Below are positions 1 to 64,000 of a stretch of DNA of 64,000 nt, piece after piece. The position numbers were made by a program, and so were the translations under genes. Position 1 is the first letter of the stretch; each line of letters begins with the position of its first letter. The notes beneath the pieces were generated by a model. That model saw only the letters and a program-made list of their open reading frames with translations, did no database searches and was not told the origin of the DNA. The DNA is from Tindallia sp. (GTDB lineage: Bacteria; Bacillota; Clostridia; Peptostreptococcales; Tindalliaceae). The stretch spans positions 1 through 64,000 of the forward strand of contig SLLE01000076.1 in assembly GCA_007134225.1 (NCBI GenBank), written 5' to 3'.

Positions 1-141
1 GAGTTTTACTTGAAAAAGTACCGCGAAGTGCCTAAACATCAACACAAACGTGCCCTTGTACTGACGGCAAGAAAACTGGTGCGGATGGTGGATGTGCTGC
101 TACGCAACCGCCAACTTTATGGGCTGGAAAGGAGCGTGTAA
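1..141 (+). CDS. IS110-family transposase, C-terminal fragment (5' truncated by window edge)
   Basis: Frame 1 from base 1: EFYLKKYREVPKHQHKRALVLTARKLVRMVDVLLRNRQLYGLERSV*, resembling the C-terminus of IS110/IS116/IS902 transposases; TAA at 139-141. Not in the ORF track. Confidence 0.75.
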   Translation, partial: EFYLKKYREVPKHQHKRALVLTARKLVRMVDVLLRNRQLYGLERSV

Positions 142-314
142 TTATCGATCTTTGATCGATCCGTTTATCCATTCGAACTCGAACAAATATTCTTATTTTG
201 GTTCGGGTTTGGTTTGTGTACGCTTTTTCCCTTGTTTTTATTGACTGTTTTAATCTTTTTTCTCATTACCCCCTTGACTTGTTACCACAAGTCTTTATAA
301 ACTTTTTTAATCAA

Positions 315-779
315 TCAGAATCTCAGCTCGTGATATACCGTTATTCCTGAATCATTTAATAAAGCTGCCGTGACGCCAAATCCATTTATTTTATTTTGAG
401 TGAAACTCCCATCATATATTTTTGTCACGCCGCAGGATGGACTATTGTCTTTCAGGTAGGCTTCTTTTACGCCATGTTTCTTTAAAAGATCAAGCGAACA
501 ATAAGCTCCTTTAATGTAAGCTGCTGTAATATCATTTCCAAGGCGATCAAAAATCTTACGTTCTCCTTTTAGAACCTGAATTCCTGTTCCATTAATAATT
601 TCTGCTGGTTGCCTGGGTGTCGGTAAGCCGCCTAATATCTCAGGGCAAAATGCCAATAATTCTTCTTCCTTTAAAGCTTTCATCAGATCTTTCGATGTAG
701 CAGCCTTCCCATTATACCGGCAAGGAACCCCTATCAGACAGGCACTTATAGCAATCATTCTCAGTTCACTCCTGTCCAT
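315..779 (-). CDS. DUF523 family protein
   Basis: MIAISACLIGVPCRYNGK... and KDNSPSCG motifs typical of DUF523. Confidence 0.85.
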   Translation of the reverse strand: MDRSELRMIAISACLIGVPCRYNGKAATSKDLMKALKEEELLAFCPEILGGLPTPRQPAEIINGTGIQVLKGERKIFDRLGNDITAAYIKGAYCSLDLLKKHGVKEAYLKDNSPSCGVTKIYDGSFTQNKINGFGVTAALLNDSGITVYHELRF

Positions 780-780
780 A

Positions 781-3165
781 TTAATTCATCTTGAGATTAA
801 CAATAGTAACTCCTGCACCGCCTTCACCATAGGCGCCATCTCTAAAACTATTTGCCAACCGATGTTTTTTCAACATCTTTTTTATACCCTGTTTCAGTAC
901 TCCTGTACCAATACCATGAATAATGGTTATTTCGGGATGCCCACTTAAATAAGAGTCATCTAAGTATTTGTCAACAATATAGAGCGCTTCTTCTAAATCC
1001 TTACCTCTTACATCGCACTCTCTTGATGTATGCTCCGTTTTATGCTGTATAATCTTTTGAAGGCCTTTTTCAGCTTTATTCTGCTCTCGTTTCAATTTTA
1101 CCAAGCTATTCAGTGGCATTGACATTTTCATCACACCAATTTGTACCAAGGCAGATTGTTTTTCTTCTTCCAGAGATATGATCGTCCCCTTTTGGTTTAA
1201 CGAGGGGATTTTCACTTCATCTCCTTCTTGTAAGTTTTCCGCAGCTTCTGCAGAAGTTGGTCCCTCCGAAAATAAATTCTGTGAGTCGTCGTCTTCCAAT
1301 TCTGATAAATTTCCACGGATATGCTGTCTGATTCTTTCTGCTTCTTTATTTTGATCTGACCGATGGGAATGATCCCTGATTCTGCGTAATTCCTCCACCA
1401 GTAAATCCGCTTCCTGCTTAGCCTCTTTCATGATTAGATATGCTTCTTTACGGGCGCTCACAATCAGTTTGTCTTTTTGGTCCTGAATTTTTTTTTCTTT
1501 TTCGTCCAGTTCACGTTCTCTCTGTTCTAATTCTCTCCGCAGTACGATTGCTTTTTCTGATTCCGTTTCAGCCAGTGTTTTATTCTCTTCAATGGAACGC
1601 AAGACATCTTCAAAGGCAATATTATCCTGAGTGAGAAATGTTTTCGCATTCTCAATAATCTCCGGCTCCAAACCCAGTTTAGCTGATATTTCAAATGCGT
1701 TAGACTTACCGGGTATGCCTGTCAATAGCCTGTAGGTGGGACTCAATGTCTCTACATCAAATTCAACCGACGCATTTTCCGTGTCTTCATTCATCAACGC
1801 ATATTGTTTAAGTTCACTGTAATGCGTCGTTGCCAATACCATAGATTGTTTATTTCTTAAATATGTGAGGATAGCCATGGCCAAAGCAGCACCCTCGGTC
1901 GGATCTGTTCCGGCACCTAATTCATCCAGCAGCACCAGAGAGTTACCTGTTACTTTTTTTAAAATCTCAACAATATTCGTCATGTGGGATGAAAAAGTAC
2001 TAAGGCTCTGTTCAATACTTTGTTCATCACCAATATCAGCAAATACCTGATCAAAAATACCCATCCGACTTCCGTAATCTGCAGGTATATGAAGACCGCT
2101 TTGTGTCATCAACGTTAATAATCCGACTGTTTTTAATGTAACGGTTTTGCCTCCTGTGTTTGGACCCGTTATAATTAGTGCCTGATGTGGATCACCAAGT
2201 TTTACCGAAACAGGAACTACTTCTTCGGGGTCAATCAGTGGATGCCTGGCATTTTTAATCTCAATCTGCCTGTCGTTTACCAATTTCGGCGTAACTGCCT
2301 TCATTCTGACAGACATTTCACCTTTGGCCATCATAAAATCCATTTGTTGCATTATTTCCTGATTGGACCGAAGCGTTTCCGCAACAAAAGCCACTTCTCC
2401 GGTTAGCTCCATCAGGATACGTTCTATTTCAATTTCTTCTTTCATTTTCAATTCTTTAAGCTCATTATTCATTTCAACAATAGCCATCGGCTCTATAAAA
2501 AGAGTGGCTCCGGAGGAAGACTGATCATGAATCATTCCCGGTATCATAGATTTATATTCCAGTTTTACCGGCACGACAAAGCGTCCCTGGCGTATGGTTA
2601 TAATGGCATCTTGTAAATACTTTTGATTCTTACTGGACTGAATAAATCCGTTTAATCGTGATCGAATACCATCATTTTTTTGTTGCATTTTTCGACGGAT
2701 TTGCTTTAATTCAGAGCTGGCGTTATCCGATAGCTCTGTATCACTCAGAATACAGATATCCAACCTTTCTTCCAAATGCCTGTTGGATTCCAGCATTTGA
2801 GCTTTCCACTTGAACATTGGCGTTTGATTTTTATCCTCAAATGCATTGAAAAATGCCTTGCATTTTCTCGCTGCTGCCAGTTGTTGTCTGATAATAATCA
2901 GCTGGCTTAAATCTAAAATGGATCCTAACTCTGCCTTGCGGCACAAATTGAGTGCATCACTCAATCCGTAAAGAGGCATCGCCCCTTTTTGTCTTCGTAT
3001 CGTTTCTGCTTCGCTGGTTTCCTGCTGCATTTCACGAATCGCTTCTATTTCCTTCTCCGGATGCAGTTCTTTGACCAATTGAACTCCCAGTTCGGAAACA
3101 CATAGCTCGCTGAGGATTTCCTTTATTTTATTGAACTCCAGTAGGGTAATTGCTTTTGAATTCAT
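781..3165 (-). CDS. mutS2: Endonuclease MutS2
   Basis: Walker A TGPNTGGKTVTLKT, MutS ATPase domain, C-terminal Smr domain (DVRGKDLEEAL...IIHGIGTGVLK). Confidence 0.97.
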   Translation of the reverse strand: MNSKAITLLEFNKIKEILSELCVSELGVQLVKELHPEKEIEAIREMQQETSEAETIRRQKGAMPLYGLSDALNLCRKAELGSILDLSQLIIIRQQLAAARKCKAFFNAFEDKNQTPMFKWKAQMLESNRHLEERLDICILSDTELSDNASSELKQIRRKMQQKNDGIRSRLNGFIQSSKNQKYLQDAIITIRQGRFVVPVKLEYKSMIPGMIHDQSSSGATLFIEPMAIVEMNNELKELKMKEEIEIERILMELTGEVAFVAETLRSNQEIMQQMDFMMAKGEMSVRMKAVTPKLVNDRQIEIKNARHPLIDPEEVVPVSVKLGDPHQALIITGPNTGGKTVTLKTVGLLTLMTQSGLHIPADYGSRMGIFDQVFADIGDEQSIEQSLSTFSSHMTNIVEILKKVTGNSLVLLDELGAGTDPTEGAALAMAILTYLRNKQSMVLATTHYSELKQYALMNEDTENASVEFDVETLSPTYRLLTGIPGKSNAFEISAKLGLEPEIIENAKTFLTQDNIAFEDVLRSIEENKTLAETESEKAIVLRRELEQRERELDEKEKKIQDQKDKLIVSARKEAYLIMKEAKQEADLLVEELRRIRDHSHRSDQNKEAERIRQHIRGNLSELEDDDSQNLFSEGPTSAEAAENLQEGDEVKIPSLNQKGTIISLEEEKQSALVQIGVMKMSMPLNSLVKLKREQNKAEKGLQKIIQHKTEHTSRECDVRGKDLEEALYIVDKYLDDSYLSGHPEITIIHGIGTGVLKQGIKKMLKKHRLANSFRDGAYGEGGAGVTIVNLKMN

Positions 3166-3346
3166 TCATTTCTTCCTTTTTTCTTTATTTATCCATTTAT
3201 TAACCGTCATCATTGTAGCATATTCACGCCTTTTTAAAAAGTCTTCATCCAGTTCCAAGACTTACTATTAAATCTGATTTTCACTGCAATAATGAATTTA
3301 TCCTTATTCTTCTGAATCCTTTCTTCATTCCTTGGGTAATATGCTT

Positions 3347-3352
3347 TATAAT
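3347..3352 (+). promoter_or_regulatory. Putative -10 box (TATAAT) for the 3378-10614 operon
   Basis: TATAAT with a weak -35 TTCATT at 3324-3329 (17-nt spacing); RBS-like gagggggaga follows. Confidence 0.45.
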
Positions 3353-3377
3353 AACAGGTAGAGGGGGAGAGCTAACC

Positions 3378-6300
3378 ATGAAAACTCATGAGGACTTTTA
3401 TGATATGTTGTATTCACATTTTTTGAATAATACTTTTTTAAATCTTATTGATATGACAAAGGAAGGCATGGAAGCTTATCTAAAGGATGTTTCGTTAACA
3501 AAAAACCTTAAGAAAATGATTTCTAATACGGATTTCAGCTGTAAATCCGTTTACAATCTCTTAAAGCCAATGCTGCTGAAACTTTGGAATGATGAAGCTC
3601 CCAAGGATCCATTAACGTATCTTTATCAATTTACACTTTCCATGTCCTTCCCGCATGCCGTTGAGATCGAGCTTGATGAAAAATATGAAAAGGGATGTTT
3701 TTTTTACCTTGAAGGGTTACGAGTAGCGACACATATGAAGAAGGAAAACGATCAGATTTCTTTTCAGGGTAAGTATCCTATGCGCCTTGGAATCGATGAG
3801 CTGGGTGCAAACACGGCCCAATCCAAAGAATACAGGAATTTTTTAAGTGCTTTTGAAAATGAATATATTCATGAAATGATGCGTCTGAATTTCGAGGTTA
3901 CTCATCACAATACATTAGATCACATTTGTGGCGTGCATTACATGGCAGTGCTAATTGCAAAACAGCTTTATGAATTTGGAATTCCGGTTGATGTTGGCAG
4001 AGTATCCGGAGCAGCTGCAGGTCATGATTTAGGGAAGTTCGGATGTCGAAGCCTTGAATCAAAGCGCGTAGCCTATCTTCATTATTATTATACTGAGCAG
4101 TGGTTTAAAAATCGGGAAATATTTAATATTGGTCACGTTGCCTTAAACCATTCTGTATGGGACCTTGAACTTGAAAATCTACCATTGGAATCACTTATTC
4201 TTATTTATTCAGACTTTAGGGTTAAAAATAAAGCCACTGAGGAAAATCCATTCACCATGTCTTTTTTCAACCTGGACGATTCTTTTCAGGTCATTTTAAG
4301 CAAACTGGACAATGTTGATGAAGCAAAAGAAAGGCGCTACCAGCGGGTTTATGCCAAATTAAAAGACTTCGAAGACTACATGATCGATCTCGGAGTCCAG
4401 ACGGATCCAGATTTGTCGATAGAATCTGCTAGAAAATCCGGCAAAAAATACTATTCCTTAATGCATGGCACTGAAGTAACGCAAAACCTGAAATATTTTG
4501 CCATCCAGCATAACACACATTTGCTTTACCGTTTTAGGGATGAAGATTCTTTAAGCGAAATCATTGAATTGGCTCGTAATGAAAAAAATGACAAGACACT
4601 TAGAAAGTATTTGGATTTGTTTGAGGAGTACAACGCATATTTTACTCAAAAACAAAAAATTGTAACCTTGCGGTTTTTTTACGAAAAACTAACTCATCCA
4701 GAAGAAGATATTCGACGTCAATGTGCTGAACTGATTGGTAAAATCATTGGCCAGTTTGATGAGAATTATCGCAAGGAACTGCCGGAAGATGCAGAGCTTC
4801 CGCCGCCTGATATAACCAGTTTCGACTTGTTGCGCGAATATATGAAACAATTTATTAACCCGGATCACAAAATTACCGATGTTCATTCTCATTGGATTCG
4901 ATACAACCTGACAAATATGCTGTCACGTCTATTCACAACCTGTGATCAAAAAGATATAAGTCCATATAAAGATATTATCGTAGAGTTCTTTCAGGAATCT
5001 CAAGATTATGCTCAAGAGGTGGATATTAATTACCTTATGGCTATCCCCAAAATTCCCGTCTATCCAGGAGATCCAACTTTGACTGTTTTTTTTCAGTATG
5101 TTCGCTCTGCCCTTGGACAAAAAAGCATTCAAGAAGACTTGGATCTTCGAATATCAGTCCTTGAATCCCTCAATTATTTGGTGGATTACTTTAGTTATGA
5201 CAGCGATGAAATCGCATTTGTTAAAACGCTTTTTACTGAAAAACCATCTAAATCTCGAATTCCGGCAGAAAACTATATGATGCTGCGTATCGCAAAGAAG
5301 CTATTTTCAGATGAAAAAATGATCCGACCATATAATGAATTTTACGAGCTGGATATTCATAAAGTACCGGATATTCATCTGACGAATTTAAAAACCGCAA
5401 CAAACTGGGTAACAAAAAGAATCCATGTAGAGTTGTTACTGGACTATCTAAGTCAAAACCCGACGTTGAATAAGCTCTACACCGCCATGCACTTTTGCAA
5501 TTTATTAAAAGTCAGCAGCGTAGAAAGTGTAAGAATCCAAGCCGGCGAGTCGCTTGTGAAGCTTTTTCCCCAACTGCCCATGGAACAACGAAATGATGTC
5601 GCCATTGAATTGCTGCGCGCACTTGAAATTGATGGAGCACAGCATACAAAATATATCCCGGATTATCTGGGACAAATCATCATCTACCTTCAACGTGTTG
5701 AGATTGATGAAATAATTTTAGATTTAACCGAGAAAATCAAACAGGGAAATTCCGAAATTAATTCACTTCTTTTAAAAACCATCGGAGTCTTTATCCAAAA
5801 TTATCCGAAATATCAGGAGTTTTTTAATGAATTAGAAGATGAATACGACTCGCGTTTGCGAAAAATGATGGGCGTCCTGCTAAACGGTTTGGTGCATAAT
5901 CAATTTCAAATCCAACAGATCTCTTTCAGTGTATTAGGAAAGGACATTTTCGGCTCTTCCCTGCTGACACTGGAAGAAAAAGCTCACTTGTTTAAAATGA
6001 TTGCCAAAAAAATGCTTACGTTATCCAAGGAAACGGAAGATCATGAGCTTCTGTTCCTGACAAATTCTTCAAGCCTGAACCATATTTATCGTTTTGTTTC
6101 TGATTATGCGTTTTTTCATAAACCCATCGAAGTTCCAGTTCCTGAAAAGGTGGCTTTCTTTCCAGGATCTTTCGATCCATTCACCCTGGGACATAAAGAA
6201 ATCACAACAGATATTCGTAATAAAGGATTTGAGGTTTACTTAGCCATTGATGAATTTTCCTGGTCAAAAAGAACACAGCCAAATTTAATTAGAAAAAACA

Positions 6301-8276
6301 TTGCAAACATGTCGATTGCTGACGAACTTCATGTATTTATATTCCCTGAAGAATTACCTGTTAACCTTGCTAATCCGAAGGATTTAAGGAAACTTAAACA
6401 TCTTTTTCAGAATTCAGAGGTCTACCTCGTGGCAGGCAGCGATGTACTAATCAATGCATCGGCATATCGCAGTAAGGAAAATGAATTAATTCTGGATTTT
6501 GGCCACATTATCTTCGAAAGACGCAATGCGGATTATTCGCCGGATGACCACGCCCGGTTGACTCAATTAATGGAAAGAATCAACAAACCAGTGATCCGAT
6601 TAAACCTGGCACCTCAGTATGAAGATATCAGTTCATCGCAAATCCGAAACTATATCGATGAAAATCGTGACATATCACGAATGATTGACCCTCTTTGCCA
6701 GCATTATATCTATAAACAAAATCTTTACCGGAATGAGCCTCAGTACAAATCCCTGATCCAGACAATTTCGCTGGATATTGATATCAGAGATCATTTTACC
6801 TACGAGTTAATCAATAATATTGTGTCCACTTTCCATGATCATTACAACTATTCTTTTAAACAAATTGAATCCGTGCTTAAAAAACCCAACGGTCGCCTGA
6901 TCCTCATTCGTGATGTTAAGCAAAATGGCAAAGTGCTTGCCTATGCCGCCATTCACTGGATTCCTTCTGAACAGATTTATCAGGAATTTCAAAACCGAAA
7001 CATTTCTCGCTATGTCAGAGAGCAATATACCGGTCGCATCATAGCGATCGATGGAGTGTTCGCCATCGACCATCATCAGTTTGACAATTTACATCAGATT
7101 ATACTGACAGAAACCATCGCCTATGCTTTGAAACACGACTATGGCTATGCCATTTTCCAAAACAAAATTGACGAAAAAACTCCAGAAGCCGTTTTTGATA
7201 TTTTAAAGTTACATGGTTTTACCGACCTGGATTACGGTAGTGAAGGAAGTCCGGTTTTTACTGTTGATATGTCTAATCCCTGTACGCTTAATCTGGATAT
7301 TATGACGATCATCAAAGAGCCTTTCAAAAGCAATCACAATGTTCAGAAAGTCATTAACCATACCCGAACGCGCTTGCAAAAAGTATTGACTGAACTATAT
7401 CCTAGTCATTTATTGCTATCTTTTGATCGCAGCATCATTGACGAGACCCTGATCAAAAAAATATGCCATGAAAACGAGGTTCCCCCAGTGCCCTTAGATA
7501 CTAAAAAACTGGGAGAGGCTATGTGTGTTCCTTTTGGAAACGTGCTGAATCGTATTATTGTGCCTAATACCGTTACCAAATCTCTGCATACTGAGCGTAT
7601 GTTCGATCCTGACATGAAGAGCTTTAATATTCGATCTTTCCCTTACTACCTGGATTTAAAACATCAGATCCGTATGATCAATTCCTTTAACCGCCCGGTC
7701 ATTTTGGTAGACGATTTGTTGAATAAAGGATACCGAATTCGTGGTTTGGACCCATTATTGAATGAAGAAAAATTGAACGTGAAAAAAATTGTTGTAGGCT
7801 TACTCTCTGGCAGTGGAAAAGAATTAATGGAAATTCAAAATCGGGCGGTAGACAGTGCCTATTTCATTCCTAAACTTCGTCTGTGGTTTAACGAAGCATT
7901 AATGTATCCCTTTATCGGCGGTGACTATTTGTGGCGCGGATCTTATCCCAACAGTAATTTAATGCCTTCCATCAACCAAATACTGCCCTATACATCGCCG
8001 AGCTTTATCAAAGGCGTTACCAACCGACAACTTTATAATATGTCAGAGGTGTGCATCGAAAATTCCATTGCCATTCTTCATGTGCTGGAAAAGGAGTACC
8101 AGAAACTTTACGAACGAAAATTGACATTATCTTTATTGGGAGAGGTGTTTATATATCCACGATATCCTGACAATGGACCTCATATGGAATATGATTTTAG
8201 TGTTGCTCCTTCGGAACATCTGAAAAAAGACTTGGAATTGTTGCAACGACTTGAACTGATGGTTATAACATCCTAA
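3378..8276 (+). CDS. Multidomain protein: HD phosphohydrolase, long helical region, NadD/CoaD-type nucleotidylyltransferase, GNAT-like region, type I phosphoribosyltransferase-like domain
   Basis: HD residues H..(DHICGVH)..AAGHDLGKFGC..ALNHSVWD..YSDFRV; nucleotidylyltransferase FFPGSFDPFTLGHKEI, LVAGSDVL and ISSSQIRNYI; PRPP-type motif RPVILVDDLLNKGYR. Confidence 0.85.
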   Translation: MKTHEDFYDMLYSHFLNNTFLNLIDMTKEGMEAYLKDVSLTKNLKKMISNTDFSCKSVYNLLKPMLLKLWNDEAPKDPLTYLYQFTLSMSFPHAVEIELDEKYEKGCFFYLEGLRVATHMKKENDQISFQGKYPMRLGIDELGANTAQSKEYRNFLSAFENEYIHEMMRLNFEVTHHNTLDHICGVHYMAVLIAKQLYEFGIPVDVGRVSGAAAGHDLGKFGCRSLESKRVAYLHYYYTEQWFKNREIFNIGHVALNHSVWDLELENLPLESLILIYSDFRVKNKATEENPFTMSFFNLDDSFQVILSKLDNVDEAKERRYQRVYAKLKDFEDYMIDLGVQTDPDLSIESARKSGKKYYSLMHGTEVTQNLKYFAIQHNTHLLYRFRDEDSLSEIIELARNEKNDKTLRKYLDLFEEYNAYFTQKQKIVTLRFFYEKLTHPEEDIRRQCAELIGKIIGQFDENYRKELPEDAELPPPDITSFDLLREYMKQFINPDHKITDVHSHWIRYNLTNMLSRLFTTCDQKDISPYKDIIVEFFQESQDYAQEVDINYLMAIPKIPVYPGDPTLTVFFQYVRSALGQKSIQEDLDLRISVLESLNYLVDYFSYDSDEIAFVKTLFTEKPSKSRIPAENYMMLRIAKKLFSDEKMIRPYNEFYELDIHKVPDIHLTNLKTATNWVTKRIHVELLLDYLSQNPTLNKLYTAMHFCNLLKVSSVESVRIQAGESLVKLFPQLPMEQRNDVAIELLRALEIDGAQHTKYIPDYLGQIIIYLQRVEIDEIILDLTEKIKQGNSEINSLLLKTIGVFIQNYPKYQEFFNELEDEYDSRLRKMMGVLLNGLVHNQFQIQQISFSVLGKDIFGSSLLTLEEKAHLFKMIAKKMLTLSKETEDHELLFLTNSSSLNHIYRFVSDYAFFHKPIEVPVPEKVAFFPGSFDPFTLGHKEITTDIRNKGFEVYLAIDEFSWSKRTQPNLIRKNIANMSIADELHVFIFPEELPVNLANPKDLRKLKHLFQNSEVYLVAGSDVLINASAYRSKENELILDFGHIIFERRNADYSPDDHARLTQLMERINKPVIRLNLAPQYEDISSSQIRNYIDENRDISRMIDPLCQHYIYKQNLYRNEPQYKSLIQTISLDIDIRDHFTYELINNIVSTFHDHYNYSFKQIESVLKKPNGRLILIRDVKQNGKVLAYAAIHWIPSEQIYQEFQNRNISRYVREQYTGRIIAIDGVFAIDHHQFDNLHQIILTETIAYALKHDYGYAIFQNKIDEKTPEAVFDILKLHGFTDLDYGSEGSPVFTVDMSNPCTLNLDIMTIIKEPFKSNHNVQKVINHTRTRLQKVLTELYPSHLLLSFDRSIIDETLIKKICHENEVPPVPLDTKKLGEAMCVPFGNVLNRIIVPNTVTKSLHTERMFDPDMKSFNIRSFPYYLDLKHQIRMINSFNRPVILVDDLLNKGYRIRGLDPLLNEEKLNVKKIVVGLLSGSGKELMEIQNRAVDSAYFIPKLRLWFNEALMYPFIGGDYLWRGSYPNSNLMPSINQILPYTSPSFIKGVTNRQLYNMSEVCIENSIAILHVLEKEYQKLYERKLTLSLLGEVFIYPRYPDNGPHMEYDFSVAPSEHLKKDLELLQRLELMVITS

Positions 8277-8290
8277 AGGGAGGTAATGTT

Positions 8291-9565
8291 TTGTATTATT
8301 TTTACCAATTAAAGGGATCTATTTTAGTTTCAAATCAGGAACATCCGGAGCTTCATGCCATCAGCCAACAACAAGCATCCACGGCCCAGCAACGAATTTA
8401 TTGGCTCGTGAAGAGAAACCCACTTCGCAGTCACGTTTGCGCCTGTATTATGGAACCATGGCATCTTTTTTTAGAAGAAGAATCCCTAGCTTTATTGAAT
8501 AAAGAAATAGATTTACTCCCTTCACAAGAGGAACAACTAAAGAATCTGGAAGCAGAAATACCCTGGATCCTCGACAGAATTAACTCAAAACATGCCTATA
8601 CGCTAAACACAAATCATCCCCGCTGGAAAGAACGATTGGATGATCCATTGATTAAAGGCAGCCGAATCAATATCGCTGGTCTTGGTGATGTCGGGGGCAC
8701 CCTTCTCACAGGTCTCCGTATGCAGCCCATCGGCAAAATCAATTCAATCGGCATTTTTGATTTATCCAGAGACAAAATGAACCGATGGGAACAGGAAGCT
8801 AATCAAATAGCCAGCATGAACTATGATCAGCATCCCCCGGTTCATATGATTTCTGAAAATCAACTTTTTGACTGTGATATCTTCCTATTTTGTATCGCGA
8901 AGCAAATACCCGAGTTGGGAACAGATGTTAGCGACGTGCGGATGGCGCAGCTGGAGGCCAATGCCAATATTGTTAAAATATATGCACAAAAGGCCAGGTC
9001 AGCTAAATTCAAGGGTCTGTTTGCTGTGATTTCCGACCCGGTAGACCAGCTTTGTAAAATTGCCTATGAGAGCAGCAACTATAATGAAGCAGGTGAAATT
9101 GATTTGGAAGGACTGTTTCCCGAGCAGGTAAAAGGATTTGGTTTAGGGGTTATGAATGCCAGAGCCAATTACTATGCAATAAAACACGAAAACAGCCGTC
9201 ATTACCTTAAGGAAGGTCGTGCCTTCGGGCCCCACGGCGCCGGACTTTTTATATTAAATTCGCTGATTAATTACAACGAAAAGATCTCCAGTGATTTAAC
9301 ACAGAAAACACTGACAGCTAATTTATCGGTTCGAAAAACTGGTTATAAGCCCTTTGTTGCCCCAGCGTTATCATCAGGATGTTTTTCGATCCTGGCAGCC
9401 ATCACTGGAGAAGAACAGTATAGTACCACTTTCATGGGAGGCGTTTACTTCGGTAGCCGAAATTGGCTTCAGCCTTTTGGCCCAGCCTGGGAAACCTATA
9501 AACTTCCGAAGCCCGTGGCTGAAACACTACAAAATACTTGGAGAAAGTTGGATCAAACAAAATGA
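8291..9565 (+). CDS. Divergent lactate/malate dehydrogenase-like Rossmann protein
   Basis: TTG start with gggaggtaa RBS; GLGDVGGTLL, IFDLSRDKMNRWEQE, FAVISDPVDQLC, KGFGLGVMNARANYYA and AFGPHGAG parallel the LDH/MDH fold (GxGxVG, VSNPVD-like, H-G region). Confidence 0.6.
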   Translation: MYYFYQLKGSILVSNQEHPELHAISQQQASTAQQRIYWLVKRNPLRSHVCACIMEPWHLFLEEESLALLNKEIDLLPSQEEQLKNLEAEIPWILDRINSKHAYTLNTNHPRWKERLDDPLIKGSRINIAGLGDVGGTLLTGLRMQPIGKINSIGIFDLSRDKMNRWEQEANQIASMNYDQHPPVHMISENQLFDCDIFLFCIAKQIPELGTDVSDVRMAQLEANANIVKIYAQKARSAKFKGLFAVISDPVDQLCKIAYESSNYNEAGEIDLEGLFPEQVKGFGLGVMNARANYYAIKHENSRHYLKEGRAFGPHGAGLFILNSLINYNEKISSDLTQKTLTANLSVRKTGYKPFVAPALSSGCFSILAAITGEEQYSTTFMGGVYFGSRNWLQPFGPAWETYKLPKPVAETLQNTWRKLDQTK

Positions 9566-10614
9566 TTACCGTCATCATGCCAGATGCTTCAAAAGAATTG
9601 GAACAATATGCAAATCAAATTTTAAAAGATATCAATCATGATCGTATTATCGATGAGCAGGATATCAAAAAAGATGAACTATCTAAAATAACACGTCTTT
9701 TATTGATGGTACAACTTGACGAATGGGGACAGAATTTGCCCCTAATGCACCTCCTGAAAAGAATGGATCAAATGAACCCTCATTCATTCAGCGGTTGTAC
9801 GGCCATGTTTGTGGTAAAAAGCAATAATCAATGGTTTACAAAATCATTTGCCTCCGGCTTGATCTTTATACTAAATCAAAAAGGTTGCCGCTTTATTGGG
9901 CATCCTCTGCTGGAAATGACAAAAGGACTTAACAATTTGAACCGATGGGAAAAAACATCCGGAATACCCCGCGAACAACTGATTTTAAAAATGGGCAAAC
10001 AGGGAGTCCAGCGACTTCTTCATTTTTCTGGCGTTCGTTCTGCGGAGCCCAGGGTTACTGTTCTACATGCCAGCTCAAAGAAAATTTCTAATACACTTCA
10101 GCTCTGGCATATGGTAAGGGATTCACTGCCCTCTTTACAAATTGACGAGTTTCATGTGGAAAATGGAACATTAATTGATTGTATCGGCTGTCGTTATCAA
10201 ACTTGCCTCTATTACGGCCGACAAAAAAGTTGTTTTTACGGTGGCGATATGATCAAAGAAATTTTTCCAGCCATGGAAAAAGCACAGGCCCTGGTGTGGG
10301 TTTGTCCCAATTACAACGATGCGCTTTCAGCAAATCTAACGGCGGTGATTAACCGGATGACTGCTTTATATCGAACCATGTCTTTTTATGACAAAACCAT
10401 CTTTTCAGTCATCGTTTCCGGTAATTCCGGGAGCGACTCAGTAGCGCGCCAGTTAATCGGATCGTTGAATGTAAACAAAGGCTTTCAACTCCCACCCCAT
10501 TTTTGTTTAACTGCCACAGCCTATGAGCCGGGCAGCATTATGGAAAGTCCGAACATAAAAAAAAGAGCAGCCGATTTTGCCGCTCACATCAATAAAGAAT
10601 TATCTACATCTTAA
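9562..10614 (+). CDS. Flavodoxin-fold NAD(P)H-dependent FMN reductase-like protein
   Basis: VTVLHASSKKISNTLQLW..., IDCIGCRYQTCLYYG, WVCPNYNDALSANLTAVINRMTALYR. The ATGA overlap with the upstream stop places the start at 9562 rather than the tracked 9538. Confidence 0.75.
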   Translation: MITVIMPDASKELEQYANQILKDINHDRIIDEQDIKKDELSKITRLLLMVQLDEWGQNLPLMHLLKRMDQMNPHSFSGCTAMFVVKSNNQWFTKSFASGLIFILNQKGCRFIGHPLLEMTKGLNNLNRWEKTSGIPREQLILKMGKQGVQRLLHFSGVRSAEPRVTVLHASSKKISNTLQLWHMVRDSLPSLQIDEFHVENGTLIDCIGCRYQTCLYYGRQKSCFYGGDMIKEIFPAMEKAQALVWVCPNYNDALSANLTAVINRMTALYRTMSFYDKTIFSVIVSGNSGSDSVARQLIGSLNVNKGFQLPPHFCLTATAYEPGSIMESPNIKKRAADFAAHINKELSTS

Positions 10615-10621
10615 TTTACCT

Positions 10622-13558
10622 CTACCGAAGCACGGGGATTAAACGTTGAAAGATACCCTGTGCTTTTTTTATTCGATTTTCATTACCCAGTACACATATA
10701 TACTCTTCTTTCATGCTTTCCCGGATCATTTCTGCCAAGGAGGCAATGATTTCCGGTGTCGTTTTTAATATTTCCTGCCTTTCTCTTATTAAGTCTGCAT
10801 GGGATACGTGCGAAAAATAATGCCCGTCGGATTTTTCTGCCTTCATTGCCGGCGTCAACGGTGCGTCCATGCGACTCATCGTGCCAATAATATATTTTGT
10901 CATTTCTCGCTGATTAACAGAGAAATTCTCTACATAATCTGCTAAGGCATCATATACCTGTAGGGTTTCTTCAAGGTTTGGATCCCGATAAGACACAAAA
11001 AACATATTGCCATTTCGTTGAAATCCAGACATGGCACCATAAGCGCCACCTGCCACTCTGATTTGTTTCCAGAGGTAGTCCAGGCTGATGATGGTTTTCA
11101 AGACCTGCAGACTGCCGGTGTATTCATAACCAGCTTGCAGTAAATTTCCAGCTTTGGCAACGTATTGAACGTCACTGGATAAATACAATCCTTCATTTTT
11201 CCATGGGTTCGTGGATCGAAAATTTTTCAAAAACGCTTCCATCTCATCCTGATTTAAACTGTTGAAAAAATTTAGTAAAGGTTTTTGCATTTCTTCCAAT
11301 TCATCTTCATCTGCCGTAAAACTGACCGTTAGGTTGTTGATATGAAATATTTTACCATGAATTTCTTTTAAATCATTAACCATTCCATCAAAGGAATCCT
11401 CAAAGGTTTCGTCCAGTTCTGCTATATAGTGATAAAACTGAATGCCGGATGTTGATTCAAGAAATTGCGATACCGGCGACAAATAGGAAAGTGCCCTTTT
11501 CACCGATACCATATGACCTTCCTGCAGCATCTTCATCTCCAGACGAGATTTTATTTCTCGAATAACTTCTCGAATTCGCTTTTTTTCTGTCCATTTTGTT
11601 CGCTGGCTGATTTCTTCGATAAGTTTCCACATCTCCATGTTTTTACCTGCTAATGCTCTTGCTTCAATTTGCAACTTAGGATCATATTCCATGGAATCAG
11701 CATTTTGCGGGAACCCTTCCAGACTAAAACCAATCCCGCCGGTATGAAGATTAATTTCATTGGATAAATCCTCGTAATGATGTGCTTCTGTGCTGAGTTT
11801 TCCCATCAGGCTAATAAGCAGCCCTGCCTTCGACATTTGATTATCATCCAAATGTTTAAGGTCAAAATAAAGATGTGTATATACTATACCATTTGTAAAC
11901 ATGGGATGTCGTAGGACAGGCACTTGACCAAAGCTGGTTACGTCTAATGGAATTTCTTCCGGCTCCGAATCCAAATCTTCAATGGAAAGCAGTGGAATCG
12001 ATTCGACTTCCTCTTTCGTTGGTTTTTCATTTTGCCAGGATTCAAGTTTCTGATTGTTTCTTATCAAATCATGTTTTTCCTCTTCCGTCATTTTCTCAGC
12101 TTTATTTTTCATTTCCTGCAGAAAAGCCTGCTCTTTTGCTTCATTTAACCCTGGTTTAGGTGTTACTTTAACCATGCTATGGTGCAAATTATCCAATAAA
12201 TACTTTTGAATTAATTTTTCAAAATATGGTTCTTTGAGGGATTTTTTGATTTCCGTCAGTATTCGTGTATATTCAAGATGTAGATATGGATCCGCATCGT
12301 AAAGCCAGCTTTCCATCAGTTTCATGCCATAGATCAACCCCTTGGGGTATCTGCCAAAGTCAGCTTCCCGAAGTTTAAATTCATGAGCATTTATAACCGA
12401 CTCTATAAGCTTTTTATCCAGCCCTTCTTTTACAACCTCCTGTAATGTTTCAAATACAATGTTCCTGAAAGTTTCAGCTGCTTCTTCATTGCTGTTTTTA
12501 ACAACAATTCCAAAAATAGGCTGTTGTATTGAATTGTCGTAGTAACCAAAAACATCTTTCCCTATGTCCGATTGAATCAATCTCTTTTTTAATGGTGCAG
12601 CCGATGTACCCAGTAATAGATGATTCAGCATATCCATTGCAAGTTGTAGCTCCGGATCTCTAGAATCACCTGCAACAAAATTTAAACTTAAATATGTTTT
12701 ATCTTCCACTTTTTCCTCGGGTGAAATAGGATAAAGGATGGTTTTTTCTACCGGCTCTTTAAAAGATTCCTGCCATGGTATGGAGGAATCCGGTTCTAAA
12801 ACCGTAAAGTGACTCAGGTATTCTTGATCGATGAATTGAAGGTGTTTTAGTAAATCACCGTCACCGTACAGATAAAAATAAGCATTGGAAGGATGATAAA
12901 ATTCTTGATGATAATCAATAAACTTCTCTTGAGTCAGCTCAGGAATATGCTTTGGATCACCGCCTGACTCATTGCTGTAGGGTGTATCAGGAAATAGTGA
13001 TTCCTGTGTTTTGCGAAACAGCATCTGCTCCGGAGATGAAAAAGCGCCTTTCATTTCATTGTAAACGACTCCTTTGATGGATAATTGTCCTTTTTCCTCG
13101 TCCCATTCATAGTGCCAGCCTTCCTGTTGCAAGATTTCCGGCTGTTGATAAACATTGGGATAAAAGACGCTGTTTAAATAAACATCCATTAAATTCATAA
13201 AGTCTTTCTGATTCCGGCTGGCAACCGGATACATGGTTTTATCTGAAAAGGTCATTGCATTTAAAAAGGTATTCATTGATCCCTTAGCCAATTCCACAAA
13301 GGGATCCTTTAGTGGGTATTTTTTCGAACCACACAAAACAGAGTGTTCTAAAATATGTGGCAAACCACTGCTATCGAAGGGTGGTGTTCTAAAAGAAACG
13401 GAGAAGACTTTGTTATCATCCCCCGTGGAAAGATAAAACAACTTGGCACCACTTTTTTCATGATGAAACAAGTATCCGGTACCGTTTAAATCTTCCATTT
13501 CCTTCTTTTCCTGTAGCACAAATCCATGATAATTCATTTCTTTCTGCAATTCCATCAA
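10622..13558 (-). CDS. M16 family metallopeptidase (PreP/Cym1-type presequence protease-like)
   Basis: Inverted zinc motif HILEH (LPHILEHSVLCGS), about 978 aa. Confidence 0.93.
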   Translation of the reverse strand: MMELQKEMNYHGFVLQEKKEMEDLNGTGYLFHHEKSGAKLFYLSTGDDNKVFSVSFRTPPFDSSGLPHILEHSVLCGSKKYPLKDPFVELAKGSMNTFLNAMTFSDKTMYPVASRNQKDFMNLMDVYLNSVFYPNVYQQPEILQQEGWHYEWDEEKGQLSIKGVVYNEMKGAFSSPEQMLFRKTQESLFPDTPYSNESGGDPKHIPELTQEKFIDYHQEFYHPSNAYFYLYGDGDLLKHLQFIDQEYLSHFTVLEPDSSIPWQESFKEPVEKTILYPISPEEKVEDKTYLSLNFVAGDSRDPELQLAMDMLNHLLLGTSAAPLKKRLIQSDIGKDVFGYYDNSIQQPIFGIVVKNSNEEAAETFRNIVFETLQEVVKEGLDKKLIESVINAHEFKLREADFGRYPKGLIYGMKLMESWLYDADPYLHLEYTRILTEIKKSLKEPYFEKLIQKYLLDNLHHSMVKVTPKPGLNEAKEQAFLQEMKNKAEKMTEEEKHDLIRNNQKLESWQNEKPTKEEVESIPLLSIEDLDSEPEEIPLDVTSFGQVPVLRHPMFTNGIVYTHLYFDLKHLDDNQMSKAGLLISLMGKLSTEAHHYEDLSNEINLHTGGIGFSLEGFPQNADSMEYDPKLQIEARALAGKNMEMWKLIEEISQRTKWTEKKRIREVIREIKSRLEMKMLQEGHMVSVKRALSYLSPVSQFLESTSGIQFYHYIAELDETFEDSFDGMVNDLKEIHGKIFHINNLTVSFTADEDELEEMQKPLLNFFNSLNQDEMEAFLKNFRSTNPWKNEGLYLSSDVQYVAKAGNLLQAGYEYTGSLQVLKTIISLDYLWKQIRVAGGAYGAMSGFQRNGNMFFVSYRDPNLEETLQVYDALADYVENFSVNQREMTKYIIGTMSRMDAPLTPAMKAEKSDGHYFSHVSHADLIRERQEILKTTPEIIASLAEMIRESMKEEYICVLGNENRIKKAQGIFQRLIPVLR
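10628..10670 (+). terminator. Rho-independent terminator of the 3378-10614 operon
   Basis: AAGCACGGGG...CCCTGTGCTT followed by TTTTT; lies inside the 3' coding end of the convergent M16 gene. Confidence 0.7.
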
Positions 13559-13680
13559 TTTTGTTCTCCTTTCAAAATTCAGTTAGTCCATTTTAAACTG
13601 TACGACTAAATTTCCAGTACCTGGTCAATTCCTGATAGCTCTCTGACTGACTGATTAACGGTTACCGACTGGAATGCCGT

Positions 13681-14967
13681 TCAGTAGATTCGGTCAACTA
13701 TTTTATCAGATTCATACTTAACTCTCTGCAGATCGATGGTTTTGAGTTCTCTCTTTTCCATTACAATTTTTCCGTTCACGATGACCGTCGATACATCGGA
13801 TCCTTGAGATGAATATACCAAGGAGGATTTTAGGTTCTGATGCGGGTACCAGTGTGGCTGGTTCATATCGATCAAAATCAAGTCCGCTTTGCTTCCTGCT
13901 TTCAGCTTTCCCAGACTCTCATCAAGGTTCAGAGCTTTATAACCGTTTATCGTAGCCATTTTTAATGTTTCAAAAGCTGACAACACGGTAGAGTCCGCCG
14001 TTCTACCCTTTGCCAGCAAAGATGCCATTTTCATTTCTTCAAAAAGATTTAGGTTGTTGTTGCTACAGGAGCTATCAGTTCCTATGGAAAGATTAATGCC
14101 TGCTTGATGCATTTCCGTAACAGGAGCCGTTCCATTGCCCAATTTAAGATTACTAAGAGGATTATGAGCTACATGCACGCCCCCTTCTTTAAGCAATGAT
14201 ATATCTCCCGGCACCAAATGAACACAGTGCGCCGCTAAGGTATGGTGTTGAAACAATCCTAAGGCATGAACATGGGCAATGGGGGATTTCCCAAACTTTT
14301 TAATACTTTCTTCTACTTCTTTTTCGCTTTCAGATAGATGGATATGAAGTGGCATCCTTAGTTCAGCACATAAATCCATTACTTTATGTAAAAATCCGGG
14401 ATCGCAGGTGTACGGCGCATGCGGACCAGCCATTACGGTGATGATCCCATCGCCAGCACCATTCCAATCCCTATGGATCCCACGTGTGTCGGCAAAGAGC
14501 TTCTCATCTTCCTCAGAAGATCCTATTAATCCCTTTGCCACAGAGCAACGAATACCAGCTTCACAGGAAGCTTTCGCTGTTTCTTCAGAGTGAAAGTACA
14601 TGTCGGCATAGGCTGTCGTTCCGGAACGAAACATTTCAGCAATACTGATCATGGTACCCCAATAAACATCCTTATCATTCATTTTCTCCTCGATGGGCCA
14701 AACTTTTTCCGTCAGCCATTCCCAGAAAGGAATATCGTCTGCATAGTTTCGCAGCAGTGACATAGCACTGTGGGTGTGGGCATTAACCAATCCCGGCATC
14801 GCCAAATGCTCTTCCGCTTCTATTTCATAATCCGCTTCAAAGGTTTCGGGTTTGTTTCCAATAAACGCAATTCGATCTTTCTCAATTCCAATATTGCCTT
14901 TCACCAGTTCTTCGCTATCCATTGTCAGGATCGTTGCATTTCGGATCAGAATATTCATTGCATTCAC
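13681..14967 (-). CDS. mtaD: 5-methylthioadenosine/S-adenosylhomocysteine deaminase-type amidohydrolase
   Basis: VNAHTHSAMSLLRNYADDIPFWEWL, HIHLSES, AHCVHL, GTDSSCSNNNLNLFEEM. Confidence 0.85.
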   Translation of the reverse strand: MNAMNILIRNATILTMDSEELVKGNIGIEKDRIAFIGNKPETFEADYEIEAEEHLAMPGLVNAHTHSAMSLLRNYADDIPFWEWLTEKVWPIEEKMNDKDVYWGTMISIAEMFRSGTTAYADMYFHSEETAKASCEAGIRCSVAKGLIGSSEEDEKLFADTRGIHRDWNGAGDGIITVMAGPHAPYTCDPGFLHKVMDLCAELRMPLHIHLSESEKEVEESIKKFGKSPIAHVHALGLFQHHTLAAHCVHLVPGDISLLKEGGVHVAHNPLSNLKLGNGTAPVTEMHQAGINLSIGTDSSCSNNNLNLFEEMKMASLLAKGRTADSTVLSAFETLKMATINGYKALNLDESLGKLKAGSKADLILIDMNQPHWYPHQNLKSSLVYSSQGSDVSTVIVNGKIVMEKRELKTIDLQRVKYESDKIVDRIY

Positions 14968-14976
14968 TCCTCATTG

Positions 14977-16728
14977 TTAAATACATTTTTGAGATAATCC
15001 ATTTTCGGCTGATTTCATGTCAGTGATTAATAATTGTAATGTTTTCTTTCCTCTCCACTCATTGATTTGCGGGTAAAATATCAAATCGAAACAATCAGAT
15101 TGATTTATGACTTTCTTCGCTTCATCTGTATACCCAAAACCGAGAATCTCAATACGATCATTCACTTTTTCCTCTTCCTGAAGAAATTTACATATTTTAA
15201 TATGCTGTTTTTCATTGCCCATGGAAAAAACTTGGCTGTCGTCGCAGGTTGACAAGTTCTTCATCGTAAACAAGGGCTTTTCATTTCCCATTCCGAAGGG
15301 CTCAAGTCTTGTCAGCTGATCAATAAACGCTTCTGTCAATTTTTCCGGTTGAATTTCAGCATAAATGTTTATTTTTTTCATTAACATTTCCGGCTCTTCC
15401 AGCAATTGTTTTTGAATCCGTTGATTCAGCCCTTTCCTTAGTAAATGAATGTTATCTCGGTGTATGGTCAAGCCACAGGCATTCGCATGTCCACCGAATT
15501 TATGCATTAAATGTGCCATGCCAGACAACTCGTCAAAAAGATGAAAGCCATTGACGCTTCTTCCACTACCTGTGTAAAATCCTGGTTCTTCAGAAGGTGT
15601 CATTACAATCACAGGTCGATAGTAAAGATCTCGCAGTCTTCCAGCTATGATTCCAATAACACCTTCGTGAAGATCTAAAGCTTCAACAATCAGAAATAGA
15701 TCTTTGCTGTATTTCATTTCCACCAAATTTTGACAGGTTTCTAATCCTTGATCCTGAATCATTTTTCTTTCTTTATTCAGTTCCACGAGCTTCGATGCAA
15801 TTTGATGCGCCGTTTCTTCATTTTGCGTCATCAGCAATCGTACTCCAAGTGATGCATCATCCATGCGTCCTGATGCGTTAAAGTGAGGGCCAATCATAAA
15901 TCCTATATGCCCTGTCGTGATTTCTTTTTCTGCCATGGTAATTTTCTCCAATAATACTCTCAGACCGGTTCTTTGCTTTTTATTAATCATGCGCAGTCCA
16001 TACTTAACCAGGGTCCTGTTTTCATCCACCAGGGGAACCACGTCACAAACAGTTGCCATCGCCACCAAATCCAGCAGGCGATTCAAATTTGCCTTTGGCA
16101 AATCCAAAGATATTTGTAATGCCTGAGCAAGTTTGAAGGCAATCGCACAACCGCAAAGATCTTTATATGGGTATCTGCAGTCCCTATGCTTCGGATTAAT
16201 AATCAGGCATTCAGGCAGTTTTTCTCCTGGTGTATGATGATCTGTCACAATCACATCCATGTCCAGGCTTTTCGCGTATTCGATTTCCTCCGATGCACTA
16301 ATTCCACAGTCCACGGTGATCATTAAGTCAGCACCGTATTCATTTTTCACTTGATCAATAGCTTCTCTGTTTAATCCGTACCCTTCTCCCTGCCTCATCG
16401 GGATGTAATAATCAATATTCTTTGTGAACTGAAAGAAAAAATCGATTAAAAGTGCAACGGAAGTAATCCCGTCAACGTCGTAATCTCCATAAAAGACAAT
16501 TTTTTCATTCTTTTTCAACGCCTGATGGATTCGCTGCACCGCTTTTTCCATATGGCGCAACAAATATGGGTCGTACGTTTTAACCGGTTTTTTCGAAAGA
16601 AATTCATCCATCTCTTCGATGGTATCAATTCCTTTTGAGATCAGAATTTTTTCTATAGCCGGGTGATAGACACCAGGCAACTGGTGATTGTTTTCAAGAT
16701 AATTCCACTTAACTCCAACTTGCTTCAT
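14977..16728 (-). CDS. recJ: Single-stranded-DNA-specific exonuclease RecJ
   Basis: DHH motifs: YGDYDVDGITS, VTDHHTPGE, GPHFNASGRMDDA, GGHANACGL. Confidence 0.95.
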   Translation of the reverse strand: MKQVGVKWNYLENNHQLPGVYHPAIEKILISKGIDTIEEMDEFLSKKPVKTYDPYLLRHMEKAVQRIHQALKKNEKIVFYGDYDVDGITSVALLIDFFFQFTKNIDYYIPMRQGEGYGLNREAIDQVKNEYGADLMITVDCGISASEEIEYAKSLDMDVIVTDHHTPGEKLPECLIINPKHRDCRYPYKDLCGCAIAFKLAQALQISLDLPKANLNRLLDLVAMATVCDVVPLVDENRTLVKYGLRMINKKQRTGLRVLLEKITMAEKEITTGHIGFMIGPHFNASGRMDDASLGVRLLMTQNEETAHQIASKLVELNKERKMIQDQGLETCQNLVEMKYSKDLFLIVEALDLHEGVIGIIAGRLRDLYYRPVIVMTPSEEPGFYTGSGRSVNGFHLFDELSGMAHLMHKFGGHANACGLTIHRDNIHLLRKGLNQRIQKQLLEEPEMLMKKINIYAEIQPEKLTEAFIDQLTRLEPFGMGNEKPLFTMKNLSTCDDSQVFSMGNEKQHIKICKFLQEEEKVNDRIEILGFGYTDEAKKVINQSDCFDLIFYPQINEWRGKKTLQLLITDMKSAENGLSQKCI

Positions 16729-16733
16729 GGGAC

Positions 16734-17477
16734 CTATTCTCCTTTAATGACTTGATTAACCTGCTGCAGAATTTCACCTGCAGATCCTTTCAGCACCAGA
16801 TCAAAGGCATACGCAGCACTGACTTCATCGCGGTTTATTAACACTACTTTCCCCTTCGCCATAGATGGAAGCTGATTAACAGGATGAACCTGCAAGCTGG
16901 TTCCTATAATTAACAACAGATTTGACTGCTGAATACAGTTTAGTGCATTAGACCAGGTATCCTGCGGAAGCATTTCGCCAAACAACACCACTCCTGGACG
17001 CAGTAAACTTCCGCATTTCGAGCAGGGTGTCCTGTTTAAAAAATTCTCACTGTTTGCTGGGTGGCCATGATCGATGCATCTAATTTTTTCCAATGATCCG
17101 TGCAATTCATAGACATTTCTGCTCCCAGCCTTATGGTGATACCGATCCACATTTTGAGTTGCAACTGCTTTCAGTTTTCCTTCCTTTTCCCATTCGGCCA
17201 GGACGGTATGTCCCGTATGCGGCTCCGCCTGTTGCACATTTTGGATGCGAAGCGAATAAAATTCGTGGAAAAGATCGTATCGATGGTTCATTGCTTCAAC
17301 CGTTGCCACTTGCATTGGGTCGGTTTTTGTCCAAAGACCTTTGTCTGATCTAAAATCAGGAATGCCACTCTCCGTCGACATTCCGGCGCCCGTAAAGGCC
17401 ACAGTATTTGGGGAGTTTTGAATCCATTCTGCCAGCTTGGAAATCGACTGATGATATTCAGGCATCGTAGCCTTCAT
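16734..17477 (-). CDS. cobB: Sir2-family NAD-dependent protein deacylase
   Basis: FTGAGMSTESGIPDFRS, TQNVDRYHHKAG, GTSLQVHP. Confidence 0.92.
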   Translation of the reverse strand: MKATMPEYHQSISKLAEWIQNSPNTVAFTGAGMSTESGIPDFRSDKGLWTKTDPMQVATVEAMNHRYDLFHEFYSLRIQNVQQAEPHTGHTVLAEWEKEGKLKAVATQNVDRYHHKAGSRNVYELHGSLEKIRCIDHGHPANSENFLNRTPCSKCGSLLRPGVVLFGEMLPQDTWSNALNCIQQSNLLLIIGTSLQVHPVNQLPSMAKGKVVLINRDEVSAAYAFDLVLKGSAGEILQQVNQVIKGE

Positions 17478-17590
17478 CTCCTTTCATGAATCAGCTTTTT
17501 TTATATGATTGATATGGTATAATAAATAATGTTATTTAATATATTATCACAAAAAAAAGAGAGAAGCATGCTAAAGAGGGGGAGTTTTTA

Positions 17591-18535
17591 ATGGGTATTT
17601 TAAATCAGCTTAATCCATTAGCGATAGTCATTATCGTTTTTATTCTGATCATCTTTTTTAGTTCTTTTATCATTTCCTTTACGGTTCGGATTAAGTATCG
17701 GCAGCTTGGCAATAGTTTAGAGGAGATCAAGTCTGATCGTTCCGGCCATCCGGTTCTAAAATCTATTGTTGAAAATTATAAAGAAGCCGCTTCTGGAAAT
17801 CATCATGAAGTAAACACACAGGCTATTATCGAACAATTCTTCAACCGTGAGTTTCGCTCACTTTCCATTGCTGAGCGTTTTACTAAAAGCGCTGTCTCTT
17901 TAATGATTATTCTTGGACTTTTGGGGACATTCTATGGGCTGACCCTTTCCATCGGAAAATTGGTGGAGCTTTTGAGTGCTGGTGAAAACGTTGAAATGCT
18001 GACCAGTATGGATTCCATTATTGGCGGATTGATTGAATCGGTTCGGGGAATGTCTGTGGCCTTTATTACTTCGTTGTTTGCCATCTCTTGCTCGGTAATC
18101 CTGACGATTGTTCATATTTTCAGTAATATTGAAGAATCAAGAGAGAAGCTTTTTGTTGATATTGAAGAATATCTGGACAATGTGGTGGCATTAGAATTGT
18201 CACGGGAAAAGGAAAGTGAATATGAAATGCTAAGTAACGCTTTACAGGCAACGTTGAATGATTTCGCCACCAAAATGGAGACCAATTTCAGTTTCGTTGT
18301 AGACGGTTTTCAGGGACCTCTCCAGGCAGCTACAGCAGAAATTGGCAATGCCTCTGATCAGTTACTTAAAAGCATCACCCAATTTGACCAGTCCATTGAT
18401 AAATTTCAGGAAAACGCCCGGGACTTTTCAGAATTCAATCATCACTTGCGAAGCAATATCGACCGCATGAATGTCGGATTTGCTGACTTGACTGAGGTCA
18501 TTAAAACCACTAATGAGAAGCTTGATGAGCACTAG
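17591..18535 (+). CDS. MotA/TolQ/ExbB-family proton channel protein
   Basis: N-terminal TM; LMIILGLLGTFYGLTLSIGKLVELL...GMSVAFITSLFAISCSVIL. Confidence 0.8.
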   Translation: MGILNQLNPLAIVIIVFILIIFFSSFIISFTVRIKYRQLGNSLEEIKSDRSGHPVLKSIVENYKEAASGNHHEVNTQAIIEQFFNREFRSLSIAERFTKSAVSLMIILGLLGTFYGLTLSIGKLVELLSAGENVEMLTSMDSIIGGLIESVRGMSVAFITSLFAISCSVILTIVHIFSNIEESREKLFVDIEEYLDNVVALELSREKESEYEMLSNALQATLNDFATKMETNFSFVVDGFQGPLQAATAEIGNASDQLLKSITQFDQSIDKFQENARDFSEFNHHLRSNIDRMNVGFADLTEVIKTTNEKLDEH

Positions 18536-18565
18536 TGAATGAATTGATTGAAAGGCGGTCATTTG

Positions 18566-19507
18566 ATGAAAATCAGGAGAAGAAACTTCAAAAAACAATC
18601 TGAAGCAGAGAATTTTTGGCCTTCCTTTACAGATATGATTTCAACCATTGCATTGGTTCTTTTTTTCTTGATGCTCCTGGCCTATGTCCAGAACATCATA
18701 TCAGGGAAAAATCTGGAGTTTGCTGAACGACAGGTCCTGGATACTCAACAGAGACTGGAACAGGCCAATGTTGAAATCAGCCAGGCAGAAGATAACCTTA
18801 GGTTGATTGAAGATCGCCTGGAAGAGGTCAAGGCTGAAGTGGAGGAGGGTGAAATTGCCCTTCAATTGTCTGAGGAGCAGATTGAAGAACAACGTGAGAT
18901 TATCGCGGAAAGTAATCGGGAACTGGGACAACTGCGTACGCGCCTGGAGAGCGTTGCGGTTTTGAGGCTGGATGTTTTGGAAAGAGTAAAAGCATCCATC
19001 GAATCAGAGCTGGGAACAAGAACGGCAGATGGGGATCCGTTAGTCAGTATCGCGGAAAACGGAAATATTGTCATTAATGAAGGGCTTGTTTTTGACTATA
19101 ACTCTGCCACAGTAAAATCAGACGGAAGAGAACTTTTAGATCAACTCGCAAGTGCTTTCGAACGGGTCTTAAACGATCGCTCCACACGAAACAATGTGGA
19201 TGCCATTAGTATTCAAGGCCATACTGACAACACTGGAAGTCCGGAGTACAATCGGGATCTCTCCACAAGACGTGCCACTTCCGTGGTAAATCATATGCTG
19301 ACTTCCAATCCTAACCTGGAAAGAAAATATGCTGATCATTTTGCTGCTACTGGCTATTCAGAATTCAGACCAATTGCGACCAATAGCACAGCCGCCGGAA
19401 GAGCACGGAATCGACGCATTGAAATATCCATTATTTTAAAAGACGATCAGGTGCAAAACATTATTGAAACATATTTAGAAGACTCCATGAATATTTTTGA
19501 AGAATGA
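18566..19507 (+). CDS. OmpA/MotB-family protein, stator partner
   Basis: FWPSFTDMISTIALVLFFLMLLAYV (TM with Asp), coiled coil, OmpA-like domain IQGHTDNTGSPEYNRDLSTRRA...GRARNRRIEI. ATG at 18566 has RBS aaaggcgg. Confidence 0.85.
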   Translation: MKIRRRNFKKQSEAENFWPSFTDMISTIALVLFFLMLLAYVQNIISGKNLEFAERQVLDTQQRLEQANVEISQAEDNLRLIEDRLEEVKAEVEEGEIALQLSEEQIEEQREIIAESNRELGQLRTRLESVAVLRLDVLERVKASIESELGTRTADGDPLVSIAENGNIVINEGLVFDYNSATVKSDGRELLDQLASAFERVLNDRSTRNNVDAISIQGHTDNTGSPEYNRDLSTRRATSVVNHMLTSNPNLERKYADHFAATGYSEFRPIATNSTAAGRARNRRIEISIILKDDQVQNIIETYLEDSMNIFEE

Positions 19508-19509
19508 TA

Positions 19510-20253
19510 CTACTTTCCGCTCCATTTCCATACTGGAATAAAACCGGCAAAAAACAACAATACTAAAAATGGATCAAACTGATATGGAAAGAGAGCCCTT
19601 GATGATCCAAGGATCAATCCTGCAAAAAAATAAGAAATAATTGCACGGTAACGATCATATAATTTTTCCAGCAAATGAACCAGCATTAACATTCCAGTGA
19701 GCCCACCCACTCCAAAGATAAGCAGTTTTGTGATCACCAGATCGCTTAAATAGAAAAGCACCGTATCGTATACACCCATCACAATTAATACAGAACTGCC
19801 GGGTAATCCCGGCAGTACCATGGTTGCACTAGACAGTGCTCCTGCGACAAAGAGATAGATCGGATTAACTTCTTCCAGGGCACCTGCCGCACCAATAGGA
19901 TCGTTACTCAGTAAAAATCCAATCATAATGCCAACGCTCATAAAAACCATTCTTTTACTGTTTAATCCCGGGCAGCATTTAAGAACAGCCCTAATGGAAG
20001 CAAGCAAACATCCAAGTAAAAAAATCGACGTCTTATCTCGCTGTTCTGTAAAAAACCAGGCAAACAAAAATCCACTGGCGAATATGCCTGTCAGGATACC
20101 AATCAGAAGTGGAATATATGGCTTCAAAATACGCCTGGCCAAATCACGCACCAATTGCTCATATATACCAAAAATCACGAAAACGGTACCACCGCTCATT
20201 CCCGGAAGTACCATAATAAAACCCAGTACAACACCCTGCAGGTAAAGAGTCAT
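19510..20253 (-). CDS. DUF368 family membrane protein (polyprenyl-phosphate transporter-like)
   Basis: GMSGGTVFVIFGIYEQLV and duplicated VLPGLPGSSVLIVMGVYD, typical of DUF368. Confidence 0.85.
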   Translation of the reverse strand: MTLYLQGVVLGFIMVLPGMSGGTVFVIFGIYEQLVRDLARRILKPYIPLLIGILTGIFASGFLFAWFFTEQRDKTSIFLLGCLLASIRAVLKCCPGLNSKRMVFMSVGIMIGFLLSNDPIGAAGALEEVNPIYLFVAGALSSATMVLPGLPGSSVLIVMGVYDTVLFYLSDLVITKLLIFGVGGLTGMLMLVHLLEKLYDRYRAIISYFFAGLILGSSRALFPYQFDPFLVLLFFAGFIPVWKWSGK

Positions 20254-20294
20254 TCCGACACCCCTCTGATGACATTATTTTTCGTTAAGGCTCA

Positions 20295-21611
20295 TTATAC
20301 AAAACGCTTAACCTGAAACCGGTATACTGTCATGTCTTCGTTTTGACCGATACCTGCTTTTTGTTTTGCAATTTCCAATTGTTGAGCCACAGTATCGACT
20401 CCATCCAGATCCGGCAGCAAGACACCACGTTTATAGTCAGCCTCCACCATAACACCATAGTTTCTGGGGTCCAAATCACTGGTTGACTCGACCACTTCCA
20501 TCTCGCCTAAAATATCCACCTTGACAGACAAGTTGCTCAGTTCTTCCGGTTCTAAAGATGGAAATCTTGGATCTTGCACCGCCGCTGCAATCGCATTTTG
20601 AATGATTTCATCGATCAGGTTTTGATAGGCTGGCATCATCGTACCAATACATCCTCTAAGCTTTCCATGTACATGCAAAGAAACAAAAGTTCCCGCTTGT
20701 TTCCTGAGATTCTCCTTCAACCAGGTTTTCTCCATTATCTCTACCAAATCTCTTTCTGGATCAATTTTTTTTCCCGCTGTAACATATTGACGAATTGCCT
20801 CTCTCGCAACTTGAACATAAGGGTGATGTTCAACCTGGTTACAATGGATGAATGCAGTTAAATATCCAACGCCGAAAGGACCTTCGTAGGATAATAGATC
20901 AATCTCACGATCAAGCCCCTTCACCATTTCATTTGCAGCTAAAAAAGGGTTGAGGCCACATTCGGCGGCATTTTCGCGGATTTGGGGTTCAATGCTTTTC
21001 AATTGATCCAAATCCTTTTCTCGAAAGGCTTTTACCACTAATTGATCAAACAAAGGACCTGATGGATGCAACCCGTATGGACCATCCTGCTTAAGTCGAT
21101 GGCTCAAATCTCCGCTGGCCAGTATCAGGATTTTTTCGTCCTGCTTCCGAAATAGATCACCAAGGCTTTGAGATACACTTAGCAACGCGTCAGATTGGGA
21201 AGGCCCGACACCGATCAGTACAATACTAAACACTTCATGCTCCTTTTGTATATAATACAATGGCACTAGTGTCCCATGATCCATCTCCAGATTTTTCCTG
21301 GACAGTCCTATTTCTTCGCTGATCTTATTCACCAAAGAGGTGTTGCTTTGAATAGTTAGTTGAACGTCTGCACATCCAAACTGCGATAAATTTCCATTCC
21401 AGTGATGATTGGAAGCAACGGTTAAAACACCTCTTGAATGGCTGTGTGGTGTCAGAATAACCAGGGTATCAGGTGCCATTTGGGCTGTTTTTCTTGCCAG
21501 TTGTTTCATTCCTTCTATTGTCTTACTCGCTTCCTGTTCTTTCCCTCTTCCCACCTCAGGTATAATAATAGGCGGATGAGGGGCAAATGCCGCTCCTACA
21601 ACTGGTGACAT
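20295..21611 (-). CDS. AmmeMemoRadiSam system: fused protein B (Memo-like) and protein A (AMMECR1)
   Basis: N-terminal AFAPHPPIIIPEVGRG...ASGDLSHRLK (Memo); C-terminal GTFVSLHVHGKLRGCIGTMMPAYQNL (AMMECR1). Start placed at ATG 21611 with RBS ggaggaac. Confidence 0.9.
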   Translation of the reverse strand: MSPVVGAAFAPHPPIIIPEVGRGKEQEASKTIEGMKQLARKTAQMAPDTLVILTPHSHSRGVLTVASNHHWNGNLSQFGCADVQLTIQSNTSLVNKISEEIGLSRKNLEMDHGTLVPLYYIQKEHEVFSIVLIGVGPSQSDALLSVSQSLGDLFRKQDEKILILASGDLSHRLKQDGPYGLHPSGPLFDQLVVKAFREKDLDQLKSIEPQIRENAAECGLNPFLAANEMVKGLDREIDLLSYEGPFGVGYLTAFIHCNQVEHHPYVQVAREAIRQYVTAGKKIDPERDLVEIMEKTWLKENLRKQAGTFVSLHVHGKLRGCIGTMMPAYQNLIDEIIQNAIAAAVQDPRFPSLEPEELSNLSVKVDILGEMEVVESTSDLDPRNYGVMVEADYKRGVLLPDLDGVDTVAQQLEIAKQKAGIGQNEDMTVYRFQVKRFV

Positions 21612-21625
21612 GATAGTTCCTCCTT

Positions 21626-22480
21626 TCAAGTTGTTGGGATGTTTCCCAGATAGACATAATTCAGATATTGATCTGCGCAATTTTTCACTTCCGTTAACCA
21701 TGCTTTCGGTGTCGCCGGAGCCTGATGCTTATAACTCGGAAAGTATCGACTCAAGTGGAGTGGGATATCAGGAGAGATACCGGCAATCCATCGAAACATA
21801 TTTTCCAGTTCATCCTTTTCATGCATATCCGTCACGAGCAGGGTGGTTATTTCAATATGGCATTGTTGATACGCTCGTTCAATTGTGTTTAATACCGGCT
21901 CTAAATCACCGCCACAAAAACGGCGATATGCGTCTTGGCGAAATGCCTTTAAATCAATATTCATCGCATCCATGTACGGCAAAAGTCTTACCAGTGGCTC
22001 ATCCTCTATATACCCATTTGTCACCATTATGTTTGCAAGTCCTTTCTTTTTTGCCTGTTTTGCTGTTTCAAGCACGTACTCATAATACACCACCGGCTCA
22101 TTATAGGTGTAAGAAATGCTCGGCACATTCAATTCAGTTGCTTCCTCAATAATCCTTTCCGGTCCAACGCTTCTGGTGACAGGTTCACCCATGGAAATAG
22201 AATAATTTTGGCAATAAGAACAGCTAAAATTACATCCATAACTTCCTATAGAAAGAGTTTTAGTGCCAGACATGAAACGGAACAGGGGTTTTTTTTCAAT
22301 TGGATCCAGATTAATCGCTGTCAGTTCAGCGTAGTTCATGCTCATTAAACGACCATCGATATTTTTTCGCACGCGGCATTTCCCCGAAAAACCAGGCACA
22401 AGGTGACAGCGATGAGGACATAGCAAACAAGTAAGGGTCCCATCATCAGAAAAAGTATGATAAAACATTGCTTCACGCAT
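21626..22480 (-). CDS. amrS: AmmeMemoRadiSam system radical SAM enzyme
   Basis: CNFSCSYCQNYSIS (CxxxCxxC), SYTYNEPVVYYEYV; start at ATG 22480 with RBS ggaggtac. Confidence 0.92.
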   Translation of the reverse strand: MREAMFYHTFSDDGTLTCLLCPHRCHLVPGFSGKCRVRKNIDGRLMSMNYAELTAINLDPIEKKPLFRFMSGTKTLSIGSYGCNFSCSYCQNYSISMGEPVTRSVGPERIIEEATELNVPSISYTYNEPVVYYEYVLETAKQAKKKGLANIMVTNGYIEDEPLVRLLPYMDAMNIDLKAFRQDAYRRFCGGDLEPVLNTIERAYQQCHIEITTLLVTDMHEKDELENMFRWIAGISPDIPLHLSRYFPSYKHQAPATPKAWLTEVKNCADQYLNYVYLGNIPTT

Positions 22481-22499
22481 GATCGTACCTCCTCTCCTC

Positions 22500-22540
22500 A
22501 AAAAAATCCTCCCATTTGATTTTATCATTAATCGGGAGGA
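22500..22540 (-). terminator. Terminator downstream of clpB
   Basis: Minus strand TCCTCCC...GGGAGGA then TTTTTT. Confidence 0.7.
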
Positions 22541-22552
22541 AGTTAAAACTTG

Positions 22553-25156
22553 TTATTGGTTTTTCTCTACATGATAAGCCAATTCTCCATTCTCTCTAGT
22601 AACCTTGATTAGGCTGCCGACAGGTATTTCTCCCTTAAGAATCATTCTTCCAATACCTGTTTCCATTTCCTTTTGGATCAAACGCTTAATGGGGCGCGCG
22701 CCATAGACAGGAGAATATCCTTTATCCATCAGGTATTCTTTTGCTTCTTTTTCAATTCGAATGCTTATTTTTTGCTCTTGGAGTCTTCTTTCAATATCCT
22801 GTATGGATAAATCAATGATCCGGAAGATTTCTTCACGCTCCAAGGGCTTAAATAAAACTGTTTCATCAATGCGGTTTAAAAACTCCGGTCTAAACAATCG
22901 CTGAAGTTCCTGCTGTACTTTTTTACGGGTTTCTTCCTTCAAATGGGATCCTTGCTCCAAATCATCCAGAATATATTGGCTCCCTATATTGGATGTCATA
23001 ATAATCAAAGTATTTTTAAAATCTACTGTTTTCCCGTGACTGTCCGTTAACCTTCCATCGTCCAATAATTGAAGCAGAATATGAAATACTTCTGGATGCG
23101 CTTTTTCGATCTCATCCAGCAATACAACGCTATAGGGTTTTCGCCGAACTACCTCTGTTAACTGACCGCCTTCTTCATATCCCACATAACCGGGAGGTGC
23201 TCCGATTAGTCTTGAAACGGAGAACTTTTCCATATACTCGCTCATATCTATACGCACCATATTGTTTTCACTGTCAAAGAGCGCTTCCGCCAATGCCTTT
23301 GCCAGTTCTGTTTTTCCTACACCTGTAGGACCCAAAAATAGAAAGGATCCCATGGGTTTATGAAGATCTTTTAAGCCGGACCTTGCACGAATCACAGCAT
23401 CGCTGACAGCACTGACTGCTTCATGTTGTCCAATGACGCGTTGATGCAGAATGTCTTCAAGCTTCAGCAGTTTCTCTTTTTCACTTTCCAACAATCGCGA
23501 AACGGGAATCCCAGTCCATTTTGATATGATCTCGCTTATCTCACATTCGGTCACTTCTTCCTTCAACATACGGGACTCTCCAAAGGCTTCCAGCTTATTA
23601 TGCTGTTGTTCAATTTTTTTCTCAATTTCTGGTAAAGTTCCATAACGAAGTCTGGCCAATTCTTCTAAATTATACTGCCTTTCAGCTCGTTCGATGGCTT
23701 GTCTTGTTTCTTCCAGTTTACTTTTCAACTCTTTTTCCTGTAATAAAGCATTTTTTTCCTGCTGCCACCTGGCCAGTAACTGTTCATGTCGTTCTTTCAG
23801 CTGATTGATTTCTTTTTCCAATTCTTGGAGTCTTTCCTTCGAAACCTGATCTTTTTCTTTCTTTAAAGCTTCTTTTTCTATTTCCAACTGCATCATACGA
23901 CGTTGCAGCTCATCCAATTCCGATGGCATGCTGTCAATTTCTGTTCGAATCATGGCTGCAGCTTCGTCCATCAGGTCAATGGCTTTATCCGGTAAAAAAC
24001 GGTCTGTAATGTATCGTTCAGACAGTACAGCACATGCCACTAATGCATTATCAGCTATCCGGACCCCATGATGAATTTCAAATCGTTCTTTCAGACCCCG
24101 TAGAATAGAAATGGTCGTTTCCACATCCGGAGCATCAATCAGCACTTTTTGAAATCTTCTTTCCAATGCAGCATCTTTTTCAATATATTTTCGGTGCTCA
24201 TCCAAAGTTGTGGCGCCAATACAGTGAAGTTCGCCTCGCGCCAGCATTGGCTTCAGAATATTACCGGCGTCCATGGAACCTTCCGCTTTACCGGCACCGA
24301 CAATATTGTGAATCTCATCCACGAATAGAAGAATGCGTCCATCTGATTTTTCGATTTCTTTTAAGACAGCTTTTAACCGTTCTTCAAATTCGCCTCGATA
24401 TTTTGCTCCTGCAATTAATGATCCCATGTCCAAGGCAAAGATGGTTTTGTTTTTCAAACCTTCCGGCACATCCCCTTTTACGATTCGTTGAGCTAATCCT
24501 TCCGCAATGGCAGTTTTACCTACACCTGGATCACCTATTAGTACCGGGTTGTTTTTTGTACGTCGGCTCAGAATTCGAATGACTCTCCTTATTTCTGCAT
24601 CTCTTCCAATCACCGGATCCAACTTGCCTTTTCTTGCCATCTCAACTAAATCTCTGCCGTATTTTTCCAGAGGACTGTAGGTGTCTTCCGGAGTCTGACT
24701 TGTCACACGCTGGTTTCCCCGCGCTTCAGTGAGTGCTTTTAAAAATGCATCTTCTGTAATCTGATGTTGTTTCAATAAGTTGGAGGATACTGTGCCGCGT
24801 TCTCGCATCAAAGCAAGGTAGATATGTTCTACCGCTATATAGTCGTCTTTAAAATCCTTTGCAGCTTTTTCAGCCTGAATAAGAATTTGATTAAGCCTTC
24901 TGGTAGCATAAACCTCTTGTGCGCCGCTGCCGGTAACGGAGGGCAGCTTACCAATTTCTTTTTCAAGGTCTGAAATCATCTGATTCAAAGAAACATTCAT
25001 ATTCTGCAGCAAAGTTGGAATTAGTCCGCTCTCCTGCTTCAGTAATGCCAGGTGTAAATGCTCGCCATCGATATATTGATGATTTTTTTCAACGGCGATT
25101 TGTTGAGCTTCCATCATCGCTTCCTGAGATTTTTGCGTTAACCGCTCCATATTCAT
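22553..25156 (-). CDS. clpB: ATP-dependent chaperone ClpB
   Basis: Two AAA domains ([31 protein letters not shown]), long middle coiled coil. Confidence 0.98.
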
Positions 25157-25167
25157 TTCATCGCCCC

Positions 25168-26130
25168 CTATCTCTTTATTGGATTATCCTTCGATATCTC
25201 TCTTAAGCTTTCATAATGCTTTTTCTCTTCTTCTGATAATGGCTCTGGATTTTTAATCATTAGTTCTATATACAGGTCTCCCTCTCTTCCTTTCCGATCA
25301 CAGTATCCTTTACCACTCAATTTCATCTTTTTGCCCGACTGACTGCCTGGGGGTATTTTCACCTTGATAGAGCCAGGCAGGCTTTCCATGGTGATTTCCC
25401 CACCCAAGGCCGCCTCCCAGGGTGTAATAAAAACAGTTTGATAAATATCCAATCCTTCTAAGTTTCGGTTCTTTTCGTTTTTGATGTTAACTTTAAGCAA
25501 CAGATCACCCCGCTGCTTTCCATCTGCAGTTTTATGCCCCTGCCCCTTCAGTTTAATGCGTTCACCAGAAAGTATACCTGGTGGAATTTTTACCGACAAT
25601 TTTTTATCCTGATTTCCAAGATTAATCATAAATTTCTTTTGTTTCCCATGGTATGCTTCTTCAAGCGTAATGCTCAGCTCAGCTTCCACATCCATTGACT
25701 GCTGGTATGAAGATTGAGAAGAAAAGCCTGATCCACCAAATATGTCATGCATATCAAAGCCTGAGCGTTCCCCAAAAAAGGCTTCAAAAAAATCACTGAA
25801 TTCCTCGTGGCTGCTGCCTCGATGGAAACTGCCTCTATATCGATTATCCGAAAAATCAAAGCCAAACTGGCTGGGGTCAAATTCGGCACCATTTTGAAAT
25901 CCTTGGTAATTTTTCAGTTGATCGAATTTCTTTCTTTTCTTTTCATCACCGAGAACTTCATACGCTTCATTTAGCTCTTTAAAATTTGCCTCTGCTTCCT
26001 GATCTCCAGGATGCGTGTCCGGGTGATAGTCTTTCGCAAGTTTTCTATATGCTTTTTTTATCTCTACCTGTGACGCATTCTCATCTACACCCAGTATGTT
26101 ATAATAATCTTTGTATTGCACCTTTATCAC
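25168..26130 (-). CDS. DnaJ/CbpA-like co-chaperone (J domain plus DnaJ C-terminal domain, no zinc finger)
   Basis: [37 protein letters not shown]-terminal DnaJ_C; no CxxCxGxG repeats. Confidence 0.92.
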
Positions 26131-26164
26131 CTGCCTTTGATCAATTTGGCTCTTTTTGAATTTG

Positions 26165-26181
26165 ATTGACTTTCTTTGACC
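26165..26181 (-). promoter_or_regulatory. CtsR operator upstream of dnaJ-like/clpB
   Basis: Minus strand GGTCAAA-GAA-AGTCAAT versus consensus RGTCAAA-NAN-RGTCAAA; adjacent -10 TATAAT at 26193-26198 and -35 TTGCAT with 16-nt spacer. Confidence 0.75.
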
Positions 26182-26332
26182 TTCTTGGTTTTATTATACC
26201 ATTTTCATCAAAAAATGCAATGCAAATATCCCGTTAAGGATCTCTATTCTCACATCCAGATCATCTGTCTCCTCAGTCTATTATCTTTCTTTGTTTATTC
26301 AGTTCTATTTTAGGTATTATTAGGATAGACAA

Positions 26333-26422
26333 CACTATAGCATTAGTGAGCGATAAGCGGTGCCATGTAGAGAGCCGTTCCCGTGGCTTTGCGATCTAGT
26401 AAAACAAGTATACGCTGTAGTG
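26333..26422 (+). ncRNA. Candidate structured 5'-UTR RNA (class not recognised)
   Basis: Closing stem CACTATAGC (26333-26341)/GCTGTAGTG (26414-26422) and inner stem GCCATG (26362-26367)/CGTGGC (26382-26387); each has one G-U wobble that is preserved only on the + strand. Confidence 0.4.
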
Positions 26423-26460
26423 ATAACCACTTATTCATTTATAGAAACGGAGGGGTTAAT

Positions 26461-27456
26461 GTGTCATCGATTAAATCTGAAATTTATGGGATCCAAATGA
26501 AAAGTCCTGTTGTCGTAGGAGCTTGCTCTCTGACATCACGGCCAGAAAAAGCAAAAGAGCTGGAAAAAGCAGGAGCAGGTGCGCTCATTATCAAATCACT
26601 TTTCGAAGAAGAATTGCAACTGGAGCGGAATCAGTTAGATGAGCAGTTAGAAAAGTATAATGATTTACATGCCGAAATGATCACCCATTTCCCACATATG
26701 GAGCATGCTGGTGATGCTGCTCATCTGCAAATGGTGAAAAAAGTTAAGGATGCTGTTGCGATCCCCGTCATTGCCAGCCTTAATGCAGTCACAATGGATG
26801 GATGGGTTGCGTATGCAAAAGATTTGGAAAAGACTGGAGTCGATGGGTTGGAGCTAAATTTCTACGCGCTTCCGGTGGATCGCCAAAATACTGCCGATAA
26901 TATTATCAATCGACAAATAGAAATTGTCCAAAAGGTTAAGAATGCCGTATCGATCCCAGTTGGAGTTAAACTAAGTCCTTATTACACACACTTGATGAAT
27001 GTCACAGAGTCTTTGGAAAAAGCTGGAGCAGATGGTTTTACCATGTTTAATCGGTTTTTTCAACCAGATGTGGATATCATGAGTGAGACAGAGTCTGTTA
27101 CTTTCTCTTTCAGCGATGCACAGGATGATTTGCTGGCAATCCAATGGATTGCACTCCTTAGCGACCGATTAAAGACTCCCCTGACTGCCAGCAACGGAAT
27201 ACTGGATTATGAGGAAGCTGTTAAAGCGATTCTCGTGGGTTCAAAATCTGTACAGGTTGTCAGTGCACTGTATAAAAATGGAACCGATCAGATCACAAAA
27301 ATAAATCAGGGAATCCAAAAATGGATGGATCTAAAAGGATACGCTGAAATCAGCGATTTTAGTGGTAAAATGAGCAAAGATAAGCAGCGAGATCCATGGG
27401 CTTATGAGCGGGTACAATATATCGAAATGCTGTTGAAAAAAAGTAGTTTTTTCTAA
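26461..27456 (+). CDS. Dihydroorotate dehydrogenase-like protein (PyrD paralog)
   Basis: GTG start with RBS cggagggg; PVVVGACSLTSRPEKAKELEKAGAGALIIKSLFEEE; TIM-barrel DHOD features. Confidence 0.8.
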   Translation: MSSIKSEIYGIQMKSPVVVGACSLTSRPEKAKELEKAGAGALIIKSLFEEELQLERNQLDEQLEKYNDLHAEMITHFPHMEHAGDAAHLQMVKKVKDAVAIPVIASLNAVTMDGWVAYAKDLEKTGVDGLELNFYALPVDRQNTADNIINRQIEIVQKVKNAVSIPVGVKLSPYYTHLMNVTESLEKAGADGFTMFNRFFQPDVDIMSETESVTFSFSDAQDDLLAIQWIALLSDRLKTPLTASNGILDYEEAVKAILVGSKSVQVVSALYKNGTDQITKINQGIQKWMDLKGYAEISDFSGKMSKDKQRDPWAYERVQYIEMLLKKSSFF

Positions 27457-27540
27457 GAACACCTATTGCAGAAGGATATGTCGATTATCTCGCACACTAT
27501 TTAACTATGACAAAATCATGATACAATAGGAGGTTCTGAA

Positions 27541-28047
27541 ATGAAAACGGAGAAAGATATTATTGAATTTGCTATGGCAATGGAGCTTCAGGGACAACGG
27601 TTTTACCAAAGCTTTGTTGACCAGGTTGAGAATGAAACCGCTAAAATGTGGTTTAAGTCTCTGGCTGAAACTGAGAAAGAGCATTATGATATTTTAAAAA
27701 AACAATTTGATTCATTGAATGATCAGGGAGAATGGTTGGATATTAGTGACGAACTTTCAAAGAACCCGGATCAATCTCTTTTCAATGAACGAAAAGAGAA
27801 TGAAAATCTTGAAATAAAGAAACTTCACAGCCATGCAGATTTGTCCATTTTGCGAATGGCTTATTTAATTGAAAATGACTTTGCTGAATACTACAAGAAG
27901 GCGGCAGAGCAAACAGAAGATCCACAGGGAAAAAAACTGCTGATGACACTATTTGAATGGGAAAACGAGCATCGACGACTCTTTCATGAAGAATATCAGC
28001 AAGCTATGCAAGACAACTGGTTTGATCAAGGTTTTTCACCATTTTAA
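27541..28047 (+). CDS. Rubrerythrin-like ferritin-family protein
   Basis: Paired ExxH-type helices: ELQGQRFYQSFVDQ, ETEKEHYDILKKQ, ENDFAEYYKKAAEQ, WENEHRRLFHEEY. Confidence 0.8.
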   Translation: MKTEKDIIEFAMAMELQGQRFYQSFVDQVENETAKMWFKSLAETEKEHYDILKKQFDSLNDQGEWLDISDELSKNPDQSLFNERKENENLEIKKLHSHADLSILRMAYLIENDFAEYYKKAAEQTEDPQGKKLLMTLFEWENEHRRLFHEEYQQAMQDNWFDQGFSPF

Positions 28048-28048
28048 A

Positions 28049-28086
28049 TAATCGAGTGACCGTTTCGGTCACTCGATTACTTTTTT
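28049..28086 (+). terminator. Rho-independent terminator, overlapping the convergent nnr 3' end
   Basis: TAATCGAGTGACCG-TTT-CGGTCACTCGATTA then CTTTTTT. Confidence 0.85.
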
Positions 28087-29637
28087 AATAGCAGCTGGTA
28101 AAAACTCAATCAAGTCTCCTGCTATGATCCCCGTCATTCCCATAAATTCCGCGGCTATATCTCCGGAAAATCCATGCAAATAAGCAGCAGCGGCAGCAGC
28201 CTTTAAGCCGCTATCTGTTCGATGACAAAGTGCAGCAATCATTCCGGCTAATACATCACCACTGCCACCGGTTGCCATGCCTGGATTTCCCGTCGAGTTA
28301 ATCCAGACTTCACCATTTTCATCAGCAATAACCGTACCGGCTCCTTTTAAGAGTATGGTTGCCTTCCACTTTTCTGCAAATGTTTTTGTTACCTTCAACC
28401 GATTTTGATTAATTTCTTCCACCGTTAAACCTGTTAAACGAGCCATTTCCCCTGGATGAGGCGTCATAATCCATGGGCTCATGCTTTGTGTAAACCATTC
28501 AGGATGTTCTGATAAAATATTCAATGCATCCGCATCCAAAACCATCGGTTTATTAGATGTTTGCAGTAAAAATGATAAATATGCTTCGCGACCTTTGCTT
28601 TTTCCCCACCCTGGACCAGCCACGATGACATCCGCACCGGTCATTTGGCTTTTCAATATTTCTTCGGCATCATGCGTCAAATGACCATTTTCATCGATCG
28701 GATAAGATATAGTTGTTGCCTCCGGAAGCATTTGCTCGTAAAGATCGTTAAGCTTTTCCTCACAGGCTATTCGAACCAACCCGGCACCACTTCTTAGGGC
28801 AGCCTTCGCGGCTAACACAGATGCTCCCGTCATCCCACGGGATCCAGCCAGTATAAGAATCGTCCCTCCATGTCCTTTATGATCGTTTTTTTCACATGGA
28901 CGGATCCATTTTCTGACACTTTCTGAATCCGTTTTTCTGGCGGCAAAATCCGTTCCATCTCTTAACGCTGCCGGAATTCCAATGTCAACAACGATCAACT
29001 CTCCATTTAATGCAGCTCCTGGATATAGCAAATTACCAATTTTAGGCAGCTGAAAGGATATGGTTTTATCGGCTTTTACTGCATTGGCAAGTATTTTCCC
29101 AGTATTTCCCTGGACTCCCGAAGGAATATCGACTGAAACAACGGTGCAGGGTGACTGATTTATACGTTCAATAACCTTCAAAAACAAACCTTCCACGTCA
29201 CGATCCAATCCAGTGCCAAATATTGCATCAATCACCACCGTTCCTTCTTTTAATCTTTCTTCAAACATTTGCATATATACCTGCACATTCTTTTCTTCAC
29301 GATCAGACAAATGGAAAATGTCCGTTGTTTGTCTGGCAAGCATTTGATAGTTTTGTCTACTTTCTCCCTTTAGATTCTCTGGATCAGACACTAAAAAAAC
29401 ATCCGTCTTAAGATTATTTCTCAGTAAATGCCTGGCCAAAGCTAAACCATCACCACCATTATTTCCGGGACCACAACAAACAAGAAAGCCATTAACTTGA
29501 TTCTCTCTATTAACGCTTAACACTTCCTGGGCTAAAGCCAAACTTGCATGCTCCATTAAAAGCAGCCCAGGAATGTCATATTCTTCAATTGTTCTTTGAT
29601 CCAGCATTTTCATTTGTTCATTCGTAACAATTTTCAA
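28069..29637 (-). CDS. nnr: Bifunctional ADP-dependent NAD(P)H-hydrate dehydratase/NAD(P)H-hydrate epimerase
   Basis: YjeF_N: GPGNNGGDGLALARHL; carbohydrate kinase-like: GHGGTILILAGSRGMTGA, TPHPGEMARL, GSGDVLAGMIAAL. Start probably TTG near 29637 after aaaggaggg. Confidence 0.93.
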   Translation of the reverse strand: MKIVTNEQMKMLDQRTIEEYDIPGLLLMEHASLALAQEVLSVNRENQVNGFLVCCGPGNNGGDGLALARHLLRNNLKTDVFLVSDPENLKGESRQNYQMLARQTTDIFHLSDREEKNVQVYMQMFEERLKEGTVVIDAIFGTGLDRDVEGLFLKVIERINQSPCTVVSVDIPSGVQGNTGKILANAVKADKTISFQLPKIGNLLYPGAALNGELIVVDIGIPAALRDGTDFAARKTDSESVRKWIRPCEKNDHKGHGGTILILAGSRGMTGASVLAAKAALRSGAGLVRIACEEKLNDLYEQMLPEATTISYPIDENGHLTHDAEEILKSQMTGADVIVAGPGWGKSKGREAYLSFLLQTSNKPMVLDADALNILSEHPEWFTQSMSPWIMTPHPGEMARLTGLTVEEINQNRLKVTKTFAEKWKATILLKGAGTVIADENGEVWINSTGNPGMATGGSGDVLAGMIAALCHRTDSGLKAAAAAAYLHGFSGDIAAEFMGMTGIIAGDLIEFLPAAIKKVIE

Positions 29638-29660
29638 TTTCAGACCCTCCTTTAGCTTAT

Positions 29661-29849
29661 CCAATGACCACCACCGCTAAGACTCCCTCTTCTGCAAGAA
29701 GTAGATAAGCGGTGCTACGTCCCTGGTTGAAGAAACTAAGTATCTCCCACCAAATGATACATTTGGGCCATCTACTTATGGATAACGGTTTCTAACCTTC
29801 AGATGGAGTCAAAAACTCCACCTGAAGCCAAGCATCCTGTTTATCCGGA
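29661..29849 (-). repeat. Mosaic intergenic repeat, copy A (modules 1+2+3)
   Basis: Reverse complement shares aaacaggat-cttcaggtggagt...actccatctgaaggttagaaaccgttatcc, cccaaatgtatcatttggtg..agatacttagttt and gggacgta.caccgcttatct...gagggagtcttagcggtgg with copies B and C. Confidence 0.9.
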
Positions 29850-30848
29850 TGTTTTGAATAGCATGTATACCATTATAAAATAACCGCTCAAAACTAAAAT
29901 GGAATCCCAGCCCATGGTCATAAAGCTGCGCTTAGACCGATAGAATAAACCAATAACCACAATGCCGCTGAGAAGGATGGTGGTCATTGCAGTCAGTAAG
30001 TGTTGATGGCTAACTGCCATGTAAACCGATCCCTGTAAATAGGAAAAATCTGTAATTGCTATAATGAATATATTAAGCAAATTACTTCCCAATACATTCC
30101 CTACAGCCATATCATAGGCTCCGATCCGAATCGCTGCAATGGAAGCAACCAGTTCAGGAAGCGAAGTCGCGCCCGCTATTAACAGTGTTCCAATAAATGT
30201 CTGTCCTAACCCAGTATTTTCTGCTATGATATCTGCATTGACCGATAATTGAATACCCGATATGACAATAATAATCGCCATGGCAATAAATTTAACTACC
30301 GTTCTCAGAACCAGATTGTCAGGTTCTTTCGTTTCATCAGAAGAATCATTTTGTTTTTTTATCATAGGATGTTTGTTTTCATAACGCACCATCAACGTCA
30401 TTGCCGCTACGTATGTGATCATAATAATCAGGCTAAAACTGCTGACCCAACCAATAGTTATTTCAAAAATCTCATATGGTGCAATGACAATTGCCAAGAT
30501 GCTAATCACTGTCATCATAATCCCAAACATCGAGGAAAGAATATGGCTTTCCCGAACCATTCTCAGAAGACTTCCTGGACCCTGTGCAATATCAGCAATG
30601 GCAATGATCATCACGTTAAAGGCATTGCTTCCATAAACATTTCCAAAAGCAAGATCCGGCGACCCAATCATCGCTGCTGAAACACTACTGGAAATTTCCG
30701 GCAAACTGGTAACGGTAGCAATTAGTACGCCACCGACCAATGTATATCCCAAAGTTGTATGAGTTGCAAGAATATCACCATAAGCAGCCAGCCGCGTACC
30801 TGCCAGTACAACCATCAAAGCGCTGATGAAAAACAAAAAGTATTCCAT
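29841..30848 (-). CDS. Sodium/calcium exchanger family antiporter
   Basis: Duplicated alpha repeats GGVLIATVTSLPEISSSVSAAMIG..AFGNVYGSNAFN and GTLLIAGATSLPELVASIAAIRIG..AVGNVLGSNLLN. Confidence 0.92.
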   Translation of the reverse strand: MEYFLFFISALMVVLAGTRLAAYGDILATHTTLGYTLVGGVLIATVTSLPEISSSVSAAMIGSPDLAFGNVYGSNAFNVMIIAIADIAQGPGSLLRMVRESHILSSMFGIMMTVISILAIVIAPYEIFEITIGWVSSFSLIIMITYVAAMTLMVRYENKHPMIKKQNDSSDETKEPDNLVLRTVVKFIAMAIIIVISGIQLSVNADIIAENTGLGQTFIGTLLIAGATSLPELVASIAAIRIGAYDMAVGNVLGSNLLNIFIIAITDFSYLQGSVYMAVSHQHLLTAMTTILLSGIVVIGLFYRSKRSFMTMGWDSILVLSGYFIMVYMLFKTSG

Positions 30849-30863
30849 TTTTACCTCCGGTCT

Positions 30864-31256
30864 CTATCTGGACTCGAATAATGCGTTTTCAATGGCTTTC
30901 AGCAACACTTTACTGCTATCCGTAGCGCCGGTAACTGTGTCAACCTGAAGTGACTGCTCCTCAATCACACGCTCCACCACCTCTTCGCCTCGTGCTCCCC
31001 GTTCATGAATGTGCTCATACTCAATGTCCTGAAGGACTCCATCCTCTACGTGAACGGTCACATATGCCTGAATAAGGATCGCATCATAACTACCCTCATA
31101 AACACCATCCTGTACACCTGATATCTCTCCACCTTTCAGCGTTATTTGATTTACCGCCTGTGAATACCGATACATATCATATCCTCTTCTGCCAAATGGA
31201 AAGATAATTGCTGCCAACACTACAAAAATAATTGCATATTTAAGGTATTTATTCAT
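30864..31256 (-). CDS. FMN-binding domain protein
   Basis: N-terminal TM, GVQDGVYEGSYDA, VDTVTGATDSSKVLLKAIENAL (flavinylation-type motif). Confidence 0.85.
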   Translation of the reverse strand: MNKYLKYAIIFVVLAAIIFPFGRRGYDMYRYSQAVNQITLKGGEISGVQDGVYEGSYDAILIQAYVTVHVEDGVLQDIEYEHIHERGARGEEVVERVIEEQSLQVDTVTGATDSSKVLLKAIENALFESR

Positions 31257-31450
31257 TTGTGCACCTCTTTCAAAATATTCAGTGGGCTTTATGGATTGCT
31301 TTTGCCCAAAAGATCATTATGATTTCCGTTGAAGCGATTGCTCTTTTCGTTAAGTTTCCCTTTCTTCATGCCTTTTTCCAATGCTCCTCTTGTATTTTCT
31401 CACATTAGCTCTTTTTTTTCAATGAATAGAAATGATTGGAAGCGACGCGA

Positions 31451-31481
31451 AAGCCTCCTAAACCGAACATTTAGGAGGCTT
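31451..31481 (-). terminator. Strong hairpin downstream of the ferredoxin oxidoreductase beta gene
   Basis: 12-bp perfect stem AAGCCTCCTAAA/TTTAGGAGGCTT; no clear U-tract. Confidence 0.5.
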
Positions 31482-31484
31482 GTT

Positions 31485-32363
31485 TCATAGCTTAAAACGC
31501 TCTGTTATTTGCTGATAAACGGCTTCCGTCATCCGAAGATCTTGGGTTGCTAAATTTTTTTCTTTCACTTCCTGATGCAGTTCTTCATAAGAAAGTTTCG
31601 TTCTGTTTTGGTAAATAACCCCAGTACATAGACCCTCTGTTTCTTTTAACAACTGCATGGAACCTAAATAATCAGAAGGATCTGCTTTACGCACTTCATC
31701 AGCTGATTTCAAATGTTCTCGAAACCACTGATAGGTATTGACTTTGTTATACGTTACGCATGGACTAAAAACCTGAACCAGGGAAAATCCAGGATGCTCA
31801 ATTGCATTTTGTATCAATTCAATTAATTCTTCTTGCTGTGCTGAAAATCCTTGTGCATAGAATGAAGCACCCGAAGCTAATGCCAATAAACCAGGTTCCA
31901 GCGGCATATCCACAGAACCCATTGGTGTCGTTTTTGTCTTGAAGCCCTGGTGACTGACGGGCGATACATGTCCTTTCGTAAGTCCATATACCTGGTTGTT
32001 CATGACAATATATGTGATATCCATATTTCTACGTATAGCATGGACCGTGTGACTGGTGCCAATTGCAAATCCATCTCCATCCCCGCCTGCTGCAACCACG
32101 ATTAAATCAGGATTTGCTAATTTAATTCCCTGCGCTACCGGCAAGCTTCTTCCGTGAACACTGTGAAAAGAATAAGCATTCATATATCCTGAGATGCGAC
32201 CAGAACAACCAATGCCACTGACAACAGCCAGCATTTCTCTTGGAATATTCATTCTTGAGGCAGTTGTTTGCAAAGATCTAAGGATCGAAAAGTGACCGCA
32301 GCCCTTGCACCAAGTTGGATTTAATCCATTTCCATAATCCTTCATTTCCACTCTTGACACCAC
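31485..32363 (-). CDS. korB: 2-oxoacid:ferredoxin oxidoreductase, beta subunit
   Basis: NPTWCKGCGHFSILRSL, GIGCSGRISGYMNAYSFHSVHGR, TPP motif GGDGDGFAIG. Confidence 0.92.
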   Translation of the reverse strand: MVSRVEMKDYGNGLNPTWCKGCGHFSILRSLQTTASRMNIPREMLAVVSGIGCSGRISGYMNAYSFHSVHGRSLPVAQGIKLANPDLIVVAAGGDGDGFAIGTSHTVHAIRRNMDITYIVMNNQVYGLTKGHVSPVSHQGFKTKTTPMGSVDMPLEPGLLALASGASFYAQGFSAQQEELIELIQNAIEHPGFSLVQVFSPCVTYNKVNTYQWFREHLKSADEVRKADPSDYLGSMQLLKETEGLCTGVIYQNRTKLSYEELHQEVKEKNLATQDLRMTEAVYQQITERFKL

Positions 32364-34078
32364 CTATCCATTATTTCCATCATTTCTTCGATGCTAAATC
32401 CTTTTCCATCATATCGGGTTATGCTTTTAACTTTTTGAGGCTGTCCGGTTTCCTGGTTTATTATGTTAGCTAACTGCCCATGATAATTGCATTCTACAAC
32501 AATGATCTTTTCATACTGGTCCATCAATGTTTCCAGTTGTTTGACCGGCAATGGCTTAATTCGTCCAATTCGTGCCAGGTCAACATTTTTCCCAGTTCGC
32601 ATCCAGGCTTCTTTCAATGTTCCGTAAAGAGATCCAAAGGTTAAAAACAAGGTGGATCCTGATGCTTTACCTTCAAGAATAATTCCTTCTCTTTCCTTTA
32701 ACGGATCGGTTTTTTTCATCCTTTTGTCCATCATGGCCTTTCGATTTTCCGGATGGTCTGAAGGACGTCCCAGTTCATTATGCTCCAATCCTGTCACTTG
32801 GTGCTGCCCACCCTTTGTTCCGGGAATTGCCCTGGCTGAAATGCCATTCTCCGTTAATTGATACCTGGTAAACCCTCCATCATAGGAAGACTCCAGTATT
32901 TCAGTACTTGCGAGTTGGCCACGATCGATAACTGGCTCTGAGAATGAAATTTCGTCAATGGTTTTTGCCGATAAGCTAAGATTTAAATCCGTCATGATGA
33001 TCACAGGACATTGATACCGGTCCGCCAGATTAAAAGCATCGACGGTCATCTCATAACACTCTTGTAGAGTCGATGGCGATAAAATAATCGCAGCATACTC
33101 TCCATGCCCTCCATGATATAAAAAGGATAAATCACTTTGTTCCATTTTGGTTGGCATCCCCGTACTGGGTCCTGCTCTTTGTGCATCCACGACAACAATG
33201 GGTGTTTCCGTCATGCCTGCCAAACCAAGTCCTTCTCCCATCAACGTCATCCCCGGCCCTGACGTTGCCGTCATACTACGAACGCCGGCATGAGATGCTC
33301 CAATTGTCATAGCAATGGCAGCCACTTCATCCTCGGTCTGCACTGTTTTACCGCCTACTAAAGGAAAAATCAGCGCTAAATTCTCCATCACATCAGAGGC
33401 AGGTGTAATGGGATACCCTGCCATAAAGCGGCATCCAGCCACCACTGCTCCAATTGCGATGGCCTCATTCCCAATCATCATCATTTTCTTCTTTGCTTGC
33501 GCCGGTTCCGAATCAAAAAAGGAAGCTCTGCTAATCGTTGTTGAGGCATGATTAAAAGCTGTTTTTAATACTGCAATATTTTGATCAAGTACTTCTTCTC
33601 CTTTATTTCCATAAGCTTCCGTAACCATTTCCTGGAGAACTTCATAAGTGAACCCGGTCACTTTTCCCAAACATCCTATGACACTGGTGTTTTTCATAAA
33701 CAGTTTTCCATGTTTTTTCGCGATTGCTGACAAAGGCAAAGCGATGCTACGGAGTCCATCAGTCCACTCTTCATCAATCTTAATATCTTCGTCGTAGAGC
33801 AAAATGCCCTTCGGTTTTAATTGATGCATGTTCAGGTGAATACTATCCTGATCCATGGCCATAATCATGTCATAACAACTTTCAACAGAATTCACTTCCT
33901 CTTTTTTTGCAATGGTAATGGCAACATGGGTATTGCCACCTTTAATCCGTGACGAAAATTTTCTTTCGCTCAACGTATAATACCCTCTACGGGACAATGC
34001 CTTCATTAAGGAAATGCCGGTACTGACTACTCCCTCTCCCTGTATGCCTCCAATCAATAACGTAAAATTCTTATTCAA
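32342..34078 (-). CDS. korA: 2-oxoacid:acceptor oxidoreductase, fused gamma-alpha subunit
   Basis: N-terminal gamma domain (GGIQGEGVVSTGISLMKAL), then GNEAIAIGAVVAGCRFMAGYPITPASDVME. Confidence 0.92.
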   Translation of the reverse strand: MNKNFTLLIGGIQGEGVVSTGISLMKALSRRGYYTLSERKFSSRIKGGNTHVAITIAKKEEVNSVESCYDMIMAMDQDSIHLNMHQLKPKGILLYDEDIKIDEEWTDGLRSIALPLSAIAKKHGKLFMKNTSVIGCLGKVTGFTYEVLQEMVTEAYGNKGEEVLDQNIAVLKTAFNHASTTISRASFFDSEPAQAKKKMMMIGNEAIAIGAVVAGCRFMAGYPITPASDVMENLALIFPLVGGKTVQTEDEVAAIAMTIGASHAGVRSMTATSGPGMTLMGEGLGLAGMTETPIVVVDAQRAGPSTGMPTKMEQSDLSFLYHGGHGEYAAIILSPSTLQECYEMTVDAFNLADRYQCPVIIMTDLNLSLSAKTIDEISFSEPVIDRGQLASTEILESSYDGGFTRYQLTENGISARAIPGTKGGQHQVTGLEHNELGRPSDHPENRKAMMDKRMKKTDPLKEREGIILEGKASGSTLFLTFGSLYGTLKEAWMRTGKNVDLARIGRIKPLPVKQLETLMDQYEKIIVVECNYHGQLANIINQETGQPQKVKSITRYDGKGFSIEEMMEIMDRWCQEWK

Positions 34079-34278
34079 TCTTGTTTGCCTCCTTTCAGAA
34101 AGATGATAGAACTATTCCGTTGCAATACTATTTGTATTAATACCATCTCATCCATGAATGAATCAGAGAAATGATGCACTTCAATCATAATATAATAAGC
34201 ATCCATTGCAATACGTCGGCAAAAGGGGGAGCCTGAGGTAGAGTTGCTTGAAAAATATCAATATCCAAAATAATATCT

Positions 34279-34331
34279 CAAAAAAATTTCTCGCCAATAT
34301 CGGATCTCTGTATGAGAAAGATATTGACGAG
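34279..34331 (-). terminator. Terminator after the GerMN lipoprotein gene
   Basis: Minus strand CTCGTCAATATC...GATATTGGCGAG (one G-U) followed by AAATTTTTTT. Confidence 0.75.
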
Positions 34332-34387
34332 AGTAAAAGTAGATAAAGAATATGTCGCCTTCCTTAATGAAAAAGAAGAATACTATC

Positions 34388-35449
34388 TTATATTTCTTCC
34401 GAGTTTTCCGTATCCGGCACCAGGTAATCATCTGGACCCAGGAAATAATGGCCCGTTTCATAAGGACCACCTTCGACGGTAATGACCACCCGATCTGCCT
34501 GATAGTATTGACCAACTGTATTCACGATACACTGAAGCATTTGACTTTCAAAATCACTGCCCATTCCCACTTCCGTAATACCGGAATTGAAGTCAATTGT
34601 TATTTGCTGCTTTTCAGATTGTCGATCAATGTGTTTAATTTCAACATTGTCCTGCAGAACAGCGGCTGCTGTATCCATCGGCGGCGGCTGTTGCAAGTAC
34701 TTCGTCAACATTGCTTCAATAGATTCGTTTGTGTATAAGGATACTGAAAAATCTTTATAAACACTCAGCTCTTTTTCCCATTCGGGATAATACACCCTGA
34801 GATTCGCTTCCCAAGAAGCATTTTCTTCCATTGATGCCAGCTCTGTAATGATGGGTTCCGACCCATTTGAAGATTCAAATTTACTTTTAACAAAACCAAT
34901 CCCCTGCGCATAATAGCTCCTGTGAACCGATTCATCCGACTCTGTTGTCACTTCAATGGCATCAAAATCACCATAAGGGGTGGAGATGCTGGCCTGCACA
35001 TCGGTTATAGAGCGTTTTCTTCCATCTTCCAGCTCCCACTCGGTTCCATTCTCTAAAGGTTCCATCAGCAATACTTCTGATCGATTTGATTCTTCATCCA
35101 ATAGGGGGTAAAACGAATAAAACCCTTCTTTTGTGAAGCGAACAACTATTTTTCCATCTTTCGCATGGATCACCTGACCGATGGTTGTACCGGCACTTTG
35201 TATCCTGCGTTGAGCCTGTTGGTCATCGATGTAATCAAAATAAATGATTTGATCCGCATATTCACTTCCGGTTCCTTCATAAGTGAATATGGTATCAGGA
35301 TAAAACGGAAAGAAATCTGTCACATCAACGTCCGTCAGATGAGATGTTTCCTCAGTTGATGGATCCTCCGTCGAACCACAGGCTGACGCCAAGATTAAAG
35401 AAACCATTACAAAACTAAGTAAAATGAACCTATATGTTTTCTGTTTCAT
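34388..35449 (-). CDS. GerMN domain-containing lipoprotein
   Basis: Lipobox SLILASACGS; C-terminal GerMN-like SIEAMLTKYLQQPP...ITIDFNSGITEVGMGSDFESQMLQCIVNTV. Confidence 0.75.
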   Translation of the reverse strand: MKQKTYRFILLSFVMVSLILASACGSTEDPSTEETSHLTDVDVTDFFPFYPDTIFTYEGTGSEYADQIIYFDYIDDQQAQRRIQSAGTTIGQVIHAKDGKIVVRFTKEGFYSFYPLLDEESNRSEVLLMEPLENGTEWELEDGRKRSITDVQASISTPYGDFDAIEVTTESDESVHRSYYAQGIGFVKSKFESSNGSEPIITELASMEENASWEANLRVYYPEWEKELSVYKDFSVSLYTNESIEAMLTKYLQQPPPMDTAAAVLQDNVEIKHIDRQSEKQQITIDFNSGITEVGMGSDFESQMLQCIVNTVGQYYQADRVVITVEGGPYETGHYFLGPDDYLVPDTENSEEI

Positions 35450-35614
35450 ACTGGACGCACCTCCCATATTTAGTGCTGCTGTTATACATAATACCCTTAA
35501 TTCCGCCTGCTATGCAAGACCTAATAAATATGACGGCCCTTTTGGGGGAACATAGCAGTGACGGAGCAAATGTGGTCTTATCCGGAGATCCGATGGAAGG
35601 CACGATGAGGATGA

Positions 35615-36031
35615 CTATTCACCAATAATTTTAACCAGTACTCTTTTTTTGCGTTTTCCGTCGAATTCACCATAGAATATTTGTTCCCATGGCCCAAAGT
35701 CAAGCTTACCATCTGTTATGGCCACCACTACTTCTCTTCCCATGATGGTTCTCTTAAGATGACCATCTGCATTATCCTCGTACCCATTGTGCTGATATTG
35801 GCTGTATGGTTTTTCCGGCGCCAGCTTTTCGAGCCAAACTTCAAAATCATGATGCAGGCCGGATTCATCGTCATTAATAAAGACACTTGCCGTAATATGC
35901 ATGGCATTGCAAAGCAAAATCCCTTCCTTGATCTCGCTTTCCTTCAAGCACTCCACGATTTCCGGTGTGATATTAATAAAATCTCTGCGTTTTTTAATAT
36001 CAAACCATAATTCTTTTCGATAGCTTTTCAT
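35615..36031 (-). CDS. YjbQ/UPF0047 family protein
   Basis: [32 protein letters not shown]...[40 protein letters not shown]. Confidence 0.92.
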
Positions 36032-36110
36032 AAGAATCGCCTCCTGATTAATGATCTCTTTTAATCTATTCTAATTAAATGAATTTGATTGTCAAACTCG
36101 CTTTTCTCTT

Positions 36111-36139
36111 GACACGGTCCTATACTCACTTTATGATGG
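36111..36139 (+). promoter_or_regulatory. Sigma-A-type promoter
   Basis: TTGACA (36111-36116), 17-nt spacer, TATGAT (36134-36139), upstream of the gene at 36198. Confidence 0.75.
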
Positions 36140-36197
36140 TTGATAGATACGCATTACTGTGTTAAATCAATCCTTATTTGAAAGGAATTAACTTATC

Positions 36198-37185
36198 ATG
36201 AAGAATATAGTTACCCACCCTGCATTAATCATTATGCTTGCCATACTCCTGGCTATTAATACCTTTTTTGCCATCCAGCTCCATGGAACAACGCGTGATA
36301 TACAAGCGGAACACCACCAGGAAAGCCAACTTCATAATGATTTTCAACAGCAGCTGCAAAATGAACAGAAAGAGCTCAGTGATCAGTTGAAGAACATCCA
36401 GTATGAACTGGAGGCATCACAGCGATCCTTTCAGGACTTAAAAGAGGAAGCAAAGGACTTAATGATTGAGAACGAAGAACTAAAAAAAAATTTCTTTAAG
36501 GCATGTCGGAGGTGTTCGAACCGGCAACTCTCAGGATGACCGTACTGTTTATCTCACCTTTGATGATGGACCAAGCCATAACACCGCAAGGATTTTGGAT
36601 ATTTTGAAACAACACAATGTGCCGGCCACTTATTTCGTAAACGGTTACGATACCGTTTTTGCCCACCGAATGTACCAGCGAATTGTCGATGAGGGGCATG
36701 AACTTGGAAATCACACATTCTCTCACGATTATGATGTCATTTATCAATCACCAGAAGCTTTTATGGATGACGTGCTCAAACTACAGGATTTTCTGGAGTC
36801 ATCCACTGGATATCGTCCGCAGGTTTTTCGCTTTCCAGCTGGTTCTAATAATCGGATCTACAGACATGTGCAACGAGAAAACCCATATATCATGATTGAA
36901 ATTATGCAGGCACTTAGAGAAAAAGGCATGCAGTATTTTGACTGGAGCTCCAGCTCTACAGATGCTGCAGCAGTGACACTGGATACGGACATTATTATCG
37001 AAAATACCTTGAAATATGCTGCCGGACACCACAATGCCATTATTTTATTCCATGATTCCGGCTCCAAAACCACTACGGTTCAGGCGCTGCCAACCATTAT
37101 ACGAAATCTTAAAGCACGTGGTTACAGCTTTGATGTTCTGTCACCGGATTCATTTTATGTTCATTTCAATTATCTGCTTTATTAA
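36198..37185 (+). pseudogene. Membrane-anchored polysaccharide deacetylase, reading frame broken at an A9 tract (36482-36490)
   Basis: Frame a (36198-36539): TM plus coiled coil. Frame b continues ISLRHVGGVRTGNSQDDRTVYLTFDDGPSHNTARILDILKQHNVPATYFVNG...GNHTFSHDY...FRFPAGSNN (NodB motifs). Removing one A joins the two frames. Confidence 0.85.
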
Positions 37186-37210
37186 GACTTCTTTCGATGG
37201 AGCAGTCAAC

Positions 37211-37232
37211 GATCAGGCCGTCCGGAGGACGG
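37211..37232 (+). terminator. GC-rich hairpin downstream of the deacetylase
   Basis: GGCCGTCC-GGA-GGACGGCC; weak U-tract. Confidence 0.45.
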
Positions 37233-37249
37233 CCATCATTATGTTATCA

Positions 37250-37783
37250 CTATTCCATGAACTTCCCATACTGGTTCAGAAACACCTTGTCCCAGCGTAA
37301 ATCTTCTTCCTTATACGCTTCTTTTTCCTCTCCAGGATATCCTATGGCAATCATTGCCTCGATGCTGATGCTTTCTGGAATCGAAAGAATCTCTCGTACA
37401 TATTCTTCAGATGTTTTTGTTTTATCATAAAATCGATTTCTAAGCTGTATCCAGCAGGATCCCAATCCCATCGAATGCACCTGCAGATGAATCAGTGTTG
37501 ATGCAATTGAGGCGTCTTCCACCCAAACATCACTTAGCCTAGGGTCAGCCATCACCAATATGACTGCTGAAGCGTCCTTAACAAAGGCAGAACCTGCTTC
37601 TTTTACATCAGCAAGCTTAACAATTAAGTCTCTGTCCGTAATCAAAAGGAACTCCCATGGCTGATTTTTTTTAGATGAAGGGGATAGCAAAGCAGCTTTT
37701 AATATCGTTTCTATTTTTTCTTTTTCAACCGCTTTATTAGTATACTTTCTTATACTTCTTCTGTTCTTTAATAATTCCAGCAT
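37250..37783 (-). CDS. Nitroreductase family protein
   Basis: LLKNRRSIRKYTNKAVEKEKIETILKAALLSPSSKKNQPWEFLLI; start ATG 37783 with RBS gggagg. Confidence 0.93.
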   Translation of the reverse strand: MLELLKNRRSIRKYTNKAVEKEKIETILKAALLSPSSKKNQPWEFLLITDRDLIVKLADVKEAGSAFVKDASAVILVMADPRLSDVWVEDASIASTLIHLQVHSMGLGSCWIQLRNRFYDKTKTSEEYVREILSIPESISIEAMIAIGYPGEEKEAYKEEDLRWDKVFLNQYGKFME

Positions 37784-37935
37784 TGACGATTCCTCCCTGA
37801 ATTCTATTTGTTTACCACTATACGTCAAAACACGCTTTTACTCAAGAAAGAAGAAAAAAATTTTACCCGTGATATCAGATGATATGTTATAATATTAACA
37901 TCAGCATTTATAAATATTAAAAAGGAGGCGGTACT

Positions 37936-39174
37936 ATGCTAACAACTGTCAATGTTACTGAGTCCATCTACTATATTGGCGTCAATGATCGTGATACCCA
38001 TCTTTTTGAGAACCTCTGGCCTCTTGACAAAGGCGTTTCTTATAATTCTTACCTGATTAAAGACGAGAAAGTAGCTGTCTTTGATACGGTAAAAAACACA
38101 AAAGTCAATGAGTATGTTGAAAAAATTCATAGTATCTTAGGGGATCAGCCTGTTGACTACCTCATCATTAATCACATGGAGCCTGACCATTCCGGTGCCA
38201 TCAAAGCACTTAAGGCACGCTACCCAGATTTGCAACTGGTCGGGAACAAAAAAACCTTTGAAATTTTGGAAAACTTTTATGGACCGATGGATTCTTACCT
38301 GGTAGTTGAAGAAGGGGATACACTATCCCTTGGTTTTCATGAGCTTATGTTTATTATGACACCAATGGTGCACTGGCCTGAAACCATGATGACTTATGAA
38401 GTCAAAGAAAAAGTTCTTTTCTCAGGGGATGCTTTTGGTGGATTCGGATCTCTGGATGGCGGAGTGTTTGATGACGAAGTCAACCTGGAGTTTTATATGG
38501 ACGAAACAAGAAGATATTATTCCAATATTGTTGGTAAATATGGTGCCATGGTGCAAAAAGCACTTAAAAAAGTAAAGGATTCAGGCATCGAAATCTCCAT
38601 CATTTCACCAACTCATGGTCCGGTATGGCGAACGTCGCCGGAGATGATCATTCATTATTATGATCGATGGTCCAGAGCTGCAACCGAAGAAGGAGTCGTC
38701 ATTGCTTATGGGTCCATGTATGGAAACACACAGCAAATGGCCGACTTGATTGCCAGAAGACTATCAGAGCGGGGCATCAAAAATATTCGTATATATGATG
38801 CATCCAAAACACATATGTCTTATATCATTAGTGATCTTTGGAGATTTAAAGGCGTGGTTCTTGGCAGCTGTGCCTATAATACAGGCCTGTTTCCGACCAT
38901 GGAAACATTGGTTGGAAAAATCGAAAACTCACAGCTTAAAGATCGTTACCTTGGAATTTTTGGTACTTCTTCCTGGAGTGGCGGCGGTGTATCAAGTTTA
39001 AATAAATTTGCTGAAAAAATTAAATGGCAGCAAGTGGGTGAATCTGTTGAAGCCTTGTCTTCTCCAAAAGAGGCGCAATTCATCAAATGCCACGAAATAG
39101 CTGATGAGATGGCAGACCTTTTGCTGAAAGAGAGAAAACCAGGTAGGAATGCTTTTAGCAGTCCTATCTATTAA
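37936..39174 (+). CDS. FprA-family A-type flavoprotein (flavodiiron protein)
   Basis: NHMEPDHSGA, metallo-beta-lactamase diiron site and C-terminal flavodoxin GSMYGNTQQMADLIA; RBS aaaggagg. Confidence 0.95.
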   Translation: MLTTVNVTESIYYIGVNDRDTHLFENLWPLDKGVSYNSYLIKDEKVAVFDTVKNTKVNEYVEKIHSILGDQPVDYLIINHMEPDHSGAIKALKARYPDLQLVGNKKTFEILENFYGPMDSYLVVEEGDTLSLGFHELMFIMTPMVHWPETMMTYEVKEKVLFSGDAFGGFGSLDGGVFDDEVNLEFYMDETRRYYSNIVGKYGAMVQKALKKVKDSGIEISIISPTHGPVWRTSPEMIIHYYDRWSRAATEEGVVIAYGSMYGNTQQMADLIARRLSERGIKNIRIYDASKTHMSYIISDLWRFKGVVLGSCAYNTGLFPTMETLVGKIENSQLKDRYLGIFGTSSWSGGGVSSLNKFAEKIKWQQVGESVEALSSPKEAQFIKCHEIADEMADLLLKERKPGRNAFSSPIY

Positions 39175-39202
39175 GACTACTTTCCTGCCAGCGTAACGAA
39201 TC

Positions 39203-39247
39203 AAAACCCCGAGAGTTGATCTACATGCGATCATCCTTCGGGGTTTT
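39203..39247. terminator. Bidirectional terminator between the flavodiiron gene and rluD
   Basis: AAAACCCCGA...TCGGGGTTTT. Confidence 0.8.
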
Positions 39248-39255
39248 CTATTTTA

Positions 39256-40167
39256 TTATTCATCTAACGAAGTCAGTACTTTTAAAAAGTCTCCAGGAGG
39301 CGGTGTTTCAAAATGCATCCACTCTCCAGTAGCAGGATGAGTAAACTCAATCTTGCGGGCGTGTAGCACCTGCCCTTGTAAATTAAACCTTCGACCAGGC
39401 CTGGAATATAATTCGTCCCCTAAAATAGGATGACCGATATATGCCATGTGCACACGAATCTGATGCGTGCGGCCTGTTTCCAGCTCAGCCTTCACATGAG
39501 TATGGGAATCATAGCGTCGAATGACGTGAATATGAGTTATTGCTGACTTTCCGTCTTTTACAACCGCCATTTTTTTTCTTTGACTCGGATGACGTCCGAT
39601 TGGAGCATCTATGGTTACATCCGACTCAGAAATGACGCCACGAACAACGGCTTCGTAACTACGCTTCATAGAGTGGTCAGCTAACTGCGCAGCCAGGGAA
39701 CGATGCGCCTGATCTGTTTTTGCCACTACTAAGACACCGGATGTATCTTTATCAATTCGATGCACGATCCCCGGCCTGATCATACCATTAATTCCTGAAA
39801 GCTTACCTTTGCAATGAAACATAAGCGCATTAACCAGCGTTCCTTTCCAATGCCCCGCAGAGGGATGCACGACCATATTTTGAGGTTTGTTAATCACCAC
39901 AAGATGATCATCCTCAAATAAGATATGTATTGGAATATTTTGTGCTTCAATTTCCAGATGCTCTGGTTCTGGTATTTCAACGTCTATTAAATCACCTTCT
40001 TTTACCACGTACCGATTTTTTTTAGCCAAACCATTAACCAGTACATTTTGTTCTTTAATGCACTTCTGCAGAAAGCTTCGACTGTAAGTTTCCATCATAC
40101 TGGCAAGAAATTGATCAAGCCTTAATCCGTCACCTTCACTGTCTACTTGAAATAAAAAGTGATCCAT
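39256..40167 (-). CDS. rluD: RluD-family 23S rRNA pseudouridine synthase
   Basis: S4 domain, then GMIRPGIVHRIDKDTSGVLVVAKT. Confidence 0.95.
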   Translation of the reverse strand: MDHFLFQVDSEGDGLRLDQFLASMMETYSRSFLQKCIKEQNVLVNGLAKKNRYVVKEGDLIDVEIPEPEHLEIEAQNIPIHILFEDDHLVVINKPQNMVVHPSAGHWKGTLVNALMFHCKGKLSGINGMIRPGIVHRIDKDTSGVLVVAKTDQAHRSLAAQLADHSMKRSYEAVVRGVISESDVTIDAPIGRHPSQRKKMAVVKDGKSAITHIHVIRRYDSHTHVKAELETGRTHQIRVHMAYIGHPILGDELYSRPGRRFNLQGQVLHARKIEFTHPATGEWMHFETPPPGDFLKVLTSLDE

Positions 40168-40170
40168 GAA

Positions 40171-40617
40171 TTACATCCCCTCAGAAATTGGCTGGTCTTT
40201 GATAATAAAATAGATCAATAATATCTGACCACCAACAATCGCTATATCTGCAATGTTAAACACCGGCCATACCTGAAAATCCAGAAAATCAACCACATAG
40301 CCAAAAAATAATCTATCAATAAAGTTACCAATGGCACCACCTGCTATTAAACTAAGCGAAAGCATTAACATACGATTTACCTGCGGGTTTTTAATCAAAA
40401 ACCAAACAATCCATCCAACAATAATCACTGTTATAACAATAAAAAACACTTGTTGATCCTGCATCAATCCAAAAGCGGCTCCCCGATTTTCAAGATAGCG
40501 CAGGTGAAAAATTCCTTCTATAATTGGCACCTGTCCTACTTCTTTTAAATACCGAACGACCATCCACTTGGATAACTGATCAAGCAAGATGGTCGCCGTA
40601 ATAATAAACCATTTCAT
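40171..40617 (-). CDS. lspA: Signal peptidase II
   Basis: [49 protein letters not shown]. Confidence 0.97.
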
Positions 40618-41147
40618 TCAACTTTTTCGCTCCTGTCTTCCGGAGATTTTGGGTGTGCCTGTTCTTTTTGTTCGGGATATCTTGTTTTCAACTCACCTGC
40701 TAACGATTCTACATCTTCCAACAGTGGATCAATTTGTGACTGTAAAAGAATTCGATACCGTGTTTTAAAAATCTGCACTTGCCTTAGCATTTCATCATGT
40801 TGCTGATATATTTTATCCAGATTCGCTCTTGCTTCATTAATCATATTTTTTGCTTTCAATTCCGCTTCCTCAATAATAACATCCGATTTTTTCACGGCAT
40901 TTATTCGCATTTCTTCAGCAGTTGATTGTGCAACAACCAGTGTTTCTTTTAATGTGTTTTCCATCTGTTTATACTTTTCAACCTGCTTTTCATCAATTTC
41001 CAATTTTTCTTTCATTTCAAGATTTTCCTTGTAAAGGGTCTCATAATCTGCCATCACTTCATCCAAAAAAGCATCTACTTCTGATTCATTGTATCCCCGT
41101 ACACTTTTTTTAAACTCTTTATTCTGAATATCCAGGGGTGTGATCAT
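40614..41147 (-). CDS. divIVA: DivIVA domain-containing protein
   Basis: [36 protein letters not shown]; start ATG 41147. Confidence 0.95.
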
Positions 41148-41165
41148 AACAGTTCCTCCCATAAT

Positions 41166-41960
41166 TTAACGTCGATGTCCAATGGTAACGTGTCTTCGAT
41201 CAGAACGGGTTGTTCCTCCAACTTCCAGCAGGACTGCCCTTCCGTAACCAGACACAGATATCAATTCATTTTCTTTTAGTTCAACGTTGGATTTATAAAC
41301 CGTTTTCCAATTTACTCGTACCTTTTCTTGGCTAATCAGTGCTTGTGCTTCTTTTCGTGATAGTGCATAAGCTAAGGCAACCAATGAATCAACTCGCATC
41401 GATGCAACGGTTCCTTTTACTATTTTATACTCCGGTTCAACAGAATTCACTTCATCTTCCGACATCTCTCTTACTTTAACGGAACAGTTCGCAATCCTAC
41501 TGAGATTCTGGCTTATGTATTCAGCCATTTCCGCAAATGTAAAAACGATTGCATAGCCCTCCATAACAAGCAAATCACCAATTTTTTCTCTTTTAATTCC
41601 AAGTGAAAGAATTGCCCCAAGATAATCTCGATGTGTGAGTGTTTGAAATTTAGATGTCGATTTTATGGAGAGCACATCGATTATTTGTTCGGAAGGGAAT
41701 TCTGATAAATCATTGTGTTTCATTGTGATAATTTTTCTTTCTGCATTTTCATAGCCACCGTCTAATAACCAGTATAAATCTGGAACGCCACTTAGAATGT
41801 CCTCAGCATAGATCCACTCTGCCGGCGTTAAAAACGAGGTGTTCATTGATTGATACTTTTCCACTGCCCGATAAGCCTGATCAAGAATCATTTCCCATCT
41901 GTTCCGTATCGTTTCATCCTGTATATAATTCAGGTTGATAGCTTTCATAGACATTTTCAA
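41166..41960 (-). CDS. YlmH-family S4-domain RNA-binding protein
   Basis: Location between yggT and divIVA; C-terminal S4 SLVALAYALSRKEAQALISQEKVRVNWK. Confidence 0.9.
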   Translation of the reverse strand: MKMSMKAINLNYIQDETIRNRWEMILDQAYRAVEKYQSMNTSFLTPAEWIYAEDILSGVPDLYWLLDGGYENAERKIITMKHNDLSEFPSEQIIDVLSIKSTSKFQTLTHRDYLGAILSLGIKREKIGDLLVMEGYAIVFTFAEMAEYISQNLSRIANCSVKVREMSEDEVNSVEPEYKIVKGTVASMRVDSLVALAYALSRKEAQALISQEKVRVNWKTVYKSNVELKENELISVSGYGRAVLLEVGGTTRSDRRHVTIGHRR

Positions 41961-41981
41961 TCCTTTGGTTATAAACTGAGT

Positions 41982-42257
41982 TTACCTAAGCATATTGATG
42001 ACAAAGTTTGACATCATGTTGACAAGAATAATGCCAAGAATTGGCGAAAAGTCGATCATACCCTGATACTTAAATACATTTTGAATCATGCCTCGAATTG
42101 GTGCCAGTATTGGTTCAGTAACCCCATAGATGAACTGCCCTAATGGGCTATGGGGATTAACACGGATCCACGAAAAAATAACCCTAATTAATATAAAAAA
42201 ATTTAGGAGTCGGGCAAAATAATGTACTGCCATAATCACTGTTGCTGTCGAAAACAA
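41982..42257 (-). CDS. YggT family membrane protein
   Basis: FFILIRVIFSWIRVNPHSPLGQFIYGVTEPILAPIRGMI. Confidence 0.93.
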   Translation of the reverse strand: MFSTATVIMAVHYFARLLNFFILIRVIFSWIRVNPHSPLGQFIYGVTEPILAPIRGMIQNVFKYQGMIDFSPILGIILVNMMSNFVINMLR

Positions 42258-42271
42258 ACCTTCACACTCCT

Positions 42272-42724
42272 TTATCTGTTTTGCCAGGGAAATACCCCTT
42301 TGCTTTTGAGTTCTTCCTTAATGTTCCCGGAAATTTCTACATTATTAGGAGCCAAAATGAATATATCTGCCGATACCTTTTGAATGCTGCCGTCAAGTGC
42401 ATAAATCGCACCATTTAAGAATTCAAATATTTTTCGGGCCACATCCGACTCCAATGTTTCTAAATTGACAATGACTGGTTTTCTGTTTTTTAGATTGTCA
42501 ACGATGTTTTGCACTTCATCATAGGCGCTCGGTTCAAAAATAACCACTTTCATCTGACTGGTGGTATGGATGTTAACCACTTTATTTGCTTTTTGTTGGC
42601 CTTCATTTTTCTGGTCATCCTGCGATGGATATAAAGGCTCTGGGTAAACTTCATCATCTTCTTCTTCCTCAAATACATCCAGTCCCATAAAATGCTTTAC
42701 TTTATCCATAAATTTTTCCGCCAT
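42272..42724 (-). CDS. sepF: Cell division protein SepF
   Basis: MKVVIFEPSAYDEVQNIVDNLKNRKPVIVNLE...RKIFEFLNGAIYALDGSIQKVSADIFILAPNNVEI. Confidence 0.97.
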   Translation of the reverse strand: MAEKFMDKVKHFMGLDVFEEEEDDEVYPEPLYPSQDDQKNEGQQKANKVVNIHTTSQMKVVIFEPSAYDEVQNIVDNLKNRKPVIVNLETLESDVARKIFEFLNGAIYALDGSIQKVSADIFILAPNNVEISGNIKEELKSKGVFPWQNR

Positions 42725-42739
42725 ATCAACCTTCCCCTC

Positions 42740-43441
42740 TTAATCATAATTCCGGTTGCCGAAAATGGCACTGCCAATCCGAACCATGTTGGATCCTTCC
42801 TCAATAGCTGCCTGATAGTCATTAGACATGCCCATGCTTAAATATTTCATTTCAGCATGCCCGTATTTTTTTGCTGCTATTTGTTCTTTCAATTCAAAAA
42901 GTCTTTTAAAACAATCTCTGGTAACCTTTTGATTTGCAGTGAAAGGTGCCATCGTCATCAAACCTTTAACTCGAACCCAGTCCATAGACTCCATTTCATC
43001 GATTAAATGGTATGCAGATAACGGATCCAGCCCATATTTGCTTTCTTCTCCCGATACATTGACTTGAATCAACACTTCCATTTTCAGTCTGTCTTCACCG
43101 GCTCTTTTGTTAATTTCTCTAGCCAAGGATAAAGAATCCAGAGAATGAATAAGACTAACTTTATCAACTATATATTTTACTTTATTTCGCTGTAAATGTC
43201 CAATCATATGCCATTGTGGCTCTGTTCCTATTTCCTCATATTTTGACAACAGCTCCTGTACCTTATTTTCTCCTAAGCTCATCAACCCGGATTCTATGGC
43301 GCTGCGAATGACTTCCACAGGGATCGTTTTGGTAACAGCTATAATGTGAATCTCGCGCTGAGGATCAAAGGATTTTTTCCGTGCTTCATCAATATTTTCT
43401 TTCACCATACGAATATTCTCTTTTAGGCTCACGCTTAACAA
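42740..43441 (-). CDS. YggS-family PLP-binding protein
   Basis: IIAVTKTIPVEVI, LGENKVQELLSKYE, WHMIGHLQRNKVKYI, GMSNDYQAAIEEGSNMVRIGSAIFG. Confidence 0.95.
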   Translation of the reverse strand: MLSVSLKENIRMVKENIDEARKKSFDPQREIHIIAVTKTIPVEVIRSAIESGLMSLGENKVQELLSKYEEIGTEPQWHMIGHLQRNKVKYIVDKVSLIHSLDSLSLAREINKRAGEDRLKMEVLIQVNVSGEESKYGLDPLSAYHLIDEMESMDWVRVKGLMTMAPFTANQKVTRDCFKRLFELKEQIAAKKYGHAEMKYLSMGMSNDYQAAIEEGSNMVRIGSAIFGNRNYD

Positions 43442-43447
43442 TACCTC

Positions 43448-44755
43448 CTATCTTACTCTCTGACCTTCCTGAATCTCTTCAGGATTAAGAATGTATTGAT
43501 CATACCTTCTTAAAGTTTCTACCATCTGCAATTCGCCCTCAGGATCATTATGAGACAGAATTTCAATAGGACCTTCCCTAAGAGCAGCCATTTCATTGTC
43601 TCTACCCAGTTCATCTATTGGCATGAAAACAGCATATCCATTCACATCAACCCGAAAAATACCTTTGACACCTCTTCTTTCCGCAATAGAAGATACTGGA
43701 ACAATAAGGCCTTCGAATCGTCGAGGTATCAGCTCTATATTTAATAGTCTTTTGTCATGCCATCCTTCTAGCGGTATATTGAATTCCAGCATCATCAGTG
43801 ATTGGTTTTCCGGAAATTGATGCGTGTTTGATACGACTCCACGTATCATGCGATCCTGATGGAGATCACGCACCCAGACACGCGTATCCGGCTCATAAAA
43901 AGATTCAAATTCTTTCGGAATTTTTGTGAACAGATTCCATCGATGCTCTTTGATAATTCGGTACTGCTGATAATTCATCTCTATATCGGGTTGATCATTC
44001 AATAAAACCATCGCTTGTTCCACTTGCTTTTCAACTGCTTCATCTTCAAAAACGTTTATCTCATTTTCCAAACCATCACTTCCTGCCGAAAAAATTCCTG
44101 CCACTTCTGCCCTAAGTTCATTAGAAAATGCGTCCATTTTTTGTTCAATCTGATGTTTCTGTTCTGTCAATTCTTCCAGGCTCATTTCAGGCAAATGTTG
44201 GCTGGCTTCAATCATTACCAACTGCTGAGCAGTTTCATCCAACATATAGCGATTCTTGTAGGCAAGTTCAAATTGGTTCTGTTGTATGTTAAGTGCTAAA
44301 TCAGAAATCAAATTTTCGATTCTAAACTCTAATTGATTTACTGCCTCTTCTGAAAATGATTCCATATCTTCTCCGGATTCAATCATTTTAATTCTGATTT
44401 TCAGCATTTCATGCTCCATCATCAGTGACTGGTCAGATTCAGATACCAAAACATCCGCGAGTTTCTGTTGACGTGCCACCTTCTCTCCCTTACTAACACT
44501 CCAATTAATATGACCTGCTCCTGACAAAGGGTATACAATTTCATTTCTGGCAATGACGCCCACCGCTTCAATACTGGTTTCCAAAGTGCCATACTCCACG
44601 ATATCCGTCTTAATTCTAAACTGACTAATAACTGGATTTAACCGAATGAGAAAGTACAAGCTAACAATCACGATCACCGGTACCACCAGGATCATCATCA
44701 TTATATAAGTTCTGCCGGCTTTAGGATTTTGTTTCTTTTCCAATTCTATCACCAC
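43448..44755 (-). CDS. HlyD-like membrane-anchored adaptor protein
   Basis: N-terminal TM, lipoyl-like GTLETSIEAVGVIARNEIVYPLSGAG, coiled coil; position upstream of yggS/sepF. Confidence 0.7.
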   Translation of the reverse strand: MVIELEKKQNPKAGRTYIMMMILVVPVIVIVSLYFLIRLNPVISQFRIKTDIVEYGTLETSIEAVGVIARNEIVYPLSGAGHINWSVSKGEKVARQQKLADVLVSESDQSLMMEHEMLKIRIKMIESGEDMESFSEEAVNQLEFRIENLISDLALNIQQNQFELAYKNRYMLDETAQQLVMIEASQHLPEMSLEELTEQKHQIEQKMDAFSNELRAEVAGIFSAGSDGLENEINVFEDEAVEKQVEQAMVLLNDQPDIEMNYQQYRIIKEHRWNLFTKIPKEFESFYEPDTRVWVRDLHQDRMIRGVVSNTHQFPENQSLMMLEFNIPLEGWHDKRLLNIELIPRRFEGLIVPVSSIAERRGVKGIFRVDVNGYAVFMPIDELGRDNEMAALREGPIEILSHNDPEGELQMVETLRRYDQYILNPEEIQEGQRVR

Positions 44756-44802
44756 TTAATGGAATAATCTTGTTGCAGACTTTATTGTACCATATAATAA
44801 AA

Positions 44803-44847
44803 GAGACAGATATGGCAAACTGATGAATCAGCTAACATATCTGTCTC
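44803..44847 (-). terminator. Terminator of the peroxiredoxin gene
   Basis: 12-bp perfect stem GAGACAGATATG/CATATCTGTCTC followed on the minus strand by TTTTATTAT. Confidence 0.75.
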
Positions 44848-44869
44848 AAAGTCTATTTCTGTTGCCGCA

Positions 44870-45349
44870 TTAGGCCTTGTACCGTTCCTTTATTTCCTTC
44901 ACCATTTCTGAGGCATGTCCCTTCGCCTTTACTTTACGATATTCCGCTATGAGAACACCTAGTTCATCAATTAAAAATGTAGAGCGCTCTGTTCCCATGC
45001 CAATTTTTCCAAACATCTTTTTTTCTTTTATTACATCGAATTGCCGATGCAATAATTCGTCTTCATCCACCAGTAGAGAAAAAGGTAACTGATTCTTTTC
45101 TGCAAATTTTTGGTGTGACGTGAGCGAATCGCGACTAACACCCAGAATAATGGTATTCATCTCTTTAAACTCTTCATAATGATCTCTGAACTCAGAGGCC
45201 TCAGTGGTTCATCCCGGGGTATTGTCTTTGGGGTAAAAATACAGAATCACTTTTTGGCCCTGAAAATCACTGAGCTGTATGCTGTTCTCGTGTTGATCCA
45301 TTCTCGTAAACTCAGGTACTTTTTCCATTATTTTCACTTTCTCCATCAT
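44870..45349 (-). CDS. Selenocysteine-containing peroxiredoxin (BCP/PrxQ family); UGA at 45209-45211 read as Sec
   Basis: ATG 45349 with RBS gggaggtg; 160 codons in one frame: MMEKVKIMEKVPEFTRMDQHENSIQLSDFQGQKVILYFYPKDNTPG-U-TTEASEFRDHYEEFKEMNTIILGVSRDSL... to stop at 44870. The TGA falls on the peroxidatic Cys (TPGCTTE). The ORF track reports only the 96-aa C-terminal part. Confidence 0.88.
45184..45211 (-). promoter_or_regulatory. Candidate bacterial SECIS hairpin following the UGA
   Basis: Minus strand CTCTG-AGTT-CAGAG, about 13 nt after the UGA, with G among the first two apical-loop positions; an alternative fold ACTGAG-GCCT-CTGAGT is also possible. Confidence 0.5.
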
Positions 45350-45500
45350 ACTCACCTCCCTATTTGTTCTTGCTCCTGTTAATATCCTTATAAGGCTACC
45401 CGTTATTCCCTATATTATTCAATTCTTCACCAGCTGATATGTGAATCATGCAAATTAAACGGGTATGCATATGCGGAATAAAATAATTGGGAGTGATGTC

Positions 45501-45779
45501 ATGAAGGCAGTATTAATGAATGTAAGAGGAAAAGTTCAGGGGGTTGCATTTCGTTATAGCACCAGAGAAAAAGCCCTGAATCTGAATTTAGTGGGATGGG
45601 TTCGTAATCGCAAGAACGGATCTGTTGAAATATACGTACAGGGCGCAGAGGAAAATGTTGATCAAATGGAAAAATGGGCACAGACCGGTCCTCCTGCTGC
45701 AAAAGTTGAAAACGTTATAACAATGCCTAAGCCCTATGAAGAAAGGATGCAGGGGTTTATTGTTCGCCCAACGTGTTAA
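45501..45779 (+). CDS. acyP: Acylphosphatase
   Basis: VRGKVQGVAFRYSTREKALNLNLVGWVRNRKNGSVEIYVQG; start ATG 45501. Confidence 0.95.
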   Translation: MKAVLMNVRGKVQGVAFRYSTREKALNLNLVGWVRNRKNGSVEIYVQGAEENVDQMEKWAQTGPPAAKVENVITMPKPYEERMQGFIVRPTC

Positions 45780-46624
45780 AAAATTAGTCGGTTAATTTGT
45801 GTTTCAGAAAGATACTCCTTGTCGATCATTTCCAGTGTTTTTAAATTAGGAGCAATCATGTAAAGACCAATCGTCAGGTTACTATGGTCAAAATGCCGAG
45901 CATATATTCTTCCGACCATTGTGACTTCTTCGAATTCTGTGTTCTTAAATTTTTGGACCGGCAGACCATATTGAAGGTATCCCTGCCGGCTTTCGACAAC
46001 TTCATGGTCAGGACTGTTAGTAATAATGACGGTGTCCATTTGAACCCAGTTTTGATAATAAGCATACTCAACCGATTCATTAATCTGAATATCCGCTGTT
46101 TTGAAAACAACCTCCGCTGGCGAAAGTCCCAAAGGAGGCATCACCAGGTATTTCTGATCATATTTAGGTATTCTAATCCAGTCCGCAGGTCTAACCTTTC
46201 CATTTTCACAAAACCCAAATGGAACATTTTCTTCATCTTGATGCCGCAAAAGATAAGCACCATAAAAACTACCAAAATATGGAGAGTCCGAATCATAATA
46301 GGATGAGCCGGACTGTTTTTTCGGAAAATGACCAAAGGTATATAGAACCGTCAAGTCATAAGGTATTTGCTCCACTCGTGAGAATCCAGTGTCATGGTAG
46401 TAGAGCATCCACGGATACCAGTCTGCTTTTTTAGTACTTCTACCTGCTGGTATGTTTACAGTGAGATTAGTCCTCGCCGCCAGACTCATTCGGTAATGAT
46501 AATGACTGTAAGGCACCATAATGAAGTAGCTTCTATATTGATAAAAAAATGGAGAGGTTATGAAGAGCACAAGCATTCCTGCTAAAACGCATAACAAAAG
46601 TAGTTTCTTATGAATACTGAGCAT
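45776..46624 (-). CDS. Hypothetical signal-anchored extracytoplasmic protein
   Basis: Start ATG 46624 with RBS ggagggg; N-terminal TM LLLLCVLAGMLVLFITSPFFY; no family recognised. Confidence 0.65.
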   Translation of the reverse strand: MLSIHKKLLLLCVLAGMLVLFITSPFFYQYRSYFIMVPYSHYHYRMSLAARTNLTVNIPAGRSTKKADWYPWMLYYHDTGFSRVEQIPYDLTVLYTFGHFPKKQSGSSYYDSDSPYFGSFYGAYLLRHQDEENVPFGFCENGKVRPADWIRIPKYDQKYLVMPPLGLSPAEVVFKTADIQINESVEYAYYQNWVQMDTVIITNSPDHEVVESRQGYLQYGLPVQKFKNTEFEEVTMVGRIYARHFDHSNLTIGLYMIAPNLKTLEMIDKEYLSETQINRLIF

Positions 46625-46634
46625 GCAGACCCCT

Positions 46635-46776
46635 CCTATAAACAGGATTCTTAGCTTCAGGTGGAGTTTTAACTCCATCTGAAGGTTAGAAACCGTTATC
46701 CATAATTAGATGCCCCAAATGTATCATTTGGTGACAGATACTTAGTTTGTCCACCTAGGTGCTGGTCATCGGATAA
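46635..46776 (+). repeat. Mosaic intergenic repeat, copy B (modules 1+2, lacks module 3)
   Basis: aaacaggattcttagcttcaggtggagttttaactccatctgaaggttagaaaccgttatcc..ccaaatgtatcatttgg..agatacttagttt..ggtcatcggataa. Confidence 0.9.
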
Positions 46777-46806
46777 AAATAACCGCAAAACGAATGTTTT
46801 GCGGTT
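46773..46806 (-). terminator. Terminator downstream of tRNA-Pro
   Basis: Minus strand AACCGCAAAACATTCGTTTTGCGGTT followed by ATTTTTA. Confidence 0.8.
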
Positions 46807-46818
46807 GTCTTTTGCAAA

Positions 46819-46895
46819 TGGTCGGGCTGACAGGACTTGAACCTGCGGCCTCATGACCCCCAGTCATGCGCGCTACCAAACTGCGCCACAGCCCG
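46819..46895 (-). tRNA. tRNA-Pro (anticodon GGG), CCA encoded
   Basis: CGGGCTGTGGCGCAGTTTGGTAGCGCGCATGACTGGGGGTCATGAGGCCGCAGGTTCAAGTCCTGTCAGCCCGACCA; acceptor CGGGCTG/CAGCCCG, anticodon loop CTGGGGG. Confidence 0.95.
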
Positions 46896-46978
46896 AATAA
46901 GGTTAAGCTTTTGGGGACACAAGGACATTATAATGGAATTCCCTGGAACATGCAAGGTTTATTTTCAAGAGTCATTTT

Positions 46979-48016
46979 TTACGAATTCCACTCCAAGGGC
47001 TGGTCTTGAACGACTTCTTCCATCTCATTCTTTTTGCTTCTGGTCATCAAATTATACACGGCTTGCTGTACGTCTTGGTCTTCATAAAGGACCTCGTAAA
47101 TGGCGCTGGTAATAGGTAGGTCCACTTGATGCTTTTGAGCCAGTTCATGCACTGCCTGAGCAGTTGAAACGCCTTCAACCACCATGCCCACTTCTTTCAA
47201 AGCCTCGTCCAATGATTTTCCCTGACCAACTAAAATTCCAGCTCTCCGATTACGACTGTGCATACTGGTACAGGTAACGATTAAATCACCAATGCCCGAA
47301 AGACCGGCAAATGTGTTTAAACTAGCTCCCATGGTATTTCCCAGTCTTGCCATTTCCGTAATACCCCTCGTCATTAGTGCAGCTTTGGCGTTATCTCCGT
47401 ATCCAATGCCATCAGCAATCCCGGCACCAAAAGCAATCACGTTTTTCAACGCACCCGCAAGCTCCACGCCAATCACATCCGGATTCGTATACACACGTAA
47501 ATATTTATTCATGAGTAAATTCTGTGCCTTTTCTGCCAGTTTTTGTCTTGATGATGCAGCCACAAGTGTTGTCGGAAGACGCATAGCTACCTCTTCTGCA
47601 TGTGAAGGGCCTGAAACAACGGCAAAATCTCTCTTTCCAATTTCTTCTTCCACAATTTTTGAAATCGTCAAATGGGTGGTTTTTTCGATACCCTTTGCCA
47701 CATTGATGATCAGAGCAGAGTCCGGGATAAATTCCTTGTACATTTTTAGTACTGATCGGATCTGTTGTGTTGGGATTGCCAAAATTACAATGTCTGCGTT
47801 GGTTAGCGCTAGCATTGCATTTGTTTCCGGAATGATTTTTTCTGACAGCAGTATATCCGGCAAATATTTGCTGTTGACTTGGTTCTCTTTAATCTGTCTT
47901 TTTTGCTTTTCACTCCTCATCCAAAGTGTTACATGATGTCCATTTTGCACTAACACAGAAGCCAGTGCTGTTCCCCAGCTTCCAGCTCCGAGAATTGCTA
48001 TATGATGGGGATTCAT
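46979..48016 (-). CDS. gpsA: Glycerol-3-phosphate dehydrogenase [NAD(P)+]
   Basis: ILGAGSWGTALASVL, VVSGPSHAEEVA, LAGALKNVIAFGAGI, GIGDLIVTCTSMHSRNRR. Confidence 0.97.
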   Translation of the reverse strand: MNPHHIAILGAGSWGTALASVLVQNGHHVTLWMRSEKQKRQIKENQVNSKYLPDILLSEKIIPETNAMLALTNADIVILAIPTQQIRSVLKMYKEFIPDSALIINVAKGIEKTTHLTISKIVEEEIGKRDFAVVSGPSHAEEVAMRLPTTLVAASSRQKLAEKAQNLLMNKYLRVYTNPDVIGVELAGALKNVIAFGAGIADGIGYGDNAKAALMTRGITEMARLGNTMGASLNTFAGLSGIGDLIVTCTSMHSRNRRAGILVGQGKSLDEALKEVGMVVEGVSTAQAVHELAQKHQVDLPITSAIYEVLYEDQDVQQAVYNLMTRSKKNEMEEVVQDQPLEWNS

Positions 48017-48627
48017 TTCGAGCGCTCCTCCTTATTAATTTTTTCTTTTATGGAAAAACGGTTTTCTGTCCCTCGAAAGATGCGCATGATGTTTGTTTTA
48101 TGTTGATACAATACCAAGAAACTCAGAGCCAGGCCCAGGTAAATATGTTCATTTGTTTCGCCGGTAGCCCATAATAAGATTGTCCAGATTGGAACTGCCG
48201 TTATCGAGGCCAGAGACACATACCTAGTCAGTACAATAATGATCACCGACAAACCTATACAGATCCATGAAAAAAAAGGGTTGATCATGAGTCCAACACC
48301 CATAGTGGTAGCAACCCCTTTGCCACCTTTAAACTTCATGGTAACAGGCCAGTTATGGCCTGCAACCGCTGCCAAACCAGCCATAGAAGCTAATGCTTCT
48401 CCACCAATATTCCTGCCTAACCACACTGCCACAACTCCTTTGAAAAGGTCAAGGAACAGCACGAATACAGCCGCTTTTACTCCTAATAATCGCATCACAT
48501 TCGTCGTTCCTGCGTTTCCGCTTCCATGCTGTCGAATATCTTTTCCTGTTAGGAGCTTGACCAGCAAGTATGCAGGCGAAATAGTTCCGATTCCATATGA
48601 GAGTATCAATATAAAGACGTTGATCAT
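48013..48627 (-). CDS. plsY: Glycerol-3-phosphate acyltransferase PlsY
   Basis: GSGNAGTTNVMRLLG, GHNWPVTMKFKGGKGVATTMG. Confidence 0.97.
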   Translation of the reverse strand: MINVFILILSYGIGTISPAYLLVKLLTGKDIRQHGSGNAGTTNVMRLLGVKAAVFVLFLDLFKGVVAVWLGRNIGGEALASMAGLAAVAGHNWPVTMKFKGGKGVATTMGVGLMINPFFSWICIGLSVIIIVLTRYVSLASITAVPIWTILLWATGETNEHIYLGLALSFLVLYQHKTNIMRIFRGTENRFSIKEKINKEERSK

Positions 48628-48629
48628 TA

Positions 48630-49952
48630 CTAATTGCCTCCAGCTTTTTCACGACAAATCAGTTTAATTGGTGTTCCTTCAAAACTAAAACTCTCTCTAA
48701 TTTTATTTTCCAGATAACGCAAATAGGAAAAGTGCATCAGTTCCTTATCATTGACAAACAAAACGAAGGTCGGCGGTTTTACGGAAACCTGCGTTCCGTA
48801 ATAAATTCTCAACCTCTTTCCTTTATCGGAGGGGGGTTGATTCATAAGGGTTGCTTCAGCAATCACTTCATTTAGAACGCCAGTTTGTACACGCATGGCA
48901 TGTTGGTTGGATACATGCTGAATCATTGGAATCACTTTGTTGATTCGTTGTCCCTTTAGAACGGAAACAAATACAACCGGGGCATACTGGCAGAACCCAA
49001 GTTCAAACCTTATATCTTTCATAAACTTATTGACAGTCTTATTGTCTTTTTCAATTAAATCCCATTTGTTTACCAGAATAATCATGGCCCGACCGTTGTC
49101 ATGGCTTAGTCCTGCAACACGCTTATCCTGTTCTGTCACGCCTTCCTGTGCATCAATCATCAATATACATATATCTGAACGTTCAATGGCTGCAATTGCC
49201 CTGATAACGCTGTAATGCTCCACATTGCTGTGGATCCTGCTTTTCCTTCGTAATCCAGCTGTGTCAATCAGCACATATTCCTGGCCATCATGATGAAAAG
49301 GTGTATCGATGGCATCTCTTGTTGTTCCGGCTATGTCACTGACGATCACTCTATCTTCACCAAGCATTCGATTAATGAGCGATGATTTCCCAACATTTGG
49401 ACGTCCAATCACGGTCACTTTAATAGCTTCACTCACTTCTTCCTCTGGATCTGAATCATCAAAATGATTAACGATTTCATCAAGCAAATCCCCGATACCC
49501 AGACCCATTTCCGATGAAATTTCTATTGGATCTCCAATACCCAGCTCATAGAACTCATAGTAATGTTCAGATTGTTTTTCAGTATCTACTTTATTAACCA
49601 CTAAGAGAACCGGCTTTTTATTTTTTCGCAGCAATTCTGCCACTTCTCTATCTTGAACCGTTAATCCCTCTCTTCCATCAACCATGAACACAATGACGTC
49701 GGCGGTTTCCATCGCCAATTCAGCTTGATTGCGCATTTGTCTCGGAATATGTTCCTCTGAGCTTGGCTCCAATCCACCAGTGTCAATCAAGGTGAATTGA
49801 TGGTTCAGCCAATCAACGTCCGCATAAATGCGATCACGTGTCACGCCGGGTGTGTTTTCAACAATAGAGATTCTCCTGCCTGCGATTCGGTTAAAAAAGG
49901 TCGACTTTCCCACATTGGGGCGTCCTACCACTGCAACAATGGGTTTTGCCAT
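48630..49952 (-). CDS. der: Ribosome biogenesis GTPase Der
   Basis: Two G domains: GRPNVGKSTFFNR and GRPNVGKSSLINR; KH-like C-terminus. Confidence 0.98.
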   Translation of the reverse strand: MAKPIVAVVGRPNVGKSTFFNRIAGRRISIVENTPGVTRDRIYADVDWLNHQFTLIDTGGLEPSSEEHIPRQMRNQAELAMETADVIVFMVDGREGLTVQDREVAELLRKNKKPVLLVVNKVDTEKQSEHYYEFYELGIGDPIEISSEMGLGIGDLLDEIVNHFDDSDPEEEVSEAIKVTVIGRPNVGKSSLINRMLGEDRVIVSDIAGTTRDAIDTPFHHDGQEYVLIDTAGLRRKSRIHSNVEHYSVIRAIAAIERSDICILMIDAQEGVTEQDKRVAGLSHDNGRAMIILVNKWDLIEKDNKTVNKFMKDIRFELGFCQYAPVVFVSVLKGQRINKVIPMIQHVSNQHAMRVQTGVLNEVIAEATLMNQPPSDKGKRLRIYYGTQVSVKPPTFVLFVNDKELMHFSYLRYLENKIRESFSFEGTPIKLICREKAGGN

Positions 49953-51324
49953 TTTTCACAACACTCCTGATCTTTGGATTTACTGCTGTTATTTGTAATA
50001 TTTTTTGAACAAAGGCTCTACCATCAACAGGGCAGGCAAAAACCGGAACTCCCAGTTTTTTTTCAACTTCGCCGATTGTAATATCATCCAAAAATGTATT
50101 TTCTGCATCACGCAGCATGTTTTCGGGTATAACGACAGGGGATTCCTGTGATCTTTTCGATAATTGTTCAATTAAATCTTTTCCGGTAACTAATCCACTT
50201 ACGTTGATCGATTCACCAAAAAATTCATTCTTAACAGGTTGAACATCCAATTTTAACCCAATTATTCTCTTCTCAAGTTCTTGCGCCATTTGTATCATAA
50301 AATCAAAAGCCAACATACCGGTTATAATCTTTAAATTAACCGTTTTAGATTTTTTAATTAAAGGCATCTTTTTAATGTACTGCATCAATTGATGCTGGAA
50401 AAGTGTGATCATTCCAACGCCGTTTTCAAGCTGGTGAAATTCTCCGTAAAAAGCCGCCGCCGGAAGCTTCTCACCTGCTGTTAAATAAATTTCATCCGAA
50501 GCATATACCTTTTTTGAACCGGAAAGTTTTTCATATTGTTGCTGCCATTGATTGATGATTCTTAATGTTTCCTTAGCAATTGGCTTGGTAACCGTTTCAA
50601 GTATCGGTAATCCATTACGATACTTGGTTTTTCCTACCGGAACGATGGCAATACTTAAGACGGAATCAATAATTCTCTCGATATCTTGCAATGTTTTTTT
50701 CAAAACGGATCCGTCGTTCCAACCAGGACAAAGCACTACCTGAAGGTTCATAGCGATTCCGTTTTCATGGAATTTTGTCAACAACTTTAATGCTTCCCCG
50801 GCAAATCGGTTGTTCAGCATCTTTTTTCTTAATTCCGGGTTTGTTGTATGGACTGAAATATTTAAAGGGCTAATACGATAACGAATTATTTTTTCAACAT
50901 CTTGATCTGACAGATTTGTTAAGGTGATATAGTTCCCCTGAAGAAACGATAGCCTTGCATCATCATCTTTCACATACAAACTGTTTCTCATATCCGGAGG
51001 CATCTGATCAATGAAGCAAAAAACACATTTGTTCTTGCATTGCCTTGTGATTTCACTCTCTTCATTAACAAATTGTATTCCGAGTTCTTCATCGTATCCT
51101 TTATCGATTTCCAAAATCCATTCTGAGCCGTCAGGCTTGGCAAGTTCAACCTCCAAAAAATCTTCCGCTGATAGAAATTGGTAGTCAAGCATATCTTCTA
51201 TGGGTTGACCATTTATTTTTACAAGAATATCACCTGGTAATACTCCCATTTCATCTGCTATGCTTCCTGGTTTAATATGATTTATAATGTTTTTCCCTGA
51301 TTCTTTCAATATTTCACACTCCAT
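49891..51324 (-). CDS. DUF512 family protein (PDZ plus radical-SAM-like)
   Basis: PDZ-like PGSIADEMGVLPGDILVKINGQPI; RQCKNKCVFCFIDQMPPDMRNSLYVKDDDARLSFLQGNYITLTNL. Confidence 0.93.
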   Translation of the reverse strand: MECEILKESGKNIINHIKPGSIADEMGVLPGDILVKINGQPIEDMLDYQFLSAEDFLEVELAKPDGSEWILEIDKGYDEELGIQFVNEESEITRQCKNKCVFCFIDQMPPDMRNSLYVKDDDARLSFLQGNYITLTNLSDQDVEKIIRYRISPLNISVHTTNPELRKKMLNNRFAGEALKLLTKFHENGIAMNLQVVLCPGWNDGSVLKKTLQDIERIIDSVLSIAIVPVGKTKYRNGLPILETVTKPIAKETLRIINQWQQQYEKLSGSKKVYASDEIYLTAGEKLPAAAFYGEFHQLENGVGMITLFQHQLMQYIKKMPLIKKSKTVNLKIITGMLAFDFMIQMAQELEKRIIGLKLDVQPVKNEFFGESINVSGLVTGKDLIEQLSKRSQESPVVIPENMLRDAENTFLDDITIGEVEKKLGVPVFACPVDGRAFVQKILQITAVNPKIRSVVKNGKTHCCSGRTPQCGKVDLF

Positions 51325-51368
51325 TTAACATTCACTCATCGGATAAACAGGACAAACTCATCATATCA

Positions 51369-51857
51369 TCATGATGAGTTGTCCAAATGGCTCTTTTTTT
51401 CTTTCAGAATCTTTGTCAGTTCTTCCATAAAAGTATTCAGGTCCTTAAATTCGCGATATACAGAAGCAAAGCGAACATACGCTACTTCATCCAGATCTTT
51501 TAGCTGATCCATTACCATATTACCAATTTTTTCTGTCTGTACTTCTTTTTCCATTTCGTTTTGTAATTGTTTTTCAATATCATCGACCAAATGTTCAATC
51601 GCCTTTAACGGTACCGGTCTTTTTTCGCAGGCTCTAATAACACCATTCATTACCTTATTGCGATTAAACGGTTCTCTGTTACCTGATTTCTTAATGACAA
51701 TCAATGGAATTTCTTCAATTTTTTCGTATGTCGTGAATCGTTTCTGGCATTCATTGCATTCTCTCCTGCGTCTTATCGCCTGTCCCTCATCCGTCGGTCT
51801 TGAATCAATGACTTTGGAATCAAATTTTCCACAAAATGGACAATTCAATCCTATCAC
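51369..51857 (-). CDS. nrdR: Transcriptional repressor NrdR
   Basis: [48 protein letters not shown]-cone. Confidence 0.97.
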
Positions 51858-51898
51858 CCGCTTTCTGCTGTTGGTGATGTTCTTACATCATAATCAAT

Positions 51899-53023
51899 TT
51901 ATTTTTTTCTTCTTAAGAAGACCGGAATGTCCAGTTCATCATCCTGGTTCTCATTTGGATCCATATTTAATTCGTCTGTTTCTTTTTCCGATTTCTTTTC
52001 GTTGGACCGCTTTGTCTCATGTGTTTTCGAGATATTTTTCGCTGTTTTAATAAAGGTTTCTTGTTCACGATCTTCGTCAAACCCAGTTGCTATTACTGTA
52101 ATTTGAATTTCATCCTGCATTTCCTCGTTAATAACGGCACCAAAAATAATGTTTGCGTCTTCGTCTGCTTCCTGAGAAACCATTTCTGCCGCTTCATGAA
52201 CTTCAAAAAGACTTAAGTTTGAACTTCCTGTGATATTGATTAACACACCACGGGCGCCTTTAATGGATGTTTCCAGGAGTGGACTCTGAATTGCCTGCTT
52301 TGCCGCTTCGGTCGCTCTGTTTTCCCCGGATGATTTTCCAATACCCATATGAGCCAAACCCTGATCAAACATAATGGTTTTCACATCTGCAAAATCGCAA
52401 TTGACCAGCCCGGCATCATCAATTAAATCGGAGATACCTTGAACACCTTGGCGCAAAATATCATCGGCCAGCCGAAAAGCTTCAATAATCGATGTTTTCT
52501 TTTCGATGACCTGAAGCAAACGATCATTTGGAATTGTCACCAATGTATCTACTCGCTCCTTTAAGTCTCCAATTCCTTTATCCGCATGCTTCCATCTTCG
52601 TTTACCTTCAAAAGTAAAAGGCTTCGTTACAACACCTACAGTAAGAATCCCCATTTCTCTGGCAATTTCAGCAACTACGGGAGCTGCTCCGGTTCCGGTT
52701 CCCCCACCCATACCAGAAGTGACAAAGACCATATCAGCACCTTTTAAAAGCTTGGCAATGTCATCCCTGCTTTCTTCTGCAGCTTTAAAGCCTACTTCAG
52801 GATTTGCACCTGCTCCAAGCCCTTTTGTAAGTTTTTCACCTATTTGCAACTTTTGTTCTGCTTTAGAATTTAAAAGTGCTTGCTTGTCTGTGTTAACCGC
52901 AATAAATTCTACACCTTTCATGCCGGTTTCAATCATCCGGTTTACTGCATTATTCCCACCACCGCCAACACCAATAACTTTAATTTGCGCAACGCTGTCC
53001 ATATCCATATCAAATTCCAACAC
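51899..53023 (-). CDS. ftsZ: Cell division protein FtsZ
   Basis: [28 protein letters not shown]-terminal [13 protein letters not shown]. Confidence 0.99.
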
Positions 53024-53044
53024 AGCATTCCCTCCTCTATCTTC

Positions 53045-53181
53045 GGATCATTAACAGGATTCTTAGCTTCAGGTGGAGTTTTAACTCCATCTGAAGGTTA
53101 GAAAACGTTATCCAGGGACGTACCACCGCTTATCTCCCGCTTGTAGAAGAGGGAGTCTTAGCGGTGGTAGTCATCGGATTA
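53045..53181 (+). repeat. Mosaic intergenic repeat, copy C (modules 1+3, lacks module 2)
   Basis: taacaggattcttagcttcaggtggagttttaactccatctgaaggttagaaaacgttatcc then gggacgtaccaccgcttatctcccgcttgtagaagagggagtcttagcggtggtagtcatcggat. Confidence 0.92.
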
Positions 53182-53245
53182 ATATTTCTACAAATAGTTC
53201 CATTGCCTTTCATTATATTCTGTTTCTAACGCAATGCTCAAAATT

Positions 53246-53602
53246 TCATTGTGCCTCCCGCTCGGCTTGACGCATCCGGTTGATAAGATGCCTCCTGATG
53301 ATAGCAAAATTTTGGAATAGTCTGCTGCCAAATGCAAAAACAGCTGCATAGTATAAAGGGACTCCCAACTTATCGCCAATATAGGCTAATAAAGCGGCTA
53401 AAACCGCATTACTAAAGAAACCAGTAACAAAAATTTCTGTATCAAATGTATTCTCAAGGCTTGCTCTAAATCCTCCAAATACAGAGTCCAAAGAAGCTAG
53501 AATCGCAACGGATATGTAAAGAGACAAGGCCGCAGGATACGTTACTGGTAAATAGAGTCCTAATAATATTCCGAGAATTAATCCAACAATAGCAATAATC
53601 AC
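53246..53602 (-). CDS. Small basic family protein (Sbp, DUF1290)
   Basis: LGILLGLYLPVTYPAALSLYISVAILASLDSVFGGFRASLENTFDTEIFVTGFFSNAVLAALLAYIGDKLGVPLYYAAV. Confidence 0.93.
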   Translation of the reverse strand: MIIAIVGLILGILLGLYLPVTYPAALSLYISVAILASLDSVFGGFRASLENTFDTEIFVTGFFSNAVLAALLAYIGDKLGVPLYYAAVFAFGSRLFQNFAIIRRHLINRMRQAEREAQ

Positions 53603-54330
53603 AGGCTTCCACCTTCCTCTGCTGTAACGTATTGAAGCGTATGATTTCCCTGATATTTGGGTATTCTGATTCGCTCGCTTATATGCGATTCAACCTGCAG
53701 ACCAAAGACTTCCTTAATTTCCCAGGCATATGTGCCAGGTGCTTTTATCGCAGCGTTCAGTGTGTCAGGATTTCCAATGGCTTTTATCACAAATGGCTGC
53801 GCATAGGTCATTTGATTAATGGTTATAGTTGGACCGGCGCACTGAATTTCTGAAGTGTTGAGGTAACGTTGGCCATTTATTGAAAGTGCTTCGGCTCCGG
53901 CAATTTTAAGATCATTAATGATTTTGAGCACGTCTTCATCGTGCACAATCACGTTATTAGGGTTTTCACCTTCATATAATTCGCGTTCGCTGTCTTTCAG
54001 AACAACCAACACGCCAGGTCCTTCCAGATCGTAAAAACCACTTCTCATTCGCATTAATTCAATGTCCTGAATTATTATATCATTGATACTGCCATCTGAC
54101 TCTATGGCTGACTGATATTCTTTTAATCTGTTTTCCTGCGATTCAATCATGCTTTTAAGCTGTTCAATTTCCTCTTTTTCCTGTCGTATCTCCATATTAA
54201 GATCACTCATTGTTTTAATACTAACAAAATAATAGTCTTCGTCTAAATTTTTAACCTGTATCGCTAAAATTAAGCCTACTAACAAGCCAATTCCCAAAAG
54301 AAGGCCTTTTACAAAATAACTCTTCATCAT
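53599..54330 (-). CDS. DUF881 family protein
   Basis: GPGVLVVLKDSE...NNVIVHDEDVLKIINDLKIAGAEALSINGQRYLNTSEIQCAGPTITIN. Confidence 0.9.
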   Translation of the reverse strand: MMKSYFVKGLLLGIGLLVGLILAIQVKNLDEDYYFVSIKTMSDLNMEIRQEKEEIEQLKSMIESQENRLKEYQSAIESDGSINDIIIQDIELMRMRSGFYDLEGPGVLVVLKDSERELYEGENPNNVIVHDEDVLKIINDLKIAGAEALSINGQRYLNTSEIQCAGPTITINQMTYAQPFVIKAIGNPDTLNAAIKAPGTYAWEIKEVFGLQVESHISERIRIPKYQGNHTLQYVTAEEGGSL

Positions 54331-54345
54331 ATTCGCTCCCGCCTG

Positions 54346-55080
54346 CTATGGCTCCGTGGTTTCCATCGGTTTGGCATATTCAAATTCATAGACGCGATTA
54401 TATCGCGGCATCAATATCTCTTCCGTTTTTGAAACATCAACCTGAAGATTATAATAGTTTCTCATGTCCCATACGATGCCATATCTCATATTGAGTGCAG
54501 CTTCCAATGTTTCAGGATTTCCAATGGCCTTTACGATATATGGTGGCGTTGTGGCCGTATCATTAATATATAGTGAATTACTTGAATAATATATCTCAGT
54601 GGTGGAGACATAACGTTGGTCGTTAATGGAAATAGCCTCAGCTCCTGCTGCGTTGAGCGTATTGATCAATGCCAGCAAAATTTCATAGTTGTACATGATA
54701 AAACTTTCTGCATTTGTCTGATTAAAGGCAACCGGAGGGTCATCAATCTCTACAACCACTCCCGGACCAATCCCCTCAATGTATCCAGCAAGCAACTGGT
54801 ACCTCAGCAGGTCGTTTTTTAGATTTTTAATTAACAAGTTTTCATCGGCTTCCGACAATTCATATTCTCTTAATCTGCTTTCCAGATCCGTTAGTTCCTC
54901 TGTGAGTTGATCTTTTTCCGCGCGAAGATTTCTAAGTTCTGCTGTCATTTTTTGAGCCTGCTGTGAGGATAAAAATCCTCCTTCTGCCACTTCCTGCACA
55001 GATTTTATCTGCATCGCCACTACCAGTCCAAGCAGTCCACATATAATAGCAACGGCAATTTTTCCTTTTATTTCTTTCAT
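54346..55080 (-). CDS. DUF881 family protein (second copy)
   Basis: GPGVVVEIDDPP...LLALINTLNAAGAEAISINDQRYVSTTEIYYSSNSLYIN. Confidence 0.9.
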   Translation of the reverse strand: MKEIKGKIAVAIICGLLGLVVAMQIKSVQEVAEGGFLSSQQAQKMTAELRNLRAEKDQLTEELTDLESRLREYELSEADENLLIKNLKNDLLRYQLLAGYIEGIGPGVVVEIDDPPVAFNQTNAESFIMYNYEILLALINTLNAAGAEAISINDQRYVSTTEIYYSSNSLYINDTATTPPYIVKAIGNPETLEAALNMRYGIVWDMRNYYNLQVDVSKTEEILMPRYNRVYEFEYAKPMETTEP

Positions 55081-55865
55081 TGCACTTCCTCCTGACGAAC
55101 TCTGGGGCGCACCGTAATATGGTCGTCATATCGCATATCCAAAATAACATTCTCCATATTACGAGTATGAAGCGTAATCAATGCTTCTTTTAACGCCAAC
55201 ACTGAGTAAGCCGGCTGATCAACCTCCCCCATAAGTACTTCTATCCCATTGAAGGTAATCAATCGCACATCATGGCTGTCTGTTATGTGGATCTCTGAAA
55301 TATGATCCATCATTTCAGCTTCCTGCGCAGCTGTCAATATATCATAGGCTGACTCGAGAATCGATTCATTTTTAACCTGTACAGGCTCTCCAACTCTAAA
55401 GCTCTCGAATTCTACACCTGTCACGATGCTTAAGTTTTCATCAATAAGTCCATCTGATACTCGTAATACCACCTGTTCGTGATCCAAATAGATAAAAGAC
55501 CCCATATATGGTATTATAGCATACTCTTCCCTTTCTCTGATAACAATCTTTATACCGCTGATTCCTTTTCTTTTAACCTGACTCTCACGAACATAAGGAT
55601 GCTGTTCGATCATTGTTTCGATCTGTCCCGTCCTTACTTTATACAAATTATCTCCAAGGTCTATATCGGAAAACCTAATTATATCCTGTTCTGAAAGTTG
55701 ATTCAAGCCTTGAATTTCAATTTCTTTGATCAAAAAAAATCGAGACTCAAATACCACATAATACAATGCTCCTCCTACAATTGTTATCAGTAATAAAAAT
55801 AAGGTCAGCTTTATCATGCATGAATCGCCATGCTTATTCCCGTTCCGGTATTTCTGCTGAGTCAT
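55077..55865 (-). CDS. ftsQ: Cell division protein FtsQ/DivIB
   Basis: N-terminal TM, POTRA-like FFLIKEIEIQGLNQLSEQDIIRFSDIDLGDNLYKV. Confidence 0.9.
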   Translation of the reverse strand: MTQQKYRNGNKHGDSCMIKLTLFLLLITIVGGALYYVVFESRFFLIKEIEIQGLNQLSEQDIIRFSDIDLGDNLYKVRTGQIETMIEQHPYVRESQVKRKGISGIKIVIREREEYAIIPYMGSFIYLDHEQVVLRVSDGLIDENLSIVTGVEFESFRVGEPVQVKNESILESAYDILTAAQEAEMMDHISEIHITDSHDVRLITFNGIEVLMGEVDQPAYSVLALKEALITLHTRNMENVILDMRYDDHITVRPRVRQEEVQ

Positions 55866-55928
55866 CTGTTATTCCCGCCTTTTTCGCTATCACACCATTA
55901 TCCATAGCAGAACCTCATGATGACAATA

Positions 55929-57002
55929 CTACTCTATACCCAGTTTTTCAACAATCATTTCAACCGGCAACTTAGCCGGCATTTCCTGTTTTTCTGGTTC
56001 TTTCATTTCCAGCCCTTGAAGGATTGCCTGATGCAGTTTTTCAGGAGTAAGCTCCTTTTCAAGAATCACAGTTGCTCTGCCGGTTATTTCTAGCATGCGT
56101 GCATTTTTTTCCTGATGATTATCAGCAGTGTACGCTTTCGGTATGAGAACAGCATAACGTTGTGCTGCCTGAATTTCTGCAATTGTAATGGCTCCAGCGC
56201 TTCCAACTATTAGATCACAAGCCAGCAACGCTTCCGGCATTTCATCGATATATGGTACAATACGATGTCCAGTTGCTTCAGTTCCTTTTTCTTTTAGATT
56301 TCTGACCGTTGTTTCGTAGTGGGTTTTGCCCGTTGCCCAGTAAAGATAATATTCAGTATTATTATATTGTTGCAGCATTAACTCCACTGTCTGGTTGATA
56401 TTAGATGAACCTCCACTGCCTCCGGAAATTAGAACCATTTTGTGCTTTTTGAATTCCGGAAAATAGGTTCTTGCTTTTTCTTTATTAATCGTATAATAAT
56501 TAGACCGAATCGGGTTTCCGGTTAAGGTCAAGTTGTCTTTCTGCTTAAAATACTTGGCTGCCTCCTGAAAACTCAAAGCAACAACAGATACATATTTGTT
56601 CAGAAAACGATTTGTTAGTCCTGGATATGCATTCTGTTCATGAATCAGTGTAAAAATTCCTTTCTTGGCCGCTACATATACCACCGGCCCCGTAACATAG
56701 CCGCCTGTTCCAATCACATAATCTGGTCGAAACTGTTCAATCAGCCTTTTAACCTGAACAAGCCCCTGAAGCAACATTTTGGCGCTTTTAACATTATGAA
56801 ATGACAATTTGCGTTTTAAGTAGGACACGGTGATGGCTTCTAACGAATATCCCGCTGCCGGAACTAGTTGACATTCGAGTCCGTTTTCTGCACCAATAAA
56901 AAGAATTTCTGCTTCAGGATCTCTTTTTTTTATTTCATCCGCAATGGCAATCGCTGGATAAATATGCCCTCCGGTACCACCACCACTTATCATGTATCGC
57001 AT
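55929..57002 (-). CDS. murG: UDP-GlcNAc:lipid II GlcNAc transferase MurG
   Basis: GGGTGGHIYPAIAIAD, GTGGYVTGPVV, HEQNAYPGLTNRFL, GSAGAITIAEI. Confidence 0.98.
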   Translation of the reverse strand: MRYMISGGGTGGHIYPAIAIADEIKKRDPEAEILFIGAENGLECQLVPAAGYSLEAITVSYLKRKLSFHNVKSAKMLLQGLVQVKRLIEQFRPDYVIGTGGYVTGPVVYVAAKKGIFTLIHEQNAYPGLTNRFLNKYVSVVALSFQEAAKYFKQKDNLTLTGNPIRSNYYTINKEKARTYFPEFKKHKMVLISGGSGGSSNINQTVELMLQQYNNTEYYLYWATGKTHYETTVRNLKEKGTEATGHRIVPYIDEMPEALLACDLIVGSAGAITIAEIQAAQRYAVLIPKAYTADNHQEKNARMLEITGRATVILEKELTPEKLHQAILQGLEMKEPEKQEMPAKLPVEMIVEKLGIE

Positions 57003-57003
57003 T

Positions 57004-58146
57004 TTATCCTCCCTGAATTCCCGTGTATTTCGAAATGTTCAGCATGATACCCGTACAGGCCATCATTACCAACAAGGCACTGCCTCCATAGCTAATAAAA
57101 GGCAGCGGTATTCCGGTTACAGGTAATAGCGAAGTAGCAACTCCTACGTTCACAATCACCTGGATTGCAACCATGGATGTAATGCCTGTTGCCGTTAAAC
57201 AGGAAAACACATCTGGTGCACTCATTGCAATACATGCACCACGCCAAATAAAAATAGCAAACAATAGCAGCACCAGTGTCGCACCAAAAAACCCAACCTC
57301 TTCTCCGATAATAGCAAAAATAAAATCATTCTGCGGCTCTGGTAGGTATAAATGTTTCTGTATGCTTCTACCTATACCCCGTCCTGCAACACCGCCTGAT
57401 CCTATCGCCAAAAGCGATTGCACTGTTTGCAAGCCAGCGTCCATTGGATCAGCCCACGGGTCCATGTAAGCAATAAGTCTTCTTGCCTTGTAACCCTGAC
57501 CACTGATAAAAATATAACCCAAAGCTGCCACAACACTTCCAACTCCCATTACAGAGAGTCCTGCAAAGTGAATCATATTAACCCCACTGACAAACAACAT
57601 AATCATCATGATGCTCACAATAATCAGTCCAGTGCTGAAATCAGGTTGTTGGTATACGAGAGCAAACACGATCCCACCAATTAACAAGTGAGGAACACAT
57701 CCATAACGAAATGTTTTTATTCGATGTTTGTTTTTCTCCATGGTGGCTGCCATATAAAATATCACTGCCGCTTTAGCAAGTTCAGATGGCATAATCGTAA
57801 TACCACCAACTTCGATCCAGCGTTGTGCATAATTAACTTCTTTACCTGCAGATGTTAGAACAACAACCAGCAAGATCAAAGCAGCCAACATAATTAGATT
57901 GGAAAATTTAGCCCATATTCGGTAAGGGAAAGCGCTGCAAAAGGTTAGTGCAATCGTACCAAGGGCGGCCCACATTAAGACCCTTCTCAAATAATGAGCG
58001 CCATCTCCAGTATTTGAAAGAGCATACGTATAGCTGGAACTGAATACCATGATGATTCCAACCACAACAAGCAATATGGTCGCTGTCAGCAAAGGAATAT
58101 CTATTCCTTTATTGGCTTTCATACACTCACCACCTCTATAACTCAT
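57004..58146 (-). CDS. ftsW: SEDS-family FtsW/SpoVE
   Basis: VVGIIMVFSSS, PQNDFIFAIIGEEVGFFGATLVLLLF, LPVTGIPLPFISYGGSALLV. Confidence 0.95.
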   Translation of the reverse strand: MSYRGGECMKANKGIDIPLLTATILLVVVGIIMVFSSSYTYALSNTGDGAHYLRRVLMWAALGTIALTFCSAFPYRIWAKFSNLIMLAALILLVVVLTSAGKEVNYAQRWIEVGGITIMPSELAKAAVIFYMAATMEKNKHRIKTFRYGCVPHLLIGGIVFALVYQQPDFSTGLIIVSIMMIMLFVSGVNMIHFAGLSVMGVGSVVAALGYIFISGQGYKARRLIAYMDPWADPMDAGLQTVQSLLAIGSGGVAGRGIGRSIQKHLYLPEPQNDFIFAIIGEEVGFFGATLVLLLFAIFIWRGACIAMSAPDVFSCLTATGITSMVAIQVIVNVGVATSLLPVTGIPLPFISYGGSALLVMMACTGIMLNISKYTGIQGG

Positions 58147-59543
58147 TTCTGATTAAATTTCTGAACAAGTTTTTTAAAATGATTTCCTCTGGCTTCATAA
58201 TTTTCATACATATCCCAGCTGGCACAGGCAGGCGATAATAAGATAGTGTCACCAGGAAGCGCTTCCTCGCAAGCTGTCCTAAAGGCCTCTTCCAGATCGT
58301 CTGTTTTTATAGCCTCATAGAAACCAAGTTCTGAACATTTATGAGCCAATTTTTCCGCCGTTTCGCCATACACAATCACCTTTTTAACCCGCTTATCGAA
58401 GGCTTCAATAAATTCAGTAAAATCGTTACCTTTATCCATTCCACCTGCCAACAGGATGATTGGATCTTTGACAGACAAAATAGCTTTGATTGCCGCATCC
58501 GGATTGGTTGCTTTCGAATCATTAATGAAAGTAATCCCTTGGTTTATTTCTACCATTTCTATGCGGTGTTCAACCCCTCTAAATTTTTCCAGCGATTCCC
58601 GAATTGTCTCCAAAGGAACATTCATAACCCATGCCATTCCAACAGCTGCCATGGCATTTTCAAGATTATGATCACCCGGCAGTAAAATTTTTTCACGATC
58701 GATAATGATGGCACTCCTCTGATCGTCCTGAACAACCATCTTGCCATCTTTGATAAAGATACCTTTCTGCAAAGGTATGCAACGGCTAAAAAACATTAAT
58801 TCTGCCTTCAGTTTCGCTTTTTTTTCCATAAACTGCTTGCATATTTCATCGTCCGCATTAATCACTGCTACATCTTCAGCATTCTGATTAGAAAAAATTT
58901 TAAATTTCAGGTCAGCATAGTTTTCAATAGATTTATGTCGATTCAAATGATCCGGTGTTATGTTCAACAACGCAGCCACCTTTGGCTTGAAATCAATAAC
59001 TGTCTCGAGTTGAAAACTACTGATTTCCATAATGCAATAAGCATCCGCTGTCAAATTTTTTACTTTTGAAACGGCAGCGGTACCAATATTTCCAACTACT
59101 TCATGCTTGATTCCCGCTCTTTGCATCATATCGCCCAGCAATGCCGTAGTTGTAGTTTTACCGTTCGTTCCCGTTATGGCTGCAATAGGAGCATCCATAT
59201 GCCGGTATGCAAGTTCTATTTCACCAAGTACCGGCAAATCCCGTTTTATTGCTTCTTCGATAAACGGAAGCTTTAGCGAAATTCCCGGGGACAAAATAAT
59301 ATAATCCGGATTTCCTGCTTCTTCCAGCGTTTCAGGGTGTTTTCCGAAAATTCCGGTATAGGACACCGACTTCAGTTTGCTAAGTGTCGGCACAATTTCA
59401 TTCCTTGATTTTGCGTCATTGATGATAATCGCTGCGCTTTGTTCGGAAAAAAACCGAACCAGTGAAATACCGGTTATCCCAAGTCCTACAATCATTACTT
59501 TTTTTCCATTATATTTTTCAATTTGTTGGTTCATATCATCCAT
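58143..59543 (-). CDS. murD: UDP-N-acetylmuramoylalanine-D-glutamate ligase
   Basis: VMIVGLGITGISLVRFF, AITGTNGKTTTTALL, HRIEMVEINQGITFINDSKATNPDA; start within 59534-59552, not 59639. Confidence 0.95.
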   Translation of the reverse strand: MDDMNQQIEKYNGKKVMIVGLGITGISLVRFFSEQSAAIIINDAKSRNEIVPTLSKLKSVSYTGIFGKHPETLEEAGNPDYIILSPGISLKLPFIEEAIKRDLPVLGEIELAYRHMDAPIAAITGTNGKTTTTALLGDMMQRAGIKHEVVGNIGTAAVSKVKNLTADAYCIMEISSFQLETVIDFKPKVAALLNITPDHLNRHKSIENYADLKFKIFSNQNAEDVAVINADDEICKQFMEKKAKLKAELMFFSRCIPLQKGIFIKDGKMVVQDDQRSAIIIDREKILLPGDHNLENAMAAVGMAWVMNVPLETIRESLEKFRGVEHRIEMVEINQGITFINDSKATNPDAAIKAILSVKDPIILLAGGMDKGNDFTEFIEAFDKRVKKVIVYGETAEKLAHKCSELGFYEAIKTDDLEEAFRTACEEALPGDTILLSPACASWDMYENYEARGNHFKKLVQKFNQK

Positions 59544-59557
59544 ACCCTTCATGTTTA

Positions 59558-60520
59558 TTACTGAATACCGAGAATGCCTGCAAGACACAATATAACCGTC
59601 ACACCCCAAAAGACAGTCACAACTCTGGTTTCCGACCACCCGCCAAGTTCGAAGTGATGATGTAGTGGACTCATTCGAAGCACACGTTTTCCTGTCTTTT
59701 TGAACACAGCAACCTGGGTTATTACCGATAAGGTCTCAACAAAAAAGACACCTCCTACTATCGGCAACAACAACGTCAGATTTGTCGTAACGGCTAGTGC
59801 TGCAACAGCACCACCCAAGGCCAAAGATCCTGTGTCCCCCATAAATATTTTTGCAGGATATATATTGTATATAAGAAATCCAAGACAGGCACCGGAAATG
59901 GCTCCAGCAAACCACCCCAAATCTCTATATCCCATATGCCATGCGACAAGGCTAAAAAAGCCAGCAACAATGATAGTAACGCCGGAAGCCAGTCCATCCA
60001 ATCCATCTGTTAAGTTAACGCTGTTAACGGTTCCAATGATGACAAAAATTAAAAATGGAATCCACCATAAGCCCGGCTTAATGAACGTACGCAGGTATGG
60101 AACATATAACTCATTTGGTATGATATCCCATTTCATCGCGAAAAAAAGAAACAAAGAAGCCACCAAAAACTGTAATCCCATTTTTTGACTAACTCTCAGC
60201 CCAAGCGGTCTCTTTAAGACTACTTTGATATAATCGTCCAGAAATCCAATCATCGCAAATCCGATGAATGCAATTAATGTAACTTGCAGTTCCCGGGTTG
60301 CTTCTGAAAGGATCATTACTGCCGCAAGGCTGGAAGGTATTATGATCAACCCCCCCATCGTCGGGGTTCCTTGTTTTATCAAATGCGTCTGTGGACCATC
60401 TTCCCGTATACTTTGTCCTGCGTTCACCCTTCTCAACAGCGGAATCATGACGGGGCCTAAAATAGACGCAAAAACAAATCCAAGCAAAATCGAAAGAACC
60501 AGTGCTCTTTGCAATACCAA
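59558..60520 (-). CDS. mraY: Phospho-N-acetylmuramoyl-pentapeptide transferase
   Basis: GTPTMGGL, DDYIKV, NLTDGLDGLASG, FMGDTGSLALGG, HHHFELGG. Confidence 0.98.
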   Translation of the reverse strand: MVLQRALVLSILLGFVFASILGPVMIPLLRRVNAGQSIREDGPQTHLIKQGTPTMGGLIIIPSSLAAVMILSEATRELQVTLIAFIGFAMIGFLDDYIKVVLKRPLGLRVSQKMGLQFLVASLFLFFAMKWDIIPNELYVPYLRTFIKPGLWWIPFLIFVIIGTVNSVNLTDGLDGLASGVTIIVAGFFSLVAWHMGYRDLGWFAGAISGACLGFLIYNIYPAKIFMGDTGSLALGGAVAALAVTTNLTLLLPIVGGVFFVETLSVITQVAVFKKTGKRVLRMSPLHHHFELGGWSETRVVTVFWGVTVILCLAGILGIQ

Positions 60521-61918
60521 TTAACGTGCTCCTTCCTCAATGAGGTCAAAAATATTCTCTAAAGCCATCTTTCTTGATGCTTTTAATAATATCACATCTC
60601 CCTTTTGGATTAAATCTTTAAGTACAGCAGCTGCTTCTTTGTAGTCCTGGGTCTGTAGAATTTTATCTCTATTCATCCCCATCTTCTCCGACTCTATCGC
60701 CATCCATTCCGACAGTTGCCCTACCGTAATCAGTATATCAATTTTATGGTCCACTATTTCCCTGCCAATACTGCGATGAGCGTTTTCCGTATGTTTACCC
60801 AATTCAAACATATCGCCTAAAACTGCAATCTTACGCTTAGCTGGATAACGGCTGATAAAAAGTATTGCCGCTTTCATCGAATCAGGATTCGCGTTGTAGG
60901 CATCATTGATCACATCGGCACCTTGCAGGCGACATATTTCCATTCGCATACTCGTCGGTTTAAATGAATGTAAGCCATTTTGGATTTCATCATTTTCCAG
61001 TCCAAATAACAGCGCCAGTCTGATTGCAAATAATGCATTGTTGACATTATGTATTCCGGGATGAGCTACACAAAAGACATACTGGTCGGTAAGATTCGTT
61101 TTGAATTTAAACCCTTTTTGACCCAAATCTTCAATTTCCATCGCATAAAACACAGATTCCGTGTTTGTCCCCACTTTTTCAATTCGAAAGGGATGTTTAT
61201 GGTTTTTTCGCAAAAAATCAACAAATTCATCGTCTCCATTGATTAGCAACGTGCCATCCTTCTTCAATCCATCGGCAATTTCTTTTTTGGCTCTGGCAAT
61301 ATTCATCTGACTGCCCAGCTTTTCAATGTGAGCCATACCAATGTTAGTAATAACAGCGAAGTCAGGACATGCGATTTTGCTTAGTAAACGAATTTCACCC
61401 AGCCCAGACATTCCCATTTCAAGAACGGCAATCTCGTGTCGATCATTGAGAGCCATTATGCTCAAGGGTAATCCAATATGGTTATTGTAATTCCCTGGAT
61501 TTTTTAAGACCTGAAACTTTGATGACAAAACGGCTGCCAGCATATCTTTTGTTGTTGTCTTTCCATTGCTTCCGGTGATTGCTATCACTGGTATATCAAA
61601 TTCTCTTCGATATGCCGAAGCCATGTTTTCAAGCGCTTTCTGACAATCATCAACAGCAATCCCTATTATACCCTCTGGAATTTCGTCAGCTGGTAAAATA
61701 TCCGGCTGGAAGATACATGCCGTTGCACCCTGTTTTGCAGCATCTTCAATGAAGTGATGCCCATCCCACTGGCTTCCTTTTAGAGGGATAAAAATACTTC
61801 CCTTCCGACATTGCCTGGAATCGATGGTAACGTGATTGATCATACAGTATTCCGTTACCTCTGAACTCAAAGTTCCTTTTGCATACAAAGCAATTTTGTG
61901 AATACTCGTTTCTTTCAT
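60521..61918 (-). CDS. murF: UDP-N-acetylmuramoyl-tripeptide-D-Ala-D-Ala ligase
   Basis: AITGSNGKTTTKDMLAAVL, NNHIGLPLS, NDAYNANPDSMKAAI. Confidence 0.97.
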   Translation of the reverse strand: MKETSIHKIALYAKGTLSSEVTEYCMINHVTIDSRQCRKGSIFIPLKGSQWDGHHFIEDAAKQGATACIFQPDILPADEIPEGIIGIAVDDCQKALENMASAYRREFDIPVIAITGSNGKTTTKDMLAAVLSSKFQVLKNPGNYNNHIGLPLSIMALNDRHEIAVLEMGMSGLGEIRLLSKIACPDFAVITNIGMAHIEKLGSQMNIARAKKEIADGLKKDGTLLINGDDEFVDFLRKNHKHPFRIEKVGTNTESVFYAMEIEDLGQKGFKFKTNLTDQYVFCVAHPGIHNVNNALFAIRLALLFGLENDEIQNGLHSFKPTSMRMEICRLQGADVINDAYNANPDSMKAAILFISRYPAKRKIAVLGDMFELGKHTENAHRSIGREIVDHKIDILITVGQLSEWMAIESEKMGMNRDKILQTQDYKEAAAVLKDLIQKGDVILLKASRKMALENIFDLIEEGAR

Positions 61919-63381
61919 ATAATCTTTTCCTCTCTGGCAACTTCTATTGCAACTTCATAATCATCGAAATGATCTGTTTTATTGCCAATCGTCTGAGTTG
62001 TTTCGTGACCTTTTCCAGCGATCAAAATAATATCGTCTTCTTCCGCCAATAAAATCGCCTTTCGGATTGCCTCTCTTCTGCTTTCAACAATTTCATATTC
62101 GCTTTGAGTTTTTTTAATTCCATCTTCAATCATGCTTAAGATGTGATGCGGATCTTCAGAACGTGGGTTGTCTGAAGTTAGGATCGTATAATCGCTCAGT
62201 CTTCCAGATACTTGTCCCATTTTCTCTCTTTTTCCTCTGTCTCTGTCTCCTCCACATCCAAAAACGGTGATCACTCGTTTACCTGCAAATTGGCGAATTG
62301 CCTCCAGAACATTTTCCAAAGCATCCGTTGTGTGAGCGTAATCAACAATGACGCCAAAAGTGGTGAATTCATTTATGCGTTGGAATCGACCTGGAATTCC
62401 ACTGGTTTTTTCAAGCGCCTTGACTATATGCTCCTGAGACATTCCCATGGTGCGAGCGGCCGCAATCGCCGCCAAAGCATTATAAATGCTGAATTTTCCC
62501 GGTATCGACAGGTGAACCGTATGATTCATTCCCATTCCTGTCGCTGTAAAACGAATGCCTTTAAAATCCATGAAAATATTTGTTGCTTGAAGCGTGCACA
62601 CAGAATCCAGTCCATACGTAACCACCGGCACTTCAGAACCCTGAAGTGCTTTGGTTAGTCTGACCCCATATGGATCATCCAAATTAATGACATTTGCTTT
62701 TTTTGTCATGGTAAACAACTTTTTTTTCGCTTCATAATAATGCTCCGTTGTAGGATGAAAATCCAAATGGTCTTCTGTAAGATTTGTAAAAATTCCCACT
62801 TGAAACGTCGTTCCATTCACCCGATGCAGACTCAGAGAATGAGAAGAGACTTCCATGACACAAGTTTCAACTCGATTTTCCAACATAATTTTCAAGAGGT
62901 GCTGAAAGTCCGGCGACTCCGGAGTCGTTCTTTCAGTAGAAATCTCTTTGTTGCCTATCCAGTTGCTAATCGTTCCAATAAGACCCACATTTTTCTGCTC
63001 TTCTTCAAGTATTGCTTTTAAAAGATAAGTAATGGTCGTTTTTCCATTTGTTCCTGTAACGCCTATCAAATCCAAACTACGAGAAGGATTGCCATAAAAC
63101 TCTGCAGCCAAATTTGACATTGCTTTTCGGGCGTTTTTAACCTTTATAATGTTAACATCCTTGTTTATTTCCATCGGTTTTTCAACTATCAACGTTTTGG
63201 CCCCATTGCGAACAGCTTCGCCTGCAAATTCATGACCATCAGCCTTCAGGCCAGGAATGCACACGAAAACTGCATCCGGAACAGCTTTTCGAGAGTCATA
63301 TGTGATCAGTGTAACTTCTTCATCATGACAGTACTGTTCGACTTCATGTTCAATTCCAGCCAATAATTCTTTCAACTTCAT
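61915..63381 (-). CDS. murE: UDP-N-acetylmuramyl-tripeptide synthetase
   Basis: GVTGTNGKTTITYLLKAIL, DHLDFHPT, VDYAHTTDALENVL, DNPRSEDPHHI. Confidence 0.97.
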   Translation of the reverse strand: MKLKELLAGIEHEVEQYCHDEEVTLITYDSRKAVPDAVFVCIPGLKADGHEFAGEAVRNGAKTLIVEKPMEINKDVNIIKVKNARKAMSNLAAEFYGNPSRSLDLIGVTGTNGKTTITYLLKAILEEEQKNVGLIGTISNWIGNKEISTERTTPESPDFQHLLKIMLENRVETCVMEVSSHSLSLHRVNGTTFQVGIFTNLTEDHLDFHPTTEHYYEAKKKLFTMTKKANVINLDDPYGVRLTKALQGSEVPVVTYGLDSVCTLQATNIFMDFKGIRFTATGMGMNHTVHLSIPGKFSIYNALAAIAAARTMGMSQEHIVKALEKTSGIPGRFQRINEFTTFGVIVDYAHTTDALENVLEAIRQFAGKRVITVFGCGGDRDRGKREKMGQVSGRLSDYTILTSDNPRSEDPHHILSMIEDGIKKTQSEYEIVESRREAIRKAILLAEEDDIILIAGKGHETTQTIGNKTDHFDDYEVAIEVAREEKII

Positions 63382-63485
63382 ACCTATCCCCCCGTGTCAG
63401 TTCGCGTTGTTTGCAAACACAGATCACACAAACAGCTTCTCCATTATAATTTCTTTTGGGGCAAATTTCCAGCCTTTCATTAAAA

Positions 63486-64000
63486 TTATTCCGGCGCAAA
63501 ACGAACATTTATCAACGATCCAGGCTCCAACAATGTCCCTGGAGAAGGGCTTTGTTCAACAGCAAGTCCACTTCCTGTTATTTTCAATTGAAGATCTCGG
63601 GTTCCTATAATGGTATTTACTTCCCTGATCGTTTTGCCACGTAAGTCTGGTACCAGCACTAATCCTGTTGCATCTGCCTCGTAACTGGTATACGTTATGA
63701 TGCTGGAGTCTTGAGGCACAGTTGTCCCTGGCTTGGGGAATAAATCGACAACCACCGCATCTTCACCTAGAGAAGACTGAGTTTCCAGAACCATCTCCAG
63801 TTTGTGTTCGCTTAACAATGCATTGGCTTCTCTTACAGTCATATCTCTTATTTCAGGTACAATAACATCCAGATTCCTGTCTTCATCCTGTATTTCAGGT
63901 TTATATTCCAAATGCCTCAGTGCTTCTCTGAATATTTCCCCCGCAACAGGTGCTGCCACTTCACCACCATAATATGCGCCGGCACTTGGGTCATCGATTA
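63486..64000 (-). CDS. PASTA-domain penicillin-binding protein (SpoVD/FtsI-like), 5' part beyond window
   Basis: Minus strand enters at the window end as IDDPSAGAYYGGEVAAPVAGEIF followed by two PASTA repeats. Confidence 0.9.
   Translation of the reverse strand, partial: IDDPSAGAYYGGEVAAPVAGEIFREALRHLEYKPEIQDEDRNLDVIVPEIRDMTVREANALLSEHKLEMVLETQSSLGEDAVVVDLFPKPGTTVPQDSSIITYTSYEADATGLVLVPDLRGKTIREVNTIIGTRDLQLKITGSGLAVEQSPSPGTLLEPGSLINVRFAPE

Follow-up and report, generated by a model that had tools for sequence, protein, structure and literature searches.

The 64,000-nucleotide window analyzed here (the whole stretch of DNA, from a Tindallia-like genome of the Clostridia) encodes, in one uninterrupted gene, a 1632-amino-acid protein that we call BIG. 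It joins an HD domain, a HEAT-like solenoid, a NadD/NMNAT-like transferase, a degenerate GNAT-like insert, and an altered type I phosphoribosyltransferase (PRTase) fold, in that order, and it is the first gene of a strict three-gene operon whose other products are two redox proteins. We propose, with a probability of about 0.35, that BIG is a single-chain enzyme that both makes and hydrolyses an NAD-type dinucleotide; its HD domain would proofread, and the enzyme would serve the two redox partners. The parts of BIG are of known kinds; as far as we found, the assembly and the operon are undescribed, since no description of either turned up in Pfam, NCBIfam, PADLOC, PDB sequences, or open papers (subscription papers lay outside the search).

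Domain composition of BIG

A preliminary description of this DNA had predicted a single 1632-amino-acid polypeptide, and the open reading frame and all of the motifs quoted for it are present. A Shine-Dalgarno-like GAGGGGGAGAG precedes the ATG, and the ribosome site is clear. The gene and its domains are as follows.

3378..8276, forward strand: BIG, 1632-aa multidomain protein; intact open reading frame with an ATG start
3825..4397, forward strand: HD domain, residues ~150-340 (profiles, invariant residues)
4455..6122, forward strand: HEAT-like all-helical solenoid, residues ~360-915 (AlphaFold, Foldseek)
6141..6737, forward strand: NadD/NMNAT-like nucleotidyltransferase, residues ~922-1120, with GSFDPFTLGH, SWSK, GSD, and ISSSQIR (profiles, structure, motifs)
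6750..7277, forward strand: GNAT-like region, residues ~1125-1300, poorly conserved and partly deleted in some homologs
7290..7907, forward strand: type I PRTase-fold domain, residues ~1305-1510, with the altered loop VILVDDLLNKGYR and a conserved PNTVTKSLHTE (profiles, motifs)
7908..8273, forward strand: mostly helical C-terminal extension, residues 1511-1632 (model, alignment)

Full-length relatives of BIG, 33 to 91% identical, occur across Clostridia and Atribacterota. Across 79 full-length homologs there is next to no variation in the HD ligands or the transferase motifs, a retention far beyond chance; the loss of catalytic residues that the preliminary description had named as grounds against its proposal was not found. 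We built AlphaFold2 models of BIG from the window sequence and the sequences of related loci, and both parts were modeled confidently (mean pLDDT of 88.7 for residues 905-1632 and 88.4 for residues 1-925). Foldseek searches with the C-terminal model returned NadD/NMNAT structures first and then PPAT. Those with the N-terminal model returned HEAT-repeat proteins (karyopherins, SF3B1, and the PP2A scaffold), so that the stretch earlier noted as about 550 amino acids of helical sequence is a HEAT-like solenoid; these matches dominated the search, which gave no independent structural confirmation of the HD fold. The presence of HD, NadD-like, and PRTase-fold parts in a single chain, as first described, is supported.

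The transferase is recognized by PF01467 in the window protein (5.9e-8), and TIGR00482 (NadD) matches the domain over its whole length (1.1e-12) with 48 bits, short of the curated cut-off of 112 bits; BIG homologs in related genomes score 33 to 58 bits, also over the whole length. F932, D933, and P934 are invariant in the 79 homologs, H939 and R1090 are kept in 78, S1086 in 76, and S1085 in 75, and the GxFDPF..H, GSD, and ISSx(4)R motifs are retained in 75 to 79 of the 79. Y1030, likewise invariant, occupies what we take, from motif alignment and general knowledge of NMNAT, to be the position of the ring-stacking Trp in NadD/NMNAT. One highly divergent copy of BIG (L106:7523-11893) has Gln in place of the transferase His and keeps the HD and PRTase motifs.

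In the HD domain, the putative metal ligands H182, H216, D217, H235, and D279 are invariant (79/79 homologs) and H258 is kept in 78; these roles are assigned from residue order and invariance. The order, H...HD...H...H...D, is the six-ligand pattern of dinuclear YqeK (PMC8177086). The suggested link to NadD and YqeK is supported. PF01966 (HD) matches the window protein alone weakly (E=0.03) and 37 of the 41 family members searched (best 3.5e-7), and NF045665 (DVU_1551-family NTP transferase) matches the HD stretch in 40 of the 41 (best 5e-7); we regard the HD assignment as convincing at the level of the family and weak from the single sequence. The YqeK model TIGR00488 matched none of the 41 HD domains, whose matches were to NF045665, TIGR00295, and HDIG, and in the window's own genome (G000) it found only the separate yqeK. 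These profiles also show a likeness to HDIG/HD-GYP enzymes. HD-GYP enzymes carry an HH pair among their ligands (PMC8177086); in BIG, Asn257, invariant in the family, precedes H258, so there is no such pair, and GYP, the other mark of an HD-GYP phosphodiesterase, is absent from the aligned region.

Evidence for the PRTase fold comes from PF00156, which matches 23 of 41 members with weak E-values (best 1.1e-4) and the window protein itself not at all, from an adenine-PRTase model (30 of 41, again weak), and from one weak PDB sequence match that covers the loop. D1445 is kept in 78 of the 79 homologs, D1446 in 74, G1451 and R1453 in 77 each, and K1450 in 65. The loop nevertheless failed a test for a PRPP loop (an acidic pair followed by T-G-x-T): the DD and the G are kept, and the Thr residues are replaced in nearly all homologs to give (K/S)-G-x-R. 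With T-G-x-T lost, PRPP binding of the ordinary kind should not be taken for granted, and of the PRPP-binding-type motif originally proposed only the DD...G.R framework stands.

In the GNAT-like region, PF00583 (GNAT) matches only 1 of the 41 members (9.4e-5), and a single acetyltransferase appears among the top 50 Foldseek matches of the C-terminal model; it would correspond to the GNAT-like part, a placement made from Foldseek output that carries no aligned residues. A working GNAT is not supported: the region is degenerate, it is shortened in L035, L036, L062, L066, and L071, and no acetyl-CoA loop was seen in the homolog alignment.

Synthetic and hydrolytic domains that oppose each other in one chain, both intact, would also fit a Rel/SpoT-type logic, in which a nucleotide messenger (e.g., ApnN or an adenylylated nucleotide) produced by the nucleotidyltransferase is broken down by the HD domain, the HEAT, GNAT-like, and PRTase-fold parts sense, and the partner proteins report or adjust redox state. 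The degenerate GNAT and the altered PRTase loop suit sensing over catalysis, and such signaling would agree with the HDIG/HD-GYP likeness and with the cleavage of Ap4A by YqeK (PMC8177086). However, the transferase is clearly of the NadD/NMNAT class, which is known to adenylylate pyridine mononucleotides; no effector is linked to BIG, nor is a riboswitch, none lying directly upstream of it in the window or in 14 relatives; and all-or-none inheritance with two redox proteins, as documented below, is unexpected for a messenger enzyme. We consider signaling a serious but unlikely alternative.

A three-gene operon with two redox proteins

The genomic context, absent from the preliminary description, ties BIG to two genes downstream.

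8291..9565, forward strand: LDH/MDH-like protein, 424 aa, second operon gene, with an extra N-terminal ~115 aa
9562..10614, forward strand: FMN_red-family flavoprotein, ~350 aa, third operon gene, with four invariant cysteines (CX2CX4CX8C)

The ATG of the flavoprotein gene overlaps the stop of the LDH-like gene. Where a locus extends far enough, both genes almost always adjoin BIG, and no other gene follows it consistently in those loci. The exceptions are L032, an Atribacterota locus with no flavoprotein gene next door, and extra copies of BIG. When 60 related genomes were searched at the protein level, the three genes proved to be all-or-none, with BIG present in 34 (41 if NadD-only matches are counted) and absent from 26. 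The LDH-like gene occurs in exactly the 34 BIG genomes, and 33 of these, all but the fragmented G035, also carry the flavoprotein gene; both genes are found in 0 of the 26 others (Fisher p about 1e-17 and 4e-16, values that ignore shared ancestry). Because presence varies inside families f2, f3, f9, f10, and f11, this co-occurrence does not reflect one ancestral split.

The second protein was assigned by profile (Ldh_1_N; best PDB sequence match, 3.9e-9). It shares with lactate and malate dehydrogenases the nucleotide-binding half and the equivalents of R109, R171, and H195, and differs from them in its added N-terminal part, in the loss of the catalytic Asp168 (here an invariant Met278), and in the change of Asn140 to Asp. 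With these two substitutions, normal lactate chemistry is unlikely. The third protein resembles iron-sulfur flavoproteins and FMN_red enzymes in its FMN_red domain (8e-19) and in the four invariant cysteines in the first part of that domain, which may hold an iron-sulfur cluster. It differs in the CX2CX4CX8C spacing and in an N-terminal domain of ~160 amino acids for which we found no known relatives and no PDB relative by sequence.

In a more far-reaching version of our proposal, the operon would both produce and consume a dinucleotide cofactor, pyridine-like or otherwise, that is new to science. BIG would assemble this cofactor with its PRTase and NadD-like domains and edit it with its HD domain, and the altered LDH-like protein and cysteine-rich flavoprotein would be the redox users dedicated to it. 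We give this version only a small chance.

Distribution and relation to housekeeping NAD metabolism

Six exact peptide patterns, run against 85,488 species genomes, yielded 50 loci, and in a wider draw from the class 17 of 197 genomes carried BIG. Among the named hosts are Tindallia, Anoxynatronum, Fervidicella, Marinisporobacter, Alkalithermobacter, Anaerovorax, Peptoclostridium litorale, and several Atribacterota. In a quick tree, the Atribacterota copies nest among Clostridia beside Alkalithermobacter, a placement made unsure by long branches, and all three operon genes of Atribacterota have their nearest outside relatives in the same part of Clostridia. Given this nesting and the matching relatives of the three genes, the operon probably reached Atribacterota as a unit. 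We rejected a defense system: none of the three proteins has a PADLOC match, there is no phage copy, and viral contigs give two tiny NadD-like matches only. One plasmid match is a 2.6-Mb Acetoanaerobium record with no genes listed at that place, most likely a chromosome. Elsewhere in the window, at 17591-19507, lies a pair of MotA/ZorA-like and OmpA/MotB-like genes, a MotAB-type stator candidate with Zorya scores far under the cut-off.

Five genomes (G016, G038, G209, G039, and G029) carry an extra BIG copy without the LDH-like and flavoprotein genes; these copies, together with the L032 locus, indicate that the partners are not always needed. An APH-family kinase gene adjoins the extra copy in G016, G209, and G039, which lie on separate branches, and such a kinase occurs in 11 of the 60 relatives, every one of them BIG-positive (p=0.0014, not phylogeny-corrected). 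Its sites include one in the window's own genome (G000:C115:8464-9363; L123 7450-8439) and L103:7539-8474, L105:12905-13843, and L106:6589-7506. In Tindalliaceae the kinase gene adjoins a glutamate dehydrogenase gene; the kinase neighbors name no pathway. In two f11 genomes, a panB-like gene and a DUF2520 Rossmann gene (L104:6337-7170 and L103:2340-3173) lie upstream of partner-less copies. In G189, an FMN riboswitch (L133:6067-6185) precedes a RibU-like transporter gene ~1.5 kb upstream of BIG.

Canonical nadD scores above the cut-off in 59 of the 60 relatives and yqeK is found in 54, and in the window's own genome the two are adjacent at C162. On these counts we rejected BIG as a replacement for NadD or YqeK. 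Since ordinary nadD and mostly yqeK are kept, BIG is an addition to housekeeping NAD synthesis, which speaks against plain cofactor salvage, one of the roles first suggested. The synthesis of a pseudo-NAD, another of those roles, is possible. NAD itself is, for the same reason, not the obvious product. Three genomes of family f7 (G012, G023, and G034) are BIG-positive without a clear yqeK, and two of the three are incomplete. A link to de novo NAD synthesis was rejected, as nadA is uncorrelated with BIG (p=0.6, 60 relatives), and no NAD gene is linked to BIG in the neighborhoods compared.

Canonical nicotinate PRTase is rarer in genomes with BIG (16/34 versus 22/26 BIG-negative genomes; p=0.003), an effect that weakens to p=0.09 once a short homolog is counted. 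This difference, the presence of canonical NadD, and the altered PRTase loop would be consistent with BIG as a regulator of ordinary NAD/PRPP metabolism. In that role it would bind nucleotides with its NMNAT, HD, and PRTase folds, catalyze little itself, and govern the two redox enzymes or the supply of NAD. Unlike typical pseudo-enzymes, however, BIG keeps its putative metal ligands and transferase motifs invariant at catalytic positions, and we think such a regulator quite unlikely.

Among L038, L060, L062, L067, L071, L136, L137, and L138, glutamate dehydrogenase lies within a few genes of the operon on several separate branches; on others the neighbors are pyrK/pyrD/pyrC, carAB, or NfnAB-like genes. 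The recurrence of the glutamate dehydrogenase, pyrimidine, and NfnAB-like neighbors is too weak to build on and could be chance. Taken at face value, glutamate dehydrogenase would suit metabolite-damage control: BIG would clear and remake NAD(P) or related nucleotides that have been damaged, and its two redox partners would mend a by-product of amino-acid or 2-oxoacid metabolism. Proofreading by a NadD-YqeK fusion offers a precedent (PMC9426524), and a system additional to nadD-yqeK would fit this role. Yet the linkage is weak after allowing for the number of families examined, and a 1632-amino-acid enzyme is an expensive repair tool; we judge damage control improbable.

Proposed function and comparison with known systems

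The BIG system stands apart from the housekeeping synthesis of NAD and is linked to two redox proteins, which makes either a special dinucleotide or a role in editing plausible. In the make-and-hydrolyse reading, which is the most direct, BIG would be a bifunctional transferase-hydrolase built on a scaffold, handling nucleotides for a self-contained redox system of three proteins. The NadD-like domain would move a nucleotide, probably AMP from ATP, to an aromatic-base mononucleotide to form an NAD-type dinucleotide, and the HD domain, with its YqeK-like set of six metal ligands, would hydrolyse faulty or surplus product. The HEAT solenoid may join these two domains and dock partners, the PRTase-fold domain may supply the mononucleotide from PRPP or sense PRPP or nucleotides, and the LDH-like protein and cysteine-rich flavoprotein would make or use the dinucleotide. 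We infer these reactions and substrates, as well as the roles of the partners, the PRTase part, and the degenerate GNAT, from domain content, conservation, and context. We count against this reading that no NAD gene is linked to BIG, that the divergent L106 copy has lost its transferase His, and that the LDH-like partner has lost a catalytic residue.

Two apparently intact, opposed active sites in an enzyme of ~1600 amino acids, kept with the same redox genes over many Clostridia families and Atribacterota, make a clear case of missing metabolism. Should BIG make a new dinucleotide, a cofactor has gone unnoticed until now; should it edit NAD, the NadD-YqeK proofreading idea extends to a dedicated multi-protein system; and should its role be signaling, BIG would be a new messenger enzyme.

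Among known systems, BIG resembles NadD/NMNAT (TIGR00482) in fold, in the whole-length profile match, and in the GxFDPx(4)H and ISSx(4)R active-site motifs, but scores about half or less of the family cut-off, has Tyr at the presumed ring-stacking position, and carries its own conserved DEFSWSK(R/K)TQP motif. Most HD domains of the family match the DVU_1551 NTP transferase model (NF045665), named for a nucleotidyltransferase family, although the match is weak in the window protein (0.03) and confined to the HD stretch. The nearest described logic is that of the mycoplasma NadD-YqeK fusion (JCVISYN3A_0380), which has been reported to proofread in NAD synthesis (PMC9426524). In both proteins a single chain carries a NadD-type transferase together with an HD hydrolase that has the six-ligand HD pattern of YqeK. 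BIG differs in the ~550-amino-acid HEAT solenoid between the two and in its added GNAT-like and PRTase-fold domains, in falling below the NadD cut-off in genomes that keep a separate nadD and mostly yqeK, and in its fixed operon with two redox proteins.
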